A stretch of DNA of 38,982 nucleotides from Pyrinomonadaceae bacterium. Its GTDB lineage: Bacteria; Acidobacteriota; Blastocatellia; Pyrinomonadales; Pyrinomonadaceae. The position numbers were made by a program, and so were the translations under genes. The notes beneath the pieces are model-generated. The model had not been told where the DNA came from, did no database searches, and saw only the letters and a list, made by a program, of their open reading frames with translations. The stretch covers positions 1 through 38,982 of the forward strand of contig JABDKD010000051.1 in assembly GCA_013003215.1 (NCBI GenBank), in the 5' to 3' direction. Each line of letters starts with the position of its first letter. The stretch's first letter is position 1. Shown here in pieces: positions 1 to 38,982 of this stretch.

Positions 1-235
1 TATTGACGATGCTTACGATTGAGGGGTGAGAAAAACCGATGCTCGCCGCGATCTCGGTCACCGTTTGCGGGCCGTACTTATCAAGCAGCTTAAAGACCGC
101 GTACCAGTTGGGTTCAATATCGAGTCCGAGTTCCCGGTAAAGCCTCCTCCCGTCGTGCAGCATGTTGTCGCTCAAGCGCTTTAGACGCGTCACGAATGCC
201 AGGTAACCAAGTTCTGTAAGAAAGTCTCTTTCCAT
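1..235 (-). CDS. MarR-family transcriptional regulator (3' part outside window)
   Basis: The reverse strand encodes about 78 N-terminal residues from an ATG at 233-235 and runs off the window edge. The N-terminal helices are followed by a winged-helix segment containing WYAVFKLLDKYGPQTVTEIA and SIGFSHPSIVSIV, which fits the MarR wing-HTH (the DNA-reading helix being the SHPSIVSIV part). MarR proteins are dimeric repressors that bind short palindromes and are usually autoregulated. The upstream DNA shows exactly that: a sigma-70-type promoter with two copies of the palindrome GTAGT-N2-ACTAC. A purine-rich ribosome site (GAGGTG, AAAAGG) lies just before the ATG. The ATP-grasp gene upstream on the same strand ends at 367, so this gene probably has its own promoter. 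The ligand is unknown, and the C-terminal half is not visible, so a fusion (for example to a GNAT domain, known in some relatives) cannot be excluded. Confidence 0.82.
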   Translation of the reverse strand, partial: MERDFLTELGYLAFVTRLKRLSDNMLHDGRRLYRELGLDIEPNWYAVFKLLDKYGPQTVTEIAASIGFSHPSIVSIVN

Positions 236-252
236 CCTTTTCACCTCAATTA

Positions 253-297
253 CGTAGTGGACTACATAATATCTCGAAAAATATACGTAGTCAACTA
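253..297. promoter_or_regulatory. Twin operators for the MarR-type repressor
   Basis: Two inverted repeats of the form GTAGT-N2-ACTAC occur at 253-264 and 286-297, 33 bases apart centre to centre (about three helical turns, same face). On the reverse strand the distal copy covers the -35 box. The proximal copy follows the -10 box directly and covers the predicted start point. This is the classic arrangement for autorepression. The arms are perfect; only the two central bases differ between copies. Confidence 0.8.
265..293 (-). promoter_or_regulatory. Predicted sigma-70 promoter of the marR-type gene
   Basis: On the reverse strand a -35 box TTGACT (288-293) and a -10 box TATTAT (265-270) are separated by exactly 17 bases. 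Transcription would start near 258, about 22 bases before the ATG at 235. Both boxes are close to consensus. The placement between two identical operators strongly supports a real, repressible promoter. Confidence 0.8.
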
Positions 298-366
298 CCT
301 TTCTTACGGAGCGATTGATTTCACCTGCACGCTCTCTTCTAAATATCTGATTTTAAGTGGTTTATA

Positions 367-1710
367 TTACTCGAGGACTACAAGTGCCGTCTGACCGCCC
401 CCTTGTGTGACATTCACAAGCGAGTCCGATGAGAGCCGGACCATGCCGCCGTGCACTTCGTTCAAAAACAAGAAAGGATCAAAGTCTACTAACAGCTTCT
501 CCAGTCTCGCGTCTTTTTCGAACACCGGAAACTCCTGCTTGGTAATCGGAGCTCGTTCTTGTACTACGAACGGATCTTTTAACGCGGCGGATAGTGCTAT
601 TTCCCAATCCGATTCATCTCTTTCCCAACCCAGCGATATTCCTTTGCCGCCATAGTCATCATTCGGTTTAAGGAGAAACCTCTCGCGGTTCGATCTAATA
701 AACTCCAGCAACTCGATCTCTTCTTTGCCGTAGAACGTCCGCACATCCTCAACCCTGCGGGTCCAGGGAATCGACTTGTGGATTGCATTCAATTGTTCTT
801 CTGAAAAGAGATGGGAATAACGGTTGCCGGTCAGAACGGCAAAAAGTGCTTTCTTGTGGGGAATCTTGACCCTAAAGCTGTTTACCATACAAAGATTACC
901 ATCCTTGTAAGCTTCAACCAGCGGATGGCCTTCGCCGAATTTCTCAAGAAACTCGTGAATGAGAACGCGTTTGTACAATATGTCGATCTCAAATGATCCT
1001 GCGACAGCGCGATTGCCGTCATACTCAATTTCGGAAGGATCCAAAATAATCGTAGGAAACCCATTGGATTCGAAATAATCACTCAAAATGTGAAACTCGG
1101 GTTCAGTTGAGACACCTTCCCAATCGACGATAGCGATATTGGGCTTGGACTTTGTCCCGCCGAACTGGCGGTATGAGATAAAAAGAGCCTGCAGAAGCTT
1201 TCGATGCGGCTCCGGAGTCCAATGACTTCTTTCCTTCAGGAATTCGCTGATTATTGGAATCCTCGCCAACACTTTTTCGAGCTGCATCTGATCACCAACC
1301 CCGGCCGGCGTTTCTGCGTTGAATTCGAGGAACTTAAATTCATCACCGGATACAAAGGCATCGAGACGGGAAGAAACAGAGACCGTTTCATAACCGGGAT
1401 CAAACCTGACGAGCTTTTCCTCTGACTCTGTCAGCCAAAAACGGGACATCAACTCATCGTCTTCGAGCGCTGCCTTCGTAACAACTTCAGCGGCCGAACC
1501 GATCAGTTCAGCCGTCTTCCTGATTGAATCGTAGAGTTTTCTGGATAGAAAGTGGGGTCGTAAGAATGGGCAGGTCGGCCTCTCGCCAAACAGCAGTCCC
1601 AGCTGTCCCTGAACAGACAGAAGCTCCGCGAAGAGCTCTTTGTCATGCTCGTATGCGTCTATAAGTTCTTTGTTTATTTCGTTAACGAGATTTTCCAGAT
1701 GGTCGCCCAT
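367..1710 (-). CDS. ATP-grasp superfamily protein of unknown substrate
   Basis: The protein has 447 residues with no signal peptide. The C-terminal third contains an ATP-grasp-like core: LLKPNDDYGGKGI at 346-358 (the Lys plus glycine-rich loop that clamps ATP) followed by FVVQERAP at 381-388, where the Glu would bind Mg-ATP. FLEFNAETPAG at 127-137 resembles the segment found in glutathionylspermidine-synthase-like and circularly permuted ATP-grasp proteins. These enzymes join a carboxylate to an amine through an acyl phosphate. I infer an amide-bond-forming ligase, but the substrates cannot be told from the sequence. The protein ends with a Gly-rich VNVTQGGGQTA segment (432-442), also typical of the permuted group. 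The nearest gene on the same strand is the marR-type repressor 130 bases downstream, which has its own promoter. The 124 bases upstream contain a short heptad-like stretch (1803-1823, TTGTCCC/ATGTCCC) and no obvious terminator. Confidence 0.65.
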   Translation of the reverse strand: MGDHLENLVNEINKELIDAYEHDKELFAELLSVQGQLGLLFGERPTCPFLRPHFLSRKLYDSIRKTAELIGSAAEVVTKAALEDDELMSRFWLTESEEKLVRFDPGYETVSVSSRLDAFVSGDEFKFLEFNAETPAGVGDQMQLEKVLARIPIISEFLKERSHWTPEPHRKLLQALFISYRQFGGTKSKPNIAIVDWEGVSTEPEFHILSDYFESNGFPTIILDPSEIEYDGNRAVAGSFEIDILYKRVLIHEFLEKFGEGHPLVEAYKDGNLCMVNSFRVKIPHKKALFAVLTGNRYSHLFSEEQLNAIHKSIPWTRRVEDVRTFYGKEEIELLEFIRSNRERFLLKPNDDYGGKGISLGWERDESDWEIALSAALKDPFVVQERAPITKQEFPVFEKDARLEKLLVDFDPFLFLNEVHGGMVRLSSDSLVNVTQGGGQTALVVLE

Positions 1711-1834
1711 TCGTCCCGTATGGTATCAGACCGCCGGACCTTGGTCGAAACGGCCCAATTGGAGCAAAAGAAAAGGGAGCGGGAAAAGCCTTGTAACGGG
1801 CCTTGTCCCATGTCCCTGTCCTTTGACCCAAAAA

Positions 1835-3199
1835 CTACTGGGCCAGCTTCCGATCCTTAAAAGCCTCGAAAAATTCCGTGTGACGGCTAGTCAAAGGAAT
1901 CTTTCGTCCACCGATCCACATATGCTTAATGTTGGTCATCGCTTCAAGCATGTCACCATCGGCAACTACAATATTCGCGACCTTTCCAACCTCGATCGAA
2001 CCTACCCTGTCATCTATTCCAAGAATCCTGGCCGGGTATAGGGTAACGCTTTTCAGGGCGTCCTCCTTAGAAAGACCGAAGGCAGACGCGAGTCCCGCCT
2101 GATATGGCAGTTCCCTTACGCTCGCGCCATTGTTCCCGGTTGAAATCGAGAACAATACACCTGCTTTGGCTAATTTAGCCGGTCCCTCGAAATTCAGATC
2201 ATAAGGATCGTCCTCATTGGACGGATTGTTGTGGATGCGGTTATAAATCACAGGCACGGACGCTTTCTTTAGATCATCCGCAACCTTCCATGCTTCCATA
2301 CCGCCATTGATGATCGCCTTTACCTTCATTTCTTCCGCAAACTTGAGAACCCCGTGAATATCCCGGGCCCTCTGTGCGATAAACACGATCGGCTTTTCGC
2401 CGTTCACGTACGGAACCATCGCCCCCATTTTTAGGTCAGTTTCCGGTGCGGGCAAAGAATTGTCTTTCGCATTGGCTTGTCTTACCTTGCCGTAGCGCTT
2501 TGCGGCCTCGAATACTTTCTTGAGATCCTTCAACCGGTTGTCCCTTCGTTTCACCGCTTGTTTAAAGTCGATAAACCGCGGCCCGACTCCCGGTGTAAAA
2601 CCCGCGAAAGTGCTGATCTGCGGAAAATTCACTACTAGCGCGAATTGCCTTTCTACAGCCATTGCACTTTGCGTCGCGCCGTTCAGATCGATAATCGCGG
2701 ACTGACCCGCAACCAGGCTTCCACTCGGCATCGATTGAACCGTCGTAATTCCGTTGACCCTCGTTACATTGATATGGGAAGTATGCGGATTGATGCCGAG
2801 AATCGCCTTTGCATTCGGATTAATGTTCCCGGTCTCACCGGCATCAACCGTCCCGGCGACGCCGTTGCCAATTTCAAGGAGTCCCATGTTGGTTCCGGCA
2901 TCGATCATTCCCGGGTATACATTCAGCCCGCTTCCGTTGACCCGAACGGCGCCTCTCGGTATCGAAACTCTCGCTCCAACCGCAGTGATTTTTCCGCCGC
3001 TTATCACAACCGTTCCGCCTTTGATCATCTCACCGGAAACGGTGTAAATATTGGCGTTTGTAATTGCAAACGTACCGCCTACACCGGTCTTGTTCTGGTC
3101 AGCCGGTCCGTTCTGCGCAAATACCGTCCCGGCAACGCAAACAACAGCAAAAGCCAGGGTTAAAATCGATCCAATCTTGGATTTAATAATTTGTTTCAT
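1835..3199 (-). CDS. Exported amidohydrolase-fold protein lacking the HxH metal motif
   Basis: The protein has 454 residues. A Sec signal peptide spans about 1-28 (cleavage after VFA). The composite urease-type beta domain follows (FAITNANIYTVSG, then VISGGKITAVGA), then the TIM barrel entrance VYPGMIDAGTN at 95-104, and a closing RVGSIEVGKVANIVVADG segment near the C-terminus. In active amidohydrolases the segment after PGxID carries DxHxH. Here it reads DAGTN, so the alpha-metal histidines are missing. I also cannot find the usual later His or Asp ligands in recognisable form. It is therefore probably a pseudo-enzyme or binding subunit of the neighbouring HxH protein. Its ATG overlaps the upstream stop codon in TAATG (3197-3201), so translation is coupled. 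It is the last gene of a three-gene operon. Confidence 0.8.
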   Translation of the reverse strand: MKQIIKSKIGSILTLAFAVVCVAGTVFAQNGPADQNKTGVGGTFAITNANIYTVSGEMIKGGTVVISGGKITAVGARVSIPRGAVRVNGSGLNVYPGMIDAGTNMGLLEIGNGVAGTVDAGETGNINPNAKAILGINPHTSHINVTRVNGITTVQSMPSGSLVAGQSAIIDLNGATQSAMAVERQFALVVNFPQISTFAGFTPGVGPRFIDFKQAVKRRDNRLKDLKKVFEAAKRYGKVRQANAKDNSLPAPETDLKMGAMVPYVNGEKPIVFIAQRARDIHGVLKFAEEMKVKAIINGGMEAWKVADDLKKASVPVIYNRIHNNPSNEDDPYDLNFEGPAKLAKAGVLFSISTGNNGASVRELPYQAGLASAFGLSKEDALKSVTLYPARILGIDDRVGSIEVGKVANIVVADGDMLEAMTNIKHMWIGGRKIPLTSRHTEFFEAFKDRKLAQ

Positions 3200-4590
3200 T
3201 ACTGAACACCTCCGGCTTCCCTTTTAGGCGTTTTCGCTTTTTCTTCGGATTTTGCCTCGGGCTTCTTTTTCTTACCTCGCTTAGCAGGAGGCAGATTTGG
3301 TTCCATCGCTTCGAGCCGCTTTCGTTCTTCCTCGAGTTCTTTGCGCATCGCAATGTCTTTAGAACGATCAAAGAAAACCTCGCCGTCCACCAATGTCATT
3401 TCGGCATGTGAATAAACACTGAACGGATGGCCGCTCCATATCCCAATATCGGCATCCTTACCTACGTCAATCGAACCGGTGTACTTGTCGACACCGAGCT
3501 GAATCGCCGCGTTGAGCGTGATCATCTTCAGTGCTTCTTGCTCCGGGACGCCGCCATACTTCATCGTCTTCGCCGCATCGAGGTTCAGCCTTCTGATCCT
3601 CTCCCCCGAATCAGAGTTTATCGAAACCACAACACCGTTCTTCCAAAGGATATAAGCGTTGTATGGGATCGTATCGTAAGCCTCCATCTTGTAACCCCAG
3701 AAGTCCACGAAGATCGAAACCCCGGCACCATATTTTTTGATCTCGGGTGCGATCTTGTACGCCTCGAGTCCGTGCTGAAGCGTAGAGATCTTAAACCCGA
3801 ATTCATCAGCGAGTCTCATCAGGTTCAGGTGCTCATCTGAGCGGTAACCATGAGCGTGAACGAGACGTTTCCCTTCCAAAATCTCTACAATCGGATCTAA
3901 CTCTTCACTCTTCTTAGGAGGAACACGGGTTTTACCTGCTCGATAATTATCCCAGCTCTTCTTGTAGTCTTTTGCCCTTACAAACGCGTCGCGCATCACC
4001 TCCAGCGTACCCATGCGAGATGCCGGATAACGTCGCGGGACACCCGGAATGTTTCGAGCACGCTTGACGTTTTCACCCATCGCGAACTTGATTCCGGGTG
4101 GCGCTTTTTCAAACACCATCTCATCCGCGGATCGGCCATACCTGAACTTCACTACCGTATTCTGACCGCCGATAGGGTTCGCGGAACCGTGCATAAGGTT
4201 GGCGGCAGTCACACCACCGGCCAGTGCCCGATAAATAGTCACATCGGTCGGGTCCAACACATCCCTGATCCTCGCCATCGAGGTAACTGCGTAGGTGAAC
4301 TCGTTTACAGCGTCCAGCATCGCGTGGGAATGCGCATCGATAATGCCGGGAATAACGTACTTTCCGGTCGCATCAATTTCTTTTGCATTTCCGGCCTTTA
4401 AATTCTTCCCTATCCTCGCGATCTTACCGTTGCTGATCAATACATCTGTGTTTGTCTTAGTGCCGCTGGATGCCGTCATGACCGTTGCATTACGGATCAA
4501 AACATCTCCCGAAGTCCTTTGCGCGACCCCGATCGCGGCGAAACTCAGTACGAGCGCAAACAAAACTGTCGATCTTATTGCTTTATTCAT
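3199..4590 (-). CDS. Exported metal-dependent amidohydrolase (imidazolonepropionase-like)
   Basis: The protein has 463 residues from the ATG at 4588-4590. I preferred this start because GAGG lies six bases upstream; an in-frame ATG at 4605 has no properly spaced ribosome site. A signal peptide covers about 1-23 (VLFALVLSFAAIGVAQ). Metal ligands are intact: IDAHSH (His87, His89), LVHAHG (His245/247), LQHG (His273) and INSDSG (Asp327). The family hydrolyses cyclic amides or peptide-like substrates, and exported members often act on dipeptides. The true substrate here is unknown. The C-terminus carries a Lys/Glu-rich tail (KRGKKKKPEAKSEEKAK) that may bind envelope polymers. It lies between two relatives without metal ligands, and the three are tightly coupled (18-base gap upstream, one-base overlap downstream). 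I infer that this is the only catalytic member of the set. Confidence 0.82.
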   Translation of the reverse strand: MNKAIRSTVLFALVLSFAAIGVAQRTSGDVLIRNATVMTASSGTKTNTDVLISNGKIARIGKNLKAGNAKEIDATGKYVIPGIIDAHSHAMLDAVNEFTYAVTSMARIRDVLDPTDVTIYRALAGGVTAANLMHGSANPIGGQNTVVKFRYGRSADEMVFEKAPPGIKFAMGENVKRARNIPGVPRRYPASRMGTLEVMRDAFVRAKDYKKSWDNYRAGKTRVPPKKSEELDPIVEILEGKRLVHAHGYRSDEHLNLMRLADEFGFKISTLQHGLEAYKIAPEIKKYGAGVSIFVDFWGYKMEAYDTIPYNAYILWKNGVVVSINSDSGERIRRLNLDAAKTMKYGGVPEQEALKMITLNAAIQLGVDKYTGSIDVGKDADIGIWSGHPFSVYSHAEMTLVDGEVFFDRSKDIAMRKELEEERKRLEAMEPNLPPAKRGKKKKPEAKSEEKAKTPKREAGGVQ

Positions 4591-4608
4591 GGTTTGCCTC
4601 ATCATTCC

Positions 4609-6243
4609 TTAATTCTTTGGATCTCTTTTGCCGCTAAAGGTTGCGGGTCCCTGGGCCGTGTCGACCGTGCCCTCGACCTCGTCCCCATTTATTATGCCTG
4701 TAACATTCAAATCCAGGTCAGTGCCCTGAAACGTTACTGTGACATCGAACGCAAACCCGTCTTCGGTAACCTCTCCATTTCGGATGGTGGCTGAGCCGAG
4801 CATGTTGGAGCTGATCGTACCGGTAATCGTGTCACCTGACTGGGTCAGGTTGAACGTCATTGGAATCGACATACCGGGCGGTTCAACGGTTACATTCCAG
4901 ACTCCACCGGCGTTGATCTCTTTGGCCTCGCCGTCGCCGTCGGCTTTCGCTGGCTTCTTCTTTTTCTTGGGCTGTTCGAACAACTTGCCGTCAACAAATA
5001 CATGGGTGATGCTCGAATCCTTGTCCAAAATATCCCCGCTCGCGACCACCAGGTTTGCGATCTTACCCTTTTCAATCGACCCCAGTTGTGCGTCAACACC
5101 AAGGATCTTCGCAGCCGATATCGTCATTGCTCCGATAGCGTCCTCTTTGGACAGACCATTCTCAGTGGCGACGGCCGCGTTTTTAACAAAGTCCTTTATG
5201 TTTTTCATCCCGCCCGATTGGAAAGCGAACGGCACACCCGCATTCTTTAGTGCGGCAGCCGCTTTAGGCGCTTCCACTCTTAACCTGAGTGTTCTCAAGG
5301 GTTCGGGATCTGCTTCTTTGTTCTCTGCAAGTTTTCGCATTGGAAAATCGACGGAAAGCAAAACGGAAATATTGTGAGCCTTCAACTTCTCAGCCAAACT
5401 TCCACTCTCGCGTGCACCTGCAATTATCGTCTTAAGGTTAAATTCTTTAGTTATGTTAAGCGCGCGGATTATCTCCCGCTCAGTATCCGCAAAGATCACC
5501 ACCGGTATTTCCCCGCGAACGACCGGAATCAAAGCATCAAGTGTTGCATCAGCCTCGGGGCGCTTGATGCCCTTCGGATTAGACGCATACATTTTTCTGA
5601 TCTCATCCAGCCGTTTTGCGTCATGGAACATTTGTCGCATCGCAGAAAAGGTACCCATCAAAGAAGCCGGATAAACCCCGCCCCGTTCTGTCTTGAATGC
5701 GATGTTGTGCGCGAATGGTGCCTTTACGACCATTTCCGACACGTTCTCGCCGGCGAGGTTGAGAACCACGGAATTTCCGTTAAAAATACCCGTAGAATTT
5801 CCTACTACAACCGTCGTAAACCCTGCATTCCGATGTGATGAGAATTTGGCTTCGGTACCTTCAAACTTTTCGAGAACGTCCGATTCGGCTCGCAAACTCG
5901 GAGGGTAATTCGAAATCGAACCTGAACGGGAACCACTTGCGTTCCTGGTCGGAGGCGAAGCTGACGGAAGCCCAAGTTTGGTGTTGGTGTCGAAAAAGCC
6001 CGGATAGACCTTGTGACCTTTGGCATCGATTACTTTCGCGTCCGCGGGGATTGAAACCGACGAACCGACAGCTTCTATCAACCCATCCCGAACGACAACA
6101 GTGCCGTTTGAGATTACGGAACCCGAAACAGTAACCACTTCTGCATTTGTAATGGCGTACGTTCCTTTCTGAGCACTTGCGGGAAGCGCCAGAAACGCAA
6201 AAGCCATCACTGCTGCAATAAACTGCAGTAGATGTTTTTTCAT
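4609..6243 (-). CDS. Exported amidohydrolase-fold protein without HxH, with C-terminal beta domain
   Basis: The protein has 544 residues and is the first gene of the amidohydrolase operon. The signal peptide is about 1-24 (cleavage after ASA). The usual N-terminal beta domain (ITNAEVVTVSG, VVRDGLIEAVG) leads to VYPGFFDTNTK (79-89), where DxHxH is expected, so the catalytic histidines are absent. The amidohydrolase part closes with LGSIEKGKIANLVVASG. After a KKKKKPAKADGDGEAK linker, residues about 446-544 form an added beta-rich domain starting GGVWNVTVEPPG and containing FNLTQSGDTITGTIS, resembling small lipocalin-like domains of acidobacterial exported proteins. I infer a non-catalytic or differently catalytic partner of the downstream HxH protein. 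The ATG at 6241-6243 is preceded by CTCCAGAGTT, a weak ribosome site. Confidence 0.8.
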   Translation of the reverse strand: MKKHLLQFIAAVMAFAFLALPASAQKGTYAITNAEVVTVSGSVISNGTVVVRDGLIEAVGSSVSIPADAKVIDAKGHKVYPGFFDTNTKLGLPSASPPTRNASGSRSGSISNYPPSLRAESDVLEKFEGTEAKFSSHRNAGFTTVVVGNSTGIFNGNSVVLNLAGENVSEMVVKAPFAHNIAFKTERGGVYPASLMGTFSAMRQMFHDAKRLDEIRKMYASNPKGIKRPEADATLDALIPVVRGEIPVVIFADTEREIIRALNITKEFNLKTIIAGARESGSLAEKLKAHNISVLLSVDFPMRKLAENKEADPEPLRTLRLRVEAPKAAAALKNAGVPFAFQSGGMKNIKDFVKNAAVATENGLSKEDAIGAMTISAAKILGVDAQLGSIEKGKIANLVVASGDILDKDSSITHVFVDGKLFEQPKKKKKPAKADGDGEAKEINAGGVWNVTVEPPGMSIPMTFNLTQSGDTITGTISSNMLGSATIRNGEVTEDGFAFDVTVTFQGTDLDLNVTGIINGDEVEGTVDTAQGPATFSGKRDPKN

Positions 6244-6287
6244 AACTCTGGAGTGAATCCTATATCGTTTTTGGAACTACAAAATTT

Positions 6288-6305
6288 ATTTACGGAATTG
6301 TAAAT
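6288..6305. promoter_or_regulatory. Inverted repeat upstream of the amidohydrolase operon
   Basis: ATTTAC-N6-GTAAAT is a perfect 6-base inverted repeat 45 bases upstream of the operon's first ATG and 10 bases from the ada stop codon. It could be an operator. No good -35/-10 pair could be assigned with confidence, and short A/T-rich palindromes arise by chance. Confidence 0.3.
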
Positions 6306-6310
6306 CATTT

Positions 6311-6326
6311 TGTTTCACGTGAACAA
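6311..6326. other. parS-like centromere site
   Basis: TGTTTCACGTGAACAA matches the chromosomal ParB-binding parS consensus TGTTNCACGTGAAACA at 14 of 16 positions, including the whole TTCACGTGAA palindromic core. It overlaps the stop codon of ada (6315-6317). ParB sites are normally several per genome and near the origin. No parA/parB or origin genes are in this window, so the role is unproven. Confidence 0.4.
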
Positions 6327-7385
6327 TTTTCTCTCCAGAGCGATATCTGCTTTTTCGTTTTCGAGTAGTTGCTGCTTTCGTTCGATACCCCATCGATAGC
6401 CTCTTAGTCCGCCATCGGAACCAATTACGCGGTGACACGGCACCACGACCGCGACATTGTTCTTGGCGCAGGCGGCCGCAACGGCCCTAACGGACTTTTC
6501 GTTTCCGATTCTCCTGGCAAGCTCAGCGTAGGTGATCGTTTCTCCAAAGGGGATTTTTCTTAACTCATCCCAGACCCGCATTTGAAAAGCGGTGGCCTTT
6601 ACATCAATCGGCAGCTCGAGACCCACCTCGTTACCTTCTATCAGTTCGACGATCGCATCGACGAAGTGTTTGATAAGCGCACCCTCAACCCGGATCTCAG
6701 CATTCACGAATTCCCTGCCCAACTCCGCACTGAGTTCCTCCGGCGAATCGCCGATCTTAACCGCACATATACCTTTCGACGTGGCCGCCACAAGCAGGTT
6801 TCCAAGACTGCATTTCGTGATCGAGTAACTGATTACCAGATTTCGTCCTCCTTCTTTATATCTTCCAGGCGTCATACCGATTTTCTGATTCGCATTCTCG
6901 TAAAGCCTGCTTGTCGATTCAAACCCCGCATCGTACATCGCCTCTAGGACTTCTTTCCCCCCGCTGACGCCATCTTTGAATCTTTTAAGCTTAATAAACT
7001 CAAGATACTTCCTCGGGGAAACGCCTATCACGCTTTTGAATACCCGTTGAAGGTGGCCCGAACTCAGTCCAAGTGATTTCCCCAGCTCATTTAGATCAGC
7101 CCGGCGGTTTGCGTTTATGTATTCGCATGCTTCAACTGCGATCTTTGTCTTTTCATTAACGCCTGTAATTTCGGTCGGCTTGCAGCGAAGACAAGCCCTA
7201 AAGCCTTTCCCCATAGCGGTTTCGGTGTCCGAAACGAAGAGTACGTTTTCGCGTTTTGGTGTCTTCGCGGGACACGAGGGTTTGCAAAAGATCTTGGTGG
7301 TCTTCACACAAGTAAAAAACAAACCATCGAAACGACGATCGTTTTCCACTACCGCTCTCCAGCAAATTGCTTCGTCCATAGCCAT
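6315..7385 (-). CDS. ada: Bifunctional Ada: methylphosphotriester sensor, AraC regulator and O6-methylguanine methyltransferase
   Basis: The protein has 356 residues from the ATG at 7383-7385 (an ATG six bases further in is also possible). Domain order is full-length Ada. The Zn-binding N-domain has Cys34, Cys38, Cys65 and Cys68 in IFCKPSC and FRACLRC; Cys34 corresponds to E. coli Cys38, the methylphosphotriester acceptor. An AraC-type HTH domain follows (about 80-180, with LGKSLGLSSGHLQRVFK). The C-terminal methyltransferase has VVVPCHRVIG with acceptor Cys317. The protein repairs alkylated DNA by suicidal methyl transfer and, once methylated, activates the adaptive response. No alkA or alkB is adjacent. 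The start codon is immediately preceded by four heptanucleotide repeats instead of a Shine-Dalgarno sequence, and the 3' end overlaps a parS-like palindrome. Confidence 0.93.
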   Translation of the reverse strand: MAMDEAICWRAVVENDRRFDGLFFTCVKTTKIFCKPSCPAKTPKRENVLFVSDTETAMGKGFRACLRCKPTEITGVNEKTKIAVEACEYINANRRADLNELGKSLGLSSGHLQRVFKSVIGVSPRKYLEFIKLKRFKDGVSGGKEVLEAMYDAGFESTSRLYENANQKIGMTPGRYKEGGRNLVISYSITKCSLGNLLVAATSKGICAVKIGDSPEELSAELGREFVNAEIRVEGALIKHFVDAIVELIEGNEVGLELPIDVKATAFQMRVWDELRKIPFGETITYAELARRIGNEKSVRAVAAACAKNNVAVVVPCHRVIGSDGGLRGYRWGIERKQQLLENEKADIALERKLFT

Positions 7386-7413
7386 AAGTTTCAAGTTCCA
7401 AGTTTCAAGTTTT
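7386..7413. repeat. Heptanucleotide tandem repeat abutting the ada start
   Basis: Four 7-base units read AAGTTTC, AAGTTCC, AAGTTTC and AAGTTTT on the plus strand. They begin at the base next to the ada start codon (7383-7385) and so occupy the position of the ribosome-binding site. Same unit length as, but a different word from, the other tracts in the window. Confidence 0.75.
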
Positions 7414-7481
7414 GTATTCCGAGCGCACAGCTCAATGCTGCCTTAGGTTCGAGTGTTGTTTGCCCGAGTTTTGATCGGGGC

Positions 7482-7509
7482 ATTGTCCATTCTCCATTGT
7501 CCATTGTCC
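7482..7509. repeat. Heptanucleotide tandem repeat, ATTGTCC type
   Basis: Four units ATTGTCC, ATTCTCC, ATTGTCC and ATTGTCC lie in the divergent spacer between ada and the DCC-family gene. The same word returns at 11383-11404 in front of dnaG, so this is a dispersed as well as a tandem repeat. Confidence 0.75.
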
Positions 7510-7586
7510 ATTTCTCCCCGTCTGCATGAATACTAATCCACTCGCGTTCGTTCTTTCTATCCGAATATTGCGATAGAATTTTGTTA

Positions 7587-7991
7587 ATGGACCGAAACGA
7601 ACATGCAATCGTACTTTTTGATGGTGTTTGCAACTTCTGCAACGGTACCGTCAACTTCTTGATCGACCGCGACAAGAACGACCAGTTTCGTTTCGCGGCG
7701 CTGCAGTCGGAGACAGGTGAAAGGCTGACAGCGGAACACTCGATAGACAGAAACGAGACCGATTCAGTCGTTTTGATTGACCAGGGAAGAGCGTATTTCT
7801 ACTCGGAAGCGGCGTTAAGAATCGGAAAACGGCTGGGCGGAATATGGTCGCTCGGTTATGCATTTATTATTCTTCCGTCGACAATTAGGGATTTCTTTTA
7901 CAAGCTGTTTGCAAAACACCGCTACCGGCTTTTTGGAAAGGCCGATTCGTGCAGAATCCCTAAACCGGAGGAAGCGCAGAAATTTATCTAG
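7587..7991 (+). CDS. DCC-family thiol-disulfide oxidoreductase-like protein (DUF393)
   Basis: The protein has 134 residues from the ATG at 7587. A TTG six bases upstream is in frame but less likely. The signature is FDGVCNFCNG at 11-20, placing a CxxC pair at Cys15 and Cys18 in a thioredoxin-like position. IVLFDG and the distal YRLFGKADSCRIP segment are also typical of the family, named after its D-x-x-C-x-x-C motif. Members are predicted small redox proteins, but the physiological partner is not known. It is the first gene of a likely operon with the DUF427 gene (11-base gap) and mutS2 (7-base gap). The start has no clear ribosome site. Confidence 0.85.
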   Translation: MDRNEHAIVLFDGVCNFCNGTVNFLIDRDKNDQFRFAALQSETGERLTAEHSIDRNETDSVVLIDQGRAYFYSEAALRIGKRLGGIWSLGYAFIILPSTIRDFFYKLFAKHRYRLFGKADSCRIPKPEEAQKFI

Positions 7992-8002
7992 GTATATTAA
8001 AT

Positions 8003-8284
8003 ATGAAAGCAATTTGGAATGGAACAGTTATCGCGGAAAGCGATCAGACGGTAGTTGTGGAAGGAAATCATTATTTCCCGCCAGATTCGTTAACTACGGA
8101 TTATTTCGAATCTTCCGAGACAAATACGGTATGTCCCTGGAAAGGAACCGCCAGCTACTATGACGTCGTAGTCGAAGGCGAAAAGAATAGTGATGCCGCC
8201 TGGTATTATCCATCGGCCAAGCCGGATGCCAAAAATATAGAGGGCTATGTTGCCTTCTGGAAAGGTGTTGAGATTACTGAATAG
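8003..8284 (+). CDS. DUF427 domain protein
   Basis: The protein has 93 residues, about the normal length for this single-domain family. Recognisable features are the N-terminal KAIWNGTVIAES strand, VVEGNHYFPP, TVCPWKGTASYYDV (the conserved CPWKG turn with Cys44) and AWYYPSAKPDAKNIEGYVAFWKG near the end. Structures of DUF427 proteins show a small beta barrel. No enzymatic function is established for this type to my knowledge. Its place between a DCC oxidoreductase and mutS2 in one plus-strand operon does not reveal its role. The start at 8003 follows the upstream stop by 11 bases. Confidence 0.88.
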   Translation: MKAIWNGTVIAESDQTVVVEGNHYFPPDSLTTDYFESSETNTVCPWKGTASYYDVVVEGEKNSDAAWYYPSAKPDAKNIEGYVAFWKGVEITE

Positions 8285-8291
8285 CTAGCCG

Positions 8292-10823
8292 ATGTTTTCC
8301 CTCGAAACCTTACAATTTGAACAGCTTAGCGATCTTTTCGCTCAATACGCCAAGACCCCTTTGGGAACTGTGCGCTTCGCTGAAATGAACCCCCATAAAG
8401 GCCGACTCGCGCTTGAAGATGACCTGAAAGCATTGCGCGAGGCGATCGAACTCGAAAACGAGGAAATCCAGTGGTATTTCAGTGAGTTAGACGATCCGTC
8501 GGAAGCAATTTCGATCCTCAGGATTGAAAACGCTTCGATCGAACCCGGGATGCTTCTCGAAGTCGCCGAACTCCTTGCGCAGGCCCTGGCAGCGAGGGCG
8601 GTAATTACCTCAAACCGTGAAGATGCGCCCGTCTTGTTTGCCATCGTGGAAACACTTCCTTCCGAACTCTCCAAGCTCGCTGCGAATATAAAGAAGAAGA
8701 TTCTGCCCACGGGAGAAATCGACGATTCGGCCTCGCCTGAGTTGAACCGGATCCGACGCGAGATTAATTCCATGCGCGGAAGGATCACGAAAACTCTCGA
8801 AGCGCTCATGCGGAAGAAAGGTGACGCGATTCAAGATTCGATCGTGACACTGAGAAATGACCGATTTGTCATTCCTGTGAAGTCGGACTTTACCGGAAAG
8901 GTAAACGGAGTCGCACACGGGGCATCTTCGTCAGGTGCCACTGTGTTTATCGAACCGCTGGAAACGATCGAAGCAAACAACGAGCTTCAGAAGCTGAAAT
9001 CGAAAGAAGAATCAGAAATTGCGCGAATCCTGTTCTCACTTACGAGTGAACTCCGAGAAAATCTGTCGGGGATCGAAAAGGCTGCAGAGGTGGTCGGCGA
9101 ACTTGATTTCGTGAAGGCCAAAATGGTTTTTGCGAGAAACTTTGACGCGGTGATCCCGGAAGTCTCCGAGTCGCTTGATCTCGAGTTTATCGACGCCAGG
9201 CATCCGCTTCTCGAAGAAAGCCTGCGCGGGGCTTCGGTTCAAGGTTCAAAGTTCAATGTTCAAAGTTTGAACAAGAGCGGCGCACTCAAAACGGAAGACT
9301 CGCTAACCGAAACTGAGGGTGATGACCTAACAGACTTTGAACCTGGAACTTTGAACCTTGAACAGGAAGTGGTTCCTTCTTCATTTTCGCTCTCGAAGAA
9401 GAATAGCGTGATGATTATTTCCGGGGCGAATGCGGGCGGAAAAACGGTGGTGTTGAAAACCGCCGGGCTCTTGTCGTTAATGGCTGTCTCGGGGCTTCCT
9501 GTTCCCGCGAAATCGGCGAAAGTACCGTTCTATGCCTCGGTTCTCGCTGACATAGGTGATCACCAGTCGCTCTCGGCGAACCTCTCGACGTTTTCTTCTC
9601 ATATTTCGAATATCGCCTCGATGATCGACAATTTGCAGACCCCTGCCCTGATACTCCTGGACGAGGTCGGTACGGGAACCGATCCGGACGAAGGATCGGC
9701 ACTTGGCGTCGCTCTGGTCGACCATTTTCGGCGTGCGGGTGGGCAAGTTATTGCCTCGACCCACTATAAGGGCCTCAAAACTTACGCAGCGAATGACGAG
9801 GATGTGATCAACGCCTCGGTAGAATTTGACGAAAAGACGCTTCAGCCAACTTACCGGCTCCTGATGGGTCTCGCCGGAGCTTCTTCGGGACTTGAGATCG
9901 CTCGCAGGTTTGGCATCCGCGACGAGATCATTGCTTCGGCGCATACACATCTCGATAAGGCCGCACAGAAGTCGGCCGAGTATCTACGCGAGCTTCAAAA
10001 GGAAGCACGGCAGGCGGCCGATATGCGAAAAGCGCTGGAGGATGAGCGCGAAGTGACTGCGGAAAAATACGCGAAGCTCGATGTCGAGTTTCATCAAAAA
10101 GAAAGAAAACGGCGGGAGGACTTTGAAAAGGAGCTGGATACTGTTGTCGGCGACTTCGAAAAAGAAGCCCGGGAATTCCTTAAGAGTGTCAAAGACAAAA
10201 AGGAGAGAAAGAAGCTGGAGAAGGACCTTGCTGGTGCGCGTTCGCGTTTGAAAAGAAAAGCGGCAACCGCGGTGTCTGATCTACAAAGCGGCGGAACCGT
10301 TGAGAAAGCTGAACCCTCCGAAGCTCCGAATGAAACGATAAAGCCTTCGGACGCACCAATCGAAAAAGGCTCGCGGGTCAGGCTCAAGGCTTTTGGAACT
10401 ATCGGGACCGTCGAAAAGATCGACGGCGATACGGCGCGTATCTCAGTTGGCTCGCTAAAAATGAAGCAAAACCTGTCTGATCTGGAGTCGGTCGAGGAAA
10501 GACGAGAGCCAAAGAAATCAGGAAAGAAGAAGAGATCCGAAGGCGAGAAGCTGGATACGAATTTTGAGGACATGAGCTCTTCGAGTGAGATCAATCTTAT
10601 CGGAATGACGACCCTCGATGCAGAAGATGAAGTAGACCGCTTCCTCGATGATTCCTACGCGGCAAAGATCATGCGGGTCCGGATCATTCACGGCATGGGT
10701 ACGGGTGCCCTGCGAAACGCCGTACACGGTTTCTTGAAGGGACATCCTCACGTCGAGTCGTTCGGCCTGGCGCCTCAAAACGAAGGCGGCAATGGTGCGA
10801 CAATTGTTGAGTTGAAGGCGTGA
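8292..10823 (+). CDS. mutS2: MutS2: ATPase and Smr-type endonuclease of branched DNA or stalled ribosomes
   Basis: The protein has 843 residues, somewhat long for MutS2. The MutS-type core/clamp comes first. The ATPase has Walker A GANAGGKT at 378-385, Walker B LILLDEVGTGTDPDEGSA with Asp457/Glu458, and STHYKGLK as the H-loop. A long charged coiled coil follows (about 560-680), then a KOW-like segment (KGSRVRLKAFGTIGTVEKI). The C-terminal Smr domain (767-843) has HGMGTGALR at 800-808. MutS2 proteins suppress homologous recombination in some species and rescue collided ribosomes in Bacillus. The extra length includes residues about 316-358, a low-complexity segment encoded by an inverted pair of heptad repeats just before the Walker A strand. 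This insertion is in frame but lies in a normally short linker. Confidence 0.95.
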   Translation: MFSLETLQFEQLSDLFAQYAKTPLGTVRFAEMNPHKGRLALEDDLKALREAIELENEEIQWYFSELDDPSEAISILRIENASIEPGMLLEVAELLAQALAARAVITSNREDAPVLFAIVETLPSELSKLAANIKKKILPTGEIDDSASPELNRIRREINSMRGRITKTLEALMRKKGDAIQDSIVTLRNDRFVIPVKSDFTGKVNGVAHGASSSGATVFIEPLETIEANNELQKLKSKEESEIARILFSLTSELRENLSGIEKAAEVVGELDFVKAKMVFARNFDAVIPEVSESLDLEFIDARHPLLEESLRGASVQGSKFNVQSLNKSGALKTEDSLTETEGDDLTDFEPGTLNLEQEVVPSSFSLSKKNSVMIISGANAGGKTVVLKTAGLLSLMAVSGLPVPAKSAKVPFYASVLADIGDHQSLSANLSTFSSHISNIASMIDNLQTPALILLDEVGTGTDPDEGSALGVALVDHFRRAGGQVIASTHYKGLKTYAANDEDVINASVEFDEKTLQPTYRLLMGLAGASSGLEIARRFGIRDEIIASAHTHLDKAAQKSAEYLRELQKEARQAADMRKALEDEREVTAEKYAKLDVEFHQKERKRREDFEKELDTVVGDFEKEAREFLKSVKDKKERKKLEKDLAGARSRLKRKAATAVSDLQSGGTVEKAEPSEAPNETIKPSDAPIEKGSRVRLKAFGTIGTVEKIDGDTARISVGSLKMKQNLSDLESVEERREPKKSGKKKRSEGEKLDTNFEDMSSSSEINLIGMTTLDAEDEVDRFLDDSYAAKIMRVRIIHGMGTGALRNAVHGFLKGHPHVESFGLAPQNEGGNGATIVELKA
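9237..9363. repeat. Inverted heptad-repeat pair inserted in frame in mutS2
   Basis: The left arm (9237-9267) is built from TTCAAGG, TTCAAAG, TTCAATG and TTCAAAG units. The right arm (9333-9363) is its reverse complement, 28 of 31 positions matching by my alignment. A 65-base spacer separates them. The whole element can form a long hairpin in DNA or mRNA. It encodes residues 316-358 of MutS2 without a stop or frameshift. Confidence 0.85.
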
Positions 10824-10897
10824 AAAGATTGATGATTTGAGGATTAATATTTGTGCATTCTTAGTTTTCAAACGTCAATTCTCAATCAATCTCAAGC
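10824..10897. repeat. Inverted heptad-like arms after mutS2
   Basis: Right after the mutS2 stop, GATTGAT-GATTTGA-GGATTAA (about 10829-10849) is followed about 25 bases later by CAATTCTCAATCAATCTCAA (about 10876-10895), roughly its reverse complement with a small length difference. It may act as a 3'-end hairpin, but there is no T-tract. The arms match less well than those inside mutS2. Confidence 0.45.
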
Positions 10898-10944
10898 TTA
10901 AAGGCGTAACTCTAAACTTTTCGCTATCCCGCAATCCCGCCCTC

Positions 10945-11245
10945 GCGCCATCGCTCTTTCGCTTCGCTCAGAATGCCGCACGCTACCGCATGCGGTTCTG
11001 ATTGCCATCGGCTCAAGCCGCCGGTACTGATTACCGCTTTTGGTTTTCAATCATCAATTTTCAATCATCAATCGATTTCGCGCTCTCCCGCCCTCCCTCT
11101 ATCTCGCTTTCGCTTTGCTCAAACAGCCGCACGCTACCGCATGCGGTTCTGATTGCCACCGGCTCACGCCGGCGGTACTGATTACCGCTTTTGGTTTTCA
11201 ATCATCAATTTTCAATCATCAATCGATTTCGCGCCCTCCCGCCAT
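10945..11245. repeat. 151-base tandem duplication in the mutS2-dnaG spacer
   Basis: Two copies lie 151 bases apart without indels. The best-conserved parts are 10975-11093 and 11126-11244, with about five substitutions that I can see. Each contains the palindrome CCGCATGCGG, a small hairpin (CGGC-TCAA-GCCG in copy 1, CCGGC-TCAC-GCCGG in copy 2), GGTACTGATTACCGC and a CAATCAT heptad tract (11048-11075 and 11199-11226). No gene with plausible protein features is present. Open frames here are translated repeat. Confidence 0.85.
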
Positions 11246-11295
11246 CCCCAAGCGACGCGCCACTCCTAAGCGAAGCGCCATCCCCAAGCGAAGCG
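11242..11295. repeat. 18-base tandem repeat, three units
   Basis: Three adjacent units, CCATCCCCAAGCGACGCG, CCACTCCTAAGCGAAGCG and CCATCCCCAAGCGAAGCG, directly follow the 151-base duplication. The AAGCGAAGCG part is complementary to the recurring CGCTTCGCT words nearby, so hairpins are possible. Non-coding by appearance. Confidence 0.8.
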
Positions 11296-11336
11296 CTCTC
11301 CCGCCGTCTCTCCATCTCTGTTTCGCTTCGCTCATT

Positions 11337-11353
11337 GCAGCCGGGACGGCTGC
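11337..11353. repeat. REP-like G+C-rich hairpin
   Basis: GCAGCCG-GGA-CGGCTGC is a perfect 7-base-pair stem with a three-base loop, followed by GCTCCAGTGG. It resembles dispersed REP-type palindromes of other genomes. There is no T-tract, so it is not an obvious intrinsic terminator. Only one copy lies in this window. Confidence 0.55.
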
Positions 11354-11382
11354 GCTCCAGTGGTAGGCTCGCGATTCCGCAA

Positions 11383-11509
11383 ATTGTCCATTTTCCCATT
11401 GTCCATTTAGAATCACAGTTCTCAGTTCTAAGTCTCAGTACTTAGTCCACTTCCCACAGTTTTCAGTTTTCCACTTTCAGTTTTCAACTCATTCCAATTA
11501 GAATCACAG
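11383..11509. repeat. Heptad tracts before dnaG, bracketed by a 12-base direct repeat
   Basis: ATTGTCC-type units occupy 11383-11404. TTAGAATCACAG occurs at 11407-11418 and again at 11498-11509. The 79 bases between these copies are CAGTTCT/CAGTTTT-like heptads. The second copy ends one base before the dnaG GTG at 11511. The geometry looks like an insertion with target duplication. These bases also replace the normal leader and ribosome site of dnaG; only CACAGG is left next to the start. Confidence 0.75.
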
Positions 11510-11510
11510 G

Positions 11511-13394
11511 GTGTTATTTCCGCAGCATTTCATCGACGAGCTAAAGAACCGTGCAGATATCGTGCGTATTATCGGCGATTTTGTTCAGCTCAAGAAAAAG
11601 GGGCAGAACCACATGGCCTGCTGCCCGTTTCACGATGAAAAGACACCCTCGTTCTCAGTTAACGCAAACAAGGGTTTCTACAAGTGTTTTGGCTGCGGCA
11701 AAGGTGGAAATGTATTTACCTTTTTAATGGAGATCGAGGGCGTCAGTTTCCCGGATGCTGTACGCACCGTTGCAGAAAAATCCAGCGTCCCATTGCCCGA
11801 GCCTGTAGATGACAAGGCCTACGCGCGTTCCAAAAAGAAGAAAGAAGAAGGTGACCGTGAAAAGAAACGCGTAATCGAACTCAATAAGATCGCACTCAAT
11901 TTCTGGGAAGAGAATCTTTACGCCGATAATCACCAGTCAAAAGCAGCGGTTGAGTACCTCGAGGGCCGGGAAATTGATTCTGAAACGATCAAGGAATTCC
12001 GGATCGGTTTTGCACCCGATTCGTGGGACACGATTCTCAACCTCTTAAAGAAAGAAGGCTTTGATGAAAAACTGATCCGCGACAGTGGCTTGGTTACCGT
12101 AAATGAAGACAAAGACAGTGTTTACGACCGTTTCAGGGGACGCATCATCTTCCCTGTTCTGGATATAAATGGTGACCCGGTCGCCTTCGGAGCACGGACC
12201 CTCGGTTCGGGAGAACCAAAGTACCTGAACTCACCCGAGACACCGGCATATATAAAGGGTGAACATCTCTACGGTCTCTTTCATAATTCCACCGAAATTC
12301 GTCGGCTAAAATACTCGATCCTGGTAGAAGGTTATCTGGATTTGATCGCGCTTTATCAATTTGGTGTAAAGAACTGCGTTGCAAGCCTCGGAACCGCCCT
12401 TACAGATAAGCAGGCAAAGTTACTGGGGAGATTTGCGCGCAAGGTCGCAGTTAACTATGATGGAGATAGTGCGGGCATAAAGGCGGCAAAAAGGGCAATA
12501 GAGACCTTCCTGTCACAGGATTTCGAAATAAAGGTTTTGGTACTTCCGGACGGGAATGATCCGGATGACTACATTAGATCGGAAGGCTTCGAAGCATACA
12601 AAGATCAACACAAGAATCACGCCTTACCCTATCTCCAATTCGTACTGGAAACGATTGTACGGGAAAGAAATATCTCGGTGCCGAAGGAAAAGGCTGCGGC
12701 AATTGAGGATGTAATTCCCGTGCTTACTGCTGTGCGGAATACAGTTGAACGGCGGGAGACCTTAAAGCAGGTTTTGCGCTATATGCAGATCGACGACCGC
12801 GTGCTTGAAGACCACGTATGGAACGAGATAAATAAGCGCATCGACAGGTTTGTTCGTTCGCCGGATGAAAGAGCTCCGGACGAGAAGATAAAACGGCTCG
12901 TACTGCGTCAGAGCGCATTGAAGGTAACTGTTGCAGAACAGAGGCTTCTGGAACTGCTGATCCATGACTCCGAGTTGCGGAAGATCATTTTTCCGGAGAT
13001 GGAAAAAACGGATTGGGAACCGCTCGGAACGGCGCCGATATTCGAGGCGCTGATAGAGCTTGAAGAGAACGGAATTGAAAATATAGGCCAGTCATTGCTT
13101 GAGATGACGGACGACGATGAAACGGCGCATGAACTTGTGCCAACGCTTCTGATGTCGGACGCTCACCGTGATGAAGACGAAGCGATTGATGAGGTCCTGT
13201 TCGAAGCCGAGAATTGTGCGGCCCGTCTGAGATCGATGGCTATAGAGCGTCGGATACTCGACATAAGCCGCGAACTCGCATTTGCGGAACAGGCGAATGA
13301 TCAGGACTCACTCGACCGTTTGGTTGCGGAACAGATTGAATTGGCAAAGCTAAAGCGTGAGATAGAAAACCGTTTGAGTAACGAAAATGGTTGA
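11511..13394 (+). CDS. dnaG: DNA primase DnaG
   Basis: The protein has 627 residues from a GTG start. No better start exists, and the N-terminus (FPQHFIDELKNRADIVRIIG) matches other primases directly. The CHC2 zinc-binding domain has Cys38, His41, Cys59 and Cys62 (CCPFHDEKTPSF, YKCFGCGKGG). The TOPRIM catalytic domain has ILVEGYLDLIAL with Glu273 and NYDGDSAG with Asp317/Asp319. The C-terminal helicase-interaction region is more divergent. The enzyme makes RNA primers for replication with DnaB. rpoD follows after 80 bases without a visible terminator, as in the macromolecular synthesis operon of other bacteria, but rpsU is missing upstream. Its immediate leader is a heptad-repeat tract. Confidence 0.96.
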   Translation: MLFPQHFIDELKNRADIVRIIGDFVQLKKKGQNHMACCPFHDEKTPSFSVNANKGFYKCFGCGKGGNVFTFLMEIEGVSFPDAVRTVAEKSSVPLPEPVDDKAYARSKKKKEEGDREKKRVIELNKIALNFWEENLYADNHQSKAAVEYLEGREIDSETIKEFRIGFAPDSWDTILNLLKKEGFDEKLIRDSGLVTVNEDKDSVYDRFRGRIIFPVLDINGDPVAFGARTLGSGEPKYLNSPETPAYIKGEHLYGLFHNSTEIRRLKYSILVEGYLDLIALYQFGVKNCVASLGTALTDKQAKLLGRFARKVAVNYDGDSAGIKAAKRAIETFLSQDFEIKVLVLPDGNDPDDYIRSEGFEAYKDQHKNHALPYLQFVLETIVRERNISVPKEKAAAIEDVIPVLTAVRNTVERRETLKQVLRYMQIDDRVLEDHVWNEINKRIDRFVRSPDERAPDEKIKRLVLRQSALKVTVAEQRLLELLIHDSELRKIIFPEMEKTDWEPLGTAPIFEALIELEENGIENIGQSLLEMTDDDETAHELVPTLLMSDAHRDEDEAIDEVLFEAENCAARLRSMAIERRILDISRELAFAEQANDQDSLDRLVAEQIELAKLKREIENRLSNENG

Positions 13395-13474
13395 AACCCA
13401 ATAGTGGTTAGGGGCGTTCAGAAAGATAACAACGCTTTGGCGTCTTAAGGAATCAAAAACGATTTATTAGAAAT

Positions 13475-15196
13475 ATGGCAGAAGAACTGAATGACAAAGA
13501 GAAACTGATGAAACGCCTTCTTCGGCTTGGCAAGAAGAAGGAATTTCTTAGTTTCGATGAACTGAATAGAGAGATACCGGATGACATGATGTCTCCGGAT
13601 GATATTGAAGAAGTTTTGGGACGCCTCGAAGCGGCGGGTATTTCGGTCGCGGACGCAGATGCGCATTTGCTGGCACAGGCCGCTCATGTCGCAATGACCA
13701 ACAAGGCCGAAGGTGGTGATTCGAATCTCGATCTTTCCGCAGGAAAACTCGACAAGACGAATGACCCGGTACGACTCTATCTTCGTGAAATGGGTATCGT
13801 TCCATTGCTTACGCGAGAGGGCGAAGTTGCGATTGCACAACGGATCGAACGCGGACAACAGAGATCGGAAAAGACGATCGCACGTTCTCCGATCGCGGTT
13901 AAAGAACTGCTTAAAATCGGTGGGGACCTTGTTGAAGGAAAGTCCAGTATTCGAGAGATCGTACTTTTCTCCGAACAGGCAGAGTTGACCGGCGAAGAAG
14001 ATAAGGTCGATGAGTATCTCAGGTGGACCCTTGAGGGTATCGATAACATCGGCACTCTCCATAAGACCGCTCTTCGGATCTACAAGCAGTACCAGACCGA
14101 AAAGAAGAAGAAAACAAAGAAGCCGACTAAAAAGCTGATGCGCTTGCGGTATAAACTCTCGAGACAACGAATCGAGATCGCCCAGGAAATCAAAAGGCTC
14201 CAGTTGACCGAATATGCTCAGCAACGGCTGGTTGGCTCGATCAGTAAGGTAAACAGCGAGATAAGGCGGTCGGAAAGAGTCATCCGAAAAGCTGATGAAG
14301 CGCTGAAACGAAAGACAACACCAAAGCGAAAGCGCGAACTGAACAAAAAGAAGCGTGAGGAAAAGGCGAAAATCGCCGAACTCGAAGAGAATCACAGTAT
14401 TTCGGCCGTACGCATTAAGCGTTCACTTCAGACGATTCTGACAAGTGAACAACTAGCCGGAATCGCGAAACGTGAGCTTGTTGAAGCAAACTTACGTCTC
14501 GTCGTATCTATTGCGAAGAAGTATACGAACCGTGGATTGCAGTTCCTGGACCTGATTCAGGAAGGCAACATCGGACTAATGAAAGCTGTCGATAAGTTTG
14601 AATGGCGCCGCGGTTATAAGTTCTCGACTTATGCAACATGGTGGATCAGGCAGGCGATCACCCGGGCGATTGCCGACCAGGCACGAACTATTAGAATCCC
14701 GGTCCACATGATCGAAACGATCAACAAGCTGATCAGGACCTCGCGGGCACTCGTTCAGGAGTACGGTCGCGAGCCGACGAGCGAAGAGATCGCTAAGAAG
14801 ATGGATATTCCGGTATCCAAGGTTCGAAAAGTCTTGAAGATTGCTCAAGAGCCGATTTCCCTCGAAACACCCATCGGAGAAGAGGAAGATTCGCATCTTG
14901 GTGATTTCATTGAAGATAAGTCGATTCTTAACCCGGCTGAATCCGTTACCTTTTCGAATCTGCGTGAGATTACGGATGAAGTTCTGGCCACATTGACTCC
15001 TCGTGAGGAGAAGGTGATTAAGATGCGTTTCGGACTCGGAAACACCGGTTCCGAGCACACGCTCGAAGAAGTCGGCCAGCACTTTACGGTCACAAGGGAA
15101 CGTATTCGCCAGATCGAAGCTAAGGCGCTGCGTAAACTTCGCCACCCTTCGCGTTCAAGACGGTTGAAGGCGTTTCTAGAAGGCAAGCAACAATAA
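13475..15196 (+). CDS. rpoD: Primary sigma factor RpoD (sigma-70)
   Basis: The protein has 573 residues. A region 1.1-like N-terminus is followed by region 1.2 ([21 protein letters not shown], about 97-117) and region 2 (about 335-405), with [20 protein letters not shown] and the -10 reading helix [19 protein letters not shown]. Region 3 covers about 406-490. Region 4 (about 500-565) has the -35 [23 protein letters not shown]. Between 1.2 and 2 lies a very basic helical segment (about 208-315, many Lys/Arg, for example [11 protein letters not shown]), corresponding to the variable non-conserved region of primary sigmas. It is richer in Lys than in model species. The complete regions 1.2-4 and the dnaG linkage identify it as the housekeeping sigma. 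The predicted promoters in this window agree with its expected TTGACA/TATAAT preference. Confidence 0.95.
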
Positions 15197-15232
15197 AGGT
15201 GCTGACGGAATCGCAAAACCAGAGTTAGAAAT

Positions 15233-15260
15233 GGACCCACGCCTTAACGGCAGTGGGTCC
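15233..15260 (+). terminator. Strong hairpin between rpoD and the radical SAM gene
   Basis: GGACCCACGCC-TTAAC-GGC-A-GTGGGTCC gives 11 base pairs with one bulged A. It ends only 8 bases before the GTG start at 15269. No T-tract follows, so it is either an incomplete or factor-dependent terminator of rpoD or a translational control hairpin covering the ribosome-binding region of the next gene. Confidence 0.55.
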
Positions 15261-15268
15261 TGTGCATT

Positions 15269-17149
15269 GTGAGCAGAAGATTAATACAAAACCTAAGAGA
15301 CAAACTCGCCTCGGAGGAGGGTTATGTCTCGAATCCCCACGGCGCCGATTTGAGGGTTGCGCTCTGTTATCCGAACACGCATTCGATCGGGATGGCGAAT
15401 CTCGGAATGCACACGATGTACGAACTCTTTAACAAAATTCCGGAAGTGTCGTGTGAGCGTGTATTTCTTCCGGATCGGAAAGACCTGCGTCAGCACGAGA
15501 AATCGTCGACCCCTCTGATGTCGCTGGAGACGCAAACACCTGTAAGGGATTTTGACATCGTAGCGTTTTCAATTTCGTTCGAGACCGACTACCTGAATAT
15601 GGCGAAGATGCTTCGGCTTTCAGGCATCCCCGTTTGGTCTAAAAAACGAACTGATTATGACCCGATTGTGATCATGGGTGGTGCCGCGTCATTCCTTAAC
15701 CCGGAACCGATCGCAGAATTTACCGATATCATTGCAGTCGGAGAAGGCGAGATCCTCGTTTATCAGCTGATCGACGCGATCCTGGAGAATGAAGGAAAAG
15801 AAGAAATACTCGAGGCACTGGCACGAATCGGCCGAGGATTCTATATCCCTTCGCTTTACGAAGTGGTGTATAACGTCGATAAAACGGTCGCGGATTATGT
15901 CCCCAGAAAGCCAGGTGTTCCAAAGCATGTGGGACGCGCACTCGCCGCTGTTAATCCGAAGGAAGGCACCCTTCGCAGGGCCATCAAGAGAGGCGAAACA
16001 GAATTGGCCGATTTCCTTGTTGACCAGGATGTGTTCTGTCCTTCAACAGCGGTTTGGTCACCGGAAGCCGAGATGGGAGAGCGACTGTTGGTCGAGATCT
16101 CTAGAGGATGCTCTCAGGGATGCAGGTTTTGCTGGGCCGGTTACAATTACTACCCGCCGCGCGTAGTACCGGCGAAGGACATTCTCGCAAAGGCCCGCGA
16201 GTGGCGTGACAAGACAGACCGCATAGGACTCGTTTCAACCGCGGTGTGCGACCACCCTGAGATTTCAACGATCCTCCGTGAACTAAGAGCGATGGACTAC
16301 CGCATATCGGTGTCGTCATTACGTTTAGATCAGATTTCAGATGAGCTCCTCGATGCACTGGTCGAATCCAATGATCAGCAGATCGCTGTCGCACCTGAGA
16401 CAGGTTCCGACCGCCTTCGCCGCGTAATCAACAAGAATCTCACAAACGATGAAATCGTAGACATTTGCGGCGCCGTCTTCGATCGTGGAATGCTCACGAT
16501 AAAACTCTACATAATGGTTGGACTCCCAACTGAGACCCAGGAAGACCTGGACGAAATGGTAGTTCTGGTAGAACGCATCAAGAACCGGATGCTCGAAGCA
16601 GGCAAGAAGTTTGGGAGGGCAGGCAAAATTATCCCGTCACTCAACGGGTTTGTACCAAAGCCAAATACGCCGCTTCAATGGGATCCGATTTTTCCTGAAA
16701 AAGAACTAAAAAAGAAAATTAAGTGGGCCTGCAAGCATCTGTCGAAGATCCCGAACGTTGAGGTGAGGTTCATGAGCGCCAGGGTGGCTCATGAGCAGGC
16801 ACTGTTCTCATCAGGCGACAGAAGAATCGCGAAGGTGATCGATTCAGCAGCCGCCAGCGGTGGAAACATCAAACAGGCTCTTCGTGAAACGGGTGTTGAC
16901 GCCGGTTTTCATACGAGTCGGCAACGGTCGTTTGAAGAATACCTGCCCTGGTCAATTGTGGACTCGGGACTCGCATTCGAGTTCCTGAAAAAAGAACACG
17001 AAAAAGCCCACGAAAGTCTTTCGAGCCTCCCTTGTCCGGCGGTAGAAAAGTGCACCGTCTGTGGTGTCTGCCCGTCAACTTGGCTTGCCGATGCCCCCGA
17101 GGACTTGATCCAGATCCAGCCGTCTCTCATAAAAGAACTGATTGCCTGA
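15269..17149 (+). CDS. B12-binding-type radical SAM protein with extra C-terminal Cys cluster
   Basis: The protein has 626 residues from a GTG start. The N-terminal part (about 25-150, with ALCYPNTHSIGMANLG and VIMGGAASFLNPEPIAEF) resembles the cobalamin-binding fold that precedes many radical SAM domains. The radical SAM motif is C281-x3-C285-x2-C288 (RGCSQGCRFCWAG), followed by VSSLRLDQIS and VAPETGSDRLR barrel strands. The C-terminus holds C589-x5-C595-x2-C598-x2-C601, possibly an auxiliary Fe-S or zinc site. It resembles uncharacterised proteins of the TIGR03960-like group. The reaction is unknown; methyl transfer to tRNA or another large substrate is a guess only. A strong hairpin sits where the ribosome site should be. 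It is probably transcribed from the rpoD side. Confidence 0.82.
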   Translation: MSRRLIQNLRDKLASEEGYVSNPHGADLRVALCYPNTHSIGMANLGMHTMYELFNKIPEVSCERVFLPDRKDLRQHEKSSTPLMSLETQTPVRDFDIVAFSISFETDYLNMAKMLRLSGIPVWSKKRTDYDPIVIMGGAASFLNPEPIAEFTDIIAVGEGEILVYQLIDAILENEGKEEILEALARIGRGFYIPSLYEVVYNVDKTVADYVPRKPGVPKHVGRALAAVNPKEGTLRRAIKRGETELADFLVDQDVFCPSTAVWSPEAEMGERLLVEISRGCSQGCRFCWAGYNYYPPRVVPAKDILAKAREWRDKTDRIGLVSTAVCDHPEISTILRELRAMDYRISVSSLRLDQISDELLDALVESNDQQIAVAPETGSDRLRRVINKNLTNDEIVDICGAVFDRGMLTIKLYIMVGLPTETQEDLDEMVVLVERIKNRMLEAGKKFGRAGKIIPSLNGFVPKPNTPLQWDPIFPEKELKKKIKWACKHLSKIPNVEVRFMSARVAHEQALFSSGDRRIAKVIDSAAASGGNIKQALRETGVDAGFHTSRQRSFEEYLPWSIVDSGLAFEFLKKEHEKAHESLSSLPCPAVEKCTVCGVCPSTWLADAPEDLIQIQPSLIKELIA

Positions 17150-17174
17150 ACCGAGCCCAGAATCCGAACATAAG

Positions 17175-17203
17175 AAAAACGTGGCACCAATGCGGCTGCC
17201 ACG
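17175..17203 (-). terminator. Intrinsic terminator of the aroB-membrane protein unit
   Basis: On the reverse strand a perfect 7-base-pair stem (CGTGGCA/TGCCACG, 10-base loop) is followed by TTTTTCTT. It lies about 25 bases past the stop of the membrane protein gene. The convergent radical SAM gene ends at 17149, so the stem may also slow plus-strand transcription, but that side has no T-tract. Confidence 0.8.
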
Positions 17204-17228
17204 CTGATATTAAAGACTGCAGCGTATA

Positions 17229-17642
17229 CTACTCTCTCGTCAGATACCCGTTTGGAGTAGCTGTGTGGTCAAACACATAGCTGTATTCGAATGCGCCGAA
17301 TGGCAATAACGGAACCTTTTTAGCGTAGTAAACCCTGGCTGTCACGAGATTATTCTTCTCCTTGACATCGATCACGGCATCATAAGGGACGTCATTAGCT
17401 CGCGCGGCAGTCTGGATCTTGTGCCTTATGATTGCTGCCGGCTTTCCATAGGTTGAGGGTAATGATACCCCCTGGACCACTGCGGTATGGATTTCTTGCT
17501 TAAAGTTTTCTCCCTGGTACGCAACAGGTATGAAGTTGTATCCGGCATTCGCAATCAGTATCAATACAACCGCGCAAATGAGCATTTTAGCGCCAGCGCC
17601 GCCTTTTTCGGCCCGGCAGCTGCGATCTTGCTTTGAATTCAT
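17229..17642 (-). CDS. Small single-span membrane protein, DUF4845-like
   Basis: The protein has 137 residues. One transmembrane helix at about 19-38 (MLICAVVLILIANAGYNFIP) is followed by a roughly 100-residue domain expected outside the membrane, ending in GYLTRE. The pattern (short basic N-terminus, one helix, YxFxP, then an alpha/beta domain) resembles the DUF4845/pilin-assembly-like small proteins found in acidobacteria, but I do not recognise a definite family. It starts 5 bases after the aroB stop. GGAG overlaps that stop region with 8-base spacing to the ATG, so it is co-translated with aroB. An intrinsic terminator follows at 17175-17203. The function is unknown. Confidence 0.7.
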   Translation of the reverse strand: MNSKQDRSCRAEKGGAGAKMLICAVVLILIANAGYNFIPVAYQGENFKQEIHTAVVQGVSLPSTYGKPAAIIRHKIQTAARANDVPYDAVIDVKEKNNLVTARVYYAKKVPLLPFGAFEYSYVFDHTATPNGYLTRE

Positions 17643-17647
17643 ATGAC

Positions 17648-18823
17648 TTACTCCTTTGTCATATCCGGAGTTGGGCGTGAGAGGAGCACGCTGGAAAGAG
17701 ACTCACGGACGACGCTTTCGGGGACCATTCCCTCGCTGACTACTCGCGGGATTCCTAAGCGTTCTAATAGGATCCATTGTAGCGATCCGCCTACCGCCTT
17801 TTTGTCTGACAACAAGGCGTCGCAAACCGCTTCGATGTCGATGGCGGCCGTATCCGGGAGCGAACCGACGCGCAAAACAACATCGTTTAACAAGTTTATA
17901 CTAGTTATGTCACAGAATTCAAGCTTTTTTGCAATTTGATTAGCCGTGAGAATACCGTATGCAACCGCTTCCCCATGGCGGAAATAGCGGTATTTCGTTA
18001 CTTTTTCAAGGGCGTGTCCTACGGTGTGCCCAAAATTGAGAACTTTTCTCGAAGCAGAATCGATACGTTCTGGGTCTTCATTAGCGTCATTTGCAACGAA
18101 TTTCGCTTTTCGATTAACTTGTTTTGAAACCAAATCCGTTAGATCTGCCAGATAACCGTCGTTTTCAAAATACTCCGGCAGATTCAGTCCCGGGTATTTC
18201 TTCAGAAAATCCGCAACGAGGGTTAAGGAATCCTGTCCACCGATGGCGCCGTGCTTAATTACCTCGTAATACCCTGCTCTCATTTCGCGCGGATCCAATG
18301 TCCTCAGAGTAGACACATCGGTAAGGACACCTGCGGGATTGTGAAAAGCGCCGATCAGGTTCTTCCCTGCCGGTGTATTGACCCCCGTCTTCCCACCGAC
18401 CGATGAATCAACCATTGCAAGCAGTGTGGTTGGCACCTGGACAAAATCCACACCTCGCATAAAGATCGACGCCGCAAAGCCCGCGATGTCCCCGACTACG
18501 CCGCCCCCCAATGAGATGACGAGATCACTTCTCGTAAGTCGGTGCCTCGCAAAATCGCTGGTGATACGATTCACGGTGTCCAGATGCTTTTGTTCCTCAC
18601 CCGCCGCTATTGTGATGGGAAAAGTTACGAATCCCTCCAACTCAAGCGATTCAATCAAGTCCTTACCGTACAGGCCTGCCACCGTCTCATCGGTCACTAA
18701 AGCAACCTTGTTGCCTTTGTAACCGACGACCTCATGAAGAAACTTACCAACTTCAGGAAGCACGGCGGTGCCAACCCGAACAGGATATGAACTGTCCCCG
18801 GATTTGATTTCAAAATCCTTCAT
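17648..18823 (-). CDS. aroB: 3-dehydroquinate synthase
   Basis: The protein has 391 residues from the ATG at 18821-18823. A longer in-frame version (to 18919) is rejected because its extra residues are translated terminator hairpin and leader RNA. Hallmarks are the NAD-binding loop SLGGGVVGDIAGF (104-116), PTTLLAMVDSSVGGKTGVN (131-149), the metal ligand Glu187 in AGYYEVIKHG and FGHTVGHALE, another metal-binding segment. It converts DAHP to 3-dehydroquinate, the second step of the shikimate pathway to chorismate. No other aro gene is adjacent. The start codon is five bases after the U-tract of an intrinsic terminator and no Shine-Dalgarno sequence is visible. Expression must therefore come through that terminator or be controlled by it (see the RNA at 18828-18984). 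Confidence 0.95.
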   Translation of the reverse strand: MKDFEIKSGDSSYPVRVGTAVLPEVGKFLHEVVGYKGNKVALVTDETVAGLYGKDLIESLELEGFVTFPITIAAGEEQKHLDTVNRITSDFARHRLTRSDLVISLGGGVVGDIAGFAASIFMRGVDFVQVPTTLLAMVDSSVGGKTGVNTPAGKNLIGAFHNPAGVLTDVSTLRTLDPREMRAGYYEVIKHGAIGGQDSLTLVADFLKKYPGLNLPEYFENDGYLADLTDLVSKQVNRKAKFVANDANEDPERIDSASRKVLNFGHTVGHALEKVTKYRYFRHGEAVAYGILTANQIAKKLEFCDITSINLLNDVVLRVGSLPDTAAIDIEAVCDALLSDKKAVGGSLQWILLERLGIPRVVSEGMVPESVVRESLSSVLLSRPTPDMTKE

Positions 18824-18827
18824 ATAG

Positions 18828-18866
18828 AAAAAACGAAAAGCCGCGAGCAAATAACTCACGGCTTTT
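18828..18866 (-). terminator. Intrinsic terminator directly before aroB
   Basis: On the reverse strand AAAAGCCGTGAG and CTCGCGGCTTTT pair as a 12-base-pair stem with one G-U pair and a 7-base loop, followed by CGTTTTTTC. The T-run (18828-18833) ends five bases before the aroB ATG. As the U-rich exit is on the minus strand, it ends RNA coming from the glmM side or from the promoter at 18988-19016. Confidence 0.88.
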
Positions 18867-18984
18867 TCTAAGAGATTAGGGGCAGGCGAAGCAACGTGGG
18901 AGTGTGCCGCGCCTGCCAATCTGTGGTAACTGTCCTCACCCCAGCTACCACTCGAAACACAGTGTTAACCATGCTTCGGTGCCC
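18828..18984 (-). ncRNA. Candidate structured small RNA or aroB leader
   Basis: A transcript from the promoter at 18988-19016 would start near 18984 and end at the terminator before aroB, about 157 nt. Its 5' end GGGCA-CC-GAAGCA pairs with TGCTTC-GCC-TGCCC (18880-18893) as a closing stem. Inside, GTGGTAGCTG pairs with CAGTTACCAC (one G-U) around the loop GGGTGAGGA, and GTGT/ACAC pairing extends the rod with an asymmetric bubble. A rod with a central bubble recalls 6S RNA, but I cannot confirm a family. No SRP, RNase P or tmRNA signature was found. A 35-codon frame (from an ATG inside the RNA) ends at a TAG just before the terminator, but it is not rich in Trp, Phe or Tyr, so a classical attenuator peptide is unlikely. 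Confidence 0.55.
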
Positions 18985-18987
18985 ATT

Positions 18988-19016
18988 ACTATATCCCCAC
19001 TTACCAGATTTGGCAA
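18988..19016 (-). promoter_or_regulatory. Predicted sigma-70 promoter of the aroB-upstream RNA
   Basis: On the reverse strand TTGCCA (19011-19016) and TATAGT (18988-18993) are separated by 17 bases. It sits just after the glmM stop codon (19062) and points towards aroB. The match is good at both boxes. Confidence 0.72.
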
Positions 19017-19061
19017 GTTTTTCGGGGGTTCTGAAACATCGGTGGAAATTGATCATTCCGG

Positions 19062-20402
19062 CTACCCAAGTGCTTTGCCTATCACACTTGCAAGGCGCCT
19101 GGCTTTTTCTTCGATATCGTCCTGATCGGCACCTTCGATCATAACGCGGGCTAAATTCTCCGTACCGGAATACCGAAGAAGTAGTCTTCCTGTTTCGCCG
19201 AGTGCTTCCTCAACCTCATTCTTACAATCCACGATCTTCGGGATTTCTTCAAATGGCGCTTTTCGCCCAACCTCAACGTTTACAAGAATTTGCGGGAACT
19301 GACGAAATCCTTCCTTTAATGCGGAAAAGGTCTCGCCGGATTCTCTCATCGCGGAAAGCACAAAAAGCGCTGTCTGCATTCCGTCTCCGACAAGAGAGCG
19401 GTTAGGGAAAATGATATGACCTGACTGCTCACCCCCAATCGAATGGCCACAGTTGAGGAGTTCCTCGAGTACATATTTGTCACCAACCGCTGTACGAACA
19501 AGCTTTATTGACTTTTTCTGAAGTGCCACCTCCAGGCCCAAATTGCTCATCACCGTCGCGACAACGGTATCATTCTTAAGCTTTCCTTTGTCATGGAGGT
19601 TGTTCGCCATGATCCAAAGAGTCGCATCGCCGTCCACGATCTGCCCTTTTTCATCAACAAAGAGTGACCTGTCCGCGTCCCCATCAAATGCAACCCCAAA
19701 ATCCGCCGATTCTCTTTTAACTGCGTCCTGCAGGACTTCAAGGTGCAGAGAACCGCACTCGCGATTTATGTTCCTGCCATCCGGCGAATTATGGATGGGA
19801 ACAACCTCGGCTCCCAAATCTTCAAATAACAGTGGTGCAAGCCGCGAAGCTGCACCGTTCGCGCAATCGGCGACGATCTTGATTCCCGAAAGATCCAGTC
19901 CTCCGAAATCCTCTTCAAAATGCGTAATGTAGTTTTCACGAAGCTCCGTCCCTCTATCGGAATGTACATCCGACATCGCAAAACCCTTGGTATTGCCCTC
20001 AAGAATAGCGGCTTCCAAAAACTCCTCAACTACCGTTCCAATCTTTTTTCCGGAAGGCCTGAAGATCTTTAAACCATTGTCGGTAAAAGGGTTGTGCGAG
20101 GCACTTATAACGATTCCCGCATCGAATCCCTTACATCCGGCAAGGTAAGCTACACCCGGTGTGGTGATGACTCCGGCCGATTCACAATTTCCCCCGCCCG
20201 CGTCGATTCCCGAAGAAAGGGCCCTTTCGATTCGAACACCGGATTCCCTCGTGTCACGACCGGCAATAAACTGGGGAACCCGGTTTAACTCGTTCTTGGC
20301 ATATTTGGCAAGGGATTTTCCGATTATCCACACCGTTTTCGAATCAAGGGGATATTTGTCCGCCTTTCCGCGAATTCCATCTGTTCCAAAAAGCTTATTC
20401 AT
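19062..20402 (-). CDS. glmM: Phosphoglucosamine mutase
   Basis: The protein has 446 residues from the ATG at 20400-20402. An in-frame start 24 bases upstream adds residues that the family does not have. The N-terminus KLFGTDGIRG is diagnostic. The phosphoserine loop is VISASHNPFTDNG with Ser102. The metal loop is FDGDADRSLFVD, the sugar-binding segment SIGGEQSGHIIF, and the phosphate-binding segment near the end is LLRYSGTENLARVMIEG. It interconverts glucosamine-6-phosphate and glucosamine-1-phosphate for UDP-GlcNAc and cell-wall synthesis. It is divergent from an exported lytic-transglycosylase-like protein, and the two predicted promoters share their -35 region. The next gene on the same strand is the aroB leader RNA, which has its own promoter. 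Confidence 0.95.
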   Translation of the reverse strand: MNKLFGTDGIRGKADKYPLDSKTVWIIGKSLAKYAKNELNRVPQFIAGRDTRESGVRIERALSSGIDAGGGNCESAGVITTPGVAYLAGCKGFDAGIVISASHNPFTDNGLKIFRPSGKKIGTVVEEFLEAAILEGNTKGFAMSDVHSDRGTELRENYITHFEEDFGGLDLSGIKIVADCANGAASRLAPLLFEDLGAEVVPIHNSPDGRNINRECGSLHLEVLQDAVKRESADFGVAFDGDADRSLFVDEKGQIVDGDATLWIMANNLHDKGKLKNDTVVATVMSNLGLEVALQKKSIKLVRTAVGDKYVLEELLNCGHSIGGEQSGHIIFPNRSLVGDGMQTALFVLSAMRESGETFSALKEGFRQFPQILVNVEVGRKAPFEEIPKIVDCKNEVEEALGETGRLLLRYSGTENLARVMIEGADQDDIEEKARRLASVIGKALG

Positions 20403-20472
20403 ATTGGTTTCAGTTAGTTGCCGCAAAAGTGAGGTGATAACCTTCGATTAAAAAATTGCGACAAAAAATACT

Positions 20473-20500
20473 TATATAGTAAATTAGGGCTTGACGACAA
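20473..20500 (-). promoter_or_regulatory. Predicted glmM promoter
   Basis: On the reverse strand TTGTCG (20495-20500) and TATATA (20473-20478) are 16 bases apart. The leader to the glmM ATG would be about 64 nt. The -35 box overlaps that of the opposite promoter by two bases. Confidence 0.5.
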
Positions 20501-20518
20501 ACGGAAAATAGCCATAAT
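20491..20518 (+). promoter_or_regulatory. Predicted promoter of the transglycosylase-like gene
   Basis: TTGACG (20491-20496) and CATAAT (20513-20518) are 16 bases apart. The leader of about 135 nt contains the inverted repeats AGGTTGTA/TACAACCT (20529-20536 and 20558-20565) and CCGG(C)CGA/TCGCCGG (20611-20618 and 20628-20634), so post-transcriptional control is possible. Confidence 0.5.
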
Positions 20519-20661
20519 TAATATTTGTAGGTTGTATAACCATTTGAAATAGAAAGTTACAACCTTTTCCAAGTCTATAGAATCCTTATCTAGAGTGCTT
20601 TTCCCCGGTTCCGGCCGACTCATATATTCGCCGGTTGGGAACATCTAAAATCAATCACATT

Positions 20662-21945
20662 ATGTTTAAGAGATTTACCGCTGCTGTTTTAACCGTTTTT
20701 TGTGTCTCGTTTGCGGTCGCTGCCCAGACTGCTGACCAGAAAGACAAGAAACGCGTACGGGTGATCGTTACCGATAATATCGCCGCTACTCCGAAGCCGA
20801 CCGCAACTCCCGGAAGAAAGGTTGTTGTAGTATCCAGTGCTCCGAAATCGGGTGAGAACTTAACGACTCCGAAACCGATACCTGTTTCACAACCAACAGC
20901 GATACCGCTATCCCGGCTTAAGTCTAAATCCCTGCGTTATGTAGATCTTAAAGGAAAGATTGAAGAGGCTAAACGCCAGATGCGCGTAAAACCGCTTCGC
21001 ATTTCGATGTCTGATCCCGTTCAGACAACTGAGATCATAAGGCTCGCGTTTTTTGACTGGAATAAGAACGCGGTTGACTATGCGGTGATTGCCAAGAAAG
21101 CTTTTCTTGATGATGACAATCTGGCGTTTACACGTAGTGACGGTGGAAAGTGGCTCCGAATCCGAACTATCCGTGGCAACGGTGTTAACACTCCGGTTGT
21201 GATTATGGACCAGGAAGGGGGATCGCACCTGCCGCTGATTGTGCAGTATCCGATCGAAAAATACGGAAAGTTTGTCGAAATGGCTTATTACGTATCGACT
21301 CATCCCGGTGTGGTTACGCCCGAGACTGTAAACGCGGGCAGGCTTTATGTCAGGAACATACTCGACACAGCTCGCGCAAAACTGAGAGCCAAGGGTATTT
21401 TCATTCAACCGAAAGTGACGGACATCGCAGAACGGCTGGCGCTGGTTGAACACGTAGATCATTACAGGTTCAGAAACGAGCACCATCCGAATATCTACAA
21501 CGATGTCTATATGCTTTACGCGCTCAACCAGGGGCAAACATATAGATATTCAGTCAGCCGTGCGGGTGCAGGTGGAATGGTACAGATGATTCCCTCGACG
21601 TACCGTATGGTTAGGAGCCGGTTCTTCTCGGTCGGCTTGAATCCGGACTTTGTTACGGGCATGAGAGATCATGTGAACGCGGCCCAGGCAATGCTCTTGT
21701 ACATGCAGATGACCTGGAATGACCTGGTTGGAAATAAGACCGTTTATGGCGCAATGGAAAGGGGAATCGCGACACAGGAACAGCTTATGGCTGCGGGTTA
21801 TAACTCAAATCCGGCGCGCCTGGCGAAATATATCAGGCGAGGTGGCGCAAACTGGACGGGCCTCATTCCCCGCGAAACGAAGGTTTATTTGAAGATCTAT
21901 TCTTCGGTTGAGAGACATGTTCCTTTGGTTCCGAGAAGGAATTAG
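20662..21945 (+). CDS. Exported lytic-transglycosylase-like protein without the expected catalytic Glu
   Basis: The protein has 427 residues from the ATG at 20662 (an upstream in-frame start would add residues before the signal peptide). Signal peptide is about 1-21 (RFTAAVLTVFCVSFAVAAQ). A Pro/Thr/Lys-rich linker follows, then a middle domain. The C-terminal part resembles an SLT (goose-lysozyme-like) domain: SVSRAGAGGMVQMIPSTYR at 297-315, AGYNSNPARLAKYI around 378-391 and PRETKVYLKIYSS near the end. In active enzymes a Glu lies about 12 residues before the GA of the first motif (ES...SxxGA). Here that place reads LNQGQT (288-293), so the acid residue appears to be Asn or Gln. Either it binds peptidoglycan without cutting it or it uses another residue. 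A terminator follows at 21971. It is divergent from glmM, which makes a wall precursor. Confidence 0.65.
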   Translation: MFKRFTAAVLTVFCVSFAVAAQTADQKDKKRVRVIVTDNIAATPKPTATPGRKVVVVSSAPKSGENLTTPKPIPVSQPTAIPLSRLKSKSLRYVDLKGKIEEAKRQMRVKPLRISMSDPVQTTEIIRLAFFDWNKNAVDYAVIAKKAFLDDDNLAFTRSDGGKWLRIRTIRGNGVNTPVVIMDQEGGSHLPLIVQYPIEKYGKFVEMAYYVSTHPGVVTPETVNAGRLYVRNILDTARAKLRAKGIFIQPKVTDIAERLALVEHVDHYRFRNEHHPNIYNDVYMLYALNQGQTYRYSVSRAGAGGMVQMIPSTYRMVRSRFFSVGLNPDFVTGMRDHVNAAQAMLLYMQMTWNDLVGNKTVYGAMERGIATQEQLMAAGYNSNPARLAKYIRRGGANWTGLIPRETKVYLKIYSSVERHVPLVPRRN

Positions 21946-21968
21946 GAATTTTAGAGAAACTAAGCAGA

Positions 21969-22514
21969 TCAGGAGGCCTTCGGGTCTCCTTTTTTTTGCG
22001 CCAGGTGATCTCTGACCTGATCCAGGTTCCGTTCAACAAGCCGCTTTCCTTCAAAATACTCGTCTTCAGTTATCTCTGCAATGACATCCGAAGGAACCTC
22101 AAAATCACGTGCGTCCTCTTTCGAATCCAATCTGACGGTAAGAATGTTTATTCCCCACAATTCACCTAAAAAGATATCGATTGTCGCCGACCCGACTACG
22201 CTTTCGCTATCGTACCTGTTAAACCGAGTCTCGCGACCCCGAAATCCATCAAACGCCTCATATTCTTCTTTAGTCAGTTCGATCTCGATCGAAGGGCGTT
22301 CGAATGCAATTCCCGGTTTTTTTATACAAAATCGCCGTTCATCGTCCGCAGGATTTCTCGCCTTTCGGAGATGAAGATCCGTGTCGACGATGTAGTTATC
22401 GAATATTTGAATGTGCGGTCCCGATTTCGAGACGTCTTCAGGCAAGTCTGACACAAGGAATCTGCGAATAAAAACACCTTGCCCTGCATGTTTTGAATCT
22501 TGTTTTTTATCCAT
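21969..22514 (-). CDS. CYTH-like (triphosphate tunnel fold) protein with degenerate acidic residues
   Basis: The protein has 181 residues from the ATG at 22512-22514, with AGGGA just upstream. Strand order and local motifs recall CYTH proteins: FIRRFLVSDLP at the N-terminus (family form ExERKFLV..LP), IFDNYIVDTDLHLRKAR, RRFCIKKPG, EIELTKEEY, then NILTVRLDSKEDARDFEVP and AEITEDEYFEGKRL at the end. The triphosphate-contacting basic residues seem kept. The first-strand ExExK reads VFIRR and the later ExE strand reads TVRL, so metal-binding acids are missing. I infer a non-canonical or inactive member. Its last codons (GDPKAS) lie in the terminator hairpin of the convergent gene. Confidence 0.6.
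   Translation of the reverse strand: MDKKQDSKHAGQGVFIRRFLVSDLPEDVSKSGPHIQIFDNYIVDTDLHLRKARNPADDERRFCIKKPGIAFERPSIEIELTKEEYEAFDGFRGRETRFNRYDSESVVGSATIDIFLGELWGINILTVRLDSKEDARDFEVPSDVIAEITEDEYFEGKRLVERNLDQVRDHLAQKKGDPKAS
21971..21997 (+). terminator. Intrinsic terminator of the transglycosylase-like gene
   Basis: AGGAGGCC-TTCG-GGTCTCCT pairs as an 8-base-pair stem (one G-U) with a UUCG tetraloop and is followed by seven further T (eight with the last stem base). It lies 25 bases after the stop. The same DNA encodes the last residues of the convergent CYTH gene. Confidence 0.9.
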
Positions 22515-22561
22515 CAATCCCTATACTTCTTGTAGCAAATAAGCAATTTATCGGAGTATTC

Positions 22562-23098
22562 ATGCGCATTCAAATCTATATCATAATTGTTATCTCTGCA
22601 TTTCTATTCTCTGTTTGCGGAGGATCCGGCGAAAAGCCCGGGAACTCAAATATAAAGCCATCAAATTCTGCGAATTCGGCACCAAACACAGCACCATCAC
22701 CAAAACGTGAATTAGAAAACGATATTCAAGAAGCTACACCGGTACCCACAGTCGAAGCTGTAACCCTAAAGCCCCTGATCGAGAAGTTTTGTGCGGCAAG
22801 ACAAAACAAAGACGAGGAGGCCCTCAAAAAGCTCTATTCGGCAGCCACGTTGCGAAACCTGATGGCGGCGGCCAGGGCGGAAGGACAGAACTCAATCACT
22901 TCGTATCTCGAGACAGAACCTGTGGGTGATAAATGCACCCTTGTTAACGAACGGATCTCAGGAAACCTCGGCGAAGCGACCTTCATTACGAAGACCTATC
23001 CAAACGGGATCACCTGGAAGTTTGTTAAAGAAAACGGAGAGTGGAAGTTCACCGATCAAAGCAGTGATTTCGACAAAGTGAAGAAAGGAGCTAAATAG
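22562..23098 (+). CDS. Lipoprotein with a low-complexity linker and a small C-terminal domain
   Basis: The protein has 178 residues from the ATG at 22562, with GGAG 5 bases upstream. The signal peptide is followed by a lipobox (FSVC, Cys19) and GGSGEKPG, then an Asn/Ser/Pro linker (about 25-60). Residues about 72-170 form a compact domain: LIEKFCAARQNKDEEALKKL, LYSAATLRNLMAAA, FITKTYPNGITWKFVKENGEWKF. The last part resembles NTF2-like or DUF4878-type domains in which a helical hairpin precedes a WKFVKENGEWKF strand pair. No catalytic residues are apparent. It is divergent from the CYTH gene. The function is unknown; a periplasmic binding role is a guess. Confidence 0.72.
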   Translation: MRIQIYIIIVISAFLFSVCGGSGEKPGNSNIKPSNSANSAPNTAPSPKRELENDIQEATPVPTVEAVTLKPLIEKFCAARQNKDEEALKKLYSAATLRNLMAAARAEGQNSITSYLETEPVGDKCTLVNERISGNLGEATFITKTYPNGITWKFVKENGEWKFTDQSSDFDKVKKGAK

Positions 23099-23164
23099 AT
23101 CAGAGTTTAGAGTTCAAAGACGCGATTCTGCTTCCTCTGAACTCTGATCTCTGATATCTGATCC
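23099..23164. repeat. Inverted heptad-repeat pair between convergent genes
   Basis: ATCAGAGTTTAGAGTTCA (23099-23116) directly follows the lipoprotein stop. Its reverse complement returns as TGAACTCTGATCTCTGAT (23138-23155), 16 of 18 matching, extended by ATCTGAT. Units CTCTGAA, CTCTGAT and CTCTGAT show the 7-base period. The hairpin sits exactly between convergent genes and may end both transcripts. Confidence 0.7.
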
Positions 23165-23168
23165 GGTA

Positions 23169-24377
23169 CTAGGCTTTCGCCCTGAACGCCGGCAATCCAA
23201 CCCTGGCTTTTGGCTCCTTCTTCAAACCAAGAGCCCAGTCAGCCTGCATCAGCGTGTGAATATCCCGGGTTCCTTCATAGATCACAGCTGCCTTGCAATT
23301 CCTTAGATAACGCTCAACCGGATAATCGTTTGTATAACCGTTCGCGCCATGGATCTCGATAGCCATCGACGCTGCTTTTTCACTGCGGACTGTAGACTGC
23401 CATTTCGCAAGGCTCGCGCTTCTTGCAGAAGATCTGCCCTCGTTCTTCTCGAATCCGGCCTTTAACCAAAGGAGACGACACATCTCGTAATCTGCCTGCA
23501 TATCGGCAATCTTCTGTTTGACCAACTGGTAATTCGCAATCGTTTTGCCCTGTACTTCGCGGGTATTCGCATACGAAACGGAGGCGTCCCGGCTGGCGCG
23601 GATAACACCAGTGGCACCTGACGCGACTGTGTACCTTCCATTCTCAAGCGAGAACATTGCGATCTTGAACCCCTCGCCTTCCTGTCCAAGCATATTCTCA
23701 TTGGGTACACGAACGTCCTGCAGGGTGAAGTAGCCCGTGTCGCCCGCGCGAATTCCCATCTTTCCGTGAAGTGTTCCGGAAGAGAAGCCTTCCATGTCAC
23801 GTTCCACGATAAAGCAGCTCATTCCCGAATGGTCCCGGTTCTTTCGTTTCTCTTCGTCTGTCCAGCAAAAGAAAAGGAAATTGTCGGCCGTGTTTCCAAG
23901 CGAGATCCACATCTTTTCGCCGTTGAGTATCCAGTCATCGCCGTCGCGGCGAGCCGTGGAACGCATGCCTATGACATCCGAACCGGCGTTAGGTTCGGTC
24001 AGACCAAAGGTCGCGAGTTTTTCACCTTTCGCCTGCGGTACAAGGTACTTCTGCTTCTGCTCTTCAGTTCCCCAGGTCAAAAGTGACAAAGAATTAAGAC
24101 CGACATGCACACTCATTACGACCCTCATAAAGGTATCGCAGGCCTCTAGTTCCTCGCAGACCAGTCCGAGCGAGATATAGTCAAAACCGGCACCGCCGTA
24201 CTCTTCAGGGATGCAAACACCCAAGAGACCCAGCTCACCCATTTTTCCGAATATCGACTTTTCAAAGTGCTGTTTCTCGTCCCATTCTTTGATATACGGC
24301 GCGACTTCGCCGTCTGCAAATTCCTTAACTGTGTTGACCAGTGCAACTTGTTCTTCTGTTAGATCAAAATTAATCAC
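23169..24377 (-). CDS. Acyl-CoA dehydrogenase
   Basis: The protein has 402 residues from a GTG start at 24375-24377 with a purine-rich AGAGAGAA upstream. The N-terminus FDLTEEQVALVNTVKEFADGEVAP is typical. FAD- and substrate-binding segments GLTEPNAGSD and GEKMWISLGNTAD are present. The catalytic base is Glu368 in VIYEGTRDIHTLMQADWALG, the position used by short/medium-chain and butyryl-type enzymes. It oxidises an acyl-CoA to the 2-enoyl-CoA and passes electrons to ETF. No other beta-oxidation gene is nearby, so the chain length cannot be decided. It is divergent from moeA, and an inverted heptad element lies at its 3' end. Confidence 0.93.
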   Translation of the reverse strand: MINFDLTEEQVALVNTVKEFADGEVAPYIKEWDEKQHFEKSIFGKMGELGLLGVCIPEEYGGAGFDYISLGLVCEELEACDTFMRVVMSVHVGLNSLSLLTWGTEEQKQKYLVPQAKGEKLATFGLTEPNAGSDVIGMRSTARRDGDDWILNGEKMWISLGNTADNFLFFCWTDEEKRKNRDHSGMSCFIVERDMEGFSSGTLHGKMGIRAGDTGYFTLQDVRVPNENMLGQEGEGFKIAMFSLENGRYTVASGATGVIRASRDASVSYANTREVQGKTIANYQLVKQKIADMQADYEMCRLLWLKAGFEKNEGRSSARSASLAKWQSTVRSEKAASMAIEIHGANGYTNDYPVERYLRNCKAAVIYEGTRDIHTLMQADWALGLKKEPKARVGLPAFRAKA

Positions 24378-24509
24378 TTCTCTCTAAAACCTCTCTCCGA
24401 ATATGTTAAATTGCTAAAAACGTTTAATAAAAAATAGTATCATTTTGTAAATGCTAGTGCGATCATAGGACGTCTGAAATCAGTGATTCCAAACAGAAAA
24501 AATAAGCCG

Positions 24510-25709
24510 ATGATATCTATCGACGAAGCCCTTGAGATTGTTGAAACAAATACCCCTGTTCTGGGTGCGGAACCCGTACCTATTTCGGCCTGTATCGGAC
24601 GAGTTCTCGCTGAAGATATATTCGCTGACATGGACCTTCCACCCTTCGACCGTTCTCAAATGGACGGCTTTGCGGTTAGATCAGTCGATATCGAAAATGC
24701 TCCGGCAAAACTCCGGATAGTCGGCGAGTCGGCTGCGGGTAAGGGCTGGGACGGATCGGTCAATGAAGGTGAGGCCGTCCGGATAATGACCGGAGCACGG
24801 GTGCCGGAAGGTGCGGATACTGTTCAGAAGGTTGAGCTGACTGAGGAAGCTGACGGATATATAACTATTCTAAAAGCGGCGAAACCCGAAAATAACATCG
24901 TCGCGGAGGCGAGTGAAATCACAAAAGGCACAGCTGTTTTGGAGACCGGTAAACGTATTAGTGACAATATGATAGCGACAATCGCCTCTTTCGGATACGA
25001 AACCGTACGAGTTGGCGATCGGCCGAGGGTAAAGATACTTGCGACGGGTTCGGAGATAGTCGATGTTTCGGAGACGCCCGGGAAAGACCAGATCAGGAAT
25101 TCAAACTCATGGTCGCTGGCCGCGTTCGCCAAACGAATAAACGCTGATGTTGAGATTCTCGATATTGCTCAAGACGACCTCGACGGCCTCAAGGCGACGA
25201 TTGACGGAGCACTCGAAAACTGTGATCTGCTTATGATCTCGGGAGGCGTTTCCGTGGGGGACTATGACTTTACTAAACCAGCCCTGCGCGAGATCGGCTG
25301 CGAGATCTTTTTTGAAAAAGTCGCTCTAAAGCCGGGAAAACCGACAGTCTTTGCGAAACGTGGCGATAAGCTCATTTTTGGACTTCCCGGAAATCCGGTC
25401 TCAATCGCGGTAACGTTTTTCGCGTTTGTCCGTACCTCTCTCTTAAAAATGCAGGGAGCTACTGAAATCCGGCTGCAGGAATCAAAAGCGATTGCCAGCC
25501 ATAAAATCAAAGCTGCCAAAGGCAGAGACTCTCTGCTCCCGGTGACCCTTTCGACTGACGACAATGGACGGCGAATTGTGGAAACCCTTCGGTTTAGCGG
25601 TTCATCGAACTTTATACGCTTCGCCCTGTCAAACGGGCTTTGCTTCATTGAGCGCGATCAGGCCCTTAAGGAAGGTGATAAGGCCCGCGTGTTCGAACTG
25701 GAGAATTAA
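24510..25709 (+). CDS. moeA: Molybdopterin molybdenumtransferase MoeA
   Basis: The protein has 399 residues from the ATG at 24510, where the family's usual start (ISIDEALEIV) lies. An in-frame GTG at 24483 would add nine residues and cannot be excluded. Key segments are LPPFDRSQMDGFAV, RIMTGARVPEGADTV, LATGSEI, ISGGVSVGDYDFTKPAL and FGLPGNPVSIAVTF. The enzyme inserts molybdate into adenylated molybdopterin to finish molybdenum cofactor. It is followed without a gap by moaC (TAA then ATGATG), so the two are co-translated. mog, moaA, moaD and moaE are not in the window. Confidence 0.95.
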   Translation: MISIDEALEIVETNTPVLGAEPVPISACIGRVLAEDIFADMDLPPFDRSQMDGFAVRSVDIENAPAKLRIVGESAAGKGWDGSVNEGEAVRIMTGARVPEGADTVQKVELTEEADGYITILKAAKPENNIVAEASEITKGTAVLETGKRISDNMIATIASFGYETVRVGDRPRVKILATGSEIVDVSETPGKDQIRNSNSWSLAAFAKRINADVEILDIAQDDLDGLKATIDGALENCDLLMISGGVSVGDYDFTKPALREIGCEIFFEKVALKPGKPTVFAKRGDKLIFGLPGNPVSIAVTFFAFVRTSLLKMQGATEIRLQESKAIASHKIKAAKGRDSLLPVTLSTDDNGRRIVETLRFSGSSNFIRFALSNGLCFIERDQALKEGDKARVFELEN

Positions 25710-26186
25710 ATGATGGCGAAATTGTCGCATTTTGGTAACGACGGAAGAGTTAAGATGGTCGATGTTGGGGATAAACCGTTGACATCCCGAACAGCATCGG
25801 CGACAGCCCGCGTACTTCTTAACAGCGAAACAATTGACGCGATCAGGAATGAGACGAATCCCAAAGGTGACCCCCTCGAGATTGCGCGCATTGCGGGAAT
25901 TATGGGCGCGAAAAAAACGCAGGAACTGATCCCGCTTTGCCACCAGCTGAGTCTTTCAAAAGTCGAGATCGAAGCAAGTTTGGACGGGGAAGGAGTTTTT
26001 CTGCGTTCGACCGTTAAAACTGAAGGCCAGACGGGTGTGGAAATGGAGGCACTTACCGCCGTAACCATAGCCGGTTTAACGGTTTATGATATGTGCAAGG
26101 CGGTCCAGAAGGATATCGAACTGACCGAGATCAGTCTCGAATCTAAATCCGGCGGTAAAGCTGAATACCGACGAAGCAGCGATTAA
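25710..26186 (+). CDS. moaC: Cyclic pyranopterin monophosphate synthase MoaC
   Basis: The protein has 158 residues, the usual length. Diagnostic segments are KMVDVGDKPLTSRTASA, AGIMGAKKTQELIPLCHQLSL, the highly conserved TGVEMEALTAVTIAGLTVYD, MCKAVQKDI with the active-site-region lysines, and ESKSGGKAEYRR at the end. It carries out the rearrangement following MoaA to give cyclic pyranopterin monophosphate in molybdopterin synthesis. Its ATG is flush with the moeA stop. Both M1 and M2 are ATG codons, so the exact start is uncertain by one residue. Confidence 0.96.
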   Translation: MMAKLSHFGNDGRVKMVDVGDKPLTSRTASATARVLLNSETIDAIRNETNPKGDPLEIARIAGIMGAKKTQELIPLCHQLSLSKVEIEASLDGEGVFLRSTVKTEGQTGVEMEALTAVTIAGLTVYDMCKAVQKDIELTEISLESKSGGKAEYRRSSD

Positions 26187-26272
26187 AAGCGCTGGTAAAT
26201 CTTATATGCACGTGAACTTTCGTGTAGAATAGTCGTAAAGCAGTGTGAGTATTTGAAGGAGCAGCAGTAATA

Positions 26273-27064
26273 ATGAAATTCGAAATTGCCGAAGAATCCA
26301 AACCGCAGTTAAAACTTTTGATTTTGGCTACATTGCTGAGTGTTGGTATATGGTTCGCATCATGGTACTTCCCCGTTGCGCGTTATCTTGTCTATCCTCT
26401 CCAGTTATTCGCTACATTTGTTCATGAGGGCAGCCATGTTCTGGCCGCACTTATGACCGGTGGTTCGGTTCAGAGCCTGACCGTGTCCCCTGACACCAGC
26501 GGTGCCGTTTGGTCAATGACCAACAGCTGGCTGTCCCAGATGATCACTTCAAGTGCCGGTTACCTAGGTACGACATTTTTCGGCATCCTCCTGCTAGTTT
26601 GGTTCCGCTATAAGTTTTCCTCTAGGAATGCGCTTTATCTGACTTCAGGATTCGTTGGTGTGATGACCCTCGTATTTGGTCTGCTCGCGCCGATGTGGAA
26701 TTTCCTTACTACCAAAGTGGGAATTGGAAGCGTTTTGTTCACTGTTATTTCCGGTGTGCTTTTGTCTGGCGGTTTGTTCGCTATCGGAAGATATGCACCG
26801 CTCAAATGGGTAAATTTCTCGATTGCGTTCCTAGCGGTTCAATGCCTACTGAATTCGTTTTTCAGTCTTAAGACCCTGTTCTTTATCTCGGCAACGACCG
26901 ATTCACATTCGGATGCGATGAATATGGCGCAAGCTACCGGAATACCGGCGATCGCCTGGGTGATGCTTTGGATCGTGGTTTCGATAGTGATGATCTCAGT
27001 CGGGCTCCGGCTCTATGCTGTTTCATCGAAATCAGCCAATAATGATCTGCCGTTTGAAGATTAA
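26273..27064 (+). CDS. M50B-like membrane metalloprotease
   Basis: The protein has 263 residues with about six predicted hydrophobic spans. The zinc motif HEGSH (His51, Glu52, His55) lies in ATFVHEGSHVLAAL, matching HExxH of M50-type intramembrane proteases. TDSHSDAMNMAQATGIPAIAW at about 214-234 resembles the second signature of the M50B-like group. Such proteins are mostly uncharacterised; a role in membrane protein turnover or signalling is inferred. A purine-rich AAGGAG is 12 bases upstream, rather far. An intrinsic terminator follows at 27085-27115. Confidence 0.82.
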   Translation: MKFEIAEESKPQLKLLILATLLSVGIWFASWYFPVARYLVYPLQLFATFVHEGSHVLAALMTGGSVQSLTVSPDTSGAVWSMTNSWLSQMITSSAGYLGTTFFGILLLVWFRYKFSSRNALYLTSGFVGVMTLVFGLLAPMWNFLTTKVGIGSVLFTVISGVLLSGGLFAIGRYAPLKWVNFSIAFLAVQCLLNSFFSLKTLFFISATTDSHSDAMNMAQATGIPAIAWVMLWIVVSIVMISVGLRLYAVSSKSANNDLPFED

Positions 27065-27084
27065 GCCGAAAACGATTTCGGTGT

Positions 27085-27115
27085 AAGGCGGCTCAACGTA
27101 ATAGCCGCCTTTTTT
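27085..27115 (+). terminator. Intrinsic terminator after the M50-like gene
   Basis: AAGGCGGCT and AGCCGCCTT form a perfect 9-base-pair stem with a 9-base loop, followed by TTTT. It begins 20 bases past the stop, and its T-run ends only six bases before the next ATG at 27122. Confidence 0.9.
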
Positions 27116-27121
27116 CGTTTT

Positions 27122-27394
27122 ATGAGTCAAAAAAGAACAGAAATAGGCGAGCTTCATATAGGCTCAAGACTGCTTTATCGGTCGAAGAATGACTGGAGAA
27201 CAGCCGCAGTAGCAAGGACCGACGAAGAGTTCGTAACTCTAACCGTCGCGTCGCCAAAAGGCCGCAACTACCGATTAAGAAGAAAATGTTCTACAGCGGT
27301 TCTTCTCGACGGACCGCTGCCGATCCTGCTGAGTGAAGAACCCCCGACTGAATACTGGAAAGAGAATTTTGGCGAATACGACCGGCGGTGGTAA
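27122..27394 (+). CDS. Small protein of unknown function
   Basis: The protein has 90 residues. It has no signal peptide or membrane span, and is rich in Arg, Glu and aromatic residues. LHIGSRLLYRSKNDWRTAAVAR and FVTLTVASPKGRNYRLRRK look like a small beta-barrel domain; YWKENFGEYDRRW closes the protein. I do not recognise the family, but composition, codon use and the exact tail-to-tail abutment with the next gene (stops at 27392-27394 and 27395-27397) support a real gene. The ATG is six bases after a terminator T-run with no ribosome site, so it is either expressed by read-through or poorly translated. Confidence 0.6.
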   Translation: MSQKRTEIGELHIGSRLLYRSKNDWRTAAVARTDEEFVTLTVASPKGRNYRLRRKCSTAVLLDGPLPILLSEEPPTEYWKENFGEYDRRW

Positions 27395-27877
27395 CTACGG
27401 TCGACATTCCTTTACGCCGCCGCCAATACCTACGCAGTTTCCAGACGCGCATTGAGGAGAATTCTGACACGGAGAACCGTTCGGGAGTCCCGATTGGGCG
27501 TCAACCGCCCTTGGCGCTACCAAAGAAAATACCGCTGGAAGAGACACGGCAGCCGTTACGGCCAATCTCTTTAACATTTTGCGTCTTTCAGGCGCTTTCA
27601 GTCCGAGTTCGGGTCCTTCGACAAGACCTTGGGACATAAGGCGCTCCAACCCTATTCGTACAAAATCATCGCTAATTTGCGCGCCCAGTTTCTTGGAAAC
27701 AATTCTTCGAATTGCAGATAGGTCTCTTCCTCCGCTGGCCGCTTCCCATATACGTGCGGATGGCTCATTCAATCTGTGGGCTTTATACGACTGCGTATCA
27801 TATATCAACAGTTCCGACTCAGCTTTTTGAGTTACAATTCCATTTGTTCTACTAATCCAATCTTTGCTTGATCGCAT
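27395..27877 (-). CDS. PqqD-like domain fused to an exported-looking Cys-rich tail
   Basis: The protein has 160 residues from the ATG at 27875-27877, with AGAGGT six bases upstream. A farther in-frame start at 27904 lacks such a site. Residues about 8-90 resemble PqqD: IVTQKAESELLIYDTQS, HRLNEPSARIWEAASGGRD (the usual LNxTAxxIWxLxDGxxT place) and LERLMSQGLVEGP. PqqD proteins and related RRE domains bind leader peptides for radical SAM enzymes. Arg98-Arg99 then precede a hydrophobic run (105-120) ending APRAVDAQ, much like a signal sequence. The last 30 or so residues hold Cys137, Cys143, Cys148 and Cys158. I infer a cytoplasmic binding domain joined to a tail that may be exported or cleaved. 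No peptide-maturation enzyme is adjacent. Confidence 0.72.
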   Translation of the reverse strand: MRSSKDWISRTNGIVTQKAESELLIYDTQSYKAHRLNEPSARIWEAASGGRDLSAIRRIVSKKLGAQISDDFVRIGLERLMSQGLVEGPELGLKAPERRKMLKRLAVTAAVSLPAVFSLVAPRAVDAQSGLPNGSPCQNSPQCASGNCVGIGGGVKECRP

Positions 27878-28019
27878 AACTACCTCTTGGCAAATATGAC
27901 CCAATTGGGGCCGTTATGCCTTAAAACGTCCCGGGAGAATTATTATCGGGGGTCTCGATATGGGAGCGCTGATTGTGAGACTTTATAAAATCGTAGCAAA
28001 GAGTAAGGGCGTTTTCAAA

Positions 28020-28811
28020 TCATGGCTCCAACGACGCGGAAACATAACCGCTACGCGTAACAGCAACCACATCTCTGCTGAAGTTTTCTTGTACAAACGC
28101 GACAATCCGAAGATTTTCGGAACTCCATTCCTCTTTCAGATTCAGATCAAATAGCCCGGAATAGCTTCCCGCATCCGTTTGGACCCGGGCAATTCCACGC
28201 AGTTCTCGGACCAATGAAACGTGAGTCAGTTCCTTACCCGCGTTCTCTCCAGCTTCAACCCTAGAGCCTAATCCATCTTCCGCAAACGCAAGATAAACCG
28301 TCGCTGGTTCTTCGTTCCTCAGCCCAACAACCGAGACGTTAACCTTTTTATCTGTAACCACGACCGTAATATTGGCTTTTTGTCGCTTCGAGGCCTTCTT
28401 AACTGCCTTCTTTGCGGCTTTTTCCCGACTGCCTATGAACTCAATATCCCCGTCCACAACCATCTGTGGCGTATAGATTTGACCAGTCCGGAACTTTCGG
28501 TCATACACTTTCTGCCTTTGAGTAAACAATGGCGACGCGTACTTGTCCTTCCACCCGAGTCCGTCCCAATAATCAACATGGAACGCAAGCGTAATGATTT
28601 CAACCGGTTCGAATGGCTGCTCGGTCTCATACCTGGCCAGAAGCGCTTCGGCAGGAGGACAACTCGAACATCCCTCAGAGGTAAACAACTCTACGAGAAG
28701 GGACTTGGAAAACGATTTCTTTACTGAATCATCCGTGAAATCTCTCTCAAAAGCCTGCGCTGTACAACCCACCAGAAAGATTAGGAACAAAGACAAATAC
28801 CTCAGCTTCAT
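28020..28811 (-). CDS. DUF1223 secreted thioredoxin-like lipoprotein
   Basis: The protein has 263 residues from the ATG at 28809-28811; a longer frame adds non-signal residues. A lipobox LVGC (Cys16) follows the signal helix. The DUF1223 hallmark LLVELFTSEGCSSCPPAE (38-55) places CxxC at Cys48/Cys51 of a thioredoxin-like fold. ITLAFHVDYWDGLGWKDKYASP and IYTPQMVVDGDIEFIGS are also typical. The family is widespread but uncharacterised; a periplasmic redox function is inferred. It is transcribed toward the PqqD-like gene (142-base gap) and divergently from uvrA. Confidence 0.9.
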   Translation of the reverse strand: MKLRYLSLFLIFLVGCTAQAFERDFTDDSVKKSFSKSLLVELFTSEGCSSCPPAEALLARYETEQPFEPVEIITLAFHVDYWDGLGWKDKYASPLFTQRQKVYDRKFRTGQIYTPQMVVDGDIEFIGSREKAAKKAVKKASKRQKANITVVVTDKKVNVSVVGLRNEEPATVYLAFAEDGLGSRVEAGENAGKELTHVSLVRELRGIARVQTDAGSYSGLFDLNLKEEWSSENLRIVAFVQENFSRDVVAVTRSGYVSASLEP

Positions 28812-28899
28812 ACTGAAATTATAAACACAAGGGCCGGTTTTATTCCTAACTGGCATCTGCTAATATTTAGGTTTGCCCCCAAGGCAGAATCGCTTACCT

Positions 28900-31689
28900 A
28901 TGAAGCCAGCACGTTCGAAAAAGGAGTCGATACGTATTCGTGGAGCGCGGACGCATAACCTAAAAAATGTATCCTGCAGCATACCGCACAACGAACTGAC
29001 TGTTATCACCGGTGTTTCAGGATCGGGCAAATCCTCTCTCGCCTTCGACACCCTGTACGCCGAGGGACAGCGCAGGTATGTGGAGTCGCTTTCGGCCTAT
29101 GCGCGGCAGTTTTTGGAGCGCATGGACAAACCGGATGTGGATGAGATTCTTGGAATCGCGCCTGCGATCGCAATAAAGCAAAAGAACTCAACACGGAATC
29201 CGCGTTCCACTGTGGCTACGCAGACGGAGATTTACGACTACCTCAGGCTCCTCTTTGCGCGGGTCGGCAAAACGTTTTGCTACAAATGCGGTGCCGAGGT
29301 TACAAAAGACTCACCGGAATCGGCCGCGGACGAAATACTCGAAACGCTTGAAGACGGCGACAAGTTCTTCGTGCTGTTACCTGTCGAAACATTCTTTACT
29401 CCCAACAAGGAGCAACAGAACCCAACCGCCGTTCTGATGAGCGTTCTTGGACACGGATTCTCGCGGATGTTTCGCAATGGTGAGATCATCGATCTCAATC
29501 GGCCGGAGGACTATCCGCATGAGGATTTTGACGGTGTAACGATACTAGTTGACCGCCTGAAAGTGGGTAAGCGAATAAGAAAGCGTCTTGTCGATTCGCT
29601 TGAGATATGTTTCCGGGAATGTGGTTCCGCAATAATTCGTCCGGTTGATGGGGAAACGCTGAAGTTCTCCGAGACATTCGTTTGCCGAAACGACGGAACC
29701 GTCTACGAAAAACCCGAGCCAAGCCTTTTTAGTTTTAACTCGCCGTTCGGAGCTTGCCCGACTTGCCAGGGGTTCGGGAATACGACCGGAATCGACTACG
29801 ACCTGATCGTTCCTGATTACAGTAAGTCGCTCAAGGAAAACGCGATCGAGCCGTTCTCAAGTCCCCAACACCGCTGGGCATTTAAAGAAATGAAGGAGTT
29901 CGCGGAGTTGGAGGGCATACCGATGGACATCCCTTTCGGTGACCTGGATGACAGCGAACGCCGTGCGATACTAAAGGGCAAAGGTATCTGGCGCGGGATC
30001 CCCGGATTTTTCAAGTGGAAGGAAAAGAAGAAGTACAAGCTGCACGTGCGTGTTTTTCTTGCGAAATACAGGGGCTATACAAAGTGCGGAGACTGCGAGG
30101 GCGGAAGGCTCAGGCTCGAGTCTAGATGCGTAAAAGTTGGCGGTCTAAGTCTGCCGGAGGCAGTCGCGTTGCCGGTCGACGAGGCAAGGGTGTTTTTTGA
30201 CAAACTCGAACTCGATGAAGAGAGGGCAAAAATAGGAGAAAAGCTGCTCCTTGAAATCCGTCGGCGAATAGGATTCCTCTCCGATGTCGGACTTGATTAC
30301 CTTACTCTTGACCGTTTGGCCTCGACTTTATCGGGCGGAGAGGCTCAGCGAATTCAGCTCGCTACGAATCTCGGCTCATCTCTTGTCGGTGCGCTTTACG
30401 TGTTGGACGAACCATCAATCGGCCTACATCCTCGTGATAACGCTCGACTTATAGGAATTCTCGAAAACCTCCGTGACATCGGAAATACGGTTCTCGTGGT
30501 CGAACACGACGAAGAGATGATGAATGCTGCCGATCACGTGATCGACATTGGCATTCACGCGGGTGAATCTGGCGGAAACCTCGTTTATGAAGGCGATATG
30601 CCTGGACTCCTTGAAAATGAAAACTCCTTGACGTCCAAATATCTGCGTGGTGACTGCAGCATAAATCTTCCGGTGAAACGTCGAAAACCAGGTAAAAGAA
30701 CGATAGAGATTTCGGGTGCACGCGAGAACAACCTGAAAAACATTGACGTCAACATCCCGCTCGACATTTTCGTTTGCGTGACAGGCGTTTCGGGATCGGG
30801 TAAATCAACGCTCGTACACGACGTGCTCTATTCGGGAGTTAAGAAACAGATCGGCGAATGGAAGGGCGAAGTTGGGCGTTTCAGGGAGATTGAAGGAGCA
30901 GATCAAGTTGATGACGTCATTATGGTGGACCAATCGCCTATAGGCCGGACCCCGAGGTCGAATCCGGTCACCTATGTAAAGGCATACGATGCAATCCGTG
31001 CAGCATTTGCGAATACAAACCACTCGGCCAAGAAAGGCTACAAACCATCGCATTTCTCATTCAATGTCCCGGGCGGCAGGTGTGAGCATTGTCAGGGCAG
31101 CGGAACGGTTAAGGTAGAGATGCAGTTCCTTGCCGATGTCGAACTTACCTGTGAAGACTGCAGGGGAACGCGGTTCAAACCCGAGATTCTTGAAACCAGG
31201 TTTAAGGGAAAGAACATAAACGAGGTCCTGAACATGACGGTTCGGGAAGCAACAAGATTCTTTAAGAACGAGAAACAGGTGAAGAACCGTTTGAGAACTT
31301 TGGAATCGGTTGGGCTTGGCTATCTTCGACTGGGGCAATCGGCCACAACGCTTTCGGGCGGGGAGGCTCAGCGCGTAAAGCTTGCTGCCCATCTCGCTAC
31401 AAAGAAGAAATCGAAAACCCTCTTCATTTTTGATGAGCCGACCACCGGCCTGCATTTCGATGATATCAGCAAGTTGCTGAGCGCATTTCGGGCCCTGATC
31501 TCAAATGGAAATTCGCTGGTTGTAATTGAACACAATCTGGATGTGGTCAAGACGGCCGACCATGTGATCGACCTCGGTCCCGAAGGTGGAAAAGGCGGCG
31601 GCGAAATAATTGTTGAAGGCACCCCTGAAGAAATTGCTTCGGAAAAGTGCTCGATCACCGGACAATATCTTGCTAAATACCTCCGCTAA
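28900..31689 (+). CDS. uvrA: Excinuclease ABC subunit A
   Basis: The protein has 929 residues from the ATG at 28900 (a TTG at 28873 in frame is less likely). It is a full-length UvrA with two ABC ATPase halves. The first Walker A is GVSGSGKSS (38-46), with STLSGGEAQRIQLA as signature and YVLDEPSIGLHPRD as Walker B. The second half has GVSGSGKSTLVHD, TTLSGGEAQRVKLA and FIFDEPTTGLHFDD. Zinc-binding pairs are ACPTC/CGDC in the first half and CEHC/CEDC in the second. It detects bulky DNA lesions and loads UvrB. Its stop overlaps that of convergent bioA by 3-4 bases. uvrB and uvrC are elsewhere. Confidence 0.97.
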   Translation: MKPARSKKESIRIRGARTHNLKNVSCSIPHNELTVITGVSGSGKSSLAFDTLYAEGQRRYVESLSAYARQFLERMDKPDVDEILGIAPAIAIKQKNSTRNPRSTVATQTEIYDYLRLLFARVGKTFCYKCGAEVTKDSPESAADEILETLEDGDKFFVLLPVETFFTPNKEQQNPTAVLMSVLGHGFSRMFRNGEIIDLNRPEDYPHEDFDGVTILVDRLKVGKRIRKRLVDSLEICFRECGSAIIRPVDGETLKFSETFVCRNDGTVYEKPEPSLFSFNSPFGACPTCQGFGNTTGIDYDLIVPDYSKSLKENAIEPFSSPQHRWAFKEMKEFAELEGIPMDIPFGDLDDSERRAILKGKGIWRGIPGFFKWKEKKKYKLHVRVFLAKYRGYTKCGDCEGGRLRLESRCVKVGGLSLPEAVALPVDEARVFFDKLELDEERAKIGEKLLLEIRRRIGFLSDVGLDYLTLDRLASTLSGGEAQRIQLATNLGSSLVGALYVLDEPSIGLHPRDNARLIGILENLRDIGNTVLVVEHDEEMMNAADHVIDIGIHAGESGGNLVYEGDMPGLLENENSLTSKYLRGDCSINLPVKRRKPGKRTIEISGARENNLKNIDVNIPLDIFVCVTGVSGSGKSTLVHDVLYSGVKKQIGEWKGEVGRFREIEGADQVDDVIMVDQSPIGRTPRSNPVTYVKAYDAIRAAFANTNHSAKKGYKPSHFSFNVPGGRCEHCQGSGTVKVEMQFLADVELTCEDCRGTRFKPEILETRFKGKNINEVLNMTVREATRFFKNEKQVKNRLRTLESVGLGYLRLGQSATTLSGGEAQRVKLAAHLATKKKSKTLFIFDEPTTGLHFDDISKLLSAFRALISNGNSLVVIEHNLDVVKTADHVIDLGPEGGKGGGEIIVEGTPEEIASEKCSITGQYLAKYLR

Positions 31690-33017
31690 ATAGATTTAGC
31701 TGAGTTTACCCGGGTCGCCTCATAGGCACTCAGTACCGAACGTATCTCATCCAGAACCCAATCAATTTCCTCTTCTTTAATAACGTATGGCGGCATAAAG
31801 AGTAAAACGTTCCCAAGCGGTCTCAACACGATTTTCTTCTCCAAAAACCGCTGATAGAATTGTTGACCAATATCGGCGAGATAGCCCCCGTCCCGAACCT
31901 CGATCTCAAAAGCAAGGACCCCGCCTATTATTCGCACATCCCGAACGCTTTCGAATCTGGACAGCTCATTCTCAAATCCCTTGAATTTCGAGTTGATGAA
32001 AGCAATCTTCGAAAGAGTATTCTCCTTCTCAAAAAGCTCCAGATTTGCGATCGCTACGGCACAGGCCAAAGGATTGGCGCAGTAAGAGTGTCCGTGAAAG
32101 AACGTTTTGAGACGGTCCTCGTGATAGAAAGCTTCGAAAACATTGTCAGTAGCAGCAGTCGCTCCAAGCGGCATATAGCCGGCCGTCAAAGCCTTTGACA
32201 TGCAAAGAATATCTGGACTAATCTCAGCGTGTTCGCAGGCAAACATCGTCCCGGTCCGTCCGAATCCCGTCAAAACCTCATCTGCGATGAGCAGCACGCC
32301 GTATTCATCACAGAGTTCTCGCAATCTTTTGAGATAAGCCGCCTTCCAAACGATCATCCCGCCCGCACCCTGCAGCATCGGTTCGACAATTACCGCGGCC
32401 ACGTTTCCCCGTTCGTGGCGAAGCAGATCCTCCAGGCTCTTCGAACAGGTCACGTCACATCTGTCGGAACAATGACCACATTCGAGGGCGAACGGAGCTG
32501 CCGCTTTCTTGACAGTAAAGAGAAGACTTTTGAAAGGATCGGTAAAAGTTGATGCGTCGCTGGCAGACATCGCCCCGATAGTGTCACCGTGATAGCCGCG
32601 TTCGAGAGCAAGGAATGTCGTGCGTTCCTCTCCTTTGTTTACCCAGTATTGATACGCCATCTTTAGCGCTACTTCGACGGCGGTTGAACCGTTATCTGAA
32701 AAGAAGATCCTGTTCAAGCCTTCGGGCAGCACTTCAACCAGCATCTCCGAAAGACGGATTGCCGGCTCGTGAGTAAAACCGGCAAAAATGACGTGTTCGA
32801 GTGTCCCGGCCTGCTCACTAAGTGCTTTATTTATATAGGGATGAGAGTGACCATGAGTGTTCACCCACCAAGATGAGACGCCGTCCAGAAGACGCCTTCC
32901 GTCTTCTGTTTCCAGCCAAACGCCTTTTGCGCCTGTGATCGGAAGCGGAAGCGGAGCGGTCTTTTCCTGGGTATACGGATGCCAGAGATGCTTGCGGTCT
33001 CTATCGACTAGACTCAT
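31686..33017 (-). CDS. bioA: Adenosylmethionine-8-amino-7-oxononanoate aminotransferase
   Basis: The protein has 443 residues. Family segments are HLWHPYTQEKTAP (substrate pocket), DGVSSWWVNTHGHSHP, IFFSDNGSTAVEVALKMA, LIADEVLTGFGRTG and the PLP lysine Lys275 in MSKALTAGYMPLGA. It converts KAPA to DAPA with SAM as amino donor, the penultimate-but-one step of biotin synthesis. It is the last gene of the bio operon, 11 bases after the DUF2695 gene, and convergent with uvrA. A Cys-rich patch (CGHCSDRCDVTC, 180-191) lies where many BioA proteins also carry a CYRC-like loop, so I do not treat it as abnormal. Confidence 0.96.
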   Translation of the reverse strand: MSLVDRDRKHLWHPYTQEKTAPLPLPITGAKGVWLETEDGRRLLDGVSSWWVNTHGHSHPYINKALSEQAGTLEHVIFAGFTHEPAIRLSEMLVEVLPEGLNRIFFSDNGSTAVEVALKMAYQYWVNKGEERTTFLALERGYHGDTIGAMSASDASTFTDPFKSLLFTVKKAAAPFALECGHCSDRCDVTCSKSLEDLLRHERGNVAAVIVEPMLQGAGGMIVWKAAYLKRLRELCDEYGVLLIADEVLTGFGRTGTMFACEHAEISPDILCMSKALTAGYMPLGATAATDNVFEAFYHEDRLKTFFHGHSYCANPLACAVAIANLELFEKENTLSKIAFINSKFKGFENELSRFESVRDVRIIGGVLAFEIEVRDGGYLADIGQQFYQRFLEKKIVLRPLGNVLLFMPPYVIKEEEIDWVLDEIRSVLSAYEATRVNSAKSI

Positions 33018-33028
33018 GCTTCTGAAAC

Positions 33029-33334
33029 TTACTCTTCGTCAAAAACTTCGTGCCATGTTTCAGCGATTTCAGAAATGACCTTGCAATCACAATATCCGCC
33101 GTTTTGACTCAGCCAAGCAGAAAGCTTTGGGAAATTCAGGGAATTCTGCATCATGTGCTGCATAGCAAACCGCGAGGTGTGGTCACAGTCATTTGTCTCG
33201 AGCTTCATCTCGAGAAAATCAAAAAGCGCCTCAATTTGGTCTTTCTGCGCAGGCAGCGACTCGACGAATCTCTCGCGTTCATCGCCGGTCATTTGAGCCA
33301 ATACATCGATTTCACGTTTCTTAAGAATAGCCAT
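33029..33334 (-). CDS. DUF2695-like small protein within the biotin operon
   Basis: The protein has 101 residues from the ATG at 33332-33334. The features CDHTSRFAMQHM, FPKLSAWLSQNGGYCDCKVISEI resemble DUF2695, whose members have a CDHT...GGYCDCEVL pattern that probably binds a metal or holds a disulfide. The N-terminal part is helical and charged (ILKKREIDVLAQMTGDERERF). No function is known. It lies between bioD (26-base gap) and bioA (11-base gap) on the same strand, so it is co-transcribed with biotin genes. A GCGGAC-N3-GTCCGC hairpin (33345-33359) lies at the bioD stop just before it. Confidence 0.75.
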   Translation of the reverse strand: MAILKKREIDVLAQMTGDERERFVESLPAQKDQIEALFDFLEMKLETNDCDHTSRFAMQHMMQNSLNFPKLSAWLSQNGGYCDCKVISEIAETWHEVFDEE

Positions 33335-33344
33335 ATCAAACTTT

Positions 33345-33359
33345 GCGGACTTGGTCCGC
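33345..33359 (-). other. Intra-operon hairpin at the bioD-DUF2695 junction
   Basis: GCGGAC-TTG-GTCCGC is a perfect 6-base-pair stem with a three-base loop adjacent to the bioD stop codon and 10 bases before the next ATG. No T-run follows on either strand. It could affect translation of the DUF2695 gene, or mRNA stability, but may simply be chance. Confidence 0.35.
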
Positions 33360-34007
33360 CTAAAAAGGTAATTCCATTTTTCTCCCTTCCGCGGCAATTG
33401 ATTCCCGGCTCAGGGGTTCCACGAAAGGAATCTGAGCAAGAACCTTCAGTTCTCCATACTTCTCGATAGCCTTGAGATTCTCAGGATTGGCATCGCCATT
33501 CATGATAACGCCGGAAACATCGATGTTCCTCGAACGAAGACTCTCAACCGTCAAAAGGGTATGGTTTATTGTACCAAGTCCGGTTCGTGAGACAACCACC
33601 GCAGGCATCCGCAGCGCTTCAATCAGGTCTATCATCAGCTCGTCATCATTTAGCGGCACCAGCACGCCGCCCGCACCCTCAACAACCCAAAATGCATCAG
33701 AATGCTCGGACGGCAGGGTTTCGATAATGTCAGCGACAGAGAATTTTGTACCCGCCAGTCGTGCCGACAGATGAGGTGAAAGCGGTTTTTCGAGTCTTAT
33801 TCCATCCGCATGAATATCTCCATCGTGAAGTCCGGCAAGTCTGCTCACAGTCTTCGTGTCGTCATCGGACTCGATACCGGTCTGCACCGGCTTCCAGTAA
33901 ATTACCGGACGTGACTCTTTCAGATGACTTATAAGAACCGCCGACACCATGGTCTTTCCGATCTCCGTATCTGTGCCGGTAACAAACACACCATTCAATG
34001 GAATCAC
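33360..34007 (-). CDS. bioD: Dethiobiotin synthetase
   Basis: The protein has 215 residues. The P-loop is FVTGTDTEIGKTM (8-20). YWKPVQTGI carries the DAPA-contacting Lys, and VVEGAGGVLVPLNDD is the second nucleotide-binding segment. It closes the ureido ring of biotin using ATP and CO2. Its ATG overlaps the end of bioF by four bases (34004-34007), so the two are translationally coupled. Confidence 0.95.
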   Translation of the reverse strand: MIPLNGVFVTGTDTEIGKTMVSAVLISHLKESRPVIYWKPVQTGIESDDDTKTVSRLAGLHDGDIHADGIRLEKPLSPHLSARLAGTKFSVADIIETLPSEHSDAFWVVEGAGGVLVPLNDDELMIDLIEALRMPAVVVSRTGLGTINHTLLTVESLRSRNIDVSGVIMNGDANPENLKAIEKYGELKVLAQIPFVEPLSRESIAAEGRKMELPF

Positions 34008-35143
34008 AGTAAGTCCTCCAATTGCATCACTTCCGAAAGTGCCATCACAAACTCGCGTAGGTTCTGCTGGGAGAGCTTCGTATTCAATGACACACGCAAA
34101 CGGGACGTGCCTTCCGGAACCGTCGGAGGCCGAATTGCGCGAACGTCAAAACCCCGCGCCTGCATTGATTTCGCAACACGTACCGCGATTTCGCTATCGC
34201 CGATTATCACCGGGACGATGTGTGTTGGGCTCTCCGGTGCCGGAATCCCGTGCTCCGAAAGTGATGCGGCAAACGAGGCACATTTCTGCCTTAGGTCGTT
34301 TCGCCGAGCATCGTCATTGCAAAGGATCCCGATTGCTCTCGAGATACAAAGAGCTGTCGCGGGGATCGGGGCAGTCGAAAAAATAAAAGACCTGCACCTG
34401 TTCACCAGGAGTTCAATTGCAGCTTTGTCTGCGGAAACGAATGCCCCGCTTACCCCGAGTGCCTTCCCGGCCGTATTTACGGAAAGAAATGTGGCTTCCT
34501 CTATCCCGTATTCCGAAATCAGGCCGCTCCCCGTCGGGCCATAAATCCCAACGGCATGCGCTTCATCTACGATCAGGTTTGCCCCGTGTTTCGTGCAAAC
34601 GTCTGCGATCTCCCGAAGCGGCGCCATATCGCCATCCATTGAAAACAGCGATTCGGTAACTACAAACTTTTCCCCTGTGTTGTTTGCGGCGCTCAGAGCG
34701 TCGTCAAGCGCACGTTGGTCCGCGTGTGTGTAGACATGCTTTGCGGCCCTGCCGATTCTTACGCCGTCAATAATGCTTGCGTGATTAAGCTCGTCCGAAA
34801 AAACTTCGTCACCTTCACGAAGAAATGTTTGGAGCATTCCAACATTCGCCTGGTAACCGGTTGCGAAATACAGACTTGCCTCCGCCCCCTTCCACTCCGC
34901 AAATTCTCTCTCGACATTGGAAAACACTTCCCTGTGCCCCCTCAGTAGTCTCGAGCCCGTAGAGCCGACACCCAATTCGCCTATCCCTTTCATCAAAGCA
35001 GAATTGAGCTCTTCGCTATTCGCGAGTCCGAGGTAGTCATTCGAAGAAAAATCCAGCCCCGCCGGTGCGCTTACGCTCCGGCGCAGTCCTTTTTCTTCTA
35101 TCTCCCTTAACTCTGCAGCAATTCTTGCCCTGATGCTTTTCAT
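34004..35143 (-). CDS. bioF: 8-amino-7-oxononanoate synthase
   Basis: The protein has 379 residues. FSSNDYLGLA, GSTGSRLLRGHREVFSNVE, DELNHASIIDG, ESLFSMDGDMAPL, VDEAHAVGIYG and the PLP lysine Lys227 in VNTAGKALGVSGAF identify the alpha-oxoamine synthase fold in the BioF branch. It condenses pimeloyl-ACP or -CoA with alanine to KAPA. The ATG overlaps the upstream MFS gene by four bases, and the stop overlaps bioD. Glycine C-acetyltransferase (Kbl) is the closest alternative, but the operon context decides for BioF. Confidence 0.95.
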   Translation of the reverse strand: MKSIRARIAAELREIEEKGLRRSVSAPAGLDFSSNDYLGLANSEELNSALMKGIGELGVGSTGSRLLRGHREVFSNVEREFAEWKGAEASLYFATGYQANVGMLQTFLREGDEVFSDELNHASIIDGVRIGRAAKHVYTHADQRALDDALSAANNTGEKFVVTESLFSMDGDMAPLREIADVCTKHGANLIVDEAHAVGIYGPTGSGLISEYGIEEATFLSVNTAGKALGVSGAFVSADKAAIELLVNRCRSFIFSTAPIPATALCISRAIGILCNDDARRNDLRQKCASFAASLSEHGIPAPESPTHIVPVIIGDSEIAVRVAKSMQARGFDVRAIRPPTVPEGTSRLRVSLNTKLSQQNLREFVMALSEVMQLEDLL

Positions 35144-36417
35144 TCGGATGACCTTTCTGCCTCCGCGTCCTCAAGTTCCTTGATCTTAATCCCTTCCCGG
35201 CCGTCATACCGAACAAATCCCGGCAGGATCAATGCGCACAAGATCACACCCAAAACCGCCAGAACACCGCCCGAAACGATTGAGATTTTCGGATTTGTAA
35301 AATACGCCACAACTCCCGATTCAACATCGGCAAGAAGAGGGCCGCTCATAAAACTGATCATTTCTATACCCGCGAGCCTTCCCCGAAACCTGTCCGGCAC
35401 CGTCTGATTCCAAATCGTCTGCCTGAATACTCCGCTAATCGTATCAGAGAAACCCGCGACTCCCAGAAAGAAAAGTCCGAGATAAAAGCTCTCCGCAAGT
35501 CCAAAAAATACAATTCCCAGCCCCCAGCCGCAAGCCGCAAAAACAACCATCAGGCCATGGCGGTTGATTACCCTTGTCCACCCGCTGGTAAAGGTGGCAA
35601 CAAGCGCTCCGACCGCAATGGCGGCATAATAAAATCCAACTGAAGCACCCGCGCCGAATGAATAGGCCAGAGCCGGAAATAGAGCCTTAGGCATCCCAAA
35701 AAACATGGCAACCATGTCGACAACATAGGTCCCAAGTAGTTCCTGCCGGTTCACCGCATAGCTAAACCCGTCCACAATCGACCGTAAGCCGGCCTTCCTG
35801 GCCCCTTTTGGAACAGGAACCCTGCTGATCATGAAGACCGCAACAAGAGAAGCTGCAAAGGTCAGGGTATCAATCGCGTAGGCTGCTGCCGCTCCATAAC
35901 CCGCGATTATAAATCCGCCCAGAATCGGTGCCCCAATAAATCCGACCTCAAATCGAAGGAAGTTCAGCGAGGCCACTGCAGCCATGTGTTTGGCAGGTAC
36001 CAGTTTCGGAATCAGTGCTTCGAAAGACGGCCTTTGAAGACCGGCGAAACCGGCGTGGATACCAACCGCCACATAGAGAACCCAGAACTGCGGATTTGGA
36101 AGAAGCGCGTTCAAGAGCAGAATTCCCGTGGTCAGTGTCAGTCCGATCTCCGTGATCCGAAGTATCCGCCTGCGGTCCACCGAATCCGCGAGAGCCCCGC
36201 CCCAGAATGCCATGAAAAACATGGGTACGAACTCGGCAGCTCCGAGCATTCCAACATGAAGGCTCGAACCGGTGATCTGATACATCTGTACCGGCACCAC
36301 GATGAATGTCATCATCGTCCCGAAAAAAGATATCAGCTGCCCAAAGAAGAGCAGCCGATAATCCCGGGAAATTCTGAGCGGTGTGATATCCACCGCTATT
36401 TTTGAAAGAAGCCCCAT
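35140..36417 (-). CDS. MFS transporter in the biotin operon
   Basis: The protein has 425 residues with about 10-12 membrane spans, of the EntS/MFS_3-like type. Typical loops are FWGGALADSVDRRRI (the motif A loop between helices 2 and 3) and VPDRFRGRLAGIEMISF. The N-terminus (LLSKIAVDITPLRISRDYRLLFFGQ) is characteristic of this subfamily, often annotated as exporters. It is locked into the operon: its ATG is one base after the bioB stop (TGATATG), and its end overlaps bioF by four bases. The partner substrate is unknown; biotin, a pimelate precursor or an intermediate are possible, but many members of this subfamily are drug or siderophore exporters. Confidence 0.85.
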   Translation of the reverse strand: MGLLSKIAVDITPLRISRDYRLLFFGQLISFFGTMMTFIVVPVQMYQITGSSLHVGMLGAAEFVPMFFMAFWGGALADSVDRRRILRITEIGLTLTTGILLLNALLPNPQFWVLYVAVGIHAGFAGLQRPSFEALIPKLVPAKHMAAVASLNFLRFEVGFIGAPILGGFIIAGYGAAAAYAIDTLTFAASLVAVFMISRVPVPKGARKAGLRSIVDGFSYAVNRQELLGTYVVDMVAMFFGMPKALFPALAYSFGAGASVGFYYAAIAVGALVATFTSGWTRVINRHGLMVVFAACGWGLGIVFFGLAESFYLGLFFLGVAGFSDTISGVFRQTIWNQTVPDRFRGRLAGIEMISFMSGPLLADVESGVVAYFTNPKISIVSGGVLAVLGVILCALILPGFVRYDGREGIKIKELEDAEAERSSE

Positions 36418-36418
36418 A

Positions 36419-37402
36419 TCAGGTTGCTTTTGCGGTTCTCGTCACAGGTTCTTGAAACAACTCCATCCCCAATTTATCCAGTAAGTTACGGTCACGATCC
36501 GATTCCGGATTCGGTGTCGTTAGCAGCTTGTCGCCCATGAATATCGAGTTCGCGCCCGCGATGAAACAAAGCGCCTGGGCCTCATCCGCCAAATCCATTC
36601 TCCCGGCGCTGAGCCTGACCAGTGACTTGGGCATCAAGATACGCGCGGTGGCGATCATACGTACGAAATCAAAAACATCCAGGTCCGATTCGTCTTCCAG
36701 CGGTGTTCCCTCGACTTTTACCAGTTGGTTGATCGGAACGCTTTCCGGATGAGGATTCTGGTTCGCGAGTTGGAGCAAAAGCCCATATCGGTCAGAAGCG
36801 CTTTCGCCCATCCCAATGATCCCGCCGGAACAGACCGTGACACCAGCCTTCCGAACGTTTTGCAGGGTGTTAAGCCTTTCGTCATAGACCCTTGTCGATA
36901 TGATGTCCCCATAGAACTCCGGTGAAGTATCAAGGTTGTGGTTATATGCGGTAAGTCCCGCCTCGGCCAGCTTCTCGGCTTGATCTTCCCGAAGCATTCC
37001 GAGCGTGCAACAGGCCTCGAGACCGAGCCCTCTTACCCCTTTCACCATTTCGACAACCTGCTCGAACTGTTCTCCATCCGGAACATCACGCCAGGCCGCA
37101 CCCATGCAAAAACGTGTCGCACCGGACTCCTTTGCGTTCCTAGCCGCATCAAGGGTATCGGAAACGCTCATCAGCTTCTCGCGTTCAACCCCGGTGTCAT
37201 AGTGCGCAGACTGCGGACAATAGCCGCAATCTTCAGGACATCCGCCGGTCTTTATGCTCAGGAGCTGACACCCCTGGATCTTTTCATTGTCATGATTTTC
37301 ACGATGCACGCTCTGTGCGCGAAAAATCAGTTCCGGGAAAGGGAGATTGTAAATCCCCTCTATCTCATCAATGCTCCAATCATGACGCGTTTCATTATTC
37401 AT
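36419..37402 (-). CDS. bioB: Biotin synthase
   Basis: The protein has 327 residues. The radical SAM motif is C55-x3-C59-x2-C62 ([17 protein letters not shown]). [43 protein letters not shown] and VRLSAGR are characteristic segments. It inserts sulfur into dethiobiotin, using a [2Fe-2S] cluster as sulfur source. It is the promoter-proximal gene of the operon bioB-MFS-bioF-bioD-DUF2695-bioA. bioC and bioH or bioW (pimelate supply) and birA are not in the window. The start is confirmed by family length; no strong ribosome site is present. Confidence 0.97.
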
Positions 37403-37418
37403 TTTCTACAAACCCAAG

Positions 37419-37431
37419 CTATTACAAATAG
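37419..37431. promoter_or_regulatory. Inverted repeat upstream of bioB
   Basis: CTATT-ACA-AATAG is a perfect 5-base inverted repeat 17 bases before the bioB ATG, in the 100-base spacer after cca. It does not match the operator consensus of BirA, BioR or BioQ. It is recorded only as the best candidate for a control site. Confidence 0.25.
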
Positions 37432-37502
37432 TTATCGGTTACCAGATTTCTTTATAGGACCCGCAATTATCGACGATTCCCTTCCAAGTTTCAATCTTTC
37501 TC

Positions 37503-38891
37503 TTACTCCTTCAAGAGCAACTTCGCTGCTGCAATTCCCTGATCTAGGGTCGTCACCTCTCCGTCAAGCTGACGTTCATAGACGCTGTTCAGAATCGAAC
37601 CAAATTGCTTTGAAGGTTCAAGGCCCATTGAAATCAGATGCCTGCCTTTCAGAATCGGCTCCGGCGGTCTCTTTTCGACTTCAAGTTCCTTCACACGGCT
37701 GAGGAACCATTCCTGCGGCACAGCGTCAAACCATTTCTCTTTTGGAATCCACGGGGCGTTGCGGCCCAGGCTGTCTGCCCTTGCTACACGGTAAAGCAGA
37801 TCCGGTTCCACCTTTCTAGCGAGACGTCTGAACGCACCGTCGCCGATCTCATCCCTGACCTTGTAGAACATACCCGGCTTCAGATGATCCCGTACAAGCG
37901 CGACGACCTGTTTTCTGACATCAAAGCCGTCCAGCGTATGAATATTCAACCTGTCCAGAAAGGAATGCGTCGGCTCGATCCCCGCCTCGTCATGAGCAAG
38001 CGACCGAATCCGGCCATCAATGAACTCGGTCGTCGCGGGCTTTCCGAAATCGTGACACAGAGCCCCGAGCATCACGGCAACTTGTCGCGGGTAGTCCAGA
38101 TCATCTATCAACTTCCGGGCTTCATCGACAACAAGCAACGTGTGCACGTCCACATCGCCTTCGGGATGCCATTCTTCTTCCTGTTCAACTCCTACGAGGG
38201 CCTCCATCTCCGGAAATATCTGTTCGGCAACGCCGAAATCGTAGATCCATTTGAGTCCTTTCGAGGGCTTTTCGGCTTTTAGAAGAAGCTTTTCGAGTTC
38301 CCCCCAGATGCGTTCGGACGGCAAATCGGTAACATCGATTTCCCTGCAGATCGAAACCGTTTCAGCCTCGATGTCAAACCCGAGCCTAGCTGCAAACTGT
38401 GCCGCACGAAGAACGCGAAGGCTGTCTTCAGCAAACGTATCCTTGGATACCATCCGCAGTACTTCAGCTTTAATATCTTCTCGCCCGTCGTAGCAATCGA
38501 TGACCTCGCCGGTCAGAACGTCCTTCAGGATCGAATTCACGGTGAAATCTCTACGCCTGGAGGCCTCCTCATATGACATTGAAGGATCCCCTTCGACCTC
38601 AAAGCCTCTGTGGCCCTTCGAAACCTTTTTTTCCCGCCTGGGGATCGCCACATCGATATCGCGGTCCAGCTTGTAGACCGTAAACACCTCACCTACAGCG
38701 TTTACCGAGCCCAATGGTTCAAGGATCTCTTTCAGGGAATCGGGATCGATTCCATAGACCTCAAAATCCCAGTCCTTCGGTTGGAGGCCCATCAACTCGT
38801 CGCGTACACAGCCGCCGACGAGCAATGCACGCCCTCCTCTGGCCCGCACGGCTTTCGCGAGCTCGATCACTTTGTCGGGATAGGAAATCAT
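37503..38891 (-). CDS. cca: CCA tRNA nucleotidyltransferase with HD domain
   Basis: The protein has 462 residues. The class II nucleotidyltransferase motif is LLVGGCVRDELMG (23-35) with DWDFEVYG (40-47) as the metal Asp pair. SRRRDFTVNSI, IDCYDGREDI and SLRVLRAAQFAARLGF are the neighbouring motifs for CTP/ATP selection and priming. The C-terminal half is an HD phosphohydrolase-like domain (VHTLLVVDEA, ALCHDFGKP). It adds or repairs the tRNA CCA end. A poly(A) polymerase role cannot be excluded from sequence, but the RRDFTVN arrangement favours CCA addition. The start codon is preceded by only four bases and then seven perfect CATTGAC units, with no ribosome site. Confidence 0.9.
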   Translation of the reverse strand: MISYPDKVIELAKAVRARGGRALLVGGCVRDELMGLQPKDWDFEVYGIDPDSLKEILEPLGSVNAVGEVFTVYKLDRDIDVAIPRREKKVSKGHRGFEVEGDPSMSYEEASRRRDFTVNSILKDVLTGEVIDCYDGREDIKAEVLRMVSKDTFAEDSLRVLRAAQFAARLGFDIEAETVSICREIDVTDLPSERIWGELEKLLLKAEKPSKGLKWIYDFGVAEQIFPEMEALVGVEQEEEWHPEGDVDVHTLLVVDEARKLIDDLDYPRQVAVMLGALCHDFGKPATTEFIDGRIRSLAHDEAGIEPTHSFLDRLNIHTLDGFDVRKQVVALVRDHLKPGMFYKVRDEIGDGAFRRLARKVEPDLLYRVARADSLGRNAPWIPKEKWFDAVPQEWFLSRVKELEVEKRPPEPILKGRHLISMGLEPSKQFGSILNSVYERQLDGEVTTLDQGIAAAKLLLKE

Positions 38892-38895
38892 TTAA

Positions 38896-38944
38896 CATTG
38901 ACCATTGACCATTGACCATTGACCATTGACCATTGACCATTGAC
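38896..38944. repeat. Perfect seven-unit heptad repeat before cca
   Basis: Seven identical copies of CATTGAC (plus strand; GTCAATG on the cca strand) occupy 49 bases ending four bases from the cca ATG. It is the only perfect heptad tract in the window, which suggests recent expansion and makes slippage likely. The remaining 38 bases to the window end show nothing recognisable. Confidence 0.95.
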
Positions 38945-38982
38945 GGCAAGATAAATGAATCAAGCCGAATGAGACAAACTTT

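Follow-up and report, generated by a model that had tools for sequence, protein, structure and literature searches.

The nearest described way of working for the RNA analysed here is that of sX13 of Xanthomonas, a 115-nt intergenic small RNA (sRNA) with three stable stem-loops and C-rich apical loops, which pairs with G-rich motifs near translation starts in an Hfq-independent manner (PMC3771888). Our RNA, which we call type A, likewise has three stem-loops, a C-rich apical loop and a fixed locus (polA for sX13, glmM for type A), and by this analogy we infer that it too acts through its loops. The two have no known sequence relation, and whereas sX13 carries C-rich motifs in all three loops, only loop 3 of type A is C-rich, its loop 2 being G-rich and near-invariant; type A also has siblings with complementary loops, which are absent from the account of sX13 in PMC3771888. 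Siblings with a common three-stem-loop structure, as in type A and the RNA that we call type B, are represented by NgncR_162/163 of Neisseria, but these are adjacent and 78% identical, whereas the Pyrinomonadaceae siblings lie at separate loci and have mainly a loop in common (PMC13104608). Acido-1 and Acido-Lenti-1 (RF01686 and RF01687; PMC2864571) are, like type A, structured and non-cis-regulatory RNA candidates of Acidobacteria, but neither matches the type A RNA; a sub-threshold Acido-Lenti-1 match lies near one paralogue, outside it (L173). 6S RNA (RF00013), also a stand-alone structured RNA of similar length, differs from type A in fold and sits at another locus. Our search of the open literature turned up no account of any family of regulatory sRNAs from Pyrinomonadaceae, none of the 4227 models of Rfam 15 matches the type A RNA, and its siblings have no convincing Rfam match.

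In the window (that is, the whole 38,982-nucleotide stretch of DNA that was analysed), the type A RNA gene (18828..18982, about 155 nt) fills the spacer between glmM (19062..20426; TIGR01455 above cut-off), its conserved upstream neighbour, and aroB (17648..18823; TIGR01357 above cut-off), which follows it here though not in every relative; both genes and every type A feature lie on the minus strand. The spacer holds a promoter, three hairpins and a terminator. A -35 element, TTGCCA (19011..19016), whose TTGC recurs at this place in homologues, is separated by 17 nt from a -10 element, TATAGT (18988..18993), and transcription is predicted to start 3′ of the latter, near 18982-18980. The promoter match alone does not rise above chance (4 promoter-like sites compared to 4.2 expected), but an upstream TATA[AGT]T -10 element is found in 57 of 68 distinct type A homologues, compared to 10% of shuffles. 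The RNA ends in an intrinsic terminator with a 13-bp stem (18836..18866) and a U-tract that runs to 18828, stopping about 5 nt short of the aroB start codon (ATG, 18823). Behind this U-tract, aroB starts without a recognisable Shine–Dalgarno sequence (18821-18835).

The strand that carries type A folds at -73.1 kcal/mol, compared to -46.0 kcal/mol for its shuffles (z = -6.4, a value that none of 200 shuffles reaches), and the best fold consists of three separate hairpins followed by the terminator. We aligned 65 homologous sequences, in which 17 of the 22 consensus pairs show changes on both sides and 97.5% of cells pair; by shuffling tests, which ignore the relatedness of the sequences, none of 500 shuffles reaches any of these measures, and control structures slid by 1-3 columns are only 25-50% paired. 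The covariation supports hairpins 2 and 3. Hairpin 2 (18923..18951) has a 10-bp stem with all cells paired across the 65 sequences and 6 of its 10 pairs changed on both sides, and its variable stem carries the near-invariant loop GGGUGAGGA (18933..18941). Hairpin 3 (18881..18917), in which 11 of 12 pairs are changed on both sides, bears the C-rich loop CUCCCACGU (18894..18902). Hairpin 1 (18953..18978) differs in sequence in every member of the genus while the hairpin is kept, and its loop is UGRAU in other genera; its position forms a hairpin in all 72 homologues considered, but so do 55% of shuffles, so that its shape alone is not evidence. A covariance model built from these data, which includes the window's own sequence, matches 18870-18981 with an E value of 1e-23.

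These results bear out most of what an initial annotation had read from this sequence: the promoter, with its -10 element conserved in homologues, the hairpin with a G-rich loop, the strong U-tract terminator, a length between glmM and aroB close to its estimate of about 157 nt (about 155 nt here) and, with the fold energy and the compensatory changes that it had proposed to look for in homologous spacers, a structured RNA bounded by promoter and terminator. Its closing stem, which would join the 5′ end to the stretch preceding the terminator, is absent from the best fold. Of seven genus members, six can pair these ends over 4-5 bp and one over 7 bp, and as the stem is neither confirmed nor conserved in the genus, the rod-with-bubble shape drawn from it gives way to three separate hairpins. 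A search for a conserved peptide in type A homologues, which included the frame that opens at the GTG of the loop, found none: this frame (VRTVTT...) looks threonine-rich, but in many homologues a stop follows after 6-8 codons, and the frame also shifts between genera.

The type A covariance model matches 76 of 119 Pyrinomonadaceae genomes (Acidobacteriota), with up to nine matches in one genome; genus g9 mostly lacks it. By BLASTN, homologues are detected in 35 of 60 relatives, all within the same family, and in a draw of 247 genomes across the phylum matches occur only in members of the family and in two other Blastocatellia genomes. A pattern scan of named genomes returned 92 stretches and, among those listed, almost all are from Acidobacteriota (Pyrinomonadaceae/Blastocatellia); a match in Rhodoferax (L096) looks fortuitous and does not extend to the remainder of the RNA. 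In distant homologues the loop GGUGAGGA and a CCCA loop in hairpin 3 are retained, and nearly everything else differs. Plasmid relatives were searched for and none was found. The RNA is conserved in each of the 29 genera that were sampled, lies outside Rfam 15 and has siblings with a near-invariant loop, and it is therefore testable in the cultured Pyrinomonas methylaliphatogenes K22, which is among the pattern-scan matches (L097); in G027, the genome that matches K22, the sibling type B described below was not detected.

Type A has paralogues and shares its near-invariant hairpin loop with sibling RNAs. The window's own genome contains 19 RGGTGAGGAC sites, only two of which lie in a long hairpin, those of type A and type B, and most other GGTGAGGAC sites in this genome are not in hairpins. 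Type B (L240; G000:C263:27019-27111, minus strand) consists of three hairpins, with loops UCCCC, GGGUGAGGA and GUGUGGGAGA, and a terminator, and occurs in 92 of the 119 family genomes. Across 12 type B sequences 98.3% of cells are paired and 10 of 24 pairs are changed on both sides, each such change resting on one sequence. Type C (L309; G000:C147:3656-3726, plus strand) lacks hairpin 2 and has a hairpin with a C-rich loop and a terminator whose loop is GUGUGGGAGA; tandem type C copies are seen in one other genome (L314, G087). Genus g10 has type III RNAs, in which hairpin 2, again with the near-invariant GGGUGAGGA loop, precedes a second hairpin of UGAAN (or GAAA) type. Type III loci (L176-L179, L182, L183, L171 and L191, with two copies in tandem in L183) have a GC-rich terminator, and perhaps also a closing stem, GGYG/CRCC, that would form a three-way junction.

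Loop 3 of type A and loop 3 of type B are complementary: CUCCCACGU and GUGUGGGAG can form nine contiguous pairs, seven of them Watson–Crick, a match that roughly 1% of shuffled loops equal, and the computed duplex is more stable (-13.9 kcal/mol) than that between loops 3 and 2 of type A itself (-9.1 kcal/mol). In the 73 genomes whose type A loop could be read, with pairing computed against the consensus type B loop, all 49 that have both types keep at least six contiguous pairs, whereas 18 of the 24 without type B fall below six, a threshold that was chosen after the data were seen. Five of the six exceptions (G062, G064, G072, G129 and G132) are genomes of 71-87% completeness whose genus has type B elsewhere. 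On a GlmM tree of 38 rows, however, the loss of type B and the change in loop 3 occur once each and on the same branch, so that the correlation amounts to one event and not to independent replication. In genus g9, most members of which have no type A, type B still retains its loop, and it must therefore have one or more other partners. A kissing interaction between type A and type B is a serious candidate, though we would not call it probable. As for a replacement of type B in the genomes that lack it, seven further GGGGTGAGGAC sites from five such genomes were considered: six lie outside any comparable hairpin, and the seventh (L335) belongs to another RNA, which has no matching loop.

As would be seen in a trans-acting sRNA, type A is intergenic, has its own promoter and terminator and keeps a conserved structure, and we regard it as very likely to be an independent sRNA. 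Judged from sequence, it probably acts through loop base pairing, and the account that we favour, with moderate confidence, is that it is an independently transcribed, trans-acting sRNA that belongs to a new superfamily in Pyrinomonadaceae/Blastocatellia and works by such pairing. Here, the exposed apical loops would be the active parts: the C-rich loop of hairpin 3 could pair with G-rich, Shine–Dalgarno-like sites in mRNAs, and also with the G-rich loop of siblings B and C, in which case the siblings would titrate type A, or type A the siblings. Loop GGGUGAGGA of hairpin 2 would then serve all members of the superfamily as a recognition site, whose partner could be a protein, an RNA or the 16S tail. 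Hfq is found in 39 of 40 relatives. A wider and tentative extension, which we consider rather unlikely, is a modular sRNA network of the Blastocatellia that combines a shared hairpin (loop RGGUGAGGA) with hairpins of C-rich or G-rich loops, in which siblings would kiss each other and compete with Shine–Dalgarno sites, and types B and C (G-loop) would restrain type A (C-loop). If the sibling loops truly pair, they would constitute a natural RNA–RNA control circuit made of interchangeable hairpins.

The near-invariance of the hairpin 2 loop over a variable stem, and its recurrence in RNAs of different architecture, would also suit an RNA that titrates a protein, with GGGUGAGGA (and the UGRAU of hairpin 1) bound by an RNA-binding protein for which the siblings act as decoys. 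CsrB and RsmY are decoy RNAs of this kind for CsrA. However, CsrA is rare (it was detected in only 5 of 40 relatives, the window's own genome among the five), and the loop lacks what we take to be the relevant motif, ANGGA. We thus set aside a CsrB/RsmY-type decoy of CsrA, and hold protein titration in general to be unlikely.

Less likely again is that type A is a cis-acting leader or attenuator of aroB, as proposed in the initial annotation, in which the promoter would drive aroB and the terminator would be read through according to a signal. The close spacing of terminator and aroB start speaks for it, as does our search for a separate aroB promoter between the RNA and aroB, which found none. 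The gene neighbourhood is divided on the question: most type A copies have glmM upstream, and where a glmM-linked copy has enough sequence to tell, the gene that follows is aroB in 30 cases, but an unrelated gene of 510 amino acids in 17 and another gene in eight. The paralogues sit at unrelated loci, adjoining rpoC, argH, a TPR gene and others (neighbours named from inspected translations, except for TPR, which is a Pfam assignment), and no antiterminator fold is seen in the covarying structure. As the RNA remains behind glmM whatever gene comes after it, and as its paralogues lie elsewhere, it keeps no constant position before one gene or pathway; type A is a conserved structured RNA independent of the gene downstream, and control of aroB does not hold up as its conserved function. 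In this species the RNA may still act locally on aroB, for which the 5-nt distance leaves room. In many genera the gene immediately following the RNA encodes this 510-amino-acid protein family (L072:3643-5169, minus strand); the gene also adjoins the RNA in genomes from two further Blastocatellia families (L162 and L163), and it has no Pfam family match. We rejected it as a partner of the RNA, with a match in only 24 of the 119 family genomes and in none of the window's genus.

A ribosome-directed role, in which loop RGGUGA would bind free 30S subunits through the anti-Shine–Dalgarno tail of the 16S rRNA and dampen translation, appears very improbable. The loop forms a 7-bp match (six Watson–Crick) with GGATCACCTCCTTT, which we take to be this tail, and the GAGGUGA of distant homologues matches it perfectly over 7 bp. 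Yet the complementary bases sit in the loop of a stable hairpin, and any G-rich loop will partly match the 16S tail.

Finally, the suggestion that type A is 6S RNA, or a 6S paralogue that binds RNA polymerase, which goes back to its similar length and to the first impression of a rod, can be practically discounted, as the RNA has three hairpins and neither a conserved closing stem nor the long closing stem with a large internal bubble that marks 6S RNA, and as the covariance search proposed in that annotation, with the Rfam 6S and general models, gave no match at the type A locus. For RF00013 in particular, there is no match in the window, nor at E values up to 10 in 18750-19080. Some bacteria have two 6S RNAs, so that the absence of another 6S RNA from a genome is not a strict criterion, but here a divergent 6S candidate, below the Rfam cut-off, does lie elsewhere in the genome (L001; G000:C138:47858-48060, minus strand; E = 3.7e-6), and 6S RNA is found in 24 of 25 relatives searched, in 12 of them above the cut-off.
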